From: Guptibacillus hwajinpoensis
Lineage (GTDB): Bacteria; Bacillota; Bacilli; Bacillales; Guptibacillaceae
DNA length: 64,000 bases
Assembly (NCBI RefSeq): GCF_020171785.1
Contig: NZ_JAIVAE010000003.1
Coordinates: 496,001-560,000, forward strand
Direction of reading: 5' to 3'
This document shows, one piece after another, positions 1 to 64,000 of this stretch. The notes under the pieces were generated by a model. It searched no databases. It worked only from the letters and a program-made list of their open reading frames with translations, and had not been told where the DNA came from. Position 1 is the stretch's first letter, and every line of letters starts with the position of its first letter. A program made the position numbers and the translations under genes.

Positions 1-702
1 GGGGCTACCATTACGATTACAGGAAGAAATAAAGAGAAATTAGAGACGTTAAAGAACGAGTGCGAAAAGCTAGTTGCAGATGCTAAAATTACCGTGCTTC
101 CAGCAGACTTAAACAGTGAGCAAGATCGTGCTACCTTAATCGAAAATGCGATAAAAGAAAGAGGAACGATTACAGGGTTAGTTAATTCAGCGGGAATTGG
201 TGGCGGCGATACGCTCGATCAGTTACAAGAAGAAGACCTTCGTAAGGTGATGGAACTAAATTATTTCTCAACGGTTTTACTCACACAGCTCGTTTACAGT
301 AAAATGCGTGATGATAAGAAAAAAGGTTCCATTGTGAACCTCTCTTCTCTATCGGGGCTTCGAGGAACTTTTGGAAATACCGCCTATAGCGCTTCAAAGT
401 TTGCCATTACTGGATTTACACAGTCATTTGCACATGAAGCGATTCGTGATGGAATTAGAGTGAACGCCGTCTGTCCAGGCTTCGTTGACACAGAAATGGG
501 AAGAAATAGCATTGAGTCAAAAGGAAAAAGAGAAAACAAAAGCTTTGAAGAAGAATTAAAAGCAGTAGAAGAAGGAATGCCTTCAGGTAGAATCACACAA
601 CCCGAAGAAGTAGCGAACAGTATCATTTACCTCCTATCAAACGCATCTGAGAACATTATTGGAGAATCTTTAAAGATTTCAGGCGGAAGTGTAATGCGTT
701 AA
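1..702 (+). CDS. SDR-family oxidoreductase, 5'-truncated by the window edge
   Basis: The frame is open from base 1, so the true start and part of the N-terminal Rossmann fold lie outside the window; 233 residues are visible. The family uses NAD(P)(H) to interconvert alcohols and ketones. Visible SDR motifs are NSAG (the NNAG variant) near residue 62, the catalytic serine region VNLSS near 115 and the YSASK catalytic Tyr/Lys pair near 129-133, followed by a PGFVDTEM segment. The C-terminus ends in ISGGSVMR, close to the usual SDR end. It resembles 3-oxoacyl-ACP reductase-like SDRs, but the substrate cannot be read from sequence. Confidence 0.85.
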   Translation, partial: GATITITGRNKEKLETLKNECEKLVADAKITVLPADLNSEQDRATLIENAIKERGTITGLVNSAGIGGGDTLDQLQEEDLRKVMELNYFSTVLLTQLVYSKMRDDKKKGSIVNLSSLSGLRGTFGNTAYSASKFAITGFTQSFAHEAIRDGIRVNAVCPGFVDTEMGRNSIESKGKRENKSFEEELKAVEEGMPSGRITQPEEVANSIIYLLSNASENIIGESLKISGGSVMR

Positions 703-722
703 GCTTCCTTCATTCATTGCAA

Positions 723-772
723 AAAAACTCATGGCCATTCGATCCATTAAGATCAAGCAGCCATGAGTTTTT
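723..772. terminator. Bidirectional hairpin between converging genes
   Basis: A 13-base arm AAAAACTCATGGC is repeated as its exact reverse complement 24 bases later, giving A- and T-flanked stems on both strands. It sits between the plus-strand SDR gene and the minus-strand acetyltransferase gene, so it can end both transcripts. Confidence 0.85.
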
Positions 773-787
773 CTATTAGCGATAAAT

Positions 788-1348
788 TCAAATGATACTT
801 GAGTAGATACATGTATCCGTTATTTTCGTCCCATCAATGGCCAAGTCGTCATTTTTGAGCGTTCCTTCAAGAAGATAACCCAAGCGTTCAGGAATCGCTC
901 GACTCCGCGCATTCTCTCGATCACACTGAATTTCAACTCTTCTACAATCCAGTCTTTGATGAGCATATTGAGTCAGCTTTTGAACAGCCTCCGTCATATA
1001 ACCATGTCCACTATGCCCTGTCGCCATCCAATACCCAATTTCAAGCTTCGGAACATCCCAATGAATGTTATGAAAACCTGTTGATCCTACAAACTCATTT
1101 GTTTCTTTCAAAAAAACAAGAAACCGCAAACTTTCACGCTTTAGGAACTTGATGTGCGCTTCTCTTATATTAATTTCCGTTTCCTCGGGAGTAGGTGTTA
1201 CCCGCGCAAAGCCTAGCCACGGCCTTAGTTCCTCAATAGACGTTTGAATCGCTTCATTCACTATTTTCCCATCACCAGGCTGAGGCATTCTTAGCAGCAA
1301 TCGTTCTGTTTCAAGGGACGTTTCAATTTCCATTAATATCGGATTCAC
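788..1348 (-). CDS. GNAT acetyltransferase, RimJ/RimL-like
   Basis: A cytosolic N-acetyltransferase of about 186 residues in the Acetyltransf_3 group, which moves acetyl from acetyl-CoA to an amine on a ribosomal protein, peptide or small molecule. The N-terminus has the ETERLLLR opening typical of the group. The acetyl-CoA site is suggested by the GHGYMTEAVQ segment in the middle, followed by VEIQCDRENARSRAIPERLGY. The frame can open with ATG at 1354, but GGAGAG lies six bases before an in-frame GTG at 1348, so I prefer that start. The substrate is unknown. It is the promoter-distal gene of a run of minus-strand genes. Confidence 0.8.
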   Translation of the reverse strand: MNPILMEIETSLETERLLLRMPQPGDGKIVNEAIQTSIEELRPWLGFARVTPTPEETEINIREAHIKFLKRESLRFLVFLKETNEFVGSTGFHNIHWDVPKLEIGYWMATGHSGHGYMTEAVQKLTQYAHQRLDCRRVEIQCDRENARSRAIPERLGYLLEGTLKNDDLAIDGTKITDTCIYSSII

Positions 1349-1399
1349 GATCATCTCTCCAATGTGTTGAATAATTAAGGACCAAATCTAACTAGAAGA

Positions 1400-1430
1400 T
1401 AAACCGCTAATCAGGTGGATTAGCGGTTTA
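1400..1430 (-). terminator. Hairpin upstream of the GNAT gene
   Basis: A perfect 13-bp inverted repeat (TAAACCGCTAATC and its complement) with a 5-base loop lies just downstream of the minus-strand DUF805 gene. The following T-run is weak, so termination may be incomplete. Confidence 0.6.
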
Positions 1431-1458
1431 CATGAAAACACCTTCACATTCCGACAAA

Positions 1459-1806
1459 TTAAACGGCTTTAGGATTGGGGCCGAAGCGATTTTCTTCTCG
1501 CTCACTTTCAAGACAGGTGAAAACAAGAATAACTATACTACCAATAAAAGGAATGAGTCCAATCAATACCCACCAGCCGCTTCGGCCTGTATCATGCAAT
1601 CTGCGAACCGTTACAGCAAGGCCCGGTAAAAGGATGAATAAAGAATAAATCCCTGTTAGAAATGGAGTAATATCAGCAAGCGATTCGATTAGAGTTAGGA
1701 CAACTGAGAAAATGATGTTAAAAAGAGTAAACATCCAATATTCTTTACGCCTTGCTCTCCCTTGAAAGTTCACATAGTTCTTCAACACTTTCAAATACCA
1801 ATTCAT
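1459..1806 (-). CDS. DUF805 family small membrane protein
   Basis: A 115-residue integral membrane protein of the DUF805 (YhaH-like) family. It opens with the usual cytosolic segment (YVNFQGRARRKEYWMF) and has about three hydrophobic spans: residues 26-46, 48-66 and 79-96. The family-typical RRLHDTGRSGWW loop lies near residues 68-79. The function of DUF805 proteins is unknown. A short plus-strand frame over the same bases is a shadow. A good ribosome-binding site (AAGGAG) precedes the ATG. Confidence 0.85.
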   Translation of the reverse strand: MNWYLKVLKNYVNFQGRARRKEYWMFTLFNIIFSVVLTLIESLADITPFLTGIYSLFILLPGLAVTVRRLHDTGRSGWWVLIGLIPFIGSIVILVFTCLESEREENRFGPNPKAV

Positions 1807-1914
1807 ACAACTTCTCCTTTAGCGATTAGATTAAGTTTAGTAGAATAATATCGTGATTCACATGATAGTATAGCACAAAACATGACAATAATAGGCAAAA
1901 ACCTCAGTAATTGG

Positions 1915-2451
1915 TTAGATAAACTCTCTCCTTAAGAGACTCATTCTAAGTCGATCAACGTAATGCCCTTCTCGGTAGCGATCTTCTCGCAATATACCTT
2001 CTTCCACAAAACCGCTTTGCTTGTAAGACTTGATAGCCTTCTCATTATCCATTTCCACTCTGAGCCAAATCTTATTTAATTCCAATTCAGTAAAGCCCCA
2101 TCTAAGCATCGCTTTCATAGCACTTAAGCCATATCCTTGTCCCCAATAACGTTTATCTCCAATCGCAATCCCTAGTTCGGCATGGCCATTGAGCTGATCG
2201 ATATTTTTCAGGTCCACCCACCCTATATGTTTCCCTTCCTCAGTTACAATCGCTCGCTGCTCATACCCGTTTTTTCGACTAATGCATAATTGAATCCAGC
2301 TGCTCGTTTCTTCTCGGGTAAACGGTGGATATTTTTCTGGCATATTCAGATGCTTTGTCACTTCAGTATCAAGACACCACTGATAACGGTCTTCTGTATC
2401 CGAAAGAGAAAGTTCTCTAATTGTCACAACTGGCAACGGCTTTCCTTTCAT
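1915..2451 (-). CDS. GNAT acetyltransferase
   Basis: A 178-residue GNAT protein of the RimJ/RimL type, distinct from the one at 788-1348. The acetyl-CoA binding loop is visible as RYWGQGYGLSAMKAMLRW, followed by LNKIWLRVEMDNEKAIKSYKQSGF, the conserved beta strand and helix of the fold. The acceptor substrate is unknown. GGAGAG lies eight bases before the ATG, which supports this start. The neighbours are DUF805 and Nudix genes on the same strand, and nothing in the context narrows the role. Confidence 0.82.
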   Translation of the reverse strand: MKGKPLPVVTIRELSLSDTEDRYQWCLDTEVTKHLNMPEKYPPFTREETSSWIQLCISRKNGYEQRAIVTEEGKHIGWVDLKNIDQLNGHAELGIAIGDKRYWGQGYGLSAMKAMLRWGFTELELNKIWLRVEMDNEKAIKSYKQSGFVEEGILREDRYREGHYVDRLRMSLLRREFI

Positions 2452-2501
2452 GTTTAGCTCTCCTACTTTCCATCTTTTTTCCTACTTACACCTAATCCCT
2501 A

Positions 2502-3140
2502 TTAACGATCCTCTATTTGATTGAAGTATTTCATCATTTCTTTCACAATCGTTTCATAATAAGAGGATTCATGAGGAACAAAGTGACGTTTACTTATTTT
2601 TTGATTCAAGTTCTTTCGTCCTCCCTCATGATTAAACCAAAAACCTTCCACATGAAGATCGGTTTGTTTTCCCATCCAGAGATCATAAAACGCTTCAAAA
2701 TCAGCCTGAACAATTCCTGCGACCTCTTCTTTTTGAAGAGCAAATGTATCAAACGATTTATTGTGTTCAAAAAGGAAGATATTTGCGATTTCATTATCAA
2801 GAAAATTACCTTGCTGGATCGATGCATTCATTACAACCAAAGGGTGCAATTCTTCATAAGAAACAGGAACTCCAAGTTCTTCCTCAATTTCTCGCACTCC
2901 ATCCTTCACTGATTCGTCTGCCATTAAGTGACCAGCTGCAGTAATGTCATAAAGACCCGCAAAATCTTTTTTCAAAGAACTTCGAAGCTGCAAATACACT
3001 TGTTTAACCCCTTCTTCTCTCCGAACGAACCAGCATTGAAAAACCTCATGCCAATGCCCTACTCGATGTGCCTCATCTCGCGAAACTACTCCAATCGGGT
3101 TTCTATTTTCATCAAAAATTCTTACTCTCTCATCTATCAT
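2502..3140 (-). CDS. Nudix hydrolase, YfcD/IPP-isomerase-like
   Basis: A 212-residue protein that should cleave nucleoside-diphosphate-linked or other pyrophosphate substrates with a divalent metal. The Nudix box is intact: G-H-L-M-A-D-E-S, then REIEEELGV, matching GX5EX7REUXEEXGU at about residues 67-89. The opening (VRIFDENRNPIGV, then HRVGHWHEVFQCWF) is that of the isopentenyl-diphosphate-isomerase-like Nudix subgroup. Real isomerase activity is not implied. The start follows AGGTG closely. It is the first gene of the short minus-strand run that continues with the GNAT gene. Confidence 0.85.
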   Translation of the reverse strand: MIDERVRIFDENRNPIGVVSRDEAHRVGHWHEVFQCWFVRREEGVKQVYLQLRSSLKKDFAGLYDITAAGHLMADESVKDGVREIEEELGVPVSYEELHPLVVMNASIQQGNFLDNEIANIFLFEHNKSFDTFALQKEEVAGIVQADFEAFYDLWMGKQTDLHVEGFWFNHEGGRKNLNQKISKRHFVPHESSYYETIVKEMMKYFNQIEDR

Positions 3141-3280
3141 CTTGTCACCTCACTTTTTCTCTCAGCTCGTCTCTTTGATTCACAAGGCGTATCTTAATTT
3201 AGCGTAAACCTCTCTAGTCTTCCAAAACAACTTCATTTCCTTAAAAAAATGATGAAAAAACCCCAACAAATATTATAGAG

Positions 3281-3309
3281 CAAAAAAAGAGCACCGAAGT
3301 GATGCTCTT
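3281..3309 (-). terminator. Terminator after yqjQ
   Basis: Read on the minus strand, AAGAGCA, a loop around CTTCGG and TGCTCTT are followed by seven T residues. It sits 10 bases past the yqjQ stop. Confidence 0.85.
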
Positions 3310-3318
3310 AAGACAATT

Positions 3319-4110
3319 TTATTTTTGGTCAAAAAACTTTCCAGCTATTTTTTCCACAAGGCCTGGAGCCGTGTGATAAAGTTTGGCTCCAGCATTCATC
3401 CATCCTGGAAGGTTCACTTCGCGCGTGCCCTTTTCAATAGCAGAAATAATTTCTCGCGATACCTTTTCTGCTGAGAGCATCATCTTTTCAACGTTTTTCG
3501 TATAAGTGCCACTACTATCTGCCGTTTCAAAAAAGTTTGTTTTGATTGGTCCTGGATTTACCGTTGTTACTTGAATGTGGTGTTCCTTCATCTCCATACG
3601 CAAACTGTTTGAAAATCCAAGAACTGCGTGTTTTGAAGCTGAATACCCCGAAGATTTTGGCGTAGCAAGCTTTCCTGCCTGAGAAGCAATGTTGACCACA
3701 TGACCCGATCCTGCATCTATCATCCCTGGTAGCACATGTGAAGTAAATCGCATGAGTCCAATGACGTTCACATCAAACATTGCTTCAATATCTTTCATAT
3801 CGGCATCCACAAACGCGTCAAATTTTCCAAACCCAGCATTATTAATCAAAACATCAATCGGGGGCATCTCTTCTAATAGCATCGGCAGAACATGCTCCAC
3901 TCGCTCTCCATCCCCGACATCAATCGTCCATACGGCTGGCGCATAAGCCCCGCTTCGTTCAATTAACCCTTTCACTTCCATTAACTTTTCTTCTGAACGA
4001 GCTACAAGGATTAGTTTAGCCCCTTTTTTAGCTAAATCGATTGCCAACTGTCGTCCTATTCCGCTTGATGCTCCTGTAATAAGAACAACTTTATTCTTTA
4101 AATTTTTCAT
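3319..4110 (-). CDS. yqjQ: Short-chain dehydrogenase YqjQ
   Basis: A 263-residue classical SDR. The cofactor motif TGASSGIG is near residue 13, NNAG near residue 89, the catalytic serine in VVNIASQAG, and the YSASK Tyr/Lys pair near residue 153. The family performs NAD(P)H-linked ketone/alcohol chemistry; the substrate is unknown. The neighbours yqjP and proI are the same as in B. subtilis, which supports the symbol. The frame can extend three codons to a GTG, but AAGGTG lies about seven bases before the ATG at 4110. The 12-base gap to yqjP implies co-transcription. Confidence 0.85.
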   Translation of the reverse strand: MKNLKNKVVLITGASSGIGRQLAIDLAKKGAKLILVARSEEKLMEVKGLIERSGAYAPAVWTIDVGDGERVEHVLPMLLEEMPPIDVLINNAGFGKFDAFVDADMKDIEAMFDVNVIGLMRFTSHVLPGMIDAGSGHVVNIASQAGKLATPKSSGYSASKHAVLGFSNSLRMEMKEHHIQVTTVNPGPIKTNFFETADSSGTYTKNVEKMMLSAEKVSREIISAIEKGTREVNLPGWMNAGAKLYHTAPGLVEKIAGKFFDQK

Positions 4111-4122
4111 GTGCTTCACCTT

Positions 4123-5088
4123 TTACGATCTAGATCGATAAACCGTTTTTTCCTTTTCTTTTATTTTAACTATCACATTCTCCGATTCAAGATAATCAAG
4201 ATGCCCGATTGTTTCGGAGAGAGTAAGACCTGTTTGCTTTTTATAAACTCCTGGAAATAATTGCTGACAAACTTCAAAGGCGGTCATTGGACGATTTAAA
4301 AATGATGCAACCTTCTCTGAACGTTCCTCTTGTTTTTGTAATCGTACCTTGATTAACTCGTCCGGATTTAAAATCGGCTCCCCATGACCGGTATAGACGT
4401 ACTGAAGATGGGCATCTAACGTTTTACGATAAGAATTCCTCTGCTGAAGAAGCGGTTTAGGTCTCTCCGTCCCTTTCACATAGGGCGGCTCAAGTAAAGG
4501 GTTTGAAGAAATCTTCTTAATAAGATGATCGCCTGCAATCATCATTCCAGTCTCCTTATGCCATAAAGAGATATGACTTTGGGCGTGACCAGGTGTTTCC
4601 ATCACAGTCCATCCGCTACAGCCTGGTACGTCATCTCCTTCAGAGAGATGACGGTCGCATTTTGCACGGTCTGTATACGCAAGATAGCCTCGCGTATCAC
4701 TTACATGATCAAAATATTGTTCAGGAACCCCAGCTTCACGGTAAATCCCCGTCATAAACGCTTCATTTTCTTTCAAAAAAGAATCGCTCATCTGTAACCA
4801 TCGGTCATTCTTCCAATGCCCTAGAACGTTAACACCATTTTTCATCATTCTCCCAACAAGGCCAATATGATCAGGGTGGTGATGAGTGAGTACTACCTGA
4901 TCAATATCTTCGAAAGCGACACCATAACTATGCAGCTGCTTTTCAAGTTCTTGTTGCGCTTCGGGTGTACGTGGGCCGGTATCAACTAGAGTCAGCGCAT
5001 CTCCTTTTAATAAAAAACAATTTACCGGACCAACAGCAAACGGAGTTGGAACTGTCATTGACAGTACCTTTTCTTTCGTTAAATTCAA
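4123..5088 (-). CDS. yqjP: Metallo-beta-lactamase-fold hydrolase YqjP
   Basis: A metal-dependent hydrolase of the MBL superfamily. The zinc motif THHHPDH appears about 70 residues in, with further ligands in the ETPGHAQSHIS and IAGDHL segments. An SDR-linked C-terminal region of the type seen in YqjP proteins follows. The longest frame starts at 5205 and gives 360 residues. An in-frame TTG at 5088, seven bases after GAGGTGG, gives 321 residues, close to the length I recall for B. subtilis YqjP. I chose the TTG. The substrate is unknown. It is upstream of, and probably co-transcribed with, yqjQ, and divergent from proI. Confidence 0.8.
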   Translation of the reverse strand: MNLTKEKVLSMTVPTPFAVGPVNCFLLKGDALTLVDTGPRTPEAQQELEKQLHSYGVAFEDIDQVVLTHHHPDHIGLVGRMMKNGVNVLGHWKNDRWLQMSDSFLKENEAFMTGIYREAGVPEQYFDHVSDTRGYLAYTDRAKCDRHLSEGDDVPGCSGWTVMETPGHAQSHISLWHKETGMMIAGDHLIKKISSNPLLEPPYVKGTERPKPLLQQRNSYRKTLDAHLQYVYTGHGEPILNPDELIKVRLQKQEERSEKVASFLNRPMTAFEVCQQLFPGVYKKQTGLTLSETIGHLDYLESENVIVKIKEKEKTVYRSRS

Positions 5089-5198
5089 TTTACCGCCACC
5101 TCTACTTTTCGTTACATTAACTACCTCTATTCTATCGCTGTTCGTTCTTTTTGTCATTATATCGAGATAGTTTATTTTGAATTTTTCGATATTAGAAG

Positions 5199-5227
5199 TT
5201 GACATTTTTTTATTTTCATAGCATACT
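5199..5227 (+). promoter_or_regulatory. Predicted sigma-A promoter of the proI T-box leader
   Basis: TTGACA at 5199-5204 and CATACT at 5222-5227 are separated by 17 bases. Transcription would start near 5234, just before stem I of the T-box leader. Confidence 0.7.
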
Positions 5228-5234
5228 ATGTAAA

Positions 5235-5480
5235 ATTAGAATGAACGTATTGGCTTTGAAAGGGAATAGTAGAAATTCTATTATGTGCCAGAGAGAGGGA
5301 TTCATCGGCTGAAAAGTCCCTTCACCTTACTCATTTCGAACCTACCCTCGAGCCAGCTGTAGAAATACAGCCGCTTCCTACGTTATAAGGAACTAGAGGA
5401 TATCAATGTTGATATCAAAAATAAGGTGGTACCACGGATAACGCCCATTCGTCCTTTCATAAGGATGAGTGGGCGTTTTA
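5235..5480 (+). promoter_or_regulatory. T-box riboswitch (proline specifier) controlling proI
   Basis: The leader carries the T-box consensus AAGGTGGTACCACGG at 5423-5437. A strong terminator follows (ACGCCCATTCGTCC and its complement, 5440-5479). Stem I shows an AGTA element near 5268 and an AGAGAG motif near 5290. On the 3' side of the specifier loop the sequence GAA-CCT-A precedes CCCT, which can pair with an upstream AGGG. That makes CCU (5341-5343), a proline codon, the specifier. Uncharged tRNA-Pro would stabilise the antiterminator and switch on proI. Confidence 0.9.
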
Positions 5481-5499
5481 TTTGGAAAGGATGAGGATG

Positions 5500-6330
5500 A
5501 TGACAAGAACGAACATCGGTTTCATTGGTGCCGGATCAATCACAGAAGCAATTGTCGAAGGAATGATTTCTGAAAAGTTTGTTGACTCTAACCAAATTAT
5601 GTTATTAAATCGCTCGAATTCACAGAGACTTGAGGAATTAAAAACAACATACAGCGTTCATGTTACTCAAGATATTCAGAAACTTTTGCAACAAAATAAA
5701 GTGATCATTCTAGCTATGAAGCCAACAGACGCGCCCGATGCTTTAGGCATGATTCAGCCATATATTCATAAAAACCATCTGATTATTTCTGTTTTAGCAG
5801 GCATTACAACTACTTATATCGAAGAAAAGATCCACACACGCACCCCTATTGTTCGTGCAATGCCAAATACATCAGCTACAATAGGCTTATCTGCAACTGC
5901 TATTTCAGGTGGAGCGTACGCGGATAAAAATGACTTGTTGTTTACAAAGCGTCTGTTTCAAACGATTGGAAGCGTCGTGTCCGTTCCGGAAGATAAAATG
6001 AATGCCGTAACAGGGTTATCTGGCAGCGGTCCAGCTTATTTCTATTATATGGTAGAATGTATGGAAAAAGCCGCTATACAAAATGGACTTGACGAGGAAA
6101 CAGCACGTGAACTCATCTTGCAAACCATTCATGGAGCTGCCATGATGCTTCGTCAAACGAAACAACCAGCAGAACTTTTAAGAAAAAAAATTACGAGTCC
6201 AGGAGGAACGACACAAGCTGGAATCGCCACTCTTAAAGAGTATGATTATGAAGAAGCTCTTTTAGCATGTATTACAGATGCAACGAATCGATCTCAACAG
6301 CTAGGTGAGCTTTTCCAAAAACAAAACTAA
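5500..6330 (+). CDS. proI: Pyrroline-5-carboxylate reductase ProI
   Basis: Catalyses the last step of proline synthesis, the NAD(P)H reduction of pyrroline-5-carboxylate. It has an N-terminal Rossmann motif (GFIGAGSITEAI), the AMPN segment near residue 117 and both P5C reductase signatures: LSGSGPAYFYYMVE and TSPGGTTQAGIATL. The frame opens at a TTG (5482) and holds ATGs at 5491, 5497 and 5500. GGAAAGGA at 5484 best fits 5497 or 5500, so 5500 is used (276 residues). Control by a proline T-box agrees with the assignment. It corresponds to yqjO of B. subtilis. Confidence 0.93.
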   Translation: MTRTNIGFIGAGSITEAIVEGMISEKFVDSNQIMLLNRSNSQRLEELKTTYSVHVTQDIQKLLQQNKVIILAMKPTDAPDALGMIQPYIHKNHLIISVLAGITTTYIEEKIHTRTPIVRAMPNTSATIGLSATAISGGAYADKNDLLFTKRLFQTIGSVVSVPEDKMNAVTGLSGSGPAYFYYMVECMEKAAIQNGLDEETARELILQTIHGAAMMLRQTKQPAELLRKKITSPGGTTQAGIATLKEYDYEEALLACITDATNRSQQLGELFQKQN

Positions 6331-6334
6331 TTGC

Positions 6335-6361
6335 GCCCGGTCATTTTCTACAATGTCCGGG
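6335..6361. terminator. Hairpin between convergent proI and HPr-like gene
   Basis: CCCGG-T-CATT pairs with AATG-T-CCGGG. No clear T-run follows on either strand, so this is a possible weak or Rho-assisted terminator. Confidence 0.4.
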
Positions 6362-6382
6362 CACAAAAAACACCAATATATT

Positions 6383-6646
6383 TTACACACTCTTCTTCTG
6401 GACAACACTACACATTTTTTTTAAGTGGTTTAAAGCTTCTTCACTATCTAATCCAGTCGCAATAATAGTCATCGGTCCAAAGTGAGTTGTCAGTCTCCCC
6501 ATACTTAAAATACTCTTAGCATTTAATCGTTTCCCTTCAACTTCTACAATAATGTAACTACTAAAAAGATTGGCATCCTTTACAAAGTCCATCAAGAAAG
6601 CCATTGTAACTTTACTCGTGATCAAAACGGTTTCTTTATATACCAT
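6383..6646 (-). CDS. HPr-like protein lacking the phospho-histidine
   Basis: An 87-residue protein, the length of HPr. The second half carries the HPr pattern GKRLNAKSILSMG, aligned with the Ser46 region of HPr (here Ser45), and the end pattern ATGLDSEEALNHL. Where HPr has I-H15-A-R-P this protein has T-M15-A-F-L, so it cannot take phosphate from enzyme I at that site. The regulatory serine is kept. The frame can extend to 6685, but GAGGAGG lies eight bases before the ATG at 6646. It is divergent from tnrA and may share its control region. A regulatory HPr paralogue in the manner of Crh is an inference. Confidence 0.7.
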   Translation of the reverse strand: MVYKETVLITSKVTMAFLMDFVKDANLFSSYIIVEVEGKRLNAKSILSMGRLTTHFGPMTIIATGLDSEEALNHLKKMCSVVQKKSV

Positions 6647-6770
6647 CCTTACATCCTCCTCAGTATCTAATACAACCGTTTGCACATTTCTATTTTGACA
6701 CCCTAGCTCCCTAAGCGCAAGAACTATGGCACCTTTCCTAACACAAACTTTACAACCGTTTCATATGTTA

Positions 6771-6822
6771 TGTTAGATATTCTAACAATCCACCCGTGAT
6801 TAATGAATAGCTATGATATAAT
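6771..6822 (+). promoter_or_regulatory. TnrA box and promoter upstream of tnrA
   Basis: TGTTAGATATTCTAACA (6771-6787) matches every defined position of the TnrA/GlnR consensus TGTNANAWWWTMTNACA. A -10 hexamer TATAAT lies at 6817-6822 with only a weak -35. The predicted start near 6829 puts the box centre about 50 bases upstream, the spacing known for TnrA-activated promoters. The divergent HPr-like gene starts 125 bases to the left. Confidence 0.85.
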
Positions 6823-6907
6823 GATAGCAGATTGCCAGTTTAGAAGACTTCAATAGTATATGTACGTGTAGCCACATTATGAATATGAGCATAGGGAGTG
6901 ACTGGAG

Positions 6908-7216
6908 ATGTCATATAAAGATAAAAAAGTTCTGCCCATCGGATCAGTCAGTGAATTAACCGGGCTATCTCTGAGAAAGATCCGCTACTACGAGGAAAGA
7001 GGCCTTATTCTACCTGATCGATCTGGTGGAGGTACAAGAAAATTCTCGTTTACAGATGTAGAAAAACTAATGGACATTGCAAATCAAATTGAAGATGGCA
7101 TGCAAACATTTGAAATTAAAAAGCTCTATAAAAAAGAAAAGCAAAAAGACAAAGATAAAATTAGAGATGAAATGATTCGTGGACAGTTAAATGCAGCATT
7201 TAAAATGACAAAATAG
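6908..7216 (+). CDS. tnrA: Nitrogen regulator TnrA (MerR family)
   Basis: A 102-residue MerR-type regulator that, in B. subtilis, activates or represses nitrogen genes under nitrogen limitation and is bound by feedback-inhibited glutamine synthetase. The N-terminal helix-turn-helix (IGSVSELTGLSLRKIRYYEE, residues 12-31) and wing (GGGTRKFSFTDVEKLMDIAN) match the TnrA/GlnR group. The opening SYKDKKV and the short C-terminal tail ending GQLNAAFKMTK match TnrA, whose tail contacts glutamine synthetase, and not the longer GlnR. It is preceded by a perfect TnrA box, so autoactivation is likely, and followed by its own terminator. Confidence 0.92.
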   Translation: MSYKDKKVLPIGSVSELTGLSLRKIRYYEERGLILPDRSGGGTRKFSFTDVEKLMDIANQIEDGMQTFEIKKLYKKEKQKDKDKIRDEMIRGQLNAAFKMTK

Positions 7217-7218
7217 AG

Positions 7219-7250
7219 AAAGAAGCAAGCGGTATTCGCTTGCTTCTTTT
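7219..7250 (+). terminator. Terminator after tnrA
   Basis: AAGAAGCAAGCG and its complement flank a short loop and end in TTTT, directly after the tnrA stop. Confidence 0.85.
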
Positions 7251-7324
7251 CGAGTTTCTTCGTTTAGAATATACGATGCAGGGTATAAATAAAAACAGAA
7301 TGGTAATGAAAGGAGTTTTGCTCT

Positions 7325-7711
7325 ATGAGTTTTCATTATACAGTGGAAACCTCTAAAACTGTCGATCAGGCAGTTTCCGACTTAAGTAATGAACTGAAAA
7401 CAGAAAAATTCGGAGTATTATGGGATTTTGATCTGTCGGCCAAGTTGCAAGAAAAAGGAATGAACTTCGAAACTCCTTATCGGGTTCTCGAGGTTTGTAA
7501 TCCAAAAGAGGCCGAGCGTGTCCTCAATGAAGATAAGTTAGTTGGTTATTTTCTTCCTTGTAAAATCGTTGTTTTTGATGATGACGGTCAAACGAAGATT
7601 GGTATGCCAAAGCCAACCACATTATTAAACTTAACAGGTAAAGACAAACTAAGTGAAATTGGATATGATATCGAGAAACGCCTGATTTCCTGCATTGAGA
7701 AAAGCAAATAA
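7325..7711 (+). CDS. DUF302 domain protein
   Basis: A 128-residue soluble protein that matches the DUF302 family along its whole length: an N-terminal strand YTVETSKTVDQAVSDL, the GVLWDFDLSAKLQEKG segment, then YRVLEVCNPKEAERVL and a GYFLPCKIVVFDD strand. DUF302 proteins form small alpha/beta dimers of unknown function; some are linked with sulfur or redox genes, but nothing here supports that. AAAGGAG precedes the ATG by nine bases. It stands alone between two terminators, so it is probably monocistronic. Confidence 0.8.
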   Translation: MSFHYTVETSKTVDQAVSDLSNELKTEKFGVLWDFDLSAKLQEKGMNFETPYRVLEVCNPKEAERVLNEDKLVGYFLPCKIVVFDDDGQTKIGMPKPTTLLNLTGKDKLSEIGYDIEKRLISCIEKSK

Positions 7712-7726
7712 CGTGACTCCCCCACT

Positions 7727-7763
7727 AGACCCTCCTCTTTCCTTTGAGAGAAGAGGGTCTTTT
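7727..7763 (+). terminator. Terminator after the DUF302 gene
   Basis: AGACCCTCCTCTT pairs, with a small bulge, to AAGAGGGTCT and is followed by TTTTCTCTT. Confidence 0.75.
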
Positions 7764-7796
7764 CTCTTACTAACACTACTTAACGGGGGATTATTA

Positions 7797-7986
7797 GTGA
7801 TTCACATTATCGCAGCGGTATGTGAACTAGGAGCAACATTTGCTCTACCAGTGATAATGGGATTACTAAAACAGTAAGCAAAGGCTTCCGAAGGGGTACA
7901 AACGGATTGGAAAACAGATGGCGCCGAGTGTAATGAATGCATCTGCTATTATTCTCATTATTTTAATGACATTGAAACCCTTTTAA
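7797..7986 (+). pseudogene. Possible remnant of a small membrane protein gene
   Basis: After GGGGGA, a GTG at 7797 opens a 26-codon frame that reads VIHIIAAVCELGATFALPVI and stops at 7877. In a second frame the next 100 bases encode KQMAPSVMNASAIILIILMT followed by LKPF and a stop at 7986. Both pieces look like membrane spans, in the order expected for the start and end of one protein, but they are frame-shifted and lack a middle. I read this as a decayed gene, perhaps of a DUF2269-like type. Two unrelated micropeptides are the alternative. Confidence 0.35.
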
Positions 7987-7997
7987 GAATTGATCAT

Positions 7998-8029
7998 AAA
8001 TAAGGCCGTCTTAGCGGCCTTATTTTTTA
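7998..8029. terminator. Terminator before the ATL gene end
   Basis: ATAAGGCCG, a six-base loop and CGGCCTTAT, then TTTTT on the plus strand. The minus-strand ATL gene ends a few bases to the right, so it may serve both. Confidence 0.8.
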
Positions 8030-8031
8030 TT

Positions 8032-8343
8032 TCATTGGGGCGGATCATAGCGATAGATCGTTAAATCTACTTTTGAATTCGGGAGAAAGACGATCCCTTC
8101 CCCTTCCAACATCATTTTCTGATCAATGTAACCATCTTCCGACTTTAACCCGATCTCACCTTTAGCGTTTATCACTCGATGCCACGGAAGTTCATGTTTT
8201 CGGCTCATAGTGTGTAGAACTCGAACAACTTGCCTTGCACCACGTGGACTTCCTGCACACTTTGCAATTTGTCCATAAGTCATCACTTTACCCGGTGGAA
8301 TTTTTTTAATAATGGTAACAACGTTTTTAGTAAACTCTTCCAC
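8032..8343 (-). CDS. Alkyltransferase-like protein (ATL)
   Basis: A 103-residue MGMT-family protein without transferase chemistry. The active-site motif is PWHR where the methyltransferase has PCHR, so tryptophan replaces the acceptor cysteine. The DNA-binding part is intact: PPGKVMTYGQIAKCAGSPRGARQV, with the arginine finger. ATL proteins bind O6-alkylguanine, flip the base and flag it for nucleotide excision repair. The frame can open with GTG at 8352, but GAGGGTG lies eight bases before the next GTG at 8343. It is monocistronic and divergent from the BCCT transporter. Confidence 0.88.
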   Translation of the reverse strand: MEEFTKNVVTIIKKIPPGKVMTYGQIAKCAGSPRGARQVVRVLHTMSRKHELPWHRVINAKGEIGLKSEDGYIDQKMMLEGEGIVFLPNSKVDLTIYRYDPPQ

Positions 8344-8484
8344 ATTTCTCACCCTCTAAAGCAGTAGTTTATTTAGTTATTATATCAATTCCTACAAATT
8401 CTCCAATAATAAAAACTTTGTATAAAAATAGAGACATGCTAGAAACTATGCTTAGTTAGCTATTGCAAAGGAGTTTAAAAGGTC

Positions 8485-10131
8485 ATGGATAAGCGATTAA
8501 TTGATTGGCCTACATTTTTAGGTGCGTTGAGTTTATTACTGCTTGTAACTGTTCCGCTTGTCCTTTTTCCTGAAAAGGGAAAGGAAATTGTCAACAAAGC
8601 AAATGAGTTCGTCACCACACAATTTGGGGTTCTTTATTTACTTGTAGGTCTCGGGATTTTTTTCTTTTTGATTTATGTCGCCTTTAGTGATAATGGTAGA
8701 GTGCGCTTAGGGGAAGAAGACGAGCGTCCTGAATTTAACAACTTTTCATGGGCAGGAATGCTTTTCTGCGCTGGAATTGGATCAAGTATTTTATACTGGG
8801 GCACCATTGAATGGGCGTATTACTATCAAGGTCCACCATTTGGTCTAGAACCTGGAACGGAAGAAGCAATCCTATGGGCAAGTACATACGGCATCTTCCA
8901 CTGGGGTCCGATCGCATGGGCCATCTATACGCTACCTGCTTTACCAATGGCCTATTTCTACTATGTCCGTAAAAAACCCGTACTAAAAATAAGCGAAGCA
9001 ACAAGACCATTAATTGGAAAACTTGTAGATGGCCCACTTGGAACAATTATCGATGTGCTATTCATGTTTGGACTTCTTGGCGGGGCAGGTACAACGCTAG
9101 CACTTGGTACTCCAATGATCGCAGAAGGAATTGATGCTCTCACAGGTATTGGCGTAACAATGGTACTAAAAACGTTGATTCTCGTTCTTGTAACAGCCAT
9201 TTTCGCCATCAGTGCTTATTCAGGATTAAAAAAAGGAATTAAAATATTATCTGATATTAACTTAGTTCTCTCAATTTTTCTGCTTCTATTTGTATTAATC
9301 TTTGGACCAACCCGTTTTCTCGTTGAAACCGCCACAAACAGCGTCGGTTTGTTGTTGGATAACTTCTTTCATATGAGCACTTGGACAGAGCCATTTAATG
9401 CTCTTGGTCCATATGATAAAACAGGCTTTCCGGAAAGTTGGACCGTGTTTTACTGGGCCTGGTGGATCGTATACGCCCCTTTTGTTGGATTGTTTGTTGC
9501 CAAAATTTCAAGAGGACGATCCATAAAGCAAATGATTCTTGGAACCATTAGTTATGGAACTTTTGGAAGTTTATTGTTCTTTGGTATTCTCGGAAATTAT
9601 GGACTTCATATGCAATTAACAGGTGAGTTTGATGTCATTGGGGTACTTAATGATGAGGGGGCACCTAGAGCCATCATCGAAACCATTGGTCAACTTCCAT
9701 TTTCATGGTTTATGATCTTCATTTTTGTCGTGTTAGCAATCATTTTTCTTGCGACGACGTTTGACTCAAGCTCTTATATTTTAGCCTCCGTTGTTCAAAA
9801 AGAAGTCAAAGATGAACCTCTACGCTGGAACAGACTGTTTTGGGCATTCGCGCTCTGCCTTATGCCGTTAGTCCTCATGTTTGTCGGGGGACTTGGGACA
9901 CTTCAAACAGCGAGTATCGTAGGTGGATTTCCCCTTCTCTTTATTATGATTATGCTTGGTTGGTCATTTATGCGAGCTTCTACAGCTGATATCAAAGCTT
10001 CTGAACATTATGACCCTAAAACCTTTTCATTAAATTACAAAAAGATTTTACAATCAATCAAGCGCAAGAAAACGAAGAAACAAAAAGGACCTGTCGATGC
10101 TCATTTTGAAGAGGAAAAGAAAGACGAATAG
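8485..10131 (+). CDS. BCCT family transporter
   Basis: A 548-residue, 12-span secondary transporter of the betaine/choline/carnitine family. The family signature is present as TVFYWAWWIVYAPFVG near residue 315, along with the TTFDSSSY segment near residue 427. The first conserved glycine stretch reads CAGIGSSILYWGTIEW where sodium-coupled betaine carriers such as OpuD and BetP have a GMGIG-type sequence, so the substrate or coupling ion may differ. The C-terminal tail is highly charged (KRKKTKKQKG, then EEEKKDE), as in osmotically regulated members. AAAGGAG precedes the ATG. Confidence 0.88.
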   Translation: MDKRLIDWPTFLGALSLLLLVTVPLVLFPEKGKEIVNKANEFVTTQFGVLYLLVGLGIFFFLIYVAFSDNGRVRLGEEDERPEFNNFSWAGMLFCAGIGSSILYWGTIEWAYYYQGPPFGLEPGTEEAILWASTYGIFHWGPIAWAIYTLPALPMAYFYYVRKKPVLKISEATRPLIGKLVDGPLGTIIDVLFMFGLLGGAGTTLALGTPMIAEGIDALTGIGVTMVLKTLILVLVTAIFAISAYSGLKKGIKILSDINLVLSIFLLLFVLIFGPTRFLVETATNSVGLLLDNFFHMSTWTEPFNALGPYDKTGFPESWTVFYWAWWIVYAPFVGLFVAKISRGRSIKQMILGTISYGTFGSLLFFGILGNYGLHMQLTGEFDVIGVLNDEGAPRAIIETIGQLPFSWFMIFIFVVLAIIFLATTFDSSSYILASVVQKEVKDEPLRWNRLFWAFALCLMPLVLMFVGGLGTLQTASIVGGFPLLFIMIMLGWSFMRASTADIKASEHYDPKTFSLNYKKILQSIKRKKTKKQKGPVDAHFEEEKKDE

Positions 10132-10165
10132 CATGGCAGATAATTTTTCCATATCGAAAATTATA

Positions 10166-10200
10166 TTGACACTTTCAGTTGGTCATGATAAAAATTGAAT
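10166..10200 (+). promoter_or_regulatory. Weak candidate promoter for the T-box leader
   Basis: A perfect TTGACA lies at 10166-10171. The best -10 candidate, around 10187-10194 (GATAAAAA), is poor. The position just before the T-box leader is what supports it. Confidence 0.4.
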
Positions 10201-10204
10201 AACT

Positions 10205-10440
10205 CTATAAATATTGAACTGCTTTGAAGGAAAACAAGTAGCCACCTTTTCCCTATTGAAGAGAGCCGATGGATGGTGAGAATCGGTATATAAAAGGACG
10301 TGAATTTCATTTCTGGAGCTTCTTTTGTACTTGCAAAAGACGGTGAAGATCGTTACACAATGAAGAGGTGAGTTTTCTCACAACCAGGGTGGTACCGCGA
10401 TAACAATCGTCCCTACGGATAACGTAGGGGCGATTTTTTT
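10205..10440 (+). promoter_or_regulatory. T-box riboswitch controlling the NSS transporter
   Basis: The T-box AGGGTGGTACCGCGA lies at 10386-10400, followed by a terminator (AATCGTCCCTACG and its complement, then seven T) ending at 10440. Stem I shows AAGTA near 10227, AGAGAG near 10260 and a distal loop near 10275. The specifier side reads GAA-T-TTC-A-TTTCT at 10302 onward. TTTCT can pair with an upstream AGGAAA, so UUC (10306-10308) is the likely specifier, phenylalanine. The neighbouring register, UUU, also encodes phenylalanine. Confidence 0.85.
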
Positions 10441-10488
10441 GTGGAATAACGGAATCAGCATTCAATAATAAACGAAAGGAGCAATAGC

Positions 10489-11832
10489 ATGAGTCAAAAT
10501 GAACAATGGTCTTCAAGACTTGGTTTTATTCTAGCTGCAGCAGGTTCAGCGATTGGTTTAGGGGCCATATGGAAATTCCCGTACACAGCAGGTCAAAATG
10601 GAGGTGGGGCTTTCTTTCTGATCTTTATTCTATTCACATTGATACTTGGTCTTCCACTTCTACTAGCAGAATTTTCAATTGGACGAACCGCTCAAAGCAA
10701 CGCGGTAGATTCTTATAAAACGATATCGCCAGAGACAAAGTGGTATCGGGTTGGTATTATGGGGATGATCACTTCTTTCATCTTATTATCCTTTTATAGT
10801 GTCATTGGAGGATGGATTATCGCCTATTTGTATAAAGCTGTTACAGGAGAGTTAACAGGCCTCTCCTCCGATGAGTACGCACAAGTATTCGGTACGACAA
10901 TATCAAATTCGTTTATTAGTATTTTCGCGCAATTCATTTTCATTATACTCACTATTCTTGTTGTAGCTAGAGGTGTAGAGAAAGGGATTGAACAGGCAAG
11001 TAAAGTAATGATGCCGGCTTTATTTCTTCTCTTCATTATTTTAGTCATTCGGGCTGTTACGCTAGAAGGTTCAATGGAAGGCATTTTGTTCTTACTTCAG
11101 CCTGACTTCACAAAAGTAACCTCTCAAACAATCTTAGAAGCAATGGGACAATCATTCTTCACATTGAGCGTCGGAGTATCCGTTATGGTGACGTATAGTT
11201 CATACTTACCAAAAACACAAAGTTTACCACGCTCCGCTCTGTCGATTGTGATCATGAACATTTTTATCGTTCTTCTTGCTGGTCTAGCCATCTTCCCAGC
11301 AGTTTTCGCTTTCGACCTTGAAGCTGGAGCAGGTCCCGTTCTCTTGTTTAATGTGCTTCCGACAGTATTTGGTCAGCTGCCATTCGGAATGCTCTTTTTC
11401 ATTGCCTTTTTGGTTCTGTTCTTGTTTGCAGCATTAACTTCTGCTTTTTCAATGCTTGAGATCATTGTATCGGTTATTTCGAAAGGTGACCTTAAGAAAC
11501 GAAAAAAATGGGCATGGATCATCGGGCTTGCCATTTTTGCTGTTGGTATTCCATCAGCTCTCTCATACGGTGTTTTGAGCGATGTCACCTTATTCAATAA
11601 AACGATTTTTGATTTAGCCGATTACGCTGTGAGTAATGTACTTCTACCGATTGGAGCTTTGTTAATATCCATTTTTGTTCCTTTAAAAATGAAGAAATCT
11701 GCCCTATTTGAAGAATTGAAACGTGGAAGTGGGTTAAAGAAAGGCTTGTTCGAAACATGGTATTTTCTTATCCGTTTTGTCGCACCGCTTCTTATTCTTT
11801 TCGTTATGTTAGATGTTCTTGGAATCTGGTAA
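10489..11832 (+). CDS. Sodium-dependent amino-acid transporter (NSS family)
   Basis: A 447-residue transporter of the neurotransmitter:sodium symporter family (LeuT fold), with about 11 spans. Span 1 holds the sodium/substrate motif [17 protein letters not shown] (residues about 14-30), and [10 protein letters not shown] follows. The [20 protein letters not shown] segment matches span 6. It resembles B. subtilis YocR and YhdH. The T-box leader with a phenylalanine specifier suggests uptake of phenylalanine or another aromatic amino acid, but that is an inference from regulation. GAAAGGAGC precedes the ATG. Confidence 0.88.
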
Positions 11833-11837
11833 ACAAG

Positions 11838-11869
11838 AAAAGCCTCACCTTACGGCGGTGAGGCTTTTT
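11838..11869. terminator. Bidirectional terminator between NSS transporter and PBP genes
   Basis: AAAGCCTCACC and its complement with a short loop, flanked by A on the left and T on the right, between converging genes. Confidence 0.9.
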
Positions 11870-11872
11870 ACT

Positions 11873-13918
11873 TTATTCTTCTTTTTCTTCGATAGGTGCA
11901 GAAGGTTTTGGTTCATCTTTCAGATCGAAATAAGCTTTAAATAGTCGCCTTGCAATATCTTTGTTGACTGATTCATTGCGATCACTGCTCAAACTCGGAA
12001 CCACGACCGCTAACGCAATTTCTGGATCTTCATAAGGAGCATAGCCTACAAAGGTTAAATTAAATCCTTCTACGCTATTATTTGGACCAAACTTTACTTC
12101 AGCCGTACCCGTTTTACCGGCATGAGTAAAATCTGTTCCCTTAAAATATTTCGTTGCTGTTCCGTTACTAGCATTTGTCACTCTCCATAATCCATTTTGG
12201 ACTCTGCTAATATCACTTTGACTCATTTGAATGCGATTCATCACGTTTGTATCAAACTGATCCACAATAATATTCGATAAGCCATCGACATTGGAAGCCT
12301 CGTGAACTTCTTTTAAGAAATGAGGCTGAATTCTTTTTCCGTCGTTTGCAATCGTTGAAATGTATTGAGCCATCTGAAGAGGTGTGTACGTATCAAATTG
12401 GCCAATCATTAAGTCCATCAGGTTACCAATTTGCTCAATACCACCATTGATTCCTGTCGTTTCAATTGGCATATCAATTCCTGTCTTATTTCCAAGACCA
12501 AATTGGTTAAAATGATAGCGAACCTCATTATATGCCTTTGGATCCCACGGTATACCACTTGTGTTTGGAACATAATCATACCCTGCCATCATCATGGCAA
12601 TACGAAACATATAGACGTTGGATGATCTTTCTAACGCTTCAACATCATTCACCCAGCCTAGGTTTGCATATGACGCCTTCTCATTGGTAGCAGGTATAGA
12701 GATCGGGGTATCAAATAAGGTCGTGCCGTGACTAATCACTCCTGTTTCATAGCCTGTTAATACAGATGCCCCTTTTACTGCTGAACCCATTTCATATGCT
12801 TCTGACAAGGTTCCATACGAATATTCAACATAGTCATTGTCTTTAGAGCTATATTTCGTTCCACCGAAGGCTAATATCTCACCTGTCTCTGGATCCAATC
12901 CAATCGCATAAGCACGGTCAGCATATGGGTTCCCACGCGCCCTTGCTTTTCTTAATTCTTCTTCAAGAATCGTTTCAAGCTCCTGTTGCAGATCAATATC
13001 GACTGTTAAAACAAGGTCATTTCCTCTTTTACCAGGAATCACTTCAGGTTCACCGATTGGCTTTCCTGATTTGTCTGTGACATACTTTTTCATCGACTTC
13101 TGCCCTCTTAATAAATCTTCATACTGCTTCTCAAGATAGCTGATGCCGACAAGATCGTTATTATCGTAACCTTTCATCGTATAAGCATCCAACGATTCTT
13201 TTGGAATTTGCCCTAAGTTCCCGAACATTGTTTCCATCGTTTCATCATAAGGATAAACCCGCTCAGCATCTGGCGATATGTCGACTCCCGGTAAATCTTC
13301 AAGGTTTTCACTAACTTGCGCAATTTCTTCACGTGTTAACCCCTTCTTAATAGATTGAGAAGAGAGTGCATACCCCGAGTCCATCTGGCGTTTGATTGCC
13401 GCAATTTTTAATTCATCTTCATCACTTGTAATTTCCTTAAGATCTTCTTCGTTGATGCGATCAATTTGTAGGCGATAAGCCTTTTGAGACTCAAGTTCTT
13501 CCCATTCTTTTTCTGATAATTTGGCCCTGGCTTTCTCTGGTCTAGTCATAATCCAGAAATCTTTCAAATCGCGCTCTGTCACCTTATCCGTATCCATCTC
13601 AATAAATGAAGCTAATTTACGAGCAACCTCAAGTCTTTCCTCTTGTTTCGTATTTTGATTTCGAATATAGGTTAACGTAAACGTTGGTTCATTATCGACA
13701 ATCACTCTTCCATACCGATCATACATTTTCCCTCTAGGTGCCGTTGACTTCGCCGTTACATTCTCGGTTTGCTCTGATATTCGTTCAAAATCTTCCCCTT
13801 GTACAATTTGAATCATCCCAAGTCTAAGGATAAGAATAGAAAACAACAGAAAAACAAATAGAAACAAAATATTTAGCCGAAACGGCACATGTGTTTTCTT
13901 CATTTTTTCCTTAATCAT
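11873..13918 (-). CDS. pbpA: Class B penicillin-binding protein (PbpA/PBP2-like transpeptidase)
   Basis: A 681-residue membrane-anchored DD-transpeptidase that crosslinks peptidoglycan with an elongation machinery. One N-terminal span lies at about residues 18-40. The dimerisation domain begins with APRGKMYDRYGRVIVDN. The transpeptidase motifs are in order: SAVK with the catalytic serine, SSN and KTGT (in HAGKTGTAEV). Length and motifs match B. subtilis PbpA/PbpH. GGGGGG six bases before the ATG at 13918 beats an upstream in-frame ATG at 13936. The acidic tail PIEEKEE is outside the fold. The pbpA/pbpH choice is uncertain. Confidence 0.87.
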   Translation of the reverse strand: MIKEKMKKTHVPFRLNILFLFVFLLFSILILRLGMIQIVQGEDFERISEQTENVTAKSTAPRGKMYDRYGRVIVDNEPTFTLTYIRNQNTKQEERLEVARKLASFIEMDTDKVTERDLKDFWIMTRPEKARAKLSEKEWEELESQKAYRLQIDRINEEDLKEITSDEDELKIAAIKRQMDSGYALSSQSIKKGLTREEIAQVSENLEDLPGVDISPDAERVYPYDETMETMFGNLGQIPKESLDAYTMKGYDNNDLVGISYLEKQYEDLLRGQKSMKKYVTDKSGKPIGEPEVIPGKRGNDLVLTVDIDLQQELETILEEELRKARARGNPYADRAYAIGLDPETGEILAFGGTKYSSKDNDYVEYSYGTLSEAYEMGSAVKGASVLTGYETGVISHGTTLFDTPISIPATNEKASYANLGWVNDVEALERSSNVYMFRIAMMMAGYDYVPNTSGIPWDPKAYNEVRYHFNQFGLGNKTGIDMPIETTGINGGIEQIGNLMDLMIGQFDTYTPLQMAQYISTIANDGKRIQPHFLKEVHEASNVDGLSNIIVDQFDTNVMNRIQMSQSDISRVQNGLWRVTNASNGTATKYFKGTDFTHAGKTGTAEVKFGPNNSVEGFNLTFVGYAPYEDPEIALAVVVPSLSSDRNESVNKDIARRLFKAYFDLKDEPKPSAPIEEKEE

Positions 13919-14096
13919 TAACTTCCCCCCGTGCATTTCCTTATCTTCCCAACTATCATAACATAGGAGGATTAGGACTTTTTTCCTTATTAGAAAATAA
14001 ATTCAAAACAATTCCGTTATTAGGACGGTTTTATTCTGTAAGTATGATTAAATAAGTTTTAACGAGGTTCCTTAAACGCACAACCTAGCCCACACG

Positions 14097-14126
14097 AAAA
14101 AAGCATGCTTTTATAGCACGCTTCAG
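14097..14126 (-). terminator. Terminator after cardiolipin synthase
   Basis: On the minus strand AAGCGTGC, a TATAAAA loop and GCATGC lead into TTTTTT, with one G:U pair in the stem. Confidence 0.7.
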
Positions 14127-14139
14127 GGGGATGAATCAT

Positions 14140-15585
14140 TTATAAAATAGGAGACAGTAGTCTCGAGATCGACTCTTTGCATCTAATCCAGAGAGACCTT
14201 TCCAGGTAACCTTCTCCCGTTAATTCCAAGCACTTCTCCATATCCTTAATAAAAACATTTGCCAATTCTTTTGAGATTTCTTCGTCATAGATAAATGCGT
14301 TCACTTCAAAGTTTAACCGAAAACTTCGTACATCAATGTTGGCGGTACCTACTGAAGAAATTTCACGATCGACTGTGATGGTTTTTGCATGAATAAAACC
14401 ATTTTGATAAATGTAAATTCTCGCGCCAGCTTTTAGTAATTCGCCAACATAGGAATAGGTCGCCCAATAAACAAAAGGATGATCTGGCTTATTTGGAATC
14501 ATTAATCTAACATCTACACCACTAAGTGCAGCGATGCGAAGTGCATCTAACAGACTTGCATCGGGTATAAAGTAAGGTGTTTGAATAAAAATCGTTCGTT
14601 TTGCTGAGGTAATGAGCTTTATGTACCCATTTTTAATTTGTTCCCATTCAGAATCAGGTCCACTACTCACAATTTGCACACCGGCTTTTCCAATCGGTTC
14701 AATGATAGGGAAATAGCACGCTTCATAACCTACCTTGTTCCGTGCAGCGTGATTCCAATCTAACAAGAATCTCGTCTGCATAGCGAGCGTCGCGCTACCT
14801 TCGATTCGAAGGTGTGTATCTCGCCAATAACCAAACTTCGGATTTAATCCAAGGTACTCATCACCAACATTAAAACCACCAACATAGCCAAGTACGCCGT
14901 CAATAATCACCAGTTTTCGGTGATTTCGGTAATTTAGTCGTGTATTCACATAGGGGATACGTGAAGGGAAAAAGACTTCCACTTCTCCACCTGCCTCGAT
15001 CAACTCTCTGAAAAAACGCTTCCTTGTTTTTCTTGATCCCATCTCATCATAAAGAACGCGAACCTTTAGCCCTTCGCGTGCTTTTTCAGCGAGCTTTTCC
15101 ACAATCCTCTTACCTAGCTCATCTTTTTGGAAAATATAATATTGGAAGTGAATATGATCTTTCGCGCGACCGATATCCTGAATGAGAGCATTGAACTTTT
15201 CCTCACCGTCTGAAAAAATGCGTATGGCATTATCCTGCGTTAGTACCGCATCGTCATTTACAAGATGCATATAAATCAGGTCCTTATGTCGCGCAATTTC
15301 TTCATGTCTAAAAGGATAAACGCCGCTTTTAATTTCGCTAACCTGCTCCTCAATTAAATCCTCGATTCCAACTTTTTTTATGTTATCCCAATCAAATAAC
15401 CTTCTTCTACTTAAGTTTTGCCCGAATACTAAATACATCACAAAACCAAGGAGAGGGATAAAAAGCAAGACCATAAGCCAAGCCCATGTTGCACCAGCGT
15501 CCTTGCGTTCGAGGAAAATAACAAGGGCTGCAAAAACAAGATTAAGTACAAATAAAATCCCTAGTAAAATCGAAATAATGTGCAT
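14140..15585 (-). CDS. cls: Cardiolipin synthase
   Basis: A 481-residue phospholipase D-superfamily enzyme that joins two phosphatidylglycerols into cardiolipin at the membrane. Two N-terminal spans (residues about 3-22 and 33-54) are followed by the paired HKD motifs: NHRKLVIIDGVLGYVGGFN near residue 224 and IHAKTITVDREISSVGTAN near 404. The length is typical of bacterial Cls. AAAGGAG lies nine bases before the ATG at 15585, so the nine-codon extension to 15612 is not needed. B. subtilis has several paralogues (clsA, ywiE, ywjE), and I cannot tell which this matches. Confidence 0.9.
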   Translation of the reverse strand: MHIISILLGILFVLNLVFAALVIFLERKDAGATWAWLMVLLFIPLLGFVMYLVFGQNLSRRRLFDWDNIKKVGIEDLIEEQVSEIKSGVYPFRHEEIARHKDLIYMHLVNDDAVLTQDNAIRIFSDGEEKFNALIQDIGRAKDHIHFQYYIFQKDELGKRIVEKLAEKAREGLKVRVLYDEMGSRKTRKRFFRELIEAGGEVEVFFPSRIPYVNTRLNYRNHRKLVIIDGVLGYVGGFNVGDEYLGLNPKFGYWRDTHLRIEGSATLAMQTRFLLDWNHAARNKVGYEACYFPIIEPIGKAGVQIVSSGPDSEWEQIKNGYIKLITSAKRTIFIQTPYFIPDASLLDALRIAALSGVDVRLMIPNKPDHPFVYWATYSYVGELLKAGARIYIYQNGFIHAKTITVDREISSVGTANIDVRSFRLNFEVNAFIYDEEISKELANVFIKDMEKCLELTGEGYLERSLWIRCKESISRLLSPIL

Positions 15586-15798
15586 AAATAATAGCTCCTT
15601 TAGCGTACACAACCTCAGATTAATCGTTTTTCACTTAAGTTTACATCATTTTTAGCTCGTTATTAAGATGATTAATAATCTAAAGATATCACACTTTCTT
15701 TTCAATCGAACCATTTCTTACCTGAAATCATAGAACCTCTTCCATTTCTTTGAAATACAAAGTAAACTAAACGTAACGAAAGACAAGGAGGAGTTCAA

Positions 15799-15936
15799 AT
15801 GATTGGTAAACCAATTCATTTCGATGGAAGCTCTAGCATCCCTTCAGCCCCTAGTGAAAAAAAGCTGCCTTTCAAACTAACAGATGAAGTAAGAAGAAAC
15901 CTCAGCGGCAACCCTTATCAGCTCCCTAAAAGTTAA
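15799..15936 (+). CDS. Uncharacterised 45-residue protein
   Basis: An ATG at 15799 follows a strong AAGGAGGAG by five bases and opens a 45-codon frame, beginning MIGKPIHFDGSSS and ending NPYQLPKS. A clean terminator lies right after the stop. The protein is soluble, rich in Ser, Pro and Lys, and has no membrane span or Cys. I do not recognise the family. The ribosome-binding site, isolated position and terminator argue that it is a real gene. Confidence 0.65.
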   Translation: MIGKPIHFDGSSSIPSAPSEKKLPFKLTDEVRRNLSGNPYQLPKS

Positions 15937-15945
15937 GTTAAACCT

Positions 15946-15973
15946 GGCCTTGCCTAAAATGCAAGGCCTTTAT
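15946..15973 (+). terminator. Terminator after the 45-residue gene
   Basis: GGCCTTGC, a seven-base loop and GCAAGGCC, then TTTATT. Confidence 0.8.
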
Positions 15974-16018
15974 TATGTCCCCACCTTTTTTGACACGTTA
16001 CGAGCGGAAGCAAAATAG

Positions 16019-16075
16019 TTGAATTCGTTCCTCATCTCCTTTATAATTTGCCTTGAATTAAAAATAATTTAATTC
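16019..16075 (+). promoter_or_regulatory. Promoter and palindromic operator of the azoreductase gene
   Basis: TTGAAT (16019-16024) and TATAAT (16042-16047) are 17 bases apart. Just downstream, over the predicted start site, GAATTAAA (16055-16062) and TTTAATTC (16068-16075) form a perfect 8-bp inverted repeat with a five-base spacer. That is the layout of a repressor operator, plausibly for a MarR/DUF24 regulator, as known for azoreductases in Bacillus. Confidence 0.7.
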
Positions 16076-16113
16076 GAGATAAATTGCGCATCAAGAAAGG
16101 AATGAATGTTGAA

Positions 16114-16749
16114 ATGGCAAAAGTATTATACATCACGGCACATCCACACGATGATACACAATCTTACAGCATGGCAGTAGGAAAAGCTTTTATCGACACT
16201 TACAAAGAAGCGAATGTGAACGATGAAGTCGTTCATCTCGATCTATATCGTGAGCATATTCCCCAAATTGATGCTGACGTTTTTAGCGGCTGGGGTAAAT
16301 TACAGTCCGGAAAAGGTTTCGAAGAACTATCTGCAAGTGAAAAGGAAAAAGTACAGCGCCTTAATGAACTAAGTGAAGAATTTATTGAGGCTGATAAATA
16401 TGTGTTCGTAACACCACTCTGGAATTTCTCTTTTCCTCCAGTTATGAAAGCTTATTTTGACTCAGTATCCGTGGCTGGTAAAGCCTTTAAATATACTGAA
16501 AACGGACCTGTTGGTCTTTTAACCGATAAAAAAGCAATCCACATCCAGGCTCGCGGTGGCGTTTATTCAGAAGGGCCTGCGGCAGAAATGGAAATGGGTC
16601 ATCGCTACTTTACAACAATGATGCAATTCTATGGCGTGCCAAACTACGAAGGACTTTTTGTAGAAGGTCATAACGCAATGCCAGATAAAGCCGAAGACAT
16701 TAAGCAAAATGCTATTGCGCGTGCAAAAGATACCGCACTTACATTCTAA
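16114..16749 (+). CDS. azoJ: FMN-dependent NADH-azoreductase
   Basis: A 211-residue flavodoxin-like quinone/azo reductase that carries out two-electron reduction of quinones and azo dyes with FMN and NADH, protecting against electrophile stress. The opening [19 protein letters not shown] is the FMN phosphate-binding part, with [19 protein letters not shown] and the [19 protein letters not shown] loop as further flavin contacts. The start MAKV matches B. subtilis AzoJ (YocJ) as I recall it. The longer frame from the TTG at 16084 has no good ribosome-binding site. The palindrome over the promoter suggests repression relieved by thiol-reactive compounds. Confidence 0.9.
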
Positions 16750-16762
16750 TACTATTTACTCA

Positions 16763-16799
16763 ACAAAAAACCAGCTGACTAACCAGCTGGTTTTTTGTT
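16763..16799. terminator. Bidirectional terminator after azoJ
   Basis: AACAAAAAACCAGCTG and its complement, with A and T runs on both sides. It overlaps the stop codon of the convergent HMA gene. Confidence 0.9.
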
Positions 16800-17004
16800 A
16801 TGAAACAACGTATCCCTGATTTTTCACTATTTCTTGTAAAGCGGTTAGAGAAACTTTGTTTGAATCGAAGGTAACATCTGCATTTCCTTCTTTAAAATGA
16901 ATTTCAACAGCCGATACACCACTTAATTCTAGTAAGGCGCTACGAATTACCGATACACAGTGATCACCAGTCATCCCGTTAATTTTCAAGGTTACTTGTT
17001 CCAC
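16798..17004 (-). CDS. Heavy-metal-associated domain protein with a broken CxxC
   Basis: A 68-residue single HMA domain with the CopZ fold pattern, including GVSAVEIHFKEGNADVTFD and the C-terminal NQGYVVS. In CopZ-type chaperones the metal loop is GMTCxxC. Here it is G-M-T-G-D-H-C, so the first cysteine is glycine and only one thiol remains. It may bind metal with one Cys plus the neighbouring His, or may have lost copper binding. No CopA ATPase or CsoR gene is next to it. The start has a weak ribosome-binding site (GGGGAG) upstream. Confidence 0.8.
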   Translation of the reverse strand: MEQVTLKINGMTGDHCVSVIRSALLELSGVSAVEIHFKEGNADVTFDSNKVSLTALQEIVKNQGYVVS

Positions 17005-17106
17005 TTTTTTTCTCCCCTCACGAACTTATTTTGCTATTATCCTTCCCGTTCATCAAAATACTATGACGAAACAAAAAGCTTATATTAATGAGCGGTCACA
17101 GCTAAT

Positions 17107-17502
17107 TTAAATTGCCGAATCATTCTTTTGTTTTGCTGCCCATAGCACCCACCAAATTAAGAGCGGTTGAAAGAGTAACCTGATCCATAGCAATAACTCA
17201 TTTGCTTCCTCCTGTCCAGGAGCTGGAATTCCAGCAATCGCTGCATAAATGTTGGCAGGAAAAATAACGACTAAATACACTGCCGTCCAAAACCTTGCCT
17301 GTTTACGTGTAGAAGGAATGAGGAGTAAAACGGCTAATACAATTTCCATAATCCCTGTTACATAAATCATCCCAAGCCTGAACGGCACCCATTCGGGAAT
17401 CATTGATGCAAAACCTTCCCCTTGAATAAAATGAGCAATGCCTGCAAAAATAAAGAAAAAAGCAAATAACACAAGCGCAATTCGACGAATTGTTTTTATC
17501 AT
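17107..17502 (-). CDS. DoxX family membrane protein
   Basis: A 131-residue protein with four hydrophobic spans (about residues 7-25, 45-66, 72-90 and 103-121) in the DoxX arrangement. The family-typical FIFAGIAHF segment follows span 1, and RLGMIYVTGIMEIVLAVLLL forms span 2. The role of DoxX-like proteins is poorly known; some are tied to quinone or redox membrane systems. AAAAGGAG lies seven bases before the ATG at 17502, so the six-codon TTG extension is rejected. It is probably monocistronic. Confidence 0.8.
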   Translation of the reverse strand: MIKTIRRIALVLFAFFFIFAGIAHFIQGEGFASMIPEWVPFRLGMIYVTGIMEIVLAVLLLIPSTRKQARFWTAVYLVVIFPANIYAAIAGIPAPGQEEANELLLWIRLLFQPLLIWWVLWAAKQKNDSAI

Positions 17503-17572
17503 AAAGAATCTCCTTTTCAATTGGATTCTTCCATGATAGCAAACTATTCTTCTTTTTTAGAAGAAAAACGCT

Positions 17573-19189
17573 TTACCGAAGCAATTGTTTAATCGTATAT
17601 GGAAGCATTTCATGCAGTGTTTCAAAGGAATACGTTAATTCAAGTCGCTCTGTCCATTTATGCGCATCTCTCCCCATCGGTCCAAGATTCATAACGGGGA
17701 CCTTTAACTGTTCTAACGCCTCGAGAGGTAGTGTATAAGACTGTCCATATAAAGGCATGTTGCTCATTAATGGTTGAATGGTTTCTTTCGTACGCTCTAA
17801 CCCAACGAAACTTAAATCCGAAAGGCCAGGAAAATAATGCTGTGGTTTTAACTTTACGTTATGCTTCTCGTCACTGTAGTTCATCACACGTTGAATCGTT
17901 TCCTGAATAAATGGATCATGACGAGAGGATACGGCCGGATAAAAAGGCGGATTATAAAAAAGAATAATCATTGGGCCATCATCTTTACAAAGCGCTGCAA
18001 GATCAAAGACCATTCTTGTGGAAAGATCGCGATCTCCAAGATCTTTAAAATTTGCTGAGATATAATCCTGGCGACGTTTAATTTCCGCTTCGCCAAACAA
18101 TGTAACCGCCCGTTGGTGCAACTGTTCATAGGTTAACACGTTAACTTTAAATGGCTCAGGAACATAGCTTTGAAGCATCGAGAAAGCGGTGGCTTTTTCT
18201 AAGTAGTGGTGTTCAATACGCCTGGCAGCAGTTTTTACAGCCTTCATCAATTTATCTGTAATTTGTTGAATGCTACTTTCCATCCCAAGCACATTAAAAA
18301 GCGTGACGCCTACATGTGGAATTTGAACTGAATATCCTTCTTTTAAATCCTTTTGCATTAAATTTGTAGGCGGAGGGGTTACTTCTCCATCAACAACCTC
18401 ACAAAAGTCAGCATTTAATTCTAACTCTTTCGTTACTTCTGCTGCCATGTAATTCGCATTCAAGCCAGAAAAGGGTTCCCCAACGTGAGTTTCTTGACCA
18501 TAACAGAAAAAACCAGGAAGTAACTTGCCAATTGATCCTGAATAAAGATAGAGGTTTTGATCACCAGGATAATTTGTAAAAACAGGCTCAGAATTTAAAC
18601 AAGCGGTATACGTAAGGTTATGTTGTTTTGCCATTTCAACGAGAACAGGAACGGCCTCGATCATTCCCAATGAATTGGCTTCTTCATCAGGAACCGTAAG
18701 GAATAAAATATTCCCCTCAAATTCACCAGAACTCGCTTTTTCAAGCATGCTCATCTGTAAGGCAATCCCTGCTTTCATATCCATCACGCCTCGACCAAAT
18801 ACCCATTCTCCAGTTTCCAGATCATTCTGAACTTCTAGTGGCATCTTATCCAGATTCTTATATACTTCTTCTGTCAGATCATATGGGCTAAAGGCCAGAT
18901 TTTTAAACTGGCCGTAATCTTCTACATCGACCACGTCGAAATGACTTATTAATATAACCGTTTTTTTTGCTGTTCCATTCTTGATCAAACCAGTTACAAA
19001 AGAGCGTCCATCACTTGTTGGATGAAGAGCAAGCATTTGAGGGTTATCTTTAAAATAATCTAAATCCTGAAGCTGAAGATGAATGTATTCTGCAAGTGCT
19101 ACTTCTGGATAAGATCCCGTTATACTCTGATGTTCGACAAGTCTTGATAACAAATACATAAGCGTTTCTTTTGTCTGCCATTTCTCCAC
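17573..19189 (-). CDS. yqjN: M20-family amidohydrolase, RocB/YqjN-like
   Basis: A 538-residue zinc peptidase-fold protein, long like RocB and YqjN of B. subtilis (about 550 residues). Visible metal and catalytic segments are LISHFDVVDVEDYG (metal His and Asp), GRGVMDMKAGIALQ (bridging Asp) and LTVPDEEANSLG (catalytic and metal Glu). RocB is tied genetically to arginine use, and the reaction of YqjN is not established. Position near proI and namA agrees with yqjN. AGGGGG seven bases before a GTG at 19189 defines the start. A structured segment precedes it. Confidence 0.82.
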   Translation of the reverse strand: MEKWQTKETLMYLLSRLVEHQSITGSYPEVALAEYIHLQLQDLDYFKDNPQMLALHPTSDGRSFVTGLIKNGTAKKTVILISHFDVVDVEDYGQFKNLAFSPYDLTEEVYKNLDKMPLEVQNDLETGEWVFGRGVMDMKAGIALQMSMLEKASSGEFEGNILFLTVPDEEANSLGMIEAVPVLVEMAKQHNLTYTACLNSEPVFTNYPGDQNLYLYSGSIGKLLPGFFCYGQETHVGEPFSGLNANYMAAEVTKELELNADFCEVVDGEVTPPPTNLMQKDLKEGYSVQIPHVGVTLFNVLGMESSIQQITDKLMKAVKTAARRIEHHYLEKATAFSMLQSYVPEPFKVNVLTYEQLHQRAVTLFGEAEIKRRQDYISANFKDLGDRDLSTRMVFDLAALCKDDGPMIILFYNPPFYPAVSSRHDPFIQETIQRVMNYSDEKHNVKLKPQHYFPGLSDLSFVGLERTKETIQPLMSNMPLYGQSYTLPLEALEQLKVPVMNLGPMGRDAHKWTERLELTYSFETLHEMLPYTIKQLLR

Positions 19190-19225
19190 CTCATAACCCC
19201 CTGTCTGTTTTTTTGCAAAATTCAC

Positions 19226-19345
19226 CTGTTTTTGGTAGGTTTAATGAGAATAGACGGCATTTTTTGACCTGTTCACCGTCTCCCTACCTAAGCCATGTAG
19301 CCTTTCAATCTGTGTCGGTAGGGCTCAGCTTCCCTAAAGCTTCGA
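19226..19345 (-). promoter_or_regulatory. Candidate structured leader of yqjN
   Basis: CCCTACC at 19282-19288 can pair with GGTAGGG at 19317-19323 or with GGTAGG at 19234-19239, but not both. A smaller helix GACGG (19253-19257) with CCGTC (19276-19280) lies between the outer two. This mutually exclusive pairing resembles a switch. It matches no riboswitch class I can recall. The strand is assigned by closeness to yqjN; the plus-strand diesterase gene is the alternative target. Confidence 0.4.
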
Positions 19346-19414
19346 ATGGAAGTTTCACTTTATCATATTTTATACATACAAAACCTGAAAAGACCAGTAG
19401 AAATGGGGAAAATC

Positions 19415-20200
19415 ATGACAATCATATTTGCTCATAGAGGTGCAAGCAGACAATGTCCAGAAAACACATTAAGTGCATACGAACGTGCAGTAAAGCTTGG
19501 ATCTGGAGGAATTGAAATTGATGTCCAACTTTCAAAAGATGGCATTCCAGTTGTCATTCACGACCGTACCTTAAAGCGTACTACGTCTGGAAAAGGAATT
19601 GTCACCGAAACAAATTTTGCTGATCTCAAAAAACTGGACGCAGGAAGCTGGTTTTCTCCGAAGTTTCAGCAAGAAAGCATTCCTTCATTAGAAGAAGTAT
19701 TGATCTTTGCTTCTGAGTATCCTGATCTTTGGCTGAATATTGAGTTAAAATATTACCGTGAAGATGATGACAAACTTGCCAAAATTGCCATACCAATGAT
19801 AAAAAAATTTCGCTCTGAGAAAAATACGCTGATCTCTAGTTTTGAACACGAACGATTGCTTGAGGTTCATAAATTATGGTCTAAAATAGAAACTGCTCCT
19901 CTCTACAAAGGGAACTTACACGAACCATGGCATTATGCAAAAAAGCTAAAAGCTAAAGCGATCCATCCTCACTTCAAATCCATCCACGCACCGCTTATTA
20001 AAACCGTTCAATCTCACGGCATAAACGTACGTCCTTATACGATTAATGAGGAAAAATGGCTGAGGCAATTCCTTGAGTGGGAAGTAGACGGACTTATGAC
20101 AGATGTGCCTGATCTTGCGTTAAATATCATGCATAACAAACAAATGTCACAACAAAAAAAGTCCTGGTGGAAAAACATTTGGAGCATGATCACAAAGTAA
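19415..20200 (+). CDS. Glycerophosphodiester phosphodiesterase
   Basis: A 261-residue GDPD-family TIM barrel that hydrolyses glycerophosphodiesters to glycerol-3-phosphate and an alcohol. The catalytic signature is at the N-terminus: FAHRGASRQCPENTLSAYERA, then the metal ligands in GIEIDVQLSKDGIPVVIHD. The GLMTDVPDL end is typical. No secretion signal is visible, so it is probably cytosolic. GGGG seven bases before the ATG at 19415 supports this start over an upstream in-frame ATG at 19346. The Lys/Trp-rich tail is not part of the barrel. Confidence 0.88.
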   Translation: MTIIFAHRGASRQCPENTLSAYERAVKLGSGGIEIDVQLSKDGIPVVIHDRTLKRTTSGKGIVTETNFADLKKLDAGSWFSPKFQQESIPSLEEVLIFASEYPDLWLNIELKYYREDDDKLAKIAIPMIKKFRSEKNTLISSFEHERLLEVHKLWSKIETAPLYKGNLHEPWHYAKKLKAKAIHPHFKSIHAPLIKTVQSHGINVRPYTINEEKWLRQFLEWEVDGLMTDVPDLALNIMHNKQMSQQKKSWWKNIWSMITK

Positions 20201-20274
20201 AGCACGATTTGCGACTTCTTTTTTTGCACATGCTATACTCAGGGTCAGGAAAGAAGAAATAAAGGAGAGATTGC

Positions 20275-21294
20275 ATGTCATCAGCATTATTTACACCCTA
20301 TACCATAAAAAACGTTACATTTCCTAACCGTATTGTAATGAGTCCTATGTGCATGTATTCATGTGAAGCAATGGACGGGAAAGCAACCAATTTCCATTTC
20401 ACACACTATACTTCTAGAGCAGTAGGACGAACGGGTCTCATTATTACGGAAGCAGCAGCTGTTACCGAACAGGGCCGAATCTCTCCACAGGACCTTGGCA
20501 TTTGGAGTGATGACCATATAGAAGGATTGCAGAAGATTGTACAACTTTCTCAAGAGCAAGGAGCAAAAGTAGGTATTCAACTTGCTCATGCCGGTCGAAA
20601 AGCCGTATTAGAAGGTCCAATTATTGCCCCATCAGCAATTCCTTTTAGTGATAAGATGAAAACCCCTGAAGAAATGACGCTAGAACAAATAAAAGAAACG
20701 ATTGTTTCCTTTAAAGAAGGCGCAAGAAGAGCAAAAAAAGCCGGCTTTGATGTTATCGAACTTCATGGCGCACACGGTTATTTAATCAATGAGTTTCTAT
20801 CTCCATTAACGAACAATCGTAAAGATGAATATGGTGGTTCAACACAAAATCGCTATCGTTTTCTTAAAGAAATAATCTCAGAAGTGAACGATGTTTGGGA
20901 CGGTCCACTCTTTGTACGTATTTCTGCAGAAGAATACCACGAAGAAGGGAATACAATGGAAGACTTCGTATATTTTTCAAGTGAAATGAAGAAACAAGGT
21001 GTTGATCTAATTGATTGTAGTACAGGCGGGGTTGTACCAGCGAGCATCGATGCCTTTCCTGGATATCAAGTAAAACACGCTGAACAAATTCGGAATGAAG
21101 CTAAAATTTCAACTGGCGCAGTGGGATTGATTACACACCCTCTTCAAGCAGAGGAAATCATTCATAACAACCGCGCAGACCTTGTCTTGCTTGCGAGAGA
21201 ACTATTAAGAGATCCTTACTGGGCGAGAACCGCCGCAGCTGAACTCGATGCAGACTTAGAGGCACCGAAACAGTATGAACGTGGTTGGAATTAA
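20275..21294 (+). CDS. namA: NADPH dehydrogenase NamA (old yellow enzyme)
   Basis: A 339-residue FMN ene-reductase that reduces activated C=C bonds of enals, enones and quinones with NADPH. It is the YqjM type: N-terminal [26 protein letters not shown] (split here by reading as VMSPMCMYS, with the conserved FMN-side cysteine), HAGRKA, the catalytic segment [16 protein letters not shown] and C-terminal [10 protein letters not shown]. The size and the placement between yqjN and rnz match B. subtilis yqjM. AAAGGAGA precedes the ATG. It may respond to electrophiles in the manner of azoJ. Confidence 0.93.
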
Positions 21295-21316
21295 ATAACC
21301 AGTAAGTAGACTATAA

Positions 21317-21350
21317 CAAAACCGAGCTCATTTTGAGCTCGGTTTTGTTA
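21317..21350. terminator. Bidirectional terminator overlapping the rnz stop
   Basis: AACAAAACCGAGCTCA and its complement around TTT. The left arm encodes the last residues of RNase Z on the minus strand and also ends namA on the plus strand. Confidence 0.9.
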
Positions 21351-22260
21351 TAGGTATATGGACTGTCATTTGATCTTCTACTATGTCCGTATTTGCAAAT
21401 ACGGCTCTTGCTTCCCTAATTAGATCTACCATATCTGCTTCTTGGTAACGTGAACTAATATGATTTAAAAGAAGTTTCTTTACGTTCGCAGTTTTAGCAA
21501 TTCTAGCTGCTTCCTCCGTAGTGGAATGATAATACTCATATGCTAACGAAGCCATCTGAGCGGAAAATGTAGCTTCATGGATAAGAAGATCGGCATCTAA
21601 AGCAAAATCAATCGTCTTCTCATTAAACCGAGAATCCCCACAATACACAAGATGTCTTCCTTTTATCGGAGGACCTACTACGTCACCTGCATGCACCACT
21701 TTCCCATTATCTAGGGTAATAGAGTCTCCGTTCTTCAATTTTTGATAGATCGGACCGGGTTGTACACCTAATGATTTTAATTTTTCAACATTTAATGCAC
21801 CTGTTTTATCTGCTTCTTCTATTCGATAAGCAAAACTATCAATTCCATGTTCTAACAAAGCTACCTTTATTGTAAAACCCTGCTCTTGCACTTGAAAGTC
21901 GTCTTCTATTTCTATAATTTGGAGTGGATAGCGTAGGTGCGTCCCACTAATTTTTACGGCCGTATCAATAAAATGAGCAAGTCCTTTTGGTCCATATATC
22001 TTCAGTTCTGATTCTCCCCCTTGAAAAGAACGACTTCCAAGAAGGCCTGGCAGTCCAAAAATGTGATCACCGTGTAGGTGAGTGATGAAAATTTTGGTCA
22101 GCCTACTAAGTGTAATAGTAGAAGAAAGAATCTGATGTTGTGTCGCTTCCCCACAATCAAACAACCAAACTTCTCCAGAATCCAACCGAAGAGCTGTCGA
22201 ACTAACGTTACGTTTTGTTGAAGGAACACCAGCACCTGTTCCTAGAAATGTTAATTCCAT
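21328..22260 (-). CDS. rnz: Ribonuclease Z
   Basis: A 310-residue MBL-fold endonuclease that trims 3' ends of tRNA precursors lacking an encoded CCA. The N-terminus ELTFLGTGAGVPSTKRN and the zinc motif THLHGDHIFGLPG are characteristic, along with the flexible-arm region PGPIYQKLKNG, CGDSR and the LLNHISSRY ligand segment. The length is close to B. subtilis YqjK. AAGGAG lies seven bases before the ATG at 22260, so the six-residue extension is not used. The last residues are encoded inside a terminator stem. Confidence 0.94.
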   Translation of the reverse strand: MELTFLGTGAGVPSTKRNVSSTALRLDSGEVWLFDCGEATQHQILSSTITLSRLTKIFITHLHGDHIFGLPGLLGSRSFQGGESELKIYGPKGLAHFIDTAVKISGTHLRYPLQIIEIEDDFQVQEQGFTIKVALLEHGIDSFAYRIEEADKTGALNVEKLKSLGVQPGPIYQKLKNGDSITLDNGKVVHAGDVVGPPIKGRHLVYCGDSRFNEKTIDFALDADLLIHEATFSAQMASLAYEYYHSTTEEAARIAKTANVKKLLLNHISSRYQEADMVDLIREARAVFANTDIVEDQMTVHIPITKPSSK

Positions 22261-22350
22261 ATCAAATCTCCTTATCATCAGTTCAGTATCGCAAAGATCT
22301 TGATGATCAGCTACACTGTAAGTATGAATTTCATACAGGAGCTGTTTATC

Positions 22351-22947
22351 ATGCTGTTAAAAAAAAGATTATTTCTTGCACTATTTCTCTCACATCTTCT
22401 ATTATTTCTATCTTTCTATTTATTTAGTGACTTCTTTTGGCCACTTTTCACTGTATCTCTTCTTCTCCTTGGAGGAGTGTCAATTCGTCAAGTTAAATGG
22501 AAAAAGCCGTCATTTTCTCATCTTTTTATCGGAATTTTAAGTGGCGTGTCCCTTTATATTCTTTTCTTTCTGGGGAAAACCATTATGCTTGTTCTTTTCC
22601 CTCATTTTATAACACAGGTTAATGAACTTTATACCCTTGTGTCCCCAGATAAAGCTTGGCACTATGTTAGCCTTATTTTAATTGTTATTCCAGGAGAAGA
22701 ACTTTTCTGGAGAGGTCTTGTGCAAACAGAGCTTAAAACACTTCAAATCAAATACCCAATTTTACTAGCTGCGCTTCTCTATATGAGCGCCCACTTTTAC
22801 GCAGGTGCTTTCCTTCTGCTTGTGGCTGCTGTGTTAGCTGGAGCTGTATGGGGATATTTGTATGACCGAACCGGAAATATGGTCGTTCCGCTTCTTTCAC
22901 ACCTTGTATTTGATTTATTTCTTCTTGTTTTCTTTCCGCTTCTGTAA
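22351..22947 (+). CDS. CPBP family intramembrane metalloprotease
   Basis: A 199-residue protein with about six spans. The CPBP (Abi/CAAX-protease-like) motifs are present: EExxxR as GEELFWRG near residue 120, the middle HFYAG element and the C-terminal HLVFDL near 187. Members cleave membrane substrates or act in immunity or signalling; the substrate is unknown. CAGGAG lies nine bases before the ATG at 22351. Its last 33 bases overlap, tail to tail, the end of the minus-strand DUF4129 gene. It is not part of the conserved rnz-dinB block. Confidence 0.82.
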   Translation: MLLKKRLFLALFLSHLLLFLSFYLFSDFFWPLFTVSLLLLGGVSIRQVKWKKPSFSHLFIGILSGVSLYILFFLGKTIMLVLFPHFITQVNELYTLVSPDKAWHYVSLILIVIPGEELFWRGLVQTELKTLQIKYPILLAALLYMSAHFYAGAFLLLVAAVLAGAVWGYLYDRTGNMVVPLLSHLVFDLFLLVFFPLL

Positions 22948-24138
22948 AGCATGCCTCTTTAACTCCCTAAGGAGGCTCTTCATATGCTGCATGTAGAGAA
23001 GAACTTCCTCTCGATCAGGACTTTCTGTACCGTATCGAACCTTCTCATAAATGGCTATAATGTAATCCTTATGTTCACTATGACCAGGAATCCTTCGTAA
23101 CCATTGACTTAAAGTCTCTCCTGCTTGACGTCCAACCCCATACTTCAGCGCCTTTATTTCTAAATTAAAAATTTGCTTTCTTACTTGATTCAAAGGTGGT
23201 TTTAATGGGCTTCCCTTCTTATCTTCCCTTGTATCCAACATTTCACTCGTAATAGTAGCAAAGCTACTTACTTCAAGTCGAGAAAGTACAAGCCTTTTTT
23301 TATAAATGATGAAGAAAGTAACGATTAATGCAATGATAAGGCAGGTGTAGAAAATAAGTTCAAGTGGCAAGTCTATACTTTGTCCATTTATCGTTTGTTC
23401 CTTGTTCATTTGTTGGTTTTCCATTGACGAATTCCCCTCTAAAAAAAGAGAATCTTCTGCAGAGCGCGTCGAAAGATTTGAGGTTAGCCAGTAGATTGGT
23501 AAACCAATAACATAACCAATTCCACTTATTGTATAAGAAATCAACTTTATAAGAGGGTCTTTTATCCAAATAATAATGCTAAACAAGCCGCTAGAAACAG
23601 CTAACAAAAGAAGGATAGAACTCATGACCCATCTGGCCTGCTTCAGTCCCCCTGCTTTTCTTATTTCCACAGCCGCTCTACATATGAGGAGCAAAAGAAA
23701 TTGCACAAGAGGAAATAGAAATACGACCTGTCTTAACTCTGAAGAATTACTGAAAAGGAAGAATAGAAAGGAACCAACCAAATTTAAGAAAAAAATGATT
23801 GTATCATCATGTCGAGTTAACTCTCTAATGTTGACATAGCTCCGCCAAGCGATCGTAATCGAAAGGAGAATGGAATAAAAAAGCGGGACGCCTAACACGA
23901 ATCCTACAACAGCAGTTAGGATGCCAAGCAGAATTATCCACGACAAAGTGATTTGATCACGATTTCTAAAATAAAGAAGAAAGTAGCAACTTCCGCAACC
24001 AAGAACAAGCACAAGAAAAGGGAAAATAGGCGGGAAGGTTTGTTCATATAAATAAAAGAACGCTAAAAGAAAATACACGAAAACCATATCATAAATATAA
24101 TAGAGAAAATGAGGAAGTTCTCTACGTACTTTCATCAA
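22915..24138 (-). CDS. Multi-span membrane protein with C-terminal DUF4129-like domain
   Basis: A 407-residue protein. About eight spans fill the first 210 residues, then comes a hydrophilic loop, one more span near 265-287 and a cytosolic C-terminal helical segment (LKALKYGVGR-like, with GETLSQWLRRI) in the position of DUF4129. That domain usually ends transglutaminase proteins of MoxR-DUF58 operons, but I see no transglutaminase Cys-His-Asp core here. The start overlaps the DUF58 stop by four bases, so the genes are translationally coupled. Function unknown. Confidence 0.72.
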   Translation of the reverse strand: MMKVRRELPHFLYYIYDMVFVYFLLAFFYLYEQTFPPIFPFLVLVLGCGSCYFLLYFRNRDQITLSWIILLGILTAVVGFVLGVPLFYSILLSITIAWRSYVNIRELTRHDDTIIFFLNLVGSFLFFLFSNSSELRQVVFLFPLVQFLLLLICRAAVEIRKAGGLKQARWVMSSILLLLAVSSGLFSIIIWIKDPLIKLISYTISGIGYVIGLPIYWLTSNLSTRSAEDSLFLEGNSSMENQQMNKEQTINGQSIDLPLELIFYTCLIIALIVTFFIIYKKRLVLSRLEVSSFATITSEMLDTREDKKGSPLKPPLNQVRKQIFNLEIKALKYGVGRQAGETLSQWLRRIPGHSEHKDYIIAIYEKVRYGTESPDREEVLLYMQHMKSLLRELKRHALQKRKENKKK

Positions 24139-25343
24139 TTCTGAACCCTTTCTACCTTACCAAGATAGGCATAACCATCCGACATTTTCACGTCATAGCA
24201 CATATGACCGATACTCTTCAAAAACTGATAAAATGTTTCTTCTTCCTTTGATTGAATCGGCTCACCTAATCGAATCAAAACAGAGCGCTCTGATAATCGC
24301 TTTTTGAGCAATGAACTCATCCGTTCAAAAGATAACAGCGGTCTTGTGTCATCAATGCGAGCCAATAACTCTAGTGCCTTACTTAACTGAGCATTCCCCT
24401 CTCCAACTTCAAGTACCATTGAAGAAGCAGGTCCTTCCGGATCAAGATTAATATGAATTTCAAACGCTATCCCTCGTTTTGTAGCGACTGAACAAAGAAA
24501 TGCCAGTTGGCTAATATATGCTTCGATGTTATTGGAGACTTGCCCAGGACTATTCTTTCTTTTAACAGACAAATCAAGAATAAAAACCCACCTCATCTCG
24601 ATCGAACGCTCATACACTTTCGTTTTTAATTCTGAAGTTCTTGCCGTAGCTTTCCAATGAATACGATTAAAAGGATCAGAGTTCGCATATTCTCGTGCAC
24701 CTGCAGGAGCACACAAGTTTTCATAGAGGGAATGTTCATAAGCGTGACTCCCCATTTCATAAGTCGAAAGTTGTTCTACGCCCTGCACCTCCCTCAACTC
24801 AGGGTAAATCAATATTTCTGTTTGTGAGAAGCCTTGAAAACTAGATAGACGGCTTCCTAAACCAAAGAGATCCTTTATTATAAATTGAAGGTTCCTTATT
24901 CGCGTAGCTCCTCTTTCATAAGCATGGATAGAAAAGGAAATATTCTTACGTTCATTTCGTCTCATAAAAAAAGGAACACCATAATAGTGAAGGTTTTTCG
25001 TGTTTTGAACAATTTCAAGTTGGGAGAGATGAATCACAGGCTCCAAAGCAAAGCGCAGCTCGCCGTTCCAAATCGGCAACTTCCCTTGATTTTGTAACGA
25101 AAAGGAGAGCGTTTCATATTCTCCTTTGAAAAGCCTAATCGTATGTCGCTTATTTTCTACCTGAACAGATGTAGCTGCTTTCTTTAAGTAGATACGAGTT
25201 CCATAGCTAAGTAGCATTAATGCCACAGTAACTATGAATAGCTCGACCGATTGTAAATAAAAAGAAATAATAATCAAAACCCAGCTTAGTCCTAGAAAAG
25301 AAGAAAGGAATAGAGAGAGTGTGGTTTTCGTCTCCCACCTCAT
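24135..25343 (-). CDS. DUF58 domain protein
   Basis: A 402-residue protein with two N-terminal spans (about 9-28 and 32-51), a beta-rich middle and the DUF58 core. The core is recognisable by the segment AREYANSDPFNRIHWKATARTSELKTKVYE near residues 215-245, followed by a von Willebrand A-like fold starting WVFILDLSVKRKNS. Proteins of this type pair with MoxR ATPases. Both ends overlap the neighbouring genes by four bases, so MoxR, DUF58 and the DUF4129 protein form one unit. It resembles B. subtilis YeaD. Confidence 0.85.
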   Translation of the reverse strand: MRWETKTTLSLFLSSFLGLSWVLIIISFYLQSVELFIVTVALMLLSYGTRIYLKKAATSVQVENKRHTIRLFKGEYETLSFSLQNQGKLPIWNGELRFALEPVIHLSQLEIVQNTKNLHYYGVPFFMRRNERKNISFSIHAYERGATRIRNLQFIIKDLFGLGSRLSSFQGFSQTEILIYPELREVQGVEQLSTYEMGSHAYEHSLYENLCAPAGAREYANSDPFNRIHWKATARTSELKTKVYERSIEMRWVFILDLSVKRKNSPGQVSNNIEAYISQLAFLCSVATKRGIAFEIHINLDPEGPASSMVLEVGEGNAQLSKALELLARIDDTRPLLSFERMSSLLKKRLSERSVLIRLGEPIQSKEEETFYQFLKSIGHMCYDVKMSDGYAYLGKVERVQN

Positions 25344-26293
25344 GATGTTGCCCTTCCCCTCACTTCCACCGGCACCTCGACTTGAGTAAGGATCTCTTGA
25401 AGCACAGCTTGTTTCGTCTTACGCATCGCTCCTTCCATCGTTAAGACTAGACGATGACTGAGAACATAAGGCGCAACGAACTGAATATCTTCGGGAGTAA
25501 CAAATGATCTTCCTTCAATGAATGCTTTTCCCTGTGCTGCTTTCATAAAGGCAATGGTTCCTCGTGGACTTACGCCAACACTTATGTACTCTCCGCTTCT
25601 CGTCGCTTGGACGATACTTAAAAGATAATCCTCAATCACTTCAGAAAGCTCCACTCGCTTCACTTCTTTTTGAAATAATTCAATTTCTCCATCTTCAAAA
25701 ACCGACTTCAAATCATCGAATGGATTTTGAAGCCTCATCATTTGAATCATTCGTTTTTCTTCTATCTGTGTTGGATATCCGCTTTGCATCTGCATAAAGA
25801 AACGATCCATTTGGGCTTCAGGTAATGAAAAAGTTCCCTGTGATTCGAGGGGATTTTGCGTTGCGATTACGATAAAAGGCGTCGGAAGTTTGAGCGTTGT
25901 TCCTTCAATGGTTACCTGCTTTTCTTCCATTACTTCTAGTAAACTCGACTGCGTTCGAGGCGTTGCTCGGTTGATTTCATCAGCTAGCAATACGTTCGTC
26001 ACAACTGGTCCTGGACGCAATTCAAAATCTTGCTTTTTTGGATTAAAAAATTGAATACCTGTCACATCACCTGGTAAAACATCTGGAGTAAACTGAATTC
26101 TTTTAAATTGCCCACCTAGTAAAACAGCCATCGATTTAGCTAAAAGGGTTTTTCCAGTCCCGGGAACATCTTCCAGCAACACATTACCATTATTTAATAA
26201 AGAAATCATCACCAGCTCAATCGTTTTTTTCTTTCCGATTAGAACTTTTTGCATCTCATGTTGGACAAGCTTCATCTTTTCAACAATAGTCAT
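25340..26293 (-). CDS. MoxR-family AAA+ ATPase
   Basis: A 317-residue AAA+ ATPase of the MoxR group, thought to act as a chaperone for maturation of partner complexes. Walker A is LLEDVPGTGKTLLAKS at about residues 39-54, Walker B LLADEINRA near 106, and the sensor segment ATQNPLESQGTFSLPEAQMDRF near 146. The C-terminal lid carries SPRGT and the EGRSFVTPEDI motif. It is the first gene of the three-gene operon. It resembles B. subtilis YeaC. Confidence 0.9.
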   Translation of the reverse strand: MTIVEKMKLVQHEMQKVLIGKKKTIELVMISLLNNGNVLLEDVPGTGKTLLAKSMAVLLGGQFKRIQFTPDVLPGDVTGIQFFNPKKQDFELRPGPVVTNVLLADEINRATPRTQSSLLEVMEEKQVTIEGTTLKLPTPFIVIATQNPLESQGTFSLPEAQMDRFFMQMQSGYPTQIEEKRMIQMMRLQNPFDDLKSVFEDGEIELFQKEVKRVELSEVIEDYLLSIVQATRSGEYISVGVSPRGTIAFMKAAQGKAFIEGRSFVTPEDIQFVAPYVLSHRLVLTMEGAMRKTKQAVLQEILTQVEVPVEVRGRATS

Positions 26294-26327
26294 ATTAGCA
26301 ACCCCTTTTTAGGTGGTGTGATATCGA

Positions 26328-27608
26328 TTAATCCTTATCTTGCTTATACTTCCAGAGGAAATCACGATCTAAACTTGTACCACGCCTTTTCTCATCTCTT
26401 AACTTATGACTCCCATCCTTACCGAGTTGATTTCCTTTAAGAAGAGCTCCCTCGCCATATTTGGATCGGATTGAACCAATCGTATTCTGAAGATTGTGTC
26501 GTTTTGAATCCGCTTCAAAAGAAAATAAATCAAGCTGAACAGTGGCCTCGTTTCGATCAACTAGCTGCTGTCCTGTTACGCCAAGTAAGCGAATCGGCTG
26601 CCCTGACCAATTCTTCTCAAAGAGAGCTTGAGCAGCTTCAAGAATGTCCGCAGACTGAGATATTGGATTTTGAAGTTTTCTACTTCTAGTAACGGTTGTT
26701 CGATCACTGTAACGTATCGTTAGCTGAATATTAAAACTAAGAACGTTCTTTTTGGCCATCCGCTTAGCTACGGAATCAGATAAATTTGTGAGTGCGGTAT
26801 GAATACGGTGATGATCAATAAGATCTTCCGGAAACGTAGTGGAATTGCCAACACTTTTAAATTCATCTATCGCATCTGGATTAACGGGGCGGTTGTCTCG
26901 TCCGTTGGCACGCTCATGTAACCTTCTTCCATTAATGCCTAGCTTCATTTCAAGTTGTAGAGGATTCGCATGAGCTAGATCGTGAATGGTTTTAATTTCT
27001 AGCTCAAGTAATTTCTCTTTTGTTTTCTTTCCTACCCCATGCATTTCCCCAACATCAAGTGGCCAGAGCAATTGATCTAACTCTCGTTTACGAAGAATGG
27101 TAATCCCTAAAGGCTTTTTCATATCAGATGCCATCTTTGCTAAAAATTTATTTGGTGCAATTCCAATACTACAAGGGATGCCAATTTCAGCATGAATACG
27201 ATTTTGAATTTCCTCCGCTATTTCAATAGGATTCCGATGTCCACAATCTTCTGTTATATCTAAATACCCTTCATCAATGGAAACTGGCTGAACGAGTGGC
27301 GTGTAGGTTTCTAATAGTTCAAAAATTTGGAGAGAGGTTTGTCGGTAAAGTGGAAAATTAGGCGGCATAATGAGAAGTTCAGGACAGTGCTTTTTGGCTT
27401 CCCAAACCGGCATAGTTGTTTTGACACCTTTCTTTCTCGCTTCATAGCTACTCGTTACCACAATACCTCGCCTTTCCTCTACATTCCCGGCAATAGCAAG
27501 AGGTTTTCCTCGAAGTTTTGGGTTATGAGCGACTTCGACAGAAGCGTAAAAACTGTTCATATCCACATGAAAAATAATTCTTCCTCTTCCCTTTGTACTA
27601 AGGTCCAT
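26328..27608 (-). CDS. dinB: DNA polymerase IV (Y family)
   Basis: A 426-residue translesion polymerase. The catalytic residues sit in HVDMNSFYASVE (first Asp) and QPVSIDEGYLDIT (Asp-Glu). The helix-hairpin-helix is GVGKKTKEKLLEL, and the little finger follows. A probable clamp-binding motif QLDLFSF lies near the C-terminus. The frame extends to 27662, but AAGGAG lies eight bases before the ATG at 27608, giving a length near the 414 residues of B. subtilis PolY1 (YqjH). No LexA box was found upstream. Confidence 0.92.
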   Translation of the reverse strand: MDLSTKGRGRIIFHVDMNSFYASVEVAHNPKLRGKPLAIAGNVEERRGIVVTSSYEARKKGVKTTMPVWEAKKHCPELLIMPPNFPLYRQTSLQIFELLETYTPLVQPVSIDEGYLDITEDCGHRNPIEIAEEIQNRIHAEIGIPCSIGIAPNKFLAKMASDMKKPLGITILRKRELDQLLWPLDVGEMHGVGKKTKEKLLELEIKTIHDLAHANPLQLEMKLGINGRRLHERANGRDNRPVNPDAIDEFKSVGNSTTFPEDLIDHHRIHTALTNLSDSVAKRMAKKNVLSFNIQLTIRYSDRTTVTRSRKLQNPISQSADILEAAQALFEKNWSGQPIRLLGVTGQQLVDRNEATVQLDLFSFEADSKRHNLQNTIGSIRSKYGEGALLKGNQLGKDGSHKLRDEKRRGTSLDRDFLWKYKQDKD

Positions 27609-27664
27609 TCCATCCATCTCCTTAAAGCCCTCTATCGAAACCGTTGCGTTTCCCCCACTCATGC

Positions 27665-27692
27665 TAAAAAGACAGGAGAGGTCTCCTGTCTC
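27665..27692 (-). terminator. Terminator after the MarR-like gene
   Basis: AGACAGGAGA and its complement form a near loopless stem followed by TTTTT on the minus strand. Confidence 0.85.
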
Positions 27693-28179
27693 ACGTGGTG
27701 AGTGCTTGCTTTCGTTCTATCCATTTCACAAATTCACTACCGTGAAAATGCTGGTTGAATTCCATTTGAAATTCGTACATCGCATCTAGAAATTCAGCAT
27801 TTTCAGCTGATTTTGAGCGATACTCATCTAAGTAATTCATGACCGCATAGGAATACTGTGTACTAGCTTCCACTTTATGGTGACCTTCTTCCGTTAAGGT
27901 CACGTATGATACGCGCCGGTCGTTCGCTTTCTTATCAAGTTTGACAAACAGTTTGTTTTTCAAACGTTTTAACACCTGCATAACTGTTGATACGTCCCAA
28001 AGCCCAATTTCTGAAACTCTTGTAATGGTAACTTCTTCTTCCAAATAAACAATCCACATCACATGCTGTTCGGCTTGAGTTAATCCAATTTCTCTCGCAT
28101 TTTTTTGCCATTCATTTTCCAGTACTTTATAAGTTCCTCGCATATAATTCATCAGTTTATGAGTTTGAATAGAGTCCAT
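27691..28179 (-). CDS. MarR-family regulator, ScoC/Hpr-like
   Basis: A 162-residue winged-helix repressor. The N-terminal half resembles B. subtilis ScoC (Hpr): the EWQKNAREIGLTQAEQHVMW helix, then ITRVSEIGLWDVSTVMQVLKRL as the recognition helix, and the wing KKANDRRVSYVTLTEEG. ScoC represses protease and peptide-transport genes in the transition to stationary phase. This protein is shorter than ScoC (about 200 residues), so it may be a paralogue with other targets. It stands alone with its own terminator. Confidence 0.78.
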   Translation of the reverse strand: MDSIQTHKLMNYMRGTYKVLENEWQKNAREIGLTQAEQHVMWIVYLEEEVTITRVSEIGLWDVSTVMQVLKRLKNKLFVKLDKKANDRRVSYVTLTEEGHHKVEASTQYSYAVMNYLDEYRSKSAENAEFLDAMYEFQMEFNQHFHGSEFVKWIERKQALTT

Positions 28180-28264
28180 TTTAACACCGCTTCCACTTCA
28201 ATAATTATAATCATACCGTTCTATTTTAACATAATATAGAAGCAGTGCCACAAAGGTGGATGTA

Positions 28265-28303
28265 ACAAAAAAGAGAACATTGCCGAAAATCGACAATGTT
28301 CTA
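28265..28303 (-). terminator. Terminator after the M20/PepT-like gene
   Basis: AGAACATTG and its complement with an 11-base loop, then CTCTTTTTTG on the minus strand. Confidence 0.85.
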
Positions 28304-28317
28304 AACGTTTTTTAAAC

Positions 28318-29439
28318 TTAAGCGTTGGCAACTTCTTTAATGATCGAAACCACTGCTTCAGATACCTTTACAAGCTCTTTTACAGGCATGCGTTCATTCG
28401 TTGTATGAATTTCTTCGTAACCAACTGCAAGATTGACTGTAGGAATACCATGCCCAGCAATCACATTGGCATCACTTCCACCACCGCTAGTTAATAGCTC
28501 AGGAGAACGGCCAATCTTTTCCATTGCTTTTTTTGCTACTTCAACGACATAGTCACCATCATTGAACTTGAAACCAGGGTACATCACCTTAATATCAAGA
28601 TCTACGGACCCACCCATTTCTGAAGCCGTTTTTTCGAAAGCCTGTTTCATTTTCTCTACTTGCGCTTCCATTTTCTCAGGAACGAGTGAGCGTGCTTCAG
28701 CTAGCACTTCTACATGATCACAAACAATGTTTGTTTGAGAACCACCTTCAAACCGACCGATATTCGCTGTTGTTTCATCGTCAAGTCGACCAAGCGGCAT
28801 TTTCGCGATTGATTTGGCTGCCATTGTGATCGCTGAAACGCCTTTTTCAGGTGCAACACCAGCATGAGCTGTTTTACCATAAATGGTTGCTTTTATTTTC
28901 GCTTGCGTAGGAGCAGCGGTAATGATTTTTCCGACTTCACCATCACTATCAAGCGCATAACCGAATTTGGCGATTAGCTTTTCAGGATCAAGAACTTTTG
29001 CACCTTGAAGCCCTGATTCTTCTCCAACGGTAATAATAAACTGAATCGTTCCATGCTCAATGTTTTGTTCTTTTAATACGCGAATGGCTTCAAACATAGC
29101 CGCTAAACCTGTTTTATCATCGGCTCCAAGGATCGTTGTTCCATCGGTTACCACATACCCATCTTTGATGGATGGCTTAACGCCCTTACCTGGCACTACT
29201 GTATCCATATGAGAAGTAAAGTAAATCGGGTCTGCTTTGTCAACGTTCCCTTTAAGCGTGCAGATTAAGTTCCCTGCCTCATGATCTGTCTTATCTGCAG
29301 CATCATCTTCTTCTACTTCCACACCAAGCGATGTGAATTTCTCCTTTAAAATGGCAGCAATTTTCTTCTCGTGTTTCGTTTCAGAATCAATTTGAACCAA
29401 CTCTAAAAATTCGTCTACTAGTCTTTGTTCATTAATCAT
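28318..29439 (-). CDS. yqjE: M20/M42-type peptidase, PepT-like (YqjE)
   Basis: A 373-residue di-zinc aminopeptidase of the tripeptidase T-like group. The metal and catalytic residues are visible in FTSHMDTVVPG, ILGADDKTGLAAM and TVGEESGLQGAKVL. A dimerisation insert (KTAHAGVAPEKGVSAI) is followed by TSGGGSDANVI and the C-terminal histidine in YEEIHTTNE. It lies 26 bases after the carboxyltransferase gene on the same strand, so it is co-transcribed as the last gene of the methylmalonyl-CoA operon. B. subtilis yqjE also lies by yqjD. The peptide substrate is unknown. Confidence 0.88.
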   Translation of the reverse strand: MINEQRLVDEFLELVQIDSETKHEKKIAAILKEKFTSLGVEVEEDDAADKTDHEAGNLICTLKGNVDKADPIYFTSHMDTVVPGKGVKPSIKDGYVVTDGTTILGADDKTGLAAMFEAIRVLKEQNIEHGTIQFIITVGEESGLQGAKVLDPEKLIAKFGYALDSDGEVGKIITAAPTQAKIKATIYGKTAHAGVAPEKGVSAITMAAKSIAKMPLGRLDDETTANIGRFEGGSQTNIVCDHVEVLAEARSLVPEKMEAQVEKMKQAFEKTASEMGGSVDLDIKVMYPGFKFNDGDYVVEVAKKAMEKIGRSPELLTSGGGSDANVIAGHGIPTVNLAVGYEEIHTTNERMPVKELVKVSEAVVSIIKEVANA

Positions 29440-29465
29440 GTTGTTTGTGCCTCCTAGAAATCGGT

Positions 29466-31013
29466 TTAAAGCGGGATATTGCCGTGTTTCTTCTTAGGGC
29501 GTTCTTCGTGCTTATTCCGCATCATTTCGAGCGCTTCAATCAGTTTCTTCCTCGTTTCTCTTGGATCGATGACGTCATCAACCATTCCACGTGAAGCAGC
29601 TATGTATGGGTTCGCGAACTTCTCACGATATTCTTCAATCTTTGCAGCTCTTGTTGCTTCCGGATCTTCACTCTCATTAATTTCTCTTGCAAAAATCACA
29701 TTTGCTGCACCTTCCGGGCCCATTACGGCAATTTCAGCATTTGGCCATGCATACACGAGATCGGCTCCAATGGATTTAGAATTTAAAGCGACATATGCGC
29801 CACCGTATGCTTTCCTTAGGATAACCGTAATTTTGGGTACGGTCGCTTCTGAATAGGAATAAAGAATTTTAGCTCCATGGCGGATAATACCTCCATGCTC
29901 CTGTTTAATACCCGGGAAAAACCCCGTAACATCTTCAAACGTAATTAATGGAATATTAAAAGAATCACAGAACCGAATAAAGCGCGCAAGCTTGTCAGAT
30001 GAATCAATGTCGAGTCCACCAGCCATAACTTTTGGCTGATTGCAGACCATTCCTACCGTCTCACCTTTTATTCTTGCAAAACCAACAACAATGTTTTTCG
30101 CAAAATATTTTTGTACTTCAAGAAATGAGTCTTTATCTACTACTGCATCAATCACCGTTCTAACGTCATATGGCCTGGTCGCATCAAATGGAACAATGTC
30201 AGCAAGATCTGCACAGAAATCGTCACGTTCTTCACTTTTAATGATGGGACTCTTTTCTTCATTATTTGATGGTAAATAACGAATCAAATCACGAACGCTT
30301 GTGAGAACCTCTTCTTCTGTTTTACCTGTAAAATGAGCATTACCACTTTTAGAACGATGGACTTTCGCACCACCAAGGTCTTCTGCAGTAATCTTCTCAC
30401 GTGTAACCGTTTCAATGACTTTAGGTCCAGTTATAAACATCTGACTCGTATCTTCTACCATAAACACAAAATCTGTAATTGCAGGGGAATAAACAGCTCC
30501 GCCTGCACATGGCCCCATAATCACCGAAATTTGTGGAATCACACCAGAATAGATGGAGTTACGATAAAAAATGTGTCCATACCCATCCAATGATACCACA
30601 CCTTCTTGAATTCTCGCACCTCCAGAGTCGTTCAAACCAATAATTGGCGCACCATTACGCGCTGCAAGATCCATAACGTGGGCTACTTTTTTGGCATGCA
30701 TTTCACCTAGCGCTCCGCCAAAAACAGTAAAATCTTGCGCAAATAGGTAAATAGGACGGCCATGCACCTTTCCATAACCGGTGACCACACCTTCACCCGG
30801 CGCTTTTACATCTCCCATTCCAAAATCTTGAGATCGATGTTCAATAAACGAATTAAGTTCAACAAACGTACCCGGGTCAACGAGTAAATCAATTCGTTCT
30901 CGAGCCGTTAACTTTCCTTTCTCATGCTGTTTGTTAATTCGTTCATCCCCACCTCCAAGCTCTACTTCCCTCCGTCGATCATACAATTCATTGATTTTAT
31001 CATACATATCCAT
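29466..31013 (-). CDS. yqjD: Acyl-CoA carboxylase beta subunit (propionyl-CoA carboxyltransferase)
   Basis: A 515-residue carboxyltransferase of the crotonase fold, PccB-like. It opens with YDRRREVELGGGDERINKQHEKG, and the acyl-CoA oxyanion segment AGGAVYSPAITDF and the biotin-side GGAYVALNSKSIGAD and GPEGAANVIF are intact. It carboxylates propionyl-CoA to methylmalonyl-CoA with a biotinylated partner, or may run in reverse as a decarboxylase. No biotin carboxylase or carrier gene lies in this operon, so the partner must come from elsewhere. The start ATG overlaps the upstream stop by one base, behind a strong GGAGG. Confidence 0.9.
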   Translation of the reverse strand: MDMYDKINELYDRRREVELGGGDERINKQHEKGKLTARERIDLLVDPGTFVELNSFIEHRSQDFGMGDVKAPGEGVVTGYGKVHGRPIYLFAQDFTVFGGALGEMHAKKVAHVMDLAARNGAPIIGLNDSGGARIQEGVVSLDGYGHIFYRNSIYSGVIPQISVIMGPCAGGAVYSPAITDFVFMVEDTSQMFITGPKVIETVTREKITAEDLGGAKVHRSKSGNAHFTGKTEEEVLTSVRDLIRYLPSNNEEKSPIIKSEERDDFCADLADIVPFDATRPYDVRTVIDAVVDKDSFLEVQKYFAKNIVVGFARIKGETVGMVCNQPKVMAGGLDIDSSDKLARFIRFCDSFNIPLITFEDVTGFFPGIKQEHGGIIRHGAKILYSYSEATVPKITVILRKAYGGAYVALNSKSIGADLVYAWPNAEIAVMGPEGAANVIFAREINESEDPEATRAAKIEEYREKFANPYIAASRGMVDDVIDPRETRKKLIEALEMMRNKHEERPKKKHGNIPL

Positions 31014-31849
31014 TATTCTGCCTCCTTCGAAGGTTTATCACAAAGTTCATACAGAACCCCTCTTGCTGATTTAGGATGCAGAAATGCAATATTCGCTCCA
31101 CCAGCACCTTTAACAGGCGTTTCATGAATAAGTTTCACACCGTTTTCAGAAAGTTCACGTAGCCTGTCTTCAATTCGATCGTCTGCAAGTGCGATGTGAT
31201 GAATTCCTTCGCCTCTTTTATTAATAAATGAAGCAATCGGACTTGATTCTCCAATAGGCTCTAGAAGTTCTATTCTAGACTCACCGATTTTCATAAAAGC
31301 CACTTTCACCCCTTCTGAAACAACTTCTTCGATTGCCTCTAGTTTCAAATGAAGCTGGTTCACATAAAAAGGGAGTGCCTCTTCTAGAGAAGATACTGCA
31401 ATTCCGATGTGATCAATTTTTTTAGGAGGTTCTTTAATGGATTGATCGATTCCGTCTCGCTCGTACACTGCTTTTTCGATAAAAACAGCTGTATCTTTAG
31501 TTGGCGTACCTGGCGTAAATACCTTTTGAATTCCTTTTGATTCTAAGAATGGGATATCTTCCCATGGAATAACTCCGCCTCCCACAACGATAATATCCCC
31601 CGCATTGCGCTGTTCTAGCAGTGAAACAATTTCAGGGAATAGTTCATTATGTGCACCTGATAAGCAAGATAAGCCAATCGCATCCACATCTTCTTGGATT
31701 GCAGCTGTGACGATTTGTTGGGGCGTTTGCCTTAAACCCGTATAGATTACTTCCATTCCATAATCACGAAGGGCCTGGGCGATTACAAGAGCGCCTCTAT
31801 CATGACCATCAAGACCTGGCTTTGCAATTAAAACGCGTATCTTCTTCAT
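31013..31849 (-). CDS. Fused B12-binding domain and methylmalonyl-CoA epimerase
   Basis: A 278-residue two-domain protein. Residues 1-130 are a cobalamin-binding domain like the C-terminus of methylmalonyl-CoA mutase (KIRVLIAKPGLDGHDRG with the DxHxxG motif, then the GLSCLSGAH and VGGGVIP loops). Residues about 145-278 are a vicinal-oxygen-chelate epimerase (KIDHIGIAVSSLEEALPFY, ESRIELLEPI, GIHHIALADDR, HPKSARGVLYEL). The first half should complete the split mutase with the upstream large subunit; the second interconverts the (R)- and (S)-methylmalonyl-CoA forms. The ATG at 31849 fits GGAAAGAG and the domain edge, so the longer frame is rejected. Confidence 0.88.
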   Translation of the reverse strand: MKKIRVLIAKPGLDGHDRGALVIAQALRDYGMEVIYTGLRQTPQQIVTAAIQEDVDAIGLSCLSGAHNELFPEIVSLLEQRNAGDIIVVGGGVIPWEDIPFLESKGIQKVFTPGTPTKDTAVFIEKAVYERDGIDQSIKEPPKKIDHIGIAVSSLEEALPFYVNQLHLKLEAIEEVVSEGVKVAFMKIGESRIELLEPIGESSPIASFINKRGEGIHHIALADDRIEDRLRELSENGVKLIHETPVKGAGGANIAFLHPKSARGVLYELCDKPSKEAE

Positions 31850-31869
31850 CTCTTTCCACTCCCGTTTGT

Positions 31870-33534
31870 TTAGATTCCAGTGTATTCGCCAAATTCTTCT
31901 CGGAGTATGCCGCATATTTCACCGACTGTACAATAATCTCGTACACAATTAATAATAAGCGGCATTAAATTACTTGTGCCTTTAGCTCCCGACCTTAATT
32001 CCTCCAACCGAGCGCTCACTCGATGCTGATCTCTTGTAGTCCTTAAAGTTTCAAGCTTTTCAATTTGTTTCCGTTGAAGCTCAGGATCAATACGATGTAA
32101 TTCTGGCTTAGGTTCGTCTTCTAACTTGTATTGATTCATGCCCACGACGACTTCTTCACCACTCTCGATTTTCTTTTGCGTTTCATAAGAAGCTTGGTGA
32201 ATTTCGCGCTGCATATAGCCCTGTTCAACTGCGGACACTGCTCCGCCCATGTCATCGATCTTACGAATATAATCAAAAACATACGCTTCAAGTTGATCAG
32301 TCAAATTCTCGATAAAATAAGAGCCACCAAGGGGATCAACCGTATCGGTTACGCCGCTTTCGTTTGCAATAATCTGCTGGGTTCTTAGAGCAATTCGTGC
32401 GGAATCTTCCGTTGGTAAAGCTAACGCTTCATCTTTCGCATTTGTATGAAGGCTCTGTGTCCCTCCTAGAACAGCCGCAAGTGCTTGAATGGTCACCCGG
32501 ACGATATTGTTGTCTGGCTGTTGGGCTGTTAACGTTGATCCAGCAACTTGAGTGTGAAAACGGAGCTGCAGACTTTTCGGCTTTTTTGCACCGTACCGTT
32601 CTTTCATAATTTTAGCCCAGATTCTTCGAGCTGCTCTAAATTTCGCAACTTCTTCAAGGAATTGATTGTGCCCATTAAAAAAGAAAGCTAGCCTTGGCGC
32701 AAAATCGTCGACTTTTAATCCCGTCTCAATTGCTGCATCGACATAAGCAATACCATTCGCAATGGTAAATGCTAGTTCTTGAGCCGCAGTCGAACCCGCT
32801 TCTCGAATGTGGTAGCCAGATATACTAATCGTATTCCATCTCGGTACATACTCTGCGCAATAAGCAAAAATGTCTGTAATCAATCGCATAGATGGTTTTG
32901 GAGGAAAAATATATGTTCCCCTTGCTATATATTCTTTTAGAATGTCATTCTGGATCGTTCCAGAAATTTGTTCTTGCGATACTCCCTGTTTTTCTGCTAC
33001 GACGATGTACATCGCTAGCAATACTGATGCCGGCGCATTAATCGTCATGGACGTACTCACTTTATCAAGGGGGATATCTCGTAAAAGCGCTTCCATATCA
33101 TCGAGTGAATCAATCGCTACGCCTACTTTACCAACTTCTCCTTTTGCCATCATATCATCCGAATCATATCCAATCTGCGTTGGAAGATCGAAGGCAACGG
33201 ATAAGCCAGTTTGACCTTGATCAAGTAAATAGCGAAAGCGACGATTGGTTTCCTCAGCTGAGCCAAACCCCGCATATTGTCTCATTGTCCATGTTCTACC
33301 ACGATACATGGTTGGTTGAATCCCTCGTGTGTATGGATATTGTCCCGGTAAACCCAGTTTCTCCATGTAATGCTGATCTAAGTGATCCGGATGTCCAAGA
33401 CGGTCTATGTCAATTCCAGAGCTCGTCTTAAACGCTTCTTTTTTCTCCGGAAATTTCTCGATTAATTTTTCAGTTAGTGCTTTCCATTCCTCGAATTGAC
33501 TTTGAAAATCTTTCTTTTCTGTCTCCATCCCCAT
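31870..33534 (-). CDS. mcmA: Methylmalonyl-CoA mutase large (catalytic) subunit
   Basis: A 554-residue TIM-barrel mutase that rearranges methylmalonyl-CoA and succinyl-CoA. Substrate and active-site segments are clear: [48 protein letters not shown], the [15 protein letters not shown] stretch and [16 protein letters not shown]. It lacks a B12 domain, which the next gene supplies. The length matches archaeal-type split large subunits. The gap to the next gene is 20 bases. No meaB/ArgK GTPase gene, often found in such operons, is present here. Confidence 0.92.
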
Positions 33535-33737
33535 TCCTCCCTGTTGTCTTCCTCATAATTAAATCGATTAGAAATTTAGATGTCTAACTTATATCTAATT
33601 CTGGATAAAGTAAGCGTTTTCCTCTAAAATTCGTAAAATTTGTCGAAGCACTTTCTAGTTTCATCAAGGATAGTCTTGTCCAACCTAACAAATCATTGTA
33701 AAATAACGATAGAATGCTTATTTTGGGAGGGACTCTC

Positions 33738-33830
33738 ATGCCTCGTAAAGCTACAAAGATCGTTGTTTATATTATGATTATTTCGATGCTTCTTAGTTTA
33801 TTTGCTGGAGCAACAGCGATGTTGTTTTAA
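33738..33830 (+). CDS. prli42: Stressosome-associated miniprotein Prli42
   Basis: A 30-residue peptide beginning MPRKATKIVVYIMIISM and ending GATAMLF: a short basic N-terminus, then one membrane span. The length, the basic start and the pattern (KIVVY-MLLSLFAGA) match Prli42, which anchors the stressosome to the membrane in Listeria and is conserved in Bacillaceae. GGGAGG lies eight bases before the ATG. A bidirectional terminator follows about 50 bases after the stop. Too short for most ORF callers. Confidence 0.85.
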   Translation: MPRKATKIVVYIMIISMLLSLFAGATAMLF

Positions 33831-33883
33831 TGACAACACGTTTTCAACTAGCTCATTCACAAATATAGGAAACAAAGCATAGA

Positions 33884-33917
33884 AAAGAAGAAGCTGCCAT
33901 TAGACAGCTTCTTCTTT
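33884..33917. terminator. Bidirectional terminator after prli42
   Basis: AAAGAAGAAGCTG and its complement with an eight-base loop, between the convergent prli42 and L,D-transpeptidase genes. Confidence 0.88.
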
Positions 33918-33933
33918 TTATAATCACTTTAAT

Positions 33934-34449
33934 TCAATGTGTTTCTCCTATCGCTCCAGCTTTACTTGCCAATTCATCAAAAGATTGATCGCTTGAAGTA
34001 ATTAGAATTTTAGTTCCAATTGGTATGTCATTATAAAGCAGTTCAACTTCCTCATTTAAAAGTCGAATACATCCAGCAGTTGTATATTTCCCAATTGAAT
34101 CTGGACGATTTGTTCCATGGACGCCATAAGTTCTTCCGTTTGTTCCTTTTGCATCAAAACCAATCCACCTTGTACCAAGCGGATTCTCTTTCACTCCACC
34201 TTCAATATTTTTCTTTCTGTAATAAGGATTTTCCGCCTTCACAATTACTGTAAATAGACCTTCAGGAGTCTGATCGATACTTTTACCAGTCGCTACCGAT
34301 AAAACACGCTGAACTTCATTTCCATCAATATAAGCTAGTTCGTTTACCTTCTTATTTACAATAAGAAATGGATCACCTGCATTTGGCTGAGTACCGAATG
34401 GAAAGAGAATGGATACCGATAAATACAGCGATAACATGATAGAGAACAA
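33934..34449 (-). CDS. L,D-transpeptidase (YkuD family)
   Basis: A 171-residue secreted or membrane-tethered enzyme that forms or modifies 3-3 peptidoglycan crosslinks. After a hydrophobic leader (about residues 1-18) the YkuD fold follows, with FLIVNKKVNELAYI, the TPEGLF segment, the catalytic YGVHGTNRPDSIGKY histidine and TTAGCIRLLN with the catalytic cysteine. The residue two before the cysteine, often His in SHGC, is Ala here. AAAGGAG fits a TTG at 34449 better than the GTG at 34458. No LysM or other wall-binding domain is present. Confidence 0.82.
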   Translation of the reverse strand: MFSIMLSLYLSVSILFPFGTQPNAGDPFLIVNKKVNELAYIDGNEVQRVLSVATGKSIDQTPEGLFTVIVKAENPYYRKKNIEGGVKENPLGTRWIGFDAKGTNGRTYGVHGTNRPDSIGKYTTAGCIRLLNEEVELLYNDIPIGTKILITSSDQSFDELASKAGAIGETH

Positions 34450-34494
34450 ATGTATCACTCCTTTTATTCTCTATCATGCAACCATTTATAGGAT

Positions 34495-35463
34495 TCATTC
34501 AGCTTTTGAAAAAGCGCCTGGTTTAAAGTAACGCTTTAGTAACAAATATTGTTCGACTTCATTTAGGAAATACAGAAGGGCTGAGCGCGTTTCAAACTCT
34601 TCACGATCTGCAGGCAGTGGAGAATTCCGAAATTCCTCACGCATCGTTTCTAATTCTTCTAGAAAAACATTTGCTGTATTTTGGGGCTTTACTGAGCTAC
34701 TAAGCTTCTCCATGAAGTCAGCCATTGTACGACCATGAATATAAGTTTGATCAAGAGATGAAATAATTGGTAACACTCTCTCCAAGATCGCAAATTGTTT
34801 TTCGCGCATTTTAAAATAAACATAATATTTATCATCATCACGTAACATGTGATTTTCTATATCTTTGAGTGCAAGGTTCTTAGCATACTGAAGTAAGTCA
34901 CCAACTTCAATGATCTCTTTTCCATCCCAGTTACTTTCCCCTTCACGAAGATAAACAGCATACTCCATAAGGATAATTGAAAATTTTTCTTCGATTTGTT
35001 TTCTGATATTCAACAAATCTTTTTCAAGGCTGGGCATATACAAATTAAAGAGAAGTGCAACCCCAATTCCTATGACAATAATCGCTACTTCATTCCATAC
35101 AATTCCCCAACTTACATGATTGAAATTATAAATATGGAGTATGATAACTGAACTTGTAATAACACCTTCCGTTGCTTTTATCGCAACAACCACTGGTATA
35201 AAGAAGAGTAGCAATAAAGATATGCTAAACGGTGTATAACCAATTCCTTCAAAAAATACTGCACTAAATACAATACCAAGTAAACAAGCTAAAAACCGTT
35301 CCCAAGAACTTCGAAATGATCGTTTAGTTGTTGGTTTAATACAAAGAATCGTTAAAATACCGGCAGAAACATAGTTATCAAGTGAGAAAAGTTGCGCAAT
35401 GGTGATAGCAACCCCAGTTCCTATTGCTGTTTTTAACGTTCGATAGCCAATTTTCACTTTCAA
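34495..35463 (-). CDS. yqjA: Aromatic-acid-exporter-like membrane protein YqjA
   Basis: A 322-residue protein with about five N-terminal spans (residues 1-145, ArAE_1 type, opening KIGYRTLKTAIGTGVAITIAQLF) and a cytosolic helical C-terminal half (DUF939 C). Start at the TTG 35463 gives the same length as I recall for B. subtilis YqjA, and AAGGAAG lies about 11 bases before it. The frame extends to another TTG at 35484. The position between artPQR and yqjD matches B. subtilis. The substrate is unknown; export of aromatic acids is a family-level guess. Confidence 0.85.
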   Translation of the reverse strand: MKVKIGYRTLKTAIGTGVAITIAQLFSLDNYVSAGILTILCIKPTTKRSFRSSWERFLACLLGIVFSAVFFEGIGYTPFSISLLLLFFIPVVVAIKATEGVITSSVIILHIYNFNHVSWGIVWNEVAIIVIGIGVALLFNLYMPSLEKDLLNIRKQIEEKFSIILMEYAVYLREGESNWDGKEIIEVGDLLQYAKNLALKDIENHMLRDDDKYYVYFKMREKQFAILERVLPIISSLDQTYIHGRTMADFMEKLSSSVKPQNTANVFLEELETMREEFRNSPLPADREEFETRSALLYFLNEVEQYLLLKRYFKPGAFSKAE

Positions 35464-35616
35464 TAAAAATTCTTCCTTCCACAATAAGAGTTACTTCTTT
35501 AATATCCTTCAATTATCAGAGTCTAAACTATTTTCTCTTGATTGAACAGTTAATTTCGTATAGATAACGCTTTCATGATAAATATTCTATTGAATACATA
35601 ATAAACACTTAATAAA

Positions 35617-35645
35617 ACAAAAAAGTGAACACGAATGTTCACTTT
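35617..35645 (-). terminator. Terminator after artR
   Basis: AAAGTGAACA, TTCG, TGTTCACTTT, then TTTTG on the minus strand; it overlaps the artR stop codon. Confidence 0.88.
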
Positions 35646-36366
35646 ACAACACTTTATCTAAGAATACTTTTGCTCTATCTGTTTTAGGGTGGTTAAAGAA
35701 TGAACTAGGTTCACTTTCCTCAACAAGTTTTCCTTCATCTAAAAACAAAATTCGATCTGCCGCTTCTCTTGCAAATGCCATTTCATGTGTAACGATGACC
35801 ATCGTCATCCCAGATTGCCCAAGATCTTTCATGACGTCTAATACCTCTTTAACCATCTCAGGATCAAGTGCAGATGTAGGTTCATCAAACAACATATATT
35901 CTGGCTCCATTGCTAGGGCTCTGGCAATCGCAACACGTTGTTTTTGTCCACCAGACAAGCGCTTTGGATACTCATTCTCCTTCATCGATAGACCTACTTG
36001 TAAAAGGAGCTCGTGAGCTTTTGCCTCAGCAATATCACGCTTTATTCCCTTTACTTTCATTGGTGCGTAGATAAGGTTTTCTAGAACGGTTTTATGTGGA
36101 AAGAGGTGGAAATGTTGAAAGACCATTCCAACTGTCTGGCGTAAGTCCATGATATTTGTAGATGAGTCTGTTAGTTTCTTATCATCCACCCATATTGAAC
36201 CAGAACTAACTTGTTCCAATTGATTTAAACACCGAAGAAGAGTCGACTTACCAGATCCAGAAGGGCCTATAATCGCAACCACTTCACCTTTCTTAATCGA
36301 TGTATTAATACCACTTAATACTTCATTGTTCCCGAATTTTTTGTGAAGGTTTTCTACTTTAATCAC
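35644..36366 (-). CDS. artR: Arginine ABC transporter, ATP-binding protein
   Basis: A 240-residue ABC ATPase of the polar amino-acid uptake group. Walker A is GPSGSGKST, the Q-loop lies in [13 protein letters not shown], the signature is [15 protein letters not shown], and Walker B is [14 protein letters not shown] with a downstream switch histidine in VTHEM. It powers ArtQ. The symbol follows the B. subtilis order yqiX-yqiY-yqiZ-yqjA, which is kept here. Its start overlaps the end of artQ by eight bases. It is the last gene of the operon and ends in a terminator. Confidence 0.92.
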
Positions 36367-37018
36367 TGCGACTCATTCTCCTTTCTACTATTTTTCCTAT
36401 CAGCGTTAAAATCATAACAAGCAAATAGTAAATAATCCCTGCAATTAGTAACGGTTCAAAGTATTTGAATTTCTCAGCAGCCACGATCTGACTTCGTCTC
36501 ATAATATCAAAAACACCAATAACAGAAACAATCGCAGATTCTTTTGTTAATGTAATAAACTCATTCATAAGAGCAGGTAAAATGTTTTTCATAGCTTGCG
36601 GCAAGATAATATCCTTCATCATTGGACGATAAGGAATACCCAGGGCAGCAGCAGCTTCATTTTGTCCAGTGTCTACTGCACGAATTCCTGCTCGTATTAT
36701 CTCAGATATATAGGCGGCAGAGTTGAGACCAAATGAGAGAACACCCGCTTCAAAAGCTGAAATATCATAACCTGTTAACTGAGGCGTTGCATGATAAAAT
36801 AATAATAACTGTAAGATAAGAGGGGTACCTCTGAAAACAGATGTATAAGCATCAGCTAGCCAACTAAGCATCTTGACTCGCCCGATTTTAAATAAAGCAA
36901 GTATTGTGCCGAGTACAAATCCTACTATAGCTGAAACACTAACAAATTTTAACGTGACCAATATTCCTTGCAGGATGTATGGAATATTAGGCACGAATTG
37001 ACCGAAATCTAAATTCAT
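36359..37018 (-). CDS. artQ: Arginine ABC transporter, permease
   Basis: A 219-residue permease of the HisMQ type with about five spans. The conserved coupling loop is [34 protein letters not shown] near residues 130-163, with the [14 protein letters not shown] segment near 60. It forms the membrane channel with ArtP and ArtR. The gene lies 26 bases after artP and overlaps artR. Arginine specificity is inferred from synteny and from an ArgR-box-like site upstream of artP. Confidence 0.92.
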
Positions 37019-37044
37019 GCCTGTTCATCCTTTCTTCTATGATG

Positions 37045-37842
37045 TTATTCTACGGTGTCCTGTCCAAACCACTTTTCGATAAGCTCGTCCATCTTACCAT
37101 TATCCTTCATTTCCTTAATGACTTCGTTAAACTCTTTCGTTAACTCACTATCTTTCGGGAAAGCGACAGCTGACCCCGCCTCTTCTGTATTTGGAAGATT
37201 CTCACCAGTTAGATCGTCATTACTTTCTAAGTAGCCTTTTGCTACAGTATCTTCAATAATAATGGCATCATAACGCCCTGATTTAAGTTCTTGAATCAGT
37301 TCTGGAATGCGATTTAACGTGATGATTTCCATTTCGATTCCACTTTCTTTTAATTCGTTAGCTTTGTCTTCTTGAATCGAGCCAAGTTGAACCCCTACTT
37401 TTGCTCCATCGAGATCTTCTGGTTTTACCATTTCATTATCCGTTGAAGAGACGATCATATGGTTAGCTGAATAATAAATATCCGAGAAGTCAACATTCTC
37501 CTTACGCTCCTCTGTAGGTGTCATCCCTGCAAGAACAAAATCGACACGCTCACTACTTAAAGCAGTAATTAGTCCACTAAAATCCATGTCTTTGATCTCA
37601 ACTTTATAACCTAACTCTTCTGCAATATAATTAGCAATATCCACGTCAAATCCAATGATCTCTTCTCCCTGAGCAGAATCAATATATTCAAATGGCGGAT
37701 AATCAGCAGAAGTACCCATTACAAGAGTTTTTTCTGAATTACCTCCATCCTCTTGATTTGCATCTTCATTTGAAGATCCGCAAGCAGCAAGCCCCATAAC
37801 CATAAATAATCCGACTATCACGATTAACCAATTTTTCTTCAT
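37045..37842 (-). CDS. artP: Arginine-binding lipoprotein
   Basis: A 265-residue extracellular solute-binding lipoprotein. The signal peptide ends in a lipobox LAAC with the lipidated Cys at residue 21, then a Ser/Asn/Glu-rich linker. The mature domain has the family-3 pattern: LVMGTSADYPPFEYID, IGFDVDIANYIAEEL, DFVLAGMTPTEERKENVDFS and LGSIQEDKANELKES. It delivers substrate to ArtQR. It is the first gene of the operon. Arginine is the likely ligand by synteny with B. subtilis yqiX. Confidence 0.92.
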   Translation of the reverse strand: MKKNWLIVIVGLFMVMGLAACGSSNEDANQEDGGNSEKTLVMGTSADYPPFEYIDSAQGEEIIGFDVDIANYIAEELGYKVEIKDMDFSGLITALSSERVDFVLAGMTPTEERKENVDFSDIYYSANHMIVSSTDNEMVKPEDLDGAKVGVQLGSIQEDKANELKESGIEMEIITLNRIPELIQELKSGRYDAIIIEDTVAKGYLESNDDLTGENLPNTEEAGSAVAFPKDSELTKEFNEVIKEMKDNGKMDELIEKWFGQDTVE

Positions 37843-37879
37843 TTTTATTCCCCCTGATAAATGTATAATAATTCGTTTA

Positions 37880-37897
37880 CTTGAATATTTATCACTA
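37880..37897 (-). promoter_or_regulatory. ArgR-box-like site upstream of artP
   Basis: On the minus strand TAGTGATAAATATTCAAG agrees with 13 of 18 positions of the B. subtilis ARG box (CATGAATAAAAATTCAAG). It lies about 40 bases before the artP start. A second AT-rich palindromic patch lies at 37923-37936. Confidence 0.5.
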
Positions 37898-38041
37898 TAT
37901 CAGATATCTCGTTCTTATTCTACATGTTTATTCATATATTTTCATATAAATTAAAGTAATTCTTTTCTGTATATTCTGTTATTTTCACAAACACTCACTA
38001 TTGTATTTAGTTTCATAAAATTTAAAACGAATAAATAATGC

Positions 38042-38075
38042 ATAAAAAAACACCAGGCATTTTGCCTGGTGCTCA
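38042..38075 (-). terminator. Terminator after brxB
   Basis: AGCACCAGGCA, a short loop and TGCCTGGTGT, then TTTTTT on the minus strand. Confidence 0.88.
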
Positions 38076-38086
38076 CTGAAAAGCTA

Positions 38087-38515
38087 TTAACAATATTTAT
38101 TGAATAAATATTGTAACATTCCGGATACTTCTTCGGGATCGCTTCCTTCAATTTCATGACGTTCTACCATGTTAATGATTTCTCCGTCTTTTAGAATAGC
38201 AAACGAAGGAGAAGATGGTGCAAACCCTGTAAAATAAGAACGTGCTTTTGCTGTTGCTTCTTTATCTTGACCGGCAAAAACCGTTACAAGATTATCTGGT
38301 GTTTTCTCGTTATTGATCGCCATCCTTGCGGCAGGACGCGCAACGCCTCCTGCACACCCACAAACTGAGTTGACCATCACAAGTGTCGTTCCTTTACTTG
38401 TCACTACCTCTTCTACCTCTTCAGGTGTTGTTAATTCTTTATATCCTGCTGCTTTGATCTCTTCACGAGCTGTTGCGACAACATCATTCATAAATAGATT
38501 AAAGTCCATTGACAT
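38087..38515 (-). CDS. brxB: Bacilliredoxin BrxB (YqiW)
   Basis: A 142-residue thioredoxin-fold protein of the DUF1094/bacilliredoxin family, which removes bacillithiol from mixed disulfides on proteins. The active site is the CGC motif in [17 protein letters not shown] at about residues 52-54, with [16 protein letters not shown] as the cis-Pro side. The length equals B. subtilis YqiW and the position next to artP matches. Its presence implies that the organism makes bacillithiol. Confidence 0.93.
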
Positions 38516-38602
38516 GCTAGATTCCTCCCTTAATTCAAATCGCTTTCTTTCTTATTGTATCGCGAATCACTACACTTTTCCAAGAAACGCTTTCATTCTA
38601 TC

Positions 38603-38636
38603 AAAAAAAACAGCCATCCCTTAATGAGATGGCTGT
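38603..38636 (-). terminator. Terminator of the bkd operon
   Basis: ACAGCCATC and GATGGCTGT (9 bp) flank a nine-base loop and lead to eight T on the minus strand, just after the bkdB stop. Confidence 0.9.
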
Positions 38637-38641
38637 ACATT

Positions 38642-39949
38642 TTAGTAAACAGATGTGTTTTCTTTTGAGATAGTTTCTAGGTTTTCCTTCACTCGAGCAA
38701 GAAACTTACCGCAAATCATACCATCAAGTACTCTGTGATCAAGAGAAAGGCAAAGATTTACCATATCCCGGACAGCAATCATCCCGTTATTCATAACAAC
38801 TGGTCGTTTTACAATGCTCTCTACTTGAAGAATAGCAGCTTGAGGATAATTTATAATGCCCATAGATTGAACAGAGCCAAATGAGCCAGTGTTATTTACT
38901 GTAAACGTTCCAGCCTGCATTTCTTCACCTTTGAGCTTACCAGTTTTGGCTTTTTGGGCGAGTTCTTTCACTTCACGAGCAATTCCTTTAATTGATTTCT
39001 CATCAGCGTTCTTAATAACCGGAACGAAAAGTGATTCATCTGTTCCAACCGCAATCGAAATATTAATATCTTTTTTCTGAACGATTTTATCTCCAGCCCA
39101 CATCGAATTCATTTGAGGGAATTCTTTAAGTGCTTCGACGACAGCTTTAACAAAGAAAGCAAAGAACGTTAAACCATACCCTTCTTTCTTTTTGAAATCA
39201 TCTTTAATCCCATTACGGTATTCCACAAGATTTGTTACATCTACTTCCACCATTGTCCACGCATGTGGAGCTTCATGCTTACTGCGAAGCATATTGTTTG
39301 CAATGGCGCGTCGAACACCTGTCACTGGAATCTCAATATCGCCATCTGCAACAGGAACATCAACGGCTTTTGATTCTGGCACTGATTTTGATGGAGCTTT
39401 TGGAGCTTTTGGAGCTTCACTCTTCTCTTCTTTTTTGTTTTCAGCAGGAGTTTGTTCTTGCTTTGGTGCTGGAATTTCACCTGAGTCAATTACCTTCTGA
39501 ATATCTTTTCGGGTAATACGACCACCTTTACCAGAACCGCTAATTTGTTCAAGGTCGATATTATTCTCTTGAGACATACGAAGAACTGCTGGTGAGTAGC
39601 GACGTTTCATCGGCTGATCCTCATCCTGCTCTTTCTTTTCTTCAGAAATATTTTCAATCGCCTGTTGACCTGTTGACTCTTCCTGCTTTTCTTCTTTAGC
39701 TGCTCCACCTTCAACATCGATATAACATACAAGCTCACCGACTTCAATTGTATCGCCTTCTCCAGCGACTAGTTCTTTAATAACTCCTGAATAAGATGAA
39801 GGTACTTCCGCATTCACTTTATCTGTATTTACCTCTGCAATTGGATCATATTTGTTTACAGTATCACCGACTTCAACGAGCCATTTTTCAATCGTTCCTT
39901 CTGTGACACTTTCTCCAAGTTGAGGCATCAGTATTTTTTCAACTGCCAC
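38642..39949 (-). CDS. bkdB: Branched-chain alpha-keto acid dehydrogenase E2 (lipoyl acyltransferase)
   Basis: A 435-residue E2 core subunit that takes the branched acyl group onto lipoate and passes it to CoA. The N-terminal lipoyl domain has the lipoylated Lys in EVNTDKVNAEVPS near residue 44. The peripheral subunit-binding domain is RRYSPAVLRMSQENNIDLEQ near 116. A Pro/Ala/Lys linker with three APK repeats follows. The catalytic domain ends in LSLDHRVLDGM (His and Asp). It is the last gene of the operon. Confidence 0.94.
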   Translation of the reverse strand: MAVEKILMPQLGESVTEGTIEKWLVEVGDTVNKYDPIAEVNTDKVNAEVPSSYSGVIKELVAGEGDTIEVGELVCYIDVEGGAAKEEKQEESTGQQAIENISEEKKEQDEDQPMKRRYSPAVLRMSQENNIDLEQISGSGKGGRITRKDIQKVIDSGEIPAPKQEQTPAENKKEEKSEAPKAPKAPSKSVPESKAVDVPVADGDIEIPVTGVRRAIANNMLRSKHEAPHAWTMVEVDVTNLVEYRNGIKDDFKKKEGYGLTFFAFFVKAVVEALKEFPQMNSMWAGDKIVQKKDINISIAVGTDESLFVPVIKNADEKSIKGIAREVKELAQKAKTGKLKGEEMQAGTFTVNNTGSFGSVQSMGIINYPQAAILQVESIVKRPVVMNNGMIAVRDMVNLCLSLDHRVLDGMICGKFLARVKENLETISKENTSVY

Positions 39950-39976
39950 AATAAACCCTCCACTTCTTACAATCTT

Positions 39977-40960
39977 TTAGTATTCTGCTAGTTCGCGCAT
40001 TGCTTTTTCTACTTTGTCAGGATTTAGCATAAAGTACTTCTCCATCGGTGGGGAGTACGGCATAGCCGGTACATCCGGTCCTGCTAAGCGTTGAATCGGC
40101 GCATCAAGATCAAAGAGACATTCTTCTGCAATAATGGCAGAAACTTCACCAATGATACTTCCTTCTTTATTGTCTTCCGTAACAAGAAGAACTTTACCTG
40201 TCTTTTTCGCAGCTTCTACAATGGACTCACGGTCCAATGGGTAGACTGTACGAAGATCTAGAACATGTGCAGAAATACCGTCTTTTTCAAGCTTCTCTGC
40301 TGCTTGAAGAGCAAAGTGCACGCTTAGACCGTATGTAATTACTGTAATATCGTCACCTTCACGTTTTACATCAGCTTTTCCAATAGGAAGCGTATACTCT
40401 TCTTCAGGGACCTGGCCTTTGATCAACCGATAAGCACGCTTATGCTCAAAGAAAAGAACCGGATCATTATCACGAATGGCAGCTTTTAACAGCCCTTTTG
40501 CATCGTAAGGGGTAGAAGGCATAACAATTTTAAGTCCAGGGACGTTAGCAAAAAGCGCTTCGACTGATTGTGAATGATAAAGTGCACCGTGAACGCCACC
40601 ACCATAAGGCGCACGTATTGTAATAGGGCAATTCCAATCATTGTTTGACCGATAACGAATCTTCGCTGCTTCAGATACAATTTGGTTAACAGCAGGCATA
40701 ATAAAATCTGCAAACTGCATTTCTGCAACAGGTCTCATTCCGTACATGGCAGCACCAATTCCAACACCAGCAATGGCTGATTCTGCAAGTGGAGTATCAA
40801 TCACACGGTGTTCACCAAACTCGTCATAAAGACCGTCCGTAGCGCGGAAAACACCTCCGCGTACACCAACATCCTCGCCTAGTACAAAAACTTTCTCATC
40901 GCGCTGCATTTCTTCTCTTAAAGCCTGGGTTATCGCTTGAATATATGAAATAACTGGCAT
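39977..40960 (-). CDS. bkdAB: Branched-chain alpha-keto acid dehydrogenase E1 beta subunit
   Basis: A 327-residue E1 beta chain of the thiamin-diphosphate dehydrogenase that decarboxylates branched-chain 2-oxo acids. The opening SYIQAITQALREEMQRDEKV and the GEDVGVRGGVFRATDGL segment, with the cofactor-side glutamate in PVAEMQFADFIMPA, are typical. The C-terminal transketolase domain reads EDNKEGSIIGEVSAIIAEE. It forms an alpha2-beta2 tetramer with BkdAA, encoded 12 bases upstream. Confidence 0.94.
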   Translation of the reverse strand: MPVISYIQAITQALREEMQRDEKVFVLGEDVGVRGGVFRATDGLYDEFGEHRVIDTPLAESAIAGVGIGAAMYGMRPVAEMQFADFIMPAVNQIVSEAAKIRYRSNNDWNCPITIRAPYGGGVHGALYHSQSVEALFANVPGLKIVMPSTPYDAKGLLKAAIRDNDPVLFFEHKRAYRLIKGQVPEEEYTLPIGKADVKREGDDITVITYGLSVHFALQAAEKLEKDGISAHVLDLRTVYPLDRESIVEAAKKTGKVLLVTEDNKEGSIIGEVSAIIAEECLFDLDAPIQRLAGPDVPAMPYSPPMEKYFMLNPDKVEKAMRELAEY

Positions 40961-40972
40961 AATGGTTCCTCC

Positions 40973-41965
40973 TTACTCTTCGTATACATACTTCAATGCA
41001 TCTTCAGCCGGTGCATAGTCTGCATTTTCTGCGTACTCTGTTGCTTCATCTACTTCTTTTTGAACACGCTCATGAATTTCTTTTTCAATTTCATCAGTTA
41101 ACACGCCTACTTCTTTTAAATAAGCTGCAAACGTAATAACAGCATCCTTTTTCTTCGCTTCTTCAACTTCTTCACGCGTACGATAAGCGCGATCATCGTC
41201 ATCACTTGAGTGAGGTGTTAAACGATAAGATACAGTCTCAATCAATGTTGGGCCATCGCCTCGGCGCCCTCTTTCTACCGCTTCTTTCGCAGCTTCATAA
41301 ACAGCAAGTGGATCATTTCCATCAACCGTTACACCAGGCATTCCATAACCAATCGCGCGATCAGAAACTTTCTCACAAGCTAACTGCTTTGAAACTGGTA
41401 CTGAAATCGCGTATTTGTTGTTTTCACAAACGAAGAGCACTGGTAACTTATGCACGCCAGCAAAGTTAGCCGCCTCATGAAAATCTCCCTGATTGGATGA
41501 GCCTTCTCCAAACGAACAGAACGTTACTAGGTCTTTCCCTTCCATGCGACCCGCGAGAGCAAAACCAACTGCATGAGGCACCTGAGTTGTTACAGGTGAA
41601 GAGCCAGTAATGATGTTGTTCTTCTTCTGTCCAAAGTGACCCGGCATTTGACGACCTGCTGAGTTTGGATCTTCTGCTTTAGCGAAACCTGAAAGCATCA
41701 GATCTTTTGCTGTCATACCGAAAGAAAGGACTACGCCCATATCACGGTAATACGGCGCAACAAAATCTTTCTCTGGATCCATTGCAAATGCAGATCCAAC
41801 CTGAGCCGCTTCTTGTCCCTGACAGGAAATAACAAAAGGGATTTTACCAGCGCGATTCAGTAACCACATGCGCTCATCGATTTTACGAGCCATTAACATA
41901 GTTTCAAACATTTCAAGCACTCTTTCATCTGAAAGTCCTAATGCTTCATGACGATTTTCAGCCAT
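40973..41965 (-). CDS. bkdAA: Branched-chain alpha-keto acid dehydrogenase E1 alpha subunit
   Basis: A 330-residue E1 alpha chain carrying the thiamin-diphosphate motif GEGSSNQGDFHEAANFA followed by the NN of FVCENNKYAIS. The phosphorylation-loop-like region is RLTPHSSDDDDRAYRTREE. Substrate specificity for branched oxo acids is taken from the operon. The start has AGGAGG eight bases upstream. Confidence 0.94.
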   Translation of the reverse strand: MAENRHEALGLSDERVLEMFETMLMARKIDERMWLLNRAGKIPFVISCQGQEAAQVGSAFAMDPEKDFVAPYYRDMGVVLSFGMTAKDLMLSGFAKAEDPNSAGRQMPGHFGQKKNNIITGSSPVTTQVPHAVGFALAGRMEGKDLVTFCSFGEGSSNQGDFHEAANFAGVHKLPVLFVCENNKYAISVPVSKQLACEKVSDRAIGYGMPGVTVDGNDPLAVYEAAKEAVERGRRGDGPTLIETVSYRLTPHSSDDDDRAYRTREEVEEAKKKDAVITFAAYLKEVGVLTDEIEKEIHERVQKEVDEATEYAENADYAPAEDALKYVYEE

Positions 41966-41995
41966 AATGTTTTACCTCCTTAAATAAACCTTGTA

Positions 41996-43417
41996 TTAAG
42001 AATGAATTGCTTTCCCATCCACTGCAAGTGCAGCTTCACCGATTGCTTCAGACAGTGTAGGGTGAGGATGAATTGTATGCGCCACTTCCCAAGAGGCCGC
42101 ATCAAGAACTTTCGCTAGACCCGCTTCAGAAATCATATCCGTTACATGAGGGCCGATCATATGTACTCCTAGAAGATCCTCATTGTCCGCATCAGCTACA
42201 ATTTTCACAAATCCATCAGATTCTCCGAAAACAAGTGCTTTTCCTATTGCTTTAAAAGGGAACTTTCCAATCTTAACGGTATGACCTTGTTCTTTCGCTT
42301 GCGATTCCGATAAACCTACACTCGCCATCTCTGGACTGCTGTAAATACAGCTTGGGACCTGAGTGTAATCAATTGGGTCAGGATCTTGATCGGCTAGGTG
42401 TTCTACTGCAGTAATCCCCTCATGTGAAGCAACGTGAGCAAGCTGCATACCACCAATTACATCACCAATCGCGTATATATGAGATTCTTTTGTTTGAAAA
42501 TATTCATTGGTTTGAATAACGCCTTTATCTACTTCAATTGTTGTATTCTCAAGACCGATGTTTTTCACGTTTGCTTCCCGTCCTACTGACACCAGCATCT
42601 TATCTGCAGAGAACGTTTTCGTTTCTCCTTCATGTTCCGCCTGAATGGAAACACCCTGATCCTTTGTTAACGACTCACCCATCACTTTTGCACCAGTGAA
42701 AAGCTTGATCCCCTTTTTCTTCATCAATTTGTGTGCTTCTTTAGAGATATCCTTATCTTCTGTTGGCACAATACGATCAGCATATTCGAGAACAGTTACC
42801 TCTACACCAAAATCAACAAGCATGGACGCCCATTCAATTCCAATAACACCACCGCCGACAATGATAATGGAAGATGGGAGGCTTTCCATATGAAGAGCTT
42901 CATCTGAGGTCATAACATAGTCGCCGTCTACCTCAAGTCCAGGAAGCGTACGAGGCTTCGATCCCGTTGCAATAATAACGTTTTTAGGAATCAACATTTC
43001 ATTTTCTTCCCCGTTATTCATTTCAACTGAAACCGTACCAGGCATTGGAGAGAAAATAGATGGTCCAAGAATTCGACCGAATCCTTCAAATACATCTATT
43101 TTCCCTTGTTTCATAAGGTGCTTCACGCCATTATGAAGCTGATCAACAATTCCCTGCTTACGTTCTTGAACCTTTTTAAAATCTAACGCAATTTCCTTTG
43201 CCATTACGCCAAACTTCTCTCCATGCTTAGCAGTGGCATATACTTCAGCACTTCGAAGTAACGCTTTACTTGGAATACAGCCGCGATGCAAACAAGTACC
43301 ACCAAGTTCACGCTTTTCAACGATTGCCGTTTTTAGACCTAGTTGGGAAGCACGAATAGCAGCTACATAGCCACCAGTACCTCCACCCATTATGACGAGA
43401 TCATATTCTTCAGCCAT
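41996..43417 (-). CDS. lpdV: Dihydrolipoamide dehydrogenase of the Bkd complex (E3)
   Basis: A 473-residue flavoprotein that reoxidises dihydrolipoamide with NAD. The FAD motif is VIMGGGTGGYVAAIRA, the redox disulfide GGTCLHRGCIPSK near residue 41, the NAD motif IIVGGGVIGIEWASML, and the catalytic HTIHPHPTLSEA histidine lies near the C-terminus. Placement inside the bkd operon makes it the dedicated E3, distinct from the pyruvate dehydrogenase PdhD expected elsewhere. Confidence 0.94.
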   Translation of the reverse strand: MAEEYDLVIMGGGTGGYVAAIRASQLGLKTAIVEKRELGGTCLHRGCIPSKALLRSAEVYATAKHGEKFGVMAKEIALDFKKVQERKQGIVDQLHNGVKHLMKQGKIDVFEGFGRILGPSIFSPMPGTVSVEMNNGEENEMLIPKNVIIATGSKPRTLPGLEVDGDYVMTSDEALHMESLPSSIIIVGGGVIGIEWASMLVDFGVEVTVLEYADRIVPTEDKDISKEAHKLMKKKGIKLFTGAKVMGESLTKDQGVSIQAEHEGETKTFSADKMLVSVGREANVKNIGLENTTIEVDKGVIQTNEYFQTKESHIYAIGDVIGGMQLAHVASHEGITAVEHLADQDPDPIDYTQVPSCIYSSPEMASVGLSESQAKEQGHTVKIGKFPFKAIGKALVFGESDGFVKIVADADNEDLLGVHMIGPHVTDMISEAGLAKVLDAASWEVAHTIHPHPTLSEAIGEAALAVDGKAIHS

Positions 43418-43502
43418 TCAAATTCTCCTTTATAAAACGTTTTATTCCCTTTTTTTAAAAGAGTCACTGCACATGAATATTAATGAAAATGCGTTAGAAT
43501 CT

Positions 43503-44606
43503 CTAAACCATTGACTCCACAGAAGAAACAGGATAAATTTTCGCTATTTCCTCTTCTCTTAACACGCGTAATCCACCTTCTGCAAGTGCCTGTAGCTCAT
43601 TTTCACCAGGATGAACGAGAACATCAGCAATCCACTTGATTTGCTCTGTTATTTGAGAGACAAATTGTTTTCCATAAGCTAGACCACCAGTTAAAACGAT
43701 CGCATCCACTTCTCCTGCAAGAACAGCACTAGCCGATCCAATCTCTTTGGCTACCTGATACGCCATGGCATCGAAAATAAGTTTCGCCTTCTCATCTCCA
43801 TTTTGAATCCGCTGTTCCACTTTAAGAGCATCGTTAGTTCCAAGATAACCAACGTAACCTGCTTGTCCAACTAGCTTCTTCATAATTTCGTCAGCATAAT
43901 ATTCCCCTGAAAAACACATGGACACTAGATCACCAACAGGAACTGTTCCCGCACGTTCTGGTGAGAATGGCCCTTCACCGTGCAAGCCATTATTTACATC
44001 CACAACTTTACCTTTTCGATGGGCACCTACGGTTATCCCGCCACCCATATGAGTTACGATAAGGTTAAGATCTTCATATTTGCTATTTAATTGAGAAGCT
44101 ACTCGTCTGGCGACTGCTTTTTGGTTTAAAGCATGAAAAATACTTTTACGTTCGATTTCTGGCACTCCAGAAAGGCGAGCTACATCTTGAAGCTCATCAA
44201 CAACTACTGGATCAACAATAAAAGAGGGGATATTGAGCTGTTCAGCAATTTCAAAAGCAATAATCCCACCTAAATTCGAAGCATGTTCACCAGAATAACC
44301 ATTGCGAAGATCTTCAAGCATGCGTTCATTAACTGAGTACGTTCCACCTTCGATAGGACGCAACAAACCACCGCGTCCTACAACCGCAGATAATCTCGAA
44401 ATATTAATATCTTCTTCATCTAACGCTTCAAGAATGGTATTTTTTCTAAATTCATATTGATCGATGATTGTTTTAAATTGATTGATTTCATCTCTATCGT
44501 GCCGTAATGATTTCTCAAATACAGCACGCTCATTATCAAATACACCTATTTTTGTTGAAGTTGATCCCGGGTTGATTACCAGAAGTCTATATACTTTATC
44601 TGTCAC
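43503..44606 (-). CDS. buk: Butyrate (branched-chain fatty acid) kinase
   Basis: A 367-residue acetokinase-family enzyme that makes ATP from branched acyl phosphates, or the reverse. The N-terminal phosphate-binding segment [14 protein letters not shown], the [21 protein letters not shown] glycine-rich middle and the [10 protein letters not shown] segment near 305 are intact. With ptb it links branched acyl-CoA and free acid, as in B. subtilis yqiU. It lies 15 bases after bcd. Confidence 0.93.
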
Positions 44607-44620
44607 TCCAAACCCTCCGT

Positions 44621-45718
44621 TTATCTACGATGACCTAAAATATGCTGAGAGTTTGTTAAGAATTGACTTCTAGACTGCTTCATTTGCTCAATTCTTTCTT
44701 CAGCAAGACGGTCTGCCGCTGCATAAGTAGGAATACCATCGCGTTTAGAAATTTCGATAACTTTAGAAATAGTGTCATAAATGCCATCAACGCGCTTCAT
44801 TGCACGATCGCGATTATATCCATAAAGCTCATCCGCAACGTTAATAACACCACCAGCATTGATAACATAGTCTGGCGCATAAACAATACCCATCTCATGA
44901 ATCTGATCACCGTGTGTCGTTTCGCGAAGCTGGTTGTTTGCTGCTCCAGCAATAACTTTTGCTTTAATTTTGCCTATTGTATCGTCATTGATAATTGCAC
45001 CTAGTGCACATGGTGCAAAAATATCACAGTCTACCTCGTAAATGTCTTCTGGATCTACAGCTTTTGCACCGAAGTCAGCTACTGCACGATCAACTGATTC
45101 TTTATTGATATCTGTAACAACTAGAGAAGCTCCTTCTTCATGAAGGTGTTTGCAAAGATTATAGGCAACATTCCCTACACCTTGAACAGCTACTGTTTTA
45201 CCTTGTAAAGAATCTGTACCAAACGCTTCTTTTGCTGCAGCCTTCATTCCTACATAAACACCATAAGCTGTTACAGGAGAAGGGTTACCAGAAGAACCAA
45301 ACGCTGGTGAAATACCCGTTACATATTCTGTTTCTTCATGAATAGTATCCATATCTTGAACAGTAGTACCCACGTCTTCGGCAGTAATGTAACGACCGTT
45401 TAATCCCTGAATATATCGTCCAAATGCCCGGAACATCGCTTCATTTTTGTCTTTACGAGGATCACCGATGATAACTGTTTTTCCTCCGCCAAGATTTAAA
45501 CCTGCTGCAGCATTTTTGTACGTCATTCCTTTGGCTAAACGAAGTGCATCCTCAAATGCAGCTTCTTCAGAAGCGTATGTCCACATTCTTGTTCCGCCGA
45601 GAGCCGGTCCTAGGGTTGTATCATGAATCGCAATAATCGCTTTTAATCCTGAAGCTTTATCTTGACAAACAACCACTTGTTCATAATCGTATTTCTCCAT
45701 ATAAGTAAAAAGTTCCAT
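44621..45718 (-). CDS. bcd: Leucine dehydrogenase (branched-chain amino acids)
   Basis: A 365-residue NAD-dependent amino-acid dehydrogenase that deaminates leucine, valine and isoleucine to their oxo acids, the input for the Bkd complex. The catalytic lysine region is [40 protein letters not shown] (read across residues 40-80), and the NAD motif is [15 protein letters not shown]. The length is typical. The second position in the operon matches B. subtilis. Confidence 0.94.
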
Positions 45719-45749
45719 CAGTAATCTCCCTCTCTGTTATCCTCTAATT

Positions 45750-46646
45750 TTATTTAGCTGAACTTACTGCAAGCGCGATACTATAAACTTTGCTTTCTGA
45801 ACTATCTGCGCGAGAAGTTAAAACAATTGGCGCTTTAGCGCCAGCGATGACTCCTCCAACTTTTGCATTTGCAAAATAGACAAGTGATTTATACAATGCA
45901 TTCCCTACTTCTATTGAAGGAACAAGAAGGATATCTGCTTTCCCAGCTACTTCACTTTGTATCCCCTTATGCTCTGCTGCTTCTATTGAAATAGCGTTAT
46001 CCAATGCGAGGGGTCCATCAATCACGCATTCAGAAATCTGTTCTCTTCTATTCATCTGAGTTAGCGCCGATGCATCAAGCGTCGCTTGCATAGCTGGATT
46101 AACGACTTCTACTGCGGCTAACGGCACAACTTTGGGGCGCTCAATGCCAATACTTCTCGCAATCGATACCGCGTTATTAACAATTTCCACCTTTTGCGTT
46201 AAATCCGGCTCAATATTCATACCAGAGTCTGTTACAAAAATCAGTCGTTCATATCCTCGAACATCAAATGCGGCTACGTGCGAAAGAACCTTTCCTTTTC
46301 GCAAGCCATATTCTTTATTTAAAACTTCTTTTAAAATGACTGAAGTGGAGACCATTCCTTTCATTAAAACATCGGCATCTCCATTTCGAACGGCTTGAAC
46401 AGCCATTCTCGAAGCCTCTTGATCTGACTCCACATGCACGATTTGAAGAGATGATGATTCAGTTAAACCTTCATCAGTTAACATTCTCTTGATATCTTGC
46501 TTATCACCGTAAAGAATGAATGAAGCCAGTTGTTTCTGAATAGCTTTATGAACCGCTTCAATCACTTCTTTATCTGCAGCAGCAGCAAGTGCAATCGTTT
46601 TGTTAGGTTGTTTGGATACTTCCATTACAAGTTGATCTAGATTCAT
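45750..46646 (-). CDS. ptb: Phosphate butyryltransferase
   Basis: A 298-residue phosphotransacylase that exchanges CoA and phosphate on butyryl- and branched acyl-CoA. It belongs to the PTA/PTB family: the VLMKGMVSTSVILKEVL segment near residue 92, VTDSGMNIEPDLTQK near 140 and the C-terminal GGVIAGAKAPIVLTSRADS. First gene of the bkd operon, directly behind the sigma-54 promoter, with GGAGG nine bases before the ATG. Confidence 0.93.
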   Translation of the reverse strand: MNLDQLVMEVSKQPNKTIALAAAADKEVIEAVHKAIQKQLASFILYGDKQDIKRMLTDEGLTESSSLQIVHVESDQEASRMAVQAVRNGDADVLMKGMVSTSVILKEVLNKEYGLRKGKVLSHVAAFDVRGYERLIFVTDSGMNIEPDLTQKVEIVNNAVSIARSIGIERPKVVPLAAVEVVNPAMQATLDASALTQMNRREQISECVIDGPLALDNAISIEAAEHKGIQSEVAGKADILLVPSIEVGNALYKSLVYFANAKVGGVIAGAKAPIVLTSRADSSESKVYSIALAVSSAK

Positions 46647-46678
46647 TGATGTCCTCCCTCTACGCCATCATACTATTA

Positions 46679-46695
46679 TGCAAGTTCCGTGCCAA
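46679..46695 (-). promoter_or_regulatory. Sigma-54 (SigL) promoter of the bkd operon
   Basis: TTGGCACGGAACTTGCA on the minus strand matches the sigma-54 consensus TTGGCACG-N4-TTGCW exactly, with GG at -24 and GC at -12. The predicted start lies near 46667, about 20 bases before the ptb ATG. BkdR, encoded next door, is the expected activator. Confidence 0.95.
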
Positions 46696-46733
46696 TTCTA
46701 CATTATTGTCATAACAGGGTTTTGAACTGATGG

Positions 46734-46762
46734 ACCACGCAAAAACCTGCACACCACGCAAA
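46734..46762 (-). promoter_or_regulatory. Candidate BkdR upstream activating repeats
   Basis: The 10-base word ACCACGCAAA occurs at 46734-46743 and again at 46753-46762, a 19-base repeat. It lies about 70-95 bases upstream of the predicted sigma-54 start, the distance usual for enhancer sites. It ends exactly at the bkdR stop. Confidence 0.5.
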
Positions 46763-48838
46763 TTATTGCATGCCAGACTTTTCAATACCGTGTTTTTCCA
46801 TCTTGTAGTACAGGTTACGAAGTGACACACCTAAGGCCTTTGCTGTCGCAGTTTTATTTCCCTCATAATGGGCAAGAGTTTGACGAATTGTCTTCTTTTC
46901 AAATTCATCAACTAGCTGAGACAACATTTTGTCAGGGGTTCGTTCGACGAACAGCACATCAGCATCTTTTTTCTCACTCAACAATGATGGGAGATGGTGT
47001 GAATCAATCATCGTTTCAGAGACATCCATATGAATCACAATTCTTCCCAAGACATTCTCAAACTCCCTAACATTACCTGGCCAATCATAAGATTTTAAAT
47101 AGTCAACAGCACCATCCGTTATCCCTTTAACATTTCTCCCATAGTCTTGATTAATTTTTGTAAGTAAATGCTTTGCAAGGGCGGTAATATCTTCTTTCCG
47201 CTGTCTCAAAGGAGCTATTTGAATCGGCAGTCGATTTAATCGATAGTATAAATCTTCCCTAAATGAACCATCGATTATTCTTTTCTCCAGTTTCGCATTT
47301 GTTGCTGCAATTATTCTTACATTAATTGAAATTGGCTTCGCTCCACCTACTCGAACTATTTCTCGCTCCTGAAGAACACGAAGAAGCTTTGCCTGAGTAC
47401 CTAGAGATACCTCCCCTATTTCATCAAGGAATATACTCCCACCATTCGCCTCTTCAAAAAGCCCTCGTTTACCACCCTGCCTAGCACCTGAAAACGCGCC
47501 ATCTTCATAACCAAAAAGTTCACTTTCAAATAAGGATTCAGAAATAGCAGCACAGTTCACTCTGACAAATTTGTTATACTTACGATCACTTGCATTATGT
47601 ATGGCATGGGCAAATAGTTCCTTACCTGTTCCAGATTCACCACGAAGAAGAACAGTTGCTGGCGTCGAGGCTGCCAGTTTCGCTTGTTGTACAGAAAAAG
47701 TCATTTCCTCTGATTTCCCGATAATGTCTTCAAAGGAATACTTTGCTTCAAGTGTTCTAATTATTTGTCTCGCTCGTTGAAGTTGATTGTTCAAAGAGTG
47801 TAGTTCTGAAATGTCATGAATCACACCGACACTTCCTTTTAAGAGACCATCCACTATAACCGGCGACACATTAACAACAACTTCTCTTTTTGCGGGACCA
47901 ACTTTCATTTGTACGCCACGCACTGGTTTTCTCGTTCTGAGTACACGCATGTGCATGCTTTCACCTTCAGAAATATCCGTATTCGCCGGTTTTCCAATTA
48001 CTTCTTCCCGTTGAAGACCGGTTAATCTTGTGTAGGCAGGGTTAATCATAAGTCCTTTCCCAGTTTCATCCACTACTGAGATTGCCTCGTCAGAAGACTG
48101 TATAATAGCTTCCAACATGGATTGAACACTTTTTAAATTTGTTACTTCTTGCGCCATCTGTTCAATTGCGGTCATATCTTTAAAAACAGCCAAAGCTCCT
48201 ATACGTTTTCCTTCATCATTAAACATTGGAATTCTCGTGGTAATAATTTTCTTACCATTAGGTAGTAACTGTTCTTTATTAATCTCCGCTTTTCCAGATG
48301 AAAGGACGCGCGGTAGTCTACTTGAAGCCATAAGAGACCCAATTATTTTTCCATCGGCGAGCTCTTTGCTAATTCCCGTTATTTTCTCAGCACTTCGATT
48401 AAATAAAGTTACTTCCTCATGCACATTTACTGCAATCATGCCATCATGTGTTGAATCTAAAATAATTTCTTGTTGTTTGGATTGATCTCGTAACGTATCA
48501 ATTAATATTTCTTTTTCTTCAATAAGTTTTAAAACAATATTAGCGACCGATCCCGGAATGAGGACAGTATGCTTTTCTCGCCTGTCTCTTATTTCTTCAA
48601 AAACCGCTTCATCCCCGGTAGCTTCTACAATGACATCGATTTCAAATTGATTTAATGCTACTTTCCAATCTTCAAATACAGCTATTCCACTATTACGAGC
48701 TTTAAGAATACCAGGCGCCCCCTGGTAACAATCCACCATCGCAATAACTTTCATCATTTTAGTTTCCTGCAAAATCTGCAAAAGCGCCAATCCGCCTCTT
48801 CCAGCACCTACAATCATACATGTTCGCAACTTTTTCAT
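46763..48838 (-). CDS. bkdR: Sigma-54-dependent activator BkdR
   Basis: A 691-residue activator of the bkd operon. An N-terminal Rossmann-like region ([18 protein letters not shown], residues 6-23, continuing to about 110) is followed by two PAS domains (about 125-235 and 245-355). The AAA+ domain comes next, with Walker A GESGTGKE, the sigma-54 loop GAFSGA, Walker [11 protein letters not shown] and the arginine-finger region. A C-terminal Fis-type helix-turn-helix ends it ([20 protein letters not shown]). The loop is GAFSGA rather than GAFTGA. GGTG before the ATG at 48838 supports that start over 48856. Confidence 0.92.
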
Positions 48839-48950
48839 CACCTGCACCCTATACATGCAATATATTTCATACTAATCATACATCTCTTTTTTAATTTTGA
48901 CAAATTATGCACGGTTCTTTTTATCGTTTTATGTAAGTTGCAAACACTAA

Positions 48951-48979
48951 TGGACACTTCATTCCTACTTCGCTACAAT
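48951..48979 (+). promoter_or_regulatory. Predicted sigma-A promoter of yqzF
   Basis: TGGACA (48951-48956) and TACAAT (48974-48979) are 17 bases apart, about 35 bases before the yqzF start. Confidence 0.55.
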
Positions 48980-49013
48980 AGCACTAGTGATGTGTAGAAA
49001 GGGTGCACCAGTA

Positions 49014-49253
49014 ATGAGGTTAGTTGCTTTACTTGTCGTATTAATTCCAGGAATCATCGGCGTTATCGGTATTAAATTAATGAGAGATGTTCTTTTCGGA
49101 GTAGTAAACCCACCGTTCACTTCTCTTGTTGTTCAATTTATCCTTGGACTCATATTCCTTATCGCTGGCCTCGCTTTCGTTGGTGGATTTATTTTCTACC
49201 GTGATCGCAAGCGAAATAAAGTACAGCCAAGGTTTTCCTCTAAAAAACAGTAA
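49014..49253 (+). CDS. yqzF: DUF2627 membrane protein YqzF
   Basis: A 79-residue protein with two membrane spans (about residues 4-24 and 38-62) and a basic C-terminus (RDRKRNKVQPRFSSKKQ). It fits DUF2627, known in B. subtilis as YqzF and encoded between spo0A and bkdR. Function unknown. The frame can open nine codons earlier at 48987, but GAAAGGG lies about ten bases before the ATG at 49014. It is transcribed opposite to both neighbours. Confidence 0.82.
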   Translation: MRLVALLVVLIPGIIGVIGIKLMRDVLFGVVNPPFTSLVVQFILGLIFLIAGLAFVGGFIFYRDRKRNKVQPRFSSKKQ

Positions 49254-49313
49254 TCTTTCATTGAAAGATTTCGTAAAAGTACAGGTTCACATTGTAGTAA
49301 TCTCCCAGACATA

Positions 49314-49353
49314 AAAACAAAGCCCACTTCACAAAAGAAGGGGCTTTGTTTTT
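49314..49353 (+). terminator. Terminator after yqzF
   Basis: AAACAAAGCCC, a loop with CTTC/GAAG pairing, and GGGCTTTGTTTTT. Confidence 0.88.
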
Positions 49354-49432
49354 CCAAATTTAATTTGAAGCATTTCACTAAGCTTTCATCAACTCTGAAA
49401 TAGAGATAACTTGATTTATGTTTGAATTCGAA

Positions 49433-50233
49433 TTACCTGCTATGAGAATAATTATCCATGTTGTGCTCAATCCGAAGCTTATCAGCAACCATTGCAATGA
49501 ACTCTGAATTTGTAGGTTTCGCTTTAGACATACTCACAGTATAACCAAATAAGTTTGAAATAGACTCTACATTACCTCGACTCCAAGCAACCTCAATCGC
49601 ATGGCGAATCGCACGTTCTACTCTGGATGAGGTTGTATTGAATTTTTTCGCAATATCAGGATATAGAACCTTCGTGATTGAACCTAATAGTTCAATATCG
49701 TTATAAACCATCGTAATCGCTTCTCTTAAGTACATATAACCTTTAATATGTGCCGGTACCCCGATTTCATGAATAATACTCGTGATGCTCGCATCAAGGT
49801 TTCTAGGGCGACTTTCACGCTGAGGACGCTTATACGAGCCATTACTTGTTGTAAATGTTGTTTTCTTACCACTCACTTGCCTTACATGACTTGCTAAATT
49901 ATCCATATCAAACGGTTTTAGTATAAAGTAGGATGCTCCTAAATCTACTGCTTTTTTCGTTACGTCTTCCTGTCCGAAGGCAGTGAGCATAATAACGCTA
50001 CAAGTATAATTCATTTCTCTTAAACGTTCGAGAACAGCCAGGCCATCTAAATGCGGCATAATTATATCAAGTACAAGGACATCAGGTTCTTGATCTTCAA
50101 GAACTTCTAAGCATTCCTGTCCATTGGAAGCGGTTCCGACTACCTCCATATCCTCTTGTCGTGACATATATTCCTCAATTAAATTCACCAATTCACGATT
50201 ATCATCAGCTAGACATACCTTTATTTTTTGCAC
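49433..50233 (-). CDS. spo0A: Sporulation master regulator Spo0A
   Basis: A 266-residue response regulator that commits the cell to sporulation. The receiver domain has the acidic pocket ADDN (residues 9-12), the phosphorylated Asp in [11 protein letters not shown] near 56 and Lys in ILKPFD near 106. The C-terminal DNA-binding domain contains [19 protein letters not shown] and the recognition helix region [23 protein letters not shown]. The length matches B. subtilis. A sigma-H promoter and a 0A box lie upstream. Confidence 0.96.
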
Positions 50234-50280
50234 GGCTCCGTCTCTCCTTCCACAAGTTTGGTTACCGTAGTAGTATAGAA

Positions 50281-50306
50281 ATTCAACGGAAGTTGTAAAT
50301 TCCCTC
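50281..50306 (-). promoter_or_regulatory. Sigma-H promoter of spo0A
   Basis: On the minus strand AGAGGGAATTT and, 12 bases later, GAATTT match the SigH pattern RnAGGAwWW / RnnGAAT. The promoter lies about 60 bases before the spo0A ATG, as in B. subtilis Ps. Confidence 0.7.
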
Positions 50307-50409
50307 TAAAATTTCTAAAAACATTTAAAAACAATATTTATTCTTCATCATTCTTTAGCATACTTCAATTTACTACACATAACTACATTTTCTGAATAAT
50401 CTTTCAATT

Positions 50410-50417
50410 TTGTCGAA
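50410..50417 (+). promoter_or_regulatory. 0A box upstream of spo0A
   Basis: TTGTCGAA matches the core of the Spo0A-binding box TTTGTCGAA. It lies about 105 bases upstream of the SigH promoter, in the intergenic region with spoIVB. Confidence 0.6.
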
Positions 50418-50456
50418 TTTTCTTCACCCAAAGTATACCATGCTTTGAAAATGAAA

Positions 50457-50497
50457 GAAAGCGAACATTGAGCTTTTTTAGCTCGCTGTTCGCTTTT
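50457..50497 (-). terminator. Terminator overlapping the spoIVB 3' end
   Basis: Read on the minus strand, AAGCGAAC pairs with GTTCGCTT and an inner GAGCT with AGCTC around AAAA, then TTCTTTC. The first arm is inside the spoIVB coding end. Confidence 0.75.
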
Positions 50498-51800
50498 CAT
50501 TACGACTTTCTTCATAAATATTAATACCAGCTTCTTCCAACATCCATTCAATATGAACGCCATAGCCTGAAGTGGAATCATTAACAAACACATGAGTAAC
50601 CGCTCCAATTACTTTTCCATCTTGAATAATGGGGCTTCCACTCATCCCTTGTACAATCCCACCCGTTTCATTTAACAACTGAGGATCAGTTACTTTAATA
50701 ACCATTCCTTTTGTAGCAGGAAACTTCTGAGGAATTGAACTGATCACTTCTACATCATATTCTTTTACCTCACTACCTTTTACTACTGTTAAAATTTTAG
50801 CAGGACCTTCTTTCACTTGATGAGATAGCGCAATCGGCATCGGCTTATCATACAGGCCTTTTTTTACTTCCTGGTTCATTTCTCCAAAAATACCGAAAGG
50901 ACTGTTCCGTGTTATTGTACCAAGCTTTTGATCTGTCTTAGAAAATCTTGCTAGCTTTTCACCAGGGTGACCGTTGCTACCTTTTTCAATTGATGTTACA
51001 GAAGAGGGATAAATCTCTCCCCGATTAACAACGATTGGCTTCTTCGTATCCATATCAGAAATAACATGTCCTAGAGCACCATATTTTTTCGTATCTGGAT
51101 GATAAAATGTTAACGTTCCAACTCCTGCTGCAGAGTCACGAATATACAACCCAATTCTGTATGCTTCATTTTGTTTATCCTTTACAGGAACCAACTTCTT
51201 ACTAAGTTCTTCGTTTTCTCTTACAATCGTCACTTCTAATGCTTGGCCATTATTTGCAGCTTTTTTTACAATTGAGCCAATGTCGCTCATTTTTTGAACG
51301 GCTTGACCATTTATCTTAGTAATAATATCGCCTACTTGAATGTCAGCAATTTCTCCTGGTGACCGATCTCCTTGATTCGTATGAATTAAATGGTGACCAA
51401 CAACAAGTACACCACGCGTGTTTAATTTTACACCAATTGATTGCCCACCAGGTATAACTTTAAAATCAGGAAGAACTTTTACATCAACTTTTTTAATTGG
51501 AATATTTCCAACAGTAAAATCCAGAATATCAGAACCGCTTTTTGCGCCGTTAACCGCAATTTCTTTCCCCGACGGGTTAAGACTTGCCACTTCAGAGCTT
51601 CCAAGCGTTGCAACGGCAGTAGTAACAGAGGATATTGTTGTTTGATCTCCTTCAAACATGATAATCTCATCTGGAATTGATAAAAATAACTGTACTGGTT
51701 TTGAAAAACCAAGTACGATTAAACCTCCAAGGAGAACTACTCCTAACAGCTTCCGAAACATCTCTATCTTCAATCCTTCACTCTCCTCGCTCTTGCTCAC
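50478..51800 (-). CDS. spoIVB: SpoIVB peptidase (S55 family)
   Basis: A 440-residue serine peptidase made in the forespore that triggers pro-sigma-K processing in the mother cell by cutting SpoIVFA. An N-terminal span (about 16-36) is followed by a PDZ domain (about 125-205: [32 protein letters not shown]). The S55 domain holds the catalytic His in GALGHVISD and Ser in [16 protein letters not shown]. The GTG start at 51800 is close to GGAGG; the later TTG/ATG codons near 51773-51761 are alternatives. Confidence 0.93.
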
Positions 51801-51865
51801 ACCTCCAACATGGCTGTATCTATAATTTTGCCTTGAGTGGCCGTTATTATAACCTCTAAAAATGA

Positions 51866-51893
51866 AAATGCTACCCTCAGTTGGATAGCATTA
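51866..51893 (-). terminator. Terminator after recN
   Basis: TGCTATCC, a six-base loop and GGGTAGCA, then TTTTCATTTTT on the minus strand. Confidence 0.85.
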
Positions 51894-51897
51894 CATA

Positions 51898-53595
51898 TCA
51901 TGATTTAATTTGGTTTGCTTGATATAACAATTCTTTTGCATGTTTCTTTGTAAGCTCTGTCATTTCGGCGCCAGCAATCATTCTTCCAAGTTCTTCTATT
52001 TGTTCATCTGTACTTAAATTTCCAACACTTGTCTTTGTTCGACCTTCACCCGTTTCTTCTTTTGAAATATAAAGGTGATGATCAGCCATTGCTGCAACTT
52101 GAGGAAGGTGAGTAATAACAAGTACTTGGGACCCGGCGGAAAGACGCTGTATCTTCTCCGCCATCGCTTGAGCAACCCTTCCACTTACACCAGTATCTAC
52201 TTCGTCAAAAATAATTGATGTAATACCTTGATGTTTTGAAAAGATGGACTTCAACGCCAACATGATACGAGATAACTCGCCACCAGAAGCCGTTTTAGAA
52301 AGTTCCTTAAGCGGCTCGCCTGGATTGGTAGAGATCATAAAATCAATATCATCTTGTCCAGATCGATGAAAAAATTCTTTCTTACTTTCATCTCGGTCAT
52401 TAAAATGAATTGCAAATTCTGTTTTTTCCATATAAAGATCTCTAAGCTCATGGTGAATTGATTCAACAAGCTCACTAGCAACTTTTTTTCGCAGACCGGT
52501 CAAATTATTAGCCTCTACAGTTAAATCAGCCTTAATCCCTTTTAAGTCAGCCTGTAGCTCGTCTACGCGATCTTCTCTGTTTAATAATTCATCTACTTCA
52601 TCTTCAATCGAAGCTGCATATTCCAATATGTCTTCTACAGATTCTCCATACTTTCGCTTTAATAATTGGATTTCGTTTAGTCGTTCTTCTACAAAATCCA
52701 ATCGTGCGGGATCAAATTCAAGTTGATCACGATATGTATTTAATTTACCTGCCGTTTCTTCAAGTAGATAAAATTGATTGGCTACTTCTTCATGGTATCC
52801 CTGTAGTTCTTCATCAAGGTCCGCAACTGACTCGAGTTGTGACATAGCAAGCCCTACCCAGTCTAATCCTTTATTATCTCCATGTAGGGAATCATAAACA
52901 TCCTGAAGAGCAGTATATAGTTTCTCAAAATTACCCAATCGTAATTTCTCGTCCATTAACTGATCATCTTCATTAGGAGAAAGCTCAGCTTTCGTGATTT
53001 CTTCAAGTTGATATTGAATTAAATCCAGCCTATGAGCCATCTGCTGTTCATTCTCAGTTAAATTTTGCATTTGTTGCTGGATTTTTTTGTATCTTTGAAA
53101 GATTTCCCTGTATTCAAAAAGAGCCGGACCAATTGACCGTTCCCCAAACTGATCGAGCAAAGTAAGATGCTTATCAGATTGCATTAAATCCTGATGTTCA
53201 TGCTGACCGTGAATGTCAATAAGTGTTTGACCAATCTCTCGCAAAATTCCAAGCGTCACTAATTTTCCATTTACTCGGCAGATGCTTTTACCTGTATGTG
53301 AAATATCACGGCGCAGTACCACCATGTCATCTGTAAACTCGATTCCGATATCTTCAAGTTTTTGCACTGTTGGATGGTTTGTATCAATATGAAATAACCC
53401 TTCAATTTCTGCTTTTTTCGTTCCATAACGGACGAATTCAGCTGATCCTCTCCCACCAACCAATAGCCCTATGGCATCAATAATGATGGATTTACCAGCA
53501 CCTGTTTCTCCAGTAAGAACGGTTAACCCTCGCTCAAATGAAACGGTAATTGCTTCTATGATCGCAAAATTACGAATGGATAGTTCCGCTAACAT
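51898..53595 (-). CDS. recN: DNA repair protein RecN
   Basis: A 565-residue SMC-like ATPase that gathers DNA ends early in double-strand-break repair. Walker A is LTGETGAGKSIIIDA (residues about 28-42). Long coiled coils occupy about 150-370. The signature region is TASGGELSRIMLALKS and Walker B is IIFDEVDTGVSG, with the VLVITHLPQVAAMADHH switch following. It is slightly shorter than B. subtilis RecN (576). It lies 33 bases downstream of argR, as in B. subtilis, and ends in a terminator. Confidence 0.94.
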   Translation of the reverse strand: MLAELSIRNFAIIEAITVSFERGLTVLTGETGAGKSIIIDAIGLLVGGRGSAEFVRYGTKKAEIEGLFHIDTNHPTVQKLEDIGIEFTDDMVVLRRDISHTGKSICRVNGKLVTLGILREIGQTLIDIHGQHEHQDLMQSDKHLTLLDQFGERSIGPALFEYREIFQRYKKIQQQMQNLTENEQQMAHRLDLIQYQLEEITKAELSPNEDDQLMDEKLRLGNFEKLYTALQDVYDSLHGDNKGLDWVGLAMSQLESVADLDEELQGYHEEVANQFYLLEETAGKLNTYRDQLEFDPARLDFVEERLNEIQLLKRKYGESVEDILEYAASIEDEVDELLNREDRVDELQADLKGIKADLTVEANNLTGLRKKVASELVESIHHELRDLYMEKTEFAIHFNDRDESKKEFFHRSGQDDIDFMISTNPGEPLKELSKTASGGELSRIMLALKSIFSKHQGITSIIFDEVDTGVSGRVAQAMAEKIQRLSAGSQVLVITHLPQVAAMADHHLYISKEETGEGRTKTSVGNLSTDEQIEELGRMIAGAEMTELTKKHAKELLYQANQIKS

Positions 53596-53628
53596 ATTCT
53601 CCCACCTTTAAAGATCCTCATTCATATT

Positions 53629-54078
53629 CTACAGCATATCAATAAACCGTTGTGATAACATCGGGGCCGCATCGGCGCTCTTACATATAATTAGAATCGT
53701 ATCATCTCCGCTTATATTCCCCATAATCTCTTCCCAGTCTAGATTATCGATTAGAGCACCGATAGCATTAGCGTTACCAGGAAGCGTTTTCATTACAATA
53801 AGATGATCCGCATGATCAATACTAATAAACGCGTCTGTTAAAGTTCTTTTTAATTTTTGCAGCGGGTTAAAGCGCTGATCTGCTGGCAAACTGTATTTAT
53901 ATCTGCCGTCGATTGTTGGAACTTTAACAAGATGAAGCTCTTTAATATCTCTCGAAACAGTTGCTTGCGTAACGTTGAATCCTGCACTTTTAAGACAATA
54001 GACAAGCTCATCCTGCGTCTCTACATCTTGATTGGCAATCATTTCACGTATCTTGATATGACGTTGTCCTTTATTCAT
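53629..54078 (-). CDS. argR: Arginine repressor ArgR/AhrC
   Basis: A 149-residue hexameric regulator that represses arginine synthesis and activates catabolism when arginine binds. The N-terminal winged helix ([43 protein letters not shown] across residues 6-50) has the Ser-Arg-Asp DNA contact. The C-terminal domain has the arginine pocket [15 protein letters not shown] and GDDTILII. The length matches AhrC. An ARG-box-like sequence lies just upstream, so autoregulation is likely. Confidence 0.95.
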
Positions 54079-54113
54079 TGTATAACCTCCGGCAAGTAAA
54101 ATCTGACAGCCTT

Positions 54114-54165
54114 ATTATATAGTCCTATCTCTCTTTTGTATAGACCCTCATAAATATTCACTTAC
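54114..54165 (-). promoter_or_regulatory. argR promoter with ArgR-box-like site
   Basis: TATACA (54137-54142) and TATAAT (54114-54119) on the minus strand are 17 bases apart. Upstream, AGTGAATATTTATGAG (54147-54162) shares the core GAATATTTAT with the site before artP, in the opposite orientation. Confidence 0.55.
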
Positions 54166-54205
54166 TAAAAGAAAACTTCTCCATTCAGAATTTCGAACAA
54201 CATGA

Positions 54206-54236
54206 ACGAGAAAAAGGACACACATCGTGTATCCTT
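54206..54236 (-). terminator. Terminator after yqxC
   Basis: AAAGGATACAC, GAT, GTGTGTCCTTT, then TT on the minus strand, with one G:U pair. It overlaps the gene end. Confidence 0.8.
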
Positions 54237-55042
54237 TATAATTTCTGATGTGCTTCTTCAACAACTTCTTCTGCAGAAGGAACATTTTCGACTTTGCTCT
54301 CCTGTTTCCAGCCAAGATATAATAGAAATTCGATATTTCCTTCGCCACCAGTTATTGGTGAATATGATATACCGTTTACTTGATATCCTTCTAGTTCAGC
54401 AAAATCCATCATTTCTTTCAGTACACGATGATGAATTTTTTTATCACGTACAATTCCTTTTTTGCCTATTTCGCCGCGGCCTGCTTCAAATTGCGGTTTG
54501 ACGAGAGCGATAACTTCACCTTTCTCTTTCAAAATCCCTTTTAATACAGGTAGGATTAATTTTAAAGAGATGAATGAGACATCTATTGTGGCAAGATCCG
54601 GAAGTCCTTGTTCAAAATCCTCTCTAACAGCATATCGAAAATTCGTTCTTTCTTTCACAACCACACGATCGTCTACTCGCAGTTTCCAAGCTAATTGATT
54701 GTAACCTACATCAAGTGCATAAACGAGGGAAGCGCCATTTTGAAGTGCACAGTCTGTAAAACCACCAGTAGACGAACCAATATCTAAAACCACTTTGTTT
54801 TCGGGATCGAGAGAGAAGACGTCAATGGCCTTCTCTAACTTTAAACCCCCACGTCCAACATAACGTAGCGTATCTCCTTTAATCTGAAGAAGAATATCTT
54901 CTGGCACTTTCATGCCAGGTTTGTCCATCCTTTCCGTCTCTGAAAAGACAAGACCTGCCATAATTGCTCTTTTTGCTTTTTCTCTCGTATCAATTAAACC
55001 TCGGTTTACAAGGAGTACATCTAGTCTTTCTTTTTTTGCCAT
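54236..55042 (-). CDS. yqxC: TlyA-family rRNA methyltransferase YqxC
   Basis: A 268-residue protein: an N-terminal S4 RNA-binding domain (RLDVLLVNRGLIDTREKAKRAI, residues 5-60) and an FtsJ-like SAM methyltransferase domain (VVLDIGSSTGGFTDCALQNGA near residue 85, then a DVSFISL motif). TlyA enzymes 2'-O-methylate rRNA; the target here is unproven. It lies six bases after dxs, so it is co-transcribed. It is the last gene of the oapA-dxs-yqxC unit. Confidence 0.9.
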   Translation of the reverse strand: MAKKERLDVLLVNRGLIDTREKAKRAIMAGLVFSETERMDKPGMKVPEDILLQIKGDTLRYVGRGGLKLEKAIDVFSLDPENKVVLDIGSSTGGFTDCALQNGASLVYALDVGYNQLAWKLRVDDRVVVKERTNFRYAVREDFEQGLPDLATIDVSFISLKLILPVLKGILKEKGEVIALVKPQFEAGRGEIGKKGIVRDKKIHHRVLKEMMDFAELEGYQVNGISYSPITGGEGNIEFLLYLGWKQESKVENVPSAEEVVEEAHQKL

Positions 55043-55048
55043 GCTTTT

Positions 55049-56941
55049 TTATGCCCTCTTTTGTTTTGCTGGAATCATTTTCTTTGCTTTCTCAGCAATA
55101 TCATCTGAAGTTAATCCAATTTCTTTTAATAACTCACTTACACTGCCATGTTCGATATAAGCATCGGGGATTCCCATTCGTTGAATACCACCATGCTGAT
55201 AGCCACTGTCATTAACATATTCTAGAATGGCACTACCAAACCCACCTTGGAGTATAGCTTCTTCAACTGTAAGCATCGGTAACCCTTCTTGCATGAGATC
55301 TGCGATCATTTTCTCATCTAAAGGTTTTATGAAGCGAGCGTTAATCACACGAGCTGAAATACCTTCTTTTTCTAATTTATCCGCAGCACTCAACAGATCT
55401 TGTAACGTAGGGCCAAATGACAAGAGAGCAATATCCGTACCTTCACGAATAACTTCCCAACTACCAATTTGAATTTCTTTTAATTCTTGATCCATCTTTG
55501 TACCAATCCCGTTCCCTCTAGGATAGCGTACAGCAATTGGTCCCTGATTGTACTTCAAACTAGTATAAACCATATGCTGCAATTCATTCTCGTCTTTCGC
55601 CATCATAAGAACCATATTAGGTAAGTGTCTAAGGAATGAGATATCGAAAACACCTTGGTGCGTTTCACCATCTGCTCCTACAAGTCCGGAACGATCAATC
55701 GCTAGGAAAACATTCAAGTTTTGTCGGCAAACGTCATGAACAAGCTGATCATAAGCTCTTTGAAGAAACGTAGAATAAATCGATAAAACCGGTTTTAATT
55801 CCTGAGTTGCAAGTCCTGCAGCCATTGTAGTAGCATGTTGCTCAGCTATACCAACGTCAAAAAGCCTTTCTGGGAATTGTTTTTCAAATGCTTCCCACTT
55901 AGAGCCTACTGTCATTGCTGGTGTGATGACTGAGATGCGATCGTCCTTCTCTGCAAGCTTTCGCACTGTTTCACTAACGACCTTACTATATCCAGGCGCT
56001 GCGACCTTCGGTTTAATTTGTTCACCTGCTTCAATCTTATAAGGACTCACACCGTGCCAAACGCCAATCTGATCGCTTTCTGCGGGTTGATAGCCTTTTC
56101 CTTTTTTCGTAAGTACGTGAATAAGGACCGGTCCTTTTGTCTTCTTAGCATATTTAATGTTTTCCATTAACGCTTCAACGTCATGACCGTCGACTGGTCC
56201 AAGATAGGTAAAACCAAGCTCCTCAAAGAAAATCCCTGAAACCAACAAATATTTCAACGCATCTTTCACGCGCTCAGCGGTTGAAGCTAGCGCTCCGCCA
56301 AACGCAGGAATTTTTTTAAGTAAATACTCAAGTTCATCTTTTGCTTTATGATATTTCCCAGCTGTGCGGAGCTTTCCTAAAATATTATGAAGAGCACCTA
56401 CATTTGGAGCAATAGACATTTCATTGTCATTTAAGATAACGAGCATATCTTTTTGTTCGTGTCCGATATGATTAAGAGCTTCAAGTGCCATCCCACCTGT
56501 AAGAGCCCCATCTCCAATAATCGCAACTACACTTTCGTCAGAGCCTTTCATATCTCGAGCAGCCGCCATCCCCATTGCTGCTGATAATGAGGTAGAGCTG
56601 TGCCCAGTTTCCCAGACGTCATGCTCACTTTCATTTCGTTTTGGAAAACCACAAAGACCTTTATATTTACGTAGCGTATCAAATCTCGAAGCTCGTCCAG
56701 TGAGAATTTTATGGACATAAGCCTGATGGCCAACATCCCAAATAAATTTATCTTTTGGGCTATCATAAATTTTATGAAGCACGATTGTAAGTTCTACTAC
56801 GCCAAGATTAGGCCCAAGATGTCCACCAGTTTCGGATAGTTTATTAATTAAAAAGCTTCTAATCTCTTCAGCAAGCTCGGTCATATCGTTCATATCATAA
56901 TTCTTTAGAAACTTAGGATTCTCAATCTTTTCTAAATCCAT
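55049..56941 (-). CDS. dxs: 1-deoxy-D-xylulose-5-phosphate synthase
   Basis: A 630-residue thiamin-diphosphate enzyme that condenses pyruvate and glyceraldehyde-3-phosphate, the first step of the MEP isoprenoid pathway. The opening [21 protein letters not shown], the thiamin motif [18 protein letters not shown] with [14 protein letters not shown], and the central [16 protein letters not shown] and [14 protein letters not shown] are canonical. It feeds the polyprenyl synthase IspA encoded nearby. It follows oapA by 18 bases. Confidence 0.96.
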
Positions 56942-56959
56942 GGGAATGTCCTCCCCTTC

Positions 56960-57568
56960 TTATTTCGATTTACGGTTTCCCTTTTTCTTTTTGGATTGTT
57001 TGTCCACCATCTTGATCTTAAATGTTTTTTCTACATAGTATAAAAATCTACCTACTTGAAAGATGATACCTGTAGAAAAGTGGATGGCAAACGTTTTTCC
57101 GAGCGCTTTTCCTCCAACCGTTAACGCAGCAATGACGCTTGTAAATACTACTGATATTATATATTGAAACAAAGATCCATCGCTATGTCCAAGCTGAAGT
57201 GTTAATTGGACGACAACGGTTGCAGAGGCTGTACCGCTTATAATACCCGATATATCACCAATTACATCATTACAGAAGCTTGCTACACGATCTGCGTTAC
57301 GTGTCACAAAGATCGCATGTTTCGCACCAGTAAGACGTTCTGCTGCCATCGCATGAAATGGCACTTCGTTTGCGGCAGTAGAAGCTACCCCAATTGTATC
57401 AAAGAATATCCCAATTAGAACGATCAACAGAACCACAATCATACCAATTGCCCATGAAACTCCACTTAATACCGCTGTTGATATAATTGAAAAAATAGCC
57501 GCTAACACAAGTGTGATAACGGCAATAGCTAAACTCCAGTTTATGGATTTTGATACGGAAGCTTTCAT
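56960..57568 (-). CDS. oapA: OLE-associated membrane protein OapA
   Basis: A 202-residue membrane protein with about four spans (residues about 12-32, 36-58, 108-130, 138-158) and a very basic tail (KKKKGNRKSK). The second span runs into a segment, ANEVPFHAMAAERLTGAKHA then RNADRVASFCNDVIGD, that faintly recalls the CNNM/CorB membrane domain of magnesium exporters. Its place directly behind OLE RNA and before dxs is that of B. halodurans OapA (BH2780), which binds OLE RNA at the membrane. AAGGAG precedes the ATG. The name rests on location, size and basic tail. Confidence 0.87.
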   Translation of the reverse strand: MKASVSKSINWSLAIAVITLVLAAIFSIISTAVLSGVSWAIGMIVVLLIVLIGIFFDTIGVASTAANEVPFHAMAAERLTGAKHAIFVTRNADRVASFCNDVIGDISGIISGTASATVVVQLTLQLGHSDGSLFQYIISVVFTSVIAALTVGGKALGKTFAIHFSTGIIFQVGRFLYYVEKTFKIKMVDKQSKKKKGNRKSK

Positions 57569-57599
57569 ATCTACTCCTTGTCCATTATATAATCACATA

Positions 57600-58294
57600 A
57601 AAATAAGTATCCAACTAACAGGACATCAAGGGGTCAGTTCGTTTCCCCCTGTTCCCTGTCAGTTGAATACCCCTGTTGTATTATGTATCGCAGAGTGGTC
57701 ACTTAAAGAGTAAAGACTGCGGCTTAGGTCCAGTAGGTTTTCCCAGATTGATACCTCAACGTCGCCGTTCAGGCGGTTTCCCTTTACATCAATCTTAGCG
57801 TAGTCACCAGGCGCTAGACTGGATTACCACTTAGTCCGCACTATAATCCCCTTTAAGTGTCACTCGGAACAGTCTAGGAGTTTTCCTCAACAGTTCCACA
57901 CATTTCCTAGCCTCTTTTGCAGAGCAGATTTCATATGGGTGGTAGGAAAAAAGCGGCCGGCCGAGCTGCAAATTTCCAATAATCCATAATCCCCTCTAGC
58001 TCCACTCAAGGCAGGCTACGCTGTTCAACTGCGTTCCCATGCAGCTGCAACAGGTTCATACCCCAATTCATAGCAGGCAGCGTTAACCGCTCTGCTACAA
58101 GAATGGGCCTCCGCGGAAGCAGGGTCAACGCCCACATGCCTTTGTGGATCGCCCTGCGACCTTAACTCCCAGCATCGACCCAAGTCTGGGCGACTCAAGC
58201 CAACACCAGGAACTTCATCGATGTGCCCTATGGCGGATTTTTAGGCCCGCCTTCAGAAATGGCGAACTGACTAGAATACTGCACCACTCAGTCT
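57600..58294 (-). ncRNA. ole: OLE RNA (ornate large extremophilic RNA)
   Basis: About 690 bases without a credible reading frame lie between ispA and oapA, exactly the known OLE site. Transcribed on the minus strand from a strong promoter at 58301-58329, it would end at a 16-bp stem (57607-57622 with 57655-57670) followed by TTATTTTTATG. It contains many local inverted repeats and two copies of AGGGGATTAT. OLE RNA forms a membrane-bound complex with OapA and other proteins and affects resistance to cold, alcohols and magnesium stress in B. halodurans. A covariance search would settle the ends. Confidence 0.85.
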
Positions 58295-58300
58295 TAATTT

Positions 58301-58329
58301 ATTATACCACACATTCATTTTATGCTCAA
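58301..58329 (-). promoter_or_regulatory. Sigma-A promoter of OLE RNA
   Basis: TTGAGC (58324-58329) and TATAAT (58301-58306), 17 bases apart, read on the minus strand. Transcription would start near 58294. The -35 element lies just past the ispA stop at 58337, so OLE can be made apart from the upstream operon. Confidence 0.75.
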
Positions 58330-58336
58330 TTATGTG

Positions 58337-59218
58337 TTAGTGGTCCCGCTCTACAATAAATTTCGCAATAGATTGTAACGTGTCCTTTTCTACGTTAGCA
58401 GCAGTTAGATGGGCTAATCCCTCTTTAAAATGATGATTAAGTTTTTCTTTTGCTCCGTCTAGTGTGAGAAGCTTTGGATAAGTACTTTTTTCGTTCGTTT
58501 CATCACTACCAGGAAGTTTTCCAATCTTTCCTTCTTCTCCTTCAACGTCAAGAATATCATCGCTAATTTGGAAGGAAAGGCCTATATGTTCGCCAAAAGC
58601 ACGTAGATGTTCACGTTGATGACTTGTTGCATGACCAATTATTGCCCCAGCCATAATAGAAAATACAAGAAGTTTTCCTGTTTTATGATGATGAATGTAT
58701 TCAAGTTGTTCTAGCGTTAATTCTTGTTTCTCCCCGTCTAAATCCGCCATTTGTCCTCCTACCATTCCGGAAGGGCCAGCAGCGTGAGATAATAATTTAA
58801 TCAAGTCAACTTTTTGTTCACTTGTTAAATTGGAATCTGCAATAAGTTCAAAGCTTTGGGTTAAAAGCGCATCCCCAGCAAGAATCGCAGTTGCCTCTCC
58901 AAAAACGATATGATTTGTTGGTTTACCTCGACGTAAATCGTCATCATCCATTGCAGGCAAGTCATCATGAATCAATGAGTACGTGTGAATCATCTCAACC
59001 GCACACGCCACCGGAATGGCTTCTTTAATAGAATGACCAAATGCTTCTACGGTAGCGAGCATTAATATTGGACGAATGCGTTTTCCACCTGCGTGAATGG
59101 AATACAACATCGCATCCTTCAATGATTCCGGCATCTCCAAGCGGTCAATGTATGCGGGAAGTTCTTCATCCAACAGTTTCTTACATTCGTTCATATAGGA
59201 ACTGAGATCTGAAGTCAC
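58337..59218 (-). CDS. ispA: Polyprenyl (farnesyl) diphosphate synthase
   Basis: A 293-residue prenyl elongase that builds farnesyl diphosphate from DMAPP/GPP and IPP. The first Asp-rich motif is [18 protein letters not shown] near residue 84, the second is [14 protein letters not shown] near 228, and GGKRIRPIL near 43 binds IPP. It belongs to the YqiD type of B. subtilis. The start overlaps the xseB stop by four bases. OLE RNA begins right after its stop. Confidence 0.93.
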
Positions 59219-59451
59219 GCTTCATCCTCCTGGACAGAAAAACGTTTAATTTCACCGTTTTCTTCAACAATTTGATCCATTTTACCCTCAACGGATTGCA
59301 GTTTCTCATGGCATACATTTGATAAATTCATTCCTTCTTGAAAGAGTGAAATCGCTTTTTCAAGAGGTACGTTACCTTCTTCCAATGCTCCGACAATTTG
59401 TTCTAACTTTTCCATCGCTTCTTCAAATGTTACGTTCTCATTTTTCTCCAT
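59215..59451 (-). CDS. xseB: Exodeoxyribonuclease VII small subunit
   Basis: A 78-residue helical protein with the XseB pattern [33 protein letters not shown] across residues 6-38. It assembles with XseA into the single-strand-specific nuclease. GAGGAGA about ten bases before the ATG at 59451 is a better start than the GTG at 59460. It overlaps the end of xseA by 14 bases and the start of ispA by four. Confidence 0.92.
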
Positions 59452-60796
59452 TCGAATCACTCTCCTCTAATCCCCATACATGGCAATCAATTTTCCCATC
59501 TGTCATTTCAAGTTTTAGAATATCTCCAGGTTGAACCTGATGAACAGATTTAATGAGTTCTTCTTCTTTATATGCAAGGCTATAGCCACGCTCCATTACT
59601 TTTAATGGACTTAAAGCATTCAGTTTCCCTGCAGCAAGCGAAAAATCACGTTGTTTTCCCAGTAGAACACGCTGCATTTCTTTATTTAAAGAAAGTTTAA
59701 GCTCTTCAAGCTCCTGGCTCGCTTCTTTAAGAAGTTTTTGTGGATGCTGCTTCACTAGCTGCTTATGATTTCGTTCTACTCGCTCTGTGGTATATGATAG
59801 CAATCGCTTCATATTTCGTTGCATTCGTTCAACTTGCATATCAAGCTCTTGTTCCTTTTGTTTCAATAATTGATCAGGATAACGAAAGGCATATGACTTC
59901 TGGAGGTTTGATAATCGATCTCGATCCGTAGCTAACGTTTCTTGCATGACTCTCATTAACCTATGTACTCGTTGGTCAACCCGCTCTTTTAATTCTACTA
60001 CGCTGGATACTGCCAGTTCAGCTGCTCCAGTTGGCGTTGGTGCTCTTAAATCTGAAACAAAATCAGCAATAGTAAAATCGGTCTCATGGCCAACAGCTGA
60101 TATAATTGGCACTCTTGAATTTGCTATACTTCTGGCAACTTCTTCTTCGTTAAATGCCCATAACTCTTCAATTGACCCTCCACCTCTACCAACAATCAGC
60201 ACATCAATCATTTTCATAGCATTTGCCATCTCGATCGCCTGAACAATTGACCCCTTAGCACGATTCCCCTGAACAAGAACGGGAAACACCGTTATCCTAG
60301 CAGCCGGATAACGTCTTTTGATCGTTGTAAAAATATCTCGAATAGCTGCTCCAGTTGGGGAGGTAATCACTCCAATTTCTGTAGGATATCGGGGTATTTG
60401 CTGTTTGAGGTTTTCTGAAAACAACCCTTCAAATTCGAGTTTTCGTTTCAATTCTTCATAAGCTAAATATAAATTCCCAATTCCATCAGGCTGCATTTCT
60501 TTTGCATAGAGCTGATATTGACCATACGGTTCAAACACTGATATCTCGCCTCGAATTAGGACTTTCATACCGCTTTCCGGCTTGAATTTCATATGTCGAT
60601 TGTTTCCAGCAAACATCACTGCCTGAACACGCGACTTATCATCTTTTACAGTAAAATAAAGATGCCCTCGATTGTGAAGCTTCACATTCGATAGTTCACC
60701 ACGTAACCAGACATCTTGAAGTGCTGGCTCATTATCAATCATCCGCTTCACTTGTCTCGTAAGGGCTGTAACCGATATATAGCGATCAGCTTTCAC
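59438..60796 (-). CDS. xseA: Exodeoxyribonuclease VII large subunit
   Basis: A 452-residue nuclease subunit. The N-terminal OB fold ([18 protein letters not shown], then [25 protein letters not shown]) is followed by the catalytic core: [31 protein letters not shown] and [29 protein letters not shown] long coiled coil occupies about 275-395. It lies 22 bases after nusB. The folD gene found between these in B. subtilis is missing. Confidence 0.94.
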
Positions 60797-60817
60797 AACG
60801 TTCCCCTCCTCATTGAA

Positions 60818-61204
60818 TTAGCTTTTTTGTATGATTTTAGAGAGGACTCCATTTACAAAGCGTCCCGATTCTTCTCCACCGAACAATTTTGCTAGTTCAA
60901 CGGCTTCATTTAAACTAACATTTACTGGTATATCATCTCTCATCACTATTTCATACGAAGCCATTCGAAGAACAGAACGGTCTACATTACCAATTCGGCT
61001 AAAGGTCCAGTTAACAAGGTTCTCTTTAATGACTGCATCAATCTTTTCGAGATTCTCAAGCGTTCCGAAGACAAGCTCAGATAGAAACTCGTCACCTTCT
61101 CCCTCATTTAAAACGTGTTGCAGGGCCTCACGTGGATCGGTGTCTGTTACATCTATTTGAAACAATACCTGGATGGCTTTTTCTCTTGCATGTCTTCTTT
61201 TCAT
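60818..61204 (-). CDS. nusB: Transcription antitermination factor NusB
   Basis: A 128-residue all-helical RNA-binding protein that joins NusE (S10) at boxA sites of rRNA operons. The Arg-rich start RRHAREKAIQVLFQIDV, the middle NWTFSRIGNVDRSVLRMASYEI and the end DIPVNVSLNEAVELAKLFGGEESGRFVNGVL (across residues 86-118) are canonical. It is the first gene after the yqhY terminator, so it starts a new transcription unit with xseA, xseB and ispA. Confidence 0.95.
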   Translation of the reverse strand: MKRRHAREKAIQVLFQIDVTDTDPREALQHVLNEGEGDEFLSELVFGTLENLEKIDAVIKENLVNWTFSRIGNVDRSVLRMASYEIVMRDDIPVNVSLNEAVELAKLFGGEESGRFVNGVLSKIIQKS

Positions 61205-61381
61205 TGCTATACTCCCTTTACGCTTATATTGCTATACCAATAAATAATAGCATAATGTTGAGGACAAATACAGGTTTTGCAATGTCCAATTGTTTTCATA
61301 AACTTAGTAAGGTTCGTGAAAGTTGCTCCGATGCGTAAAATTCATTTCATTCATGAGTGGAGTCACATTCGTAAAAAAAGC

Positions 61382-61417
61382 AAAAAAACAAGCAGAGGGG
61401 ACATGCCCCGCTGCTTA
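61382..61417 (-). terminator. Terminator after yqhY
   Basis: AAGCAGCGGGG, CATGT, CCCCTCTGCTT, then GTTTTTTTG on the minus strand. It overlaps the yqhY stop. Confidence 0.88.
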
Positions 61418-61810
61418 TTCTTCGTCTTCAGTTTCTTTTTTATCAAACGTGATTCCAACAACGCTCACATTAACCGCGCTGATTTCTAGCGCAGTCATTG
61501 TTAGAAGCGCCTGTCGAATGTTTTCTTGTACCTTCTCACACACTTCAGGAATGGATAAACCATAGCTTACTACAACGTATGCATCCAAAATGATGCCATC
61601 CTCATCAAGCTCTACCTTGACACCTTTTCGATGATCTTTTCGTCCAAAGCGTTCCACAACACCTGAAGCGAAATTCCCTCTCATTTCTGCAACACCGTCA
61701 ACTTCTGAAGCAGCAATACTACCGATTACTTCAATAACTTCTGGTGATATTTCGACTTTTCCAAGTCCAGTATCGTGCTCTTCCATTTCAAATGATTGAA
61801 GTTCATTCAT
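61415..61810 (-). CDS. yqhY: Asp23/Gls24 family protein YqhY
   Basis: A 131-residue protein of the Asp23/Gls24 (DUF322) family, placed behind accC as in most Firmicutes. The core begins GKVEISPEVIEVIGSIAASEVDGVAEM and continues with VKVELDEDGIILDAYVVVSYG and the helix IPEVCEKVQENIRQAL. In B. subtilis it affects acetyl-CoA carboxylase activity, and lipid synthesis is perturbed without it. GAGGTG six bases before the ATG at 61810 sets the start. The tail is acidic. Confidence 0.92.
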   Translation of the reverse strand: MNELQSFEMEEHDTGLGKVEISPEVIEVIGSIAASEVDGVAEMRGNFASGVVERFGRKDHRKGVKVELDEDGIILDAYVVVSYGLSIPEVCEKVQENIRQALLTMTALEISAVNVSVVGITFDKKETEDEE

Positions 61811-61820
61811 ATTGAACACC

Positions 61821-63188
61821 TCACTTAGAATTCGTTGATTGTTCTGTTAAATCGTATTTCTCAAGAAACTTAGTGTTGAAGTCGCCGCTTACAAATTTCT
61901 CGTGACTCATTAAACGCATATGGAATGGAATGGTCGTTTTGACACCTTCCACCACAAACTCTCCAAGAGCCCGCTTCATTCTAGCAATCGCTTCTTCTCT
62001 TGTATCAGCGTAAGTAATGAGCTTTGCTACCATTGAATCATAGAAAGGCAAAATATCATAACCAGGATAGACAGCAGAATCTACACGAACGCCAAACCCA
62101 CCTGGAGGGAGGTACATGTCGACCTTCCCTGGAGATGGCATGAATTTCTTGTCAGGGTCTTCTGCATTAATGCGACATTCAATCGCCCATCCTTTGAACG
62201 TTACATCTTCCTGCGTGTACCGCAACGTTTCATCAGAAGCTGCTCGAATTTGCTCTTTAATTAAATCAATACCCGTTACCATTTCTGTCACAGGATGCTC
62301 AACCTGAATACGTGTATTCATTTCCATAAAATAAAATTTCCCTGTTGGCTCAAAAATAAACTCAACAGTTCCTGCACCAGAATATTGGACGGCTTTCGCA
62401 GCACGAACGGCAGCATCGCCCATTTTTTTTCTGATGGTTTCATCAAGAGCTGGGGAAGGCGTTTCCTCTACAAGCTTTTGCAAACGTCTTTGGATTGAGC
62501 AATCTCGCTCTCCAAGATGGATCGCATTCCCATGATTATCAGCAAGGACCTGAATTTCCACATGGCGAAAATCTTCGATAAACTTCTCAATGTAGACCCC
62601 AGGATTACCAAATGCAGTCGATGCTTCCTGCTGGGTAATGTTAATTCCTTTTACTAATTCGTTTTCATCCTTAGCAATCCGGATACCTTTACCACCACCG
62701 CCAGCGGTCGCTTTAATAATGACAGGATACCCCATCTCATTAGCCAGAGCTACCGCTTCGTCTGCATCCTTCACGATGCCCTCAGAACCGGGTACAATCG
62801 GCACTCCCGCTTCCTTCATCGTTGTTCTAGCAACGTCCTTGGTACCCATACGACTAATCGCTTCAGGGCTTGGTCCAATGAACGTAATATTGCACTCTCT
62901 ACATAACTCTGCAAAGTCTGCGTTTTCCGAAAGAAATCCATAACCAGGATGAATCGCATCAACACCGGTTACCGTTGCAATACTCATAATATTGGTGAAG
63001 TTTAAATAGCTGTCTTTTGAAGCAGTTGGTCCAATACAATAAGCTTCATCTGCTAACCTAACATGCAGGGCTTCTTTATCGGCTTGAGAATACACAGCAA
63101 CCGTTTCAATGCCAAGCTCTTCACAAGCACGGATAATTCGAACAGCAATTTCTCCTCGATTGGCTACAAGTACTTTCTTAATCTCCAT
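61821..63188 (-). CDS. accC: Biotin carboxylase subunit of acetyl-CoA carboxylase
   Basis: A 455-residue ATP-grasp enzyme that carboxylates biotin on AccB, the first half of malonyl-CoA synthesis. The N-terminal [21 protein letters not shown], the ATP loop [20 protein letters not shown] and the catalytic [21 protein letters not shown] are all intact. It lies 11 bases after accB and 10 before yqhY. It could also serve the orphan carboxyltransferase at 29466-31013, but that is a guess. Confidence 0.96.
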
Positions 63189-63199
63189 ACCATCATCAC

Positions 63200-63688
63200 C
63201 TATGCTTTCACTAAAAACAGAGGTTGTCCGTATTCAACTAGCTGTCCATCCTCAACTAGCATTTCAACGATTTCTCCATTTACCTCTGCTTCTATTTCAT
63301 TAAAAAGCTTCATTGCTTCAATGATGCAGACTACGCTATCTTCTGAAACTTTCTCTCCAGTTTTTACGTAAAGTTCCGATTCTGGATTCGGACGAGCATA
63401 GAACGTTCCCACCATTGGTGATTCGATTTTATGTAATGATTCATCTTGTACTTCTTCTTTTTCAGCCGCTTTAGGTTCTTCTTTAACAGGAGAAGAAGCC
63501 GGCATCGTTTGATCAACAGGCTGTTGTGCAATGGTTTGCTGTACAGGTTGTTGAACAGGTGCCTCTGCATATTGCACTTCATTTTTCTTTAATACAATCT
63601 TAGATCCATCACTTTCATATTCAAATTCATCAATGCTTGATTGATCAATTAGTTTGATCAATTCGCGAATTTCTTGAACTTTTAACAA
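63200..63688 (-). CDS. accB: Biotin carboxyl carrier protein
   Basis: A 162-residue carrier. The N-terminal helix region [23 protein letters not shown] is followed by a Pro/Gln/Val-rich linker (residues about 45-80) and the biotinyl domain, with the biotinylated Lys in [18 protein letters not shown] near residue 128. The longest frame begins at 63763, but GGGAGTGG lies before a TTG at 63688, which gives the usual AccB length and start. A TTG start may keep AccB low. It begins the accB-accC-yqhY unit. Confidence 0.92.
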
Positions 63689-64000
63689 GATTTCCACTCC
63701 CTGTCGTCTTTTTGCTAATTTTGGATAGTAAAGGAGGTTTTCTGTATAGAAGACACTCTCCAACCTATAGTGATTATAGCATAATAATAATGACCATTAG
63801 TATCTCCCGTAAAACTTACAGTCAATCAAACCTCATGGTTAAGACCATTATATAACAGCTGGTCCTAAGCCTATTTATCATATCATATCTTACGGTTACT
63901 TGGTAGAAGTCAACTTTGCATGACCTCCTCCACTAAGGGTAACAAATAAAGAAATCGTTTTCACTAGTATTTTAGAAAACGCGCCTAATTATAAAAAAAA
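63689..64000. other. Upstream region of accB without a gene
   Basis: No coding frame is supportable. On the minus strand TTGACT and TACTAA, 17 bases apart, near 63800-63830 could be a promoter. A hairpin-like ATGGT-CTTA-ACCAT lies near 63836-63849, and GACCATTA occurs twice (about 63791 and 63843). A cre-like site lies at 63950-63963. spoIIIAH, which precedes accB in B. subtilis, is not seen. Confidence 0.4.
63950..63963 (-). promoter_or_regulatory. Candidate CcpA (cre) site
   Basis: TGAAAACGATTTCT on the minus strand matches the cre consensus TGWAANCGNTNWCA at 13 of 14 positions. The target is unclear: it lies about 260 bases before accB and the next gene is outside the window. Confidence 0.35.

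Follow-up and report, generated by a model that had tools for sequence, protein, structure and literature searches.

The window, a stretch of 64,000 nucleotides from Guptibacillus hwajinpoensis to which all coordinates refer, carries an OLE RNA on its minus strand at 57679-58303. The Rfam covariance model of OLE (RF01071) matches 58303-57679 with 528.9 bits (E = 2.7e-152), far above its gathering score of 50 bits, and the match covers the full model (positions 1-616). An earlier note on this DNA had claimed an OLE RNA here and proposed a minus-strand search with this very model; the claim is borne out. The genes, all named by resemblance, follow each other on the minus strand in the order xseA, xseB, ispA (58337-59218, stop at 58337), OLE, oapA (56960-57568), the gene of the OLE-associated membrane protein, and dxs (55049-56941), which agrees with the ispA-OLE-oapA-dxs position given in the note. 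The stretch between ispA and oapA is gene-free as described, but its length is 768 bases (57569-58336) and not 690. Elsewhere in the window, two T-box leaders lie on the plus strand, one at 5247-5459 (104.9 bits) before a proC-like gene (5482-6330) and one at 10215-10417 (137.5 bits) before a sodium-symporter-like gene (10489-11832), both genes again being named by resemblance.

OLE is found in 103 of the 150 genomes searched, that of G. hwajinpoensis included, and all 103 loci make up the order set. oapA lies behind OLE in all 103 of them, as seen by tblastn with the OapA protein of the window as query, and ispA lies before OLE in 102; in the remaining locus (L004) a contig end cuts the locus. 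The set from outside the order consists of 109 of 284 OLE-positive genomes, the best-scoring among the matches listed and thus biased to high scores, with L277 left out because its sequence was taken without the 3' side. A further 120 named loci serve as illustration and as a source of cases without oapA. Among the OLE loci with no oapA found downstream are L216 and L245, the former leading directly into a dxs-like frame and lacking the hexamer UACAUA described below.

The locus is a genuine OLE copy of an already known kind. OLE of Halalkalibacterium halodurans is described as having its own promoter within an operon and as presumably being processed to an RNA of about 630 nt, the published length being about 600-630 nt (PMC9723947). 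OLE is also described there as abundant without stress and as bound by several proteins. Processing of its 3' end is stated as known in PMC11332333, which also cites a report of OLE cleavage by RNase P. The earlier note saw the promoter and the 3' stem as bearing on whether OLE is made alone or processed from a long transcript. For H. halodurans this question already has an answer, an own promoter, an operon and presumed processing being described together; what the window sequence does supply is a candidate processing site.

Transcription of OLE probably begins at its own promoter, as the note had claimed. A sigma-A-type promoter (58301-58329, minus strand) sits 7 bases past the ispA stop and consists of TTGAGC (58329-58324), a 17-nt spacer ending in TG-G, and TATAAT (58306-58301), the -10 element within which the Rfam match starts. 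The predicted transcription start is at about 58294-58293. In the order, the best pair of -35 and -10 elements scores at least 9 of 12 near the OLE start in 99 of 103 loci, the spacer is 17 nt long in 74, TG precedes the -10 element in 86, and the -35 element starts with TTGAG in at least 69; these counts represent an upper view because only the highest-scoring pair around the start was taken. Within the stretch, promoter-like sites as a group are at least as frequent as expected by chance (12 found, 9.7 expected), so that the support for the OLE promoter is comparative. Taken together, sequence and conservation support an own promoter for OLE. A promoter-like site also lies before oapA (TGGATA-18-TATAAT, 57584-57613, minus strand). 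However, it is weak, and its TATAAT is missing in two members of the genus (L027 and L029); a second promoter for oapA was therefore rejected.

The two ends of OLE are joined by a closing helix, in which GAGUGG (58284-58289) pairs with CCACUC (57693-57698) on the minus strand and which covaries in relatives. Each of its six pairs is kept in 94-103 of the 103 order loci and in 88-93 of the 93 scorable loci among the 109 from outside the order. The second pair is exchanged in the order, with AU in 52 loci, GC in 36 and GU in 10. The structure line of RF01071 leaves these columns unpaired. We do not claim the helix as new, the comparison being with this structure line.

Just beyond the closing helix lies the hexamer UACAUA (57682-57687, minus strand), which is unpaired in the predicted fold of 57690-57600 alone. 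TACATA is the commonest hexamer between OLE and oapA, being present in 84 of 103 order loci by a count whose boundary clipped some motifs and in 91 of 103 after correction; the next non-overlapping hexamer, TATATA, reaches 29. With the flank limited to 80 nt, UACAUA is present in 91 of 103 loci and 49 of 54 genera of the order, compared with a mean of 5.3 and a maximum of 11 in 200 shuffles, and it is found in all 14 loci of the genus. Outside the order, the same flank contains it in 40 of the 109 loci, which represent 29 of 76 genera (shuffles: mean 3.6, maximum 9). It is thus absent from 12 order loci and from 69 outside. The positions that flank it are near random, with 0.05-0.45 bits among the order rows, which were selected for the motif. 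In 360 kb of the own genome, intergenic strands contain 0.39 UACAUA per kb, which corresponds to about 3% for a 72-nt gap. Both the shuffles and this background argue against an AT-rich accident. One order locus (L011) has its oapA start misplaced inside the gene, so that its gap is too long in the first hexamer count between OLE and oapA and in the counts inside OLE and before it that are given below.

UACAUA begins 5-19 nt after the start of the 3' strand of the closing helix in 83 of 91 loci, and this distance is mostly 7-13 nt, whereas the distance to oapA varies widely. A role as a -10 element or as part of the oapA start region was rejected on the same grounds. Of 103 order loci, only 2 have the hexamer inside OLE (7.75 expected), and of 102, only 2 have it between ispA and OLE (6.4 expected). 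If the RNA were cut at U^ACAUA, which in the window lies between 57687 and 57686, the length from promoter to cut would have a median of 609 nt in the order, near the published one. UACAUA is most likely an endonucleolytic 3'-maturation site, a reading that draws on its conservation and on the specificity of EndoA.

B. subtilis EndoA, a member of the MazF family, cuts in vivo only at UACAU followed by A (PMC11780869), and a MazF that is 65% identical prefers UACAUA (PMC10893535). EndoA cutting is reported from exonuclease-deficient B. subtilis, where it is gone upon deletion of ndoA, and it is absent in the wild type; the published site list excludes everything up to 150 nt away from rRNA, tRNA and scRNA (PMC11780869). 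The own genome has a single MazF-family match, which lies in an alr-mazE-mazF-rsbR-like operon, its genes named by resemblance, and shares 108 of 116 residues with the EndoA chain 4mdx, as counted from the alignment. An EndoA relative with 83-99% identity is present in all 64 order genomes tested out of the 103, so that a comparison of MazF presence with the hexamer is uninformative within the order. Outside the order, UACAUA is present in 2 of 14 loci without EndoA and in 38 of 95 with it (p = 0.078), or in 1 of 9 and 27 of 67 genera, respectively (p = 0.14), where absence means no match of at least 60% identity and 4 of the 14 genomes are less than 90% complete. Of the 95 outside loci from genomes with an EndoA relative, 57 lack the hexamer, and it is present in two genomes with no EndoA relative detected (G287 and G479, the latter 79% complete). 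EndoA presence thus predicts the hexamer weakly.

We propose the following mechanism, about evenly poised between right and wrong in our judgement. OLE would be transcribed from its own promoter just behind ispA, and transcription would continue towards oapA and dxs. An endonuclease would then cut U^ACAUA in the single-stranded stretch after the closing helix. The cutting enzyme would most likely be EndoA, the MazF-family toxin RNase of the alr-mazE-mazF-rsbR-like operon. Trimming from the 3' side back to the closing helix would follow and leave a product with a predicted length of about 608 nt. The genus also has a strong hairpin, about 9 nt downstream of the hexamer, which would act either as a terminator or, after the cut, as a 5' shield of the oapA-dxs message. 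OLE is abundant without stress, whereas no EndoA cutting is observed in wild-type B. subtilis; either traces of EndoA activity are enough, or the site is recognised by a different enzyme. The origin of the OLE 3' end has so far been worded as "presumably processed" (PMC9723947) or "known to be processed" (PMC11332333). A conserved and exact RNase hexamer at the 3' border turns 3'-end formation into a question that one mutation can test.

The hairpin in question is a stem-loop with an inner hairpin (57605-57672, minus strand), whose fold pairs 57672-57654 with 57623-57605 (19 pairs) and has a free energy of -37.3 kcal/mol and a z-score of -6.25, none of 200 shuffles being equally stable. The "perfect 16-bp stem" of the earlier note (57670-57655 with 57622-57607) is indeed fully paired, although it is perfect only when G-U pairs are allowed, since it consists of 14 Watson-Crick and 2 G-U pairs. 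The T-rich tail that the note described directly after the stem is present as TTATTTTTAT (57597-57606, minus strand). By sequence, however, the stem is confined to one genus. Of the 14 genus loci, 13 give a BLAST match to it at an E-value of 0.05 or better, and the fourteenth (L029) shows the same hairpin by eye; among the remaining 89 order loci, no match has an E-value below 2. The reading of the stem as the mark of the OLE 3' end is accordingly not supported as a general one; the conserved element is UACAUA, upstream of the stem and by the closing helix. The helices of the genus have 8-19 uninterrupted pairs. A dispersed repeat was rejected as an explanation, the own genome containing a single full copy and four other matches with E-values of 0.54 or more. 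Elsewhere in the order, L069 and L086 have long inverted repeats between OLE and oapA; their helices (18 bp and 17 bp, respectively) are unrelated to the stem, and the repeats resemble small mobile elements.

Pairing in the stem is kept within the genus, and the proof by compensation is modest. In an alignment of the genus loci other than L036 (13 of 14), 94.4% of cells are paired and the covariation score exceeds that of all 500 shuffles and all slides, but only two pairs are changed on both sides, a number that 130 of 500 shuffles reach. The T5 run of the tail is invariant in the 13 rows, whereas the TATAAT beyond it is not. A stable hairpin followed immediately by a T-rich stretch, as in a terminator, is present. 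The base of the stem is not G-C-rich in the window (GUAUUC/GGAUAC) and the T tract of TTATTTTTAT is interrupted by an A, which raises doubt over the terminator reading; several congeners have GUUC/GAACAC at the stem base and ACC before the T stretch. A scan with a consensus terminator, with a loop limit of 8, gave no entry for the stem. On balance, the stem is likely a terminator and, judged by its sequence and distribution, is a terminator-like add-on of this lineage at the genus level.

If the stem and its T-rich tail formed the OLE 3' end in this genus by intrinsic termination, UACAUA would be a fossil or of minor importance here. The stability of the fold, the invariance of the T5 run next to a variable TATAAT and the kept pairing would all fit, and some other lineages have terminator-like hairpins at the same place. 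We nevertheless consider this explanation unlikely. The A-U-rich stem base, the broken T tract, the empty consensus scan and the small number of two-sided changes count against it, and so does the retention of UACAUA throughout the genus. A limited scan gave terminator-like hairpins behind OLE for 15 of the 103 order loci and for 31 of the 109 from outside. Of the 15, 9 belong to this genus, in which the scan, limited to 43 nt, covered mainly the inner portion of the stem; in other lineages, several of the hairpins sit within oapA. OLE therefore seems not to need a terminator, 88 of 103 order loci having no match in this limited scan. Hexamer and terminator are anticorrelated outside the order (p = 0.027) and over all loci (p = 0.0057), but we do not rely on this because p is 1.0 within the order and because the scan also counts hairpins inside oapA. 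As a separate observation, seven loci of family f78 (L116, L122, L130, L281, L300, L311 and L315) have a common hairpin, AGGUUGGAGG...CCAACCU, behind OLE, and all nine f78 genomes in the set are without an EndoA-like MazF and without UACAUA.

Alternatively, once the RNA is cut, the hairpin may stabilise the 5' end of the oapA-dxs message, in the manner of the hairpin past the cggR-gapA cut of B. subtilis. Its start about 9 nt after the hexamer is consistent with this, and PMC11780869 describes this kind of function for cggR or gapA, but the invariant T5 run is left unexplained, and we think it improbable that this is the function of the hairpin.

We give comparably little credence to the explanation that UACAUA is cut by another RNase or serves to form the 5' end of the oapA message instead of the 3' end of OLE. 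The failure to see EndoA activity in wild-type B. subtilis (PMC11780869) and the reported RNase P cleavage of OLE cited in PMC11332333 point to another enzyme. However, no RNase outside the MazF family is given UACAUA specificity in the passages of PMC11780869 and PMC10893535 drawn on here. A role for the oapA message would fit the loci L096, L099 and, by eye, L102, in which the hexamer lies beyond a terminator-like hairpin. It would also fit the five named loci in which 1.8 kb or more of sequence contained no detected oapA, four of which have no hexamer; all oapA queries were taken from the order, so that a distant OapA may be missed. In contrast, the fifth locus, L245, retains UACAUA although the 1896 bases downstream yielded no oapA, and the distance to the closing helix is steadier than that to oapA.

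Other stable RNAs of the order were examined as a control for the OLE hexamer. A 3' end was obtained for 47 of 50 tmRNA loci. UACAUA follows the CCA by 0-5 nt in 33 of 36 tmRNAs with an encoded CCA and is found in 1 of 11 CCA-less ones (Fisher p = 5.6e-7, relatedness being ignored). By eye, the CCACCA end often pairs with a downstream UGGUGG, which places UACAUA in the hairpin loop (L370-L399 and L478-L497). In B. subtilis, CCA-less ends are reportedly matured by RNase Z, which would explain the split between the two kinds. Outside the order, the readable tmRNA 3' ends of 30 chosen genomes have no CCA-adjacent UACAUA, with or without EndoA, which argues against a phylum-wide tmRNA rule. Because OLE has the hexamer in 40 of 109 loci there, the use behind tmRNA is an order-level trait and that behind OLE a wider one. 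In the own genome, UACAUA lies within 30 nt of 8 of the 68 tRNA genes scored (8 of the 76 were left out), where the intergenic rate predicts about 0.8. Within 80 nt, it follows 6S RNA in 10 of 29 loci, in six of them directly behind the RNA, and RNase P RNA in 3 of 30; these 80-nt counts left out two tmRNA loci and one 6S locus as too short. Within 120 nt, 14 of 30 RNase P RNA loci have it, mostly past the terminator by eye (L340-L369) and above the intergenic rate. The hexamer is therefore enriched also where a 3'-end role is not evident, and 3'-end formation does not, in our view, account for the RNase P RNA cases.

The least probable explanation is that UACAUA is not cut and serves, within the mature 3' tail, to bind a protein of the OLE complex or an RNA partner. 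In its favour are the nearly fixed spacing from the closing helix across most order loci and the several proteins known to bind OLE (PMC9723947). Against it stand an exact match to a known RNase site, sixth A included (PMC11780869), and the same hexamer behind the tmRNA CCA in the order, an end that must be freed.

The proposed cut at U^ACAUA may thus belong to a broader scheme, in which EndoA would be a housekeeping maturation nuclease of the order, forming by its cuts the 3' ends of OLE, CCA-encoded tmRNA, some tRNAs and some 6S RNAs, and the supply of a stress ribonucleoprotein would be tied to a toxin-antitoxin switch. We put this forward tentatively, with rather more doubt than the mechanism for OLE itself. 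If it were true, a chromosomal toxin RNase would, through the hexamer behind the tmRNA CCA, have a constructive part in maturing RNA. A search of open-licence PMC papers for OLE RNA together with MazF gave one, apparently a phage transcriptome study of S. aureus, and a search for tmRNA together with UACAUA gave two, apparently on toxins. Judged by sequence comparison, the new part of the present analysis is the conserved EndoA-type hexamer at the OLE 3' border, shared with tmRNA in the order.

Compared with published EndoA or MazF-bs sites, the OLE element has the exact hexamer, unpaired in the predicted fold, in a genome whose MazF shares 108 of 116 residues with EndoA. However, those sites were obtained by mapping RNA ends in exonuclease-deficient B. 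subtilis, and we infer a role in the 3' ends of non-coding RNAs here. The tmRNA 3' trailers of the order resemble OLE in having UACAUA at or a few bases behind the CCA end, but their hexamer often lies in a hairpin loop and is confined to the order. The Rfam model of OLE neither draws the closing helix nor retains the hexamer. With OLE of H. halodurans, the window has in common the full covariance match, the ispA-ole-oapA order, an own promoter and a predicted length of about 600 nt; to these, it adds a genus-specific hairpin and the recognition of a shared 3' element, UACAUA, by the closing helix.
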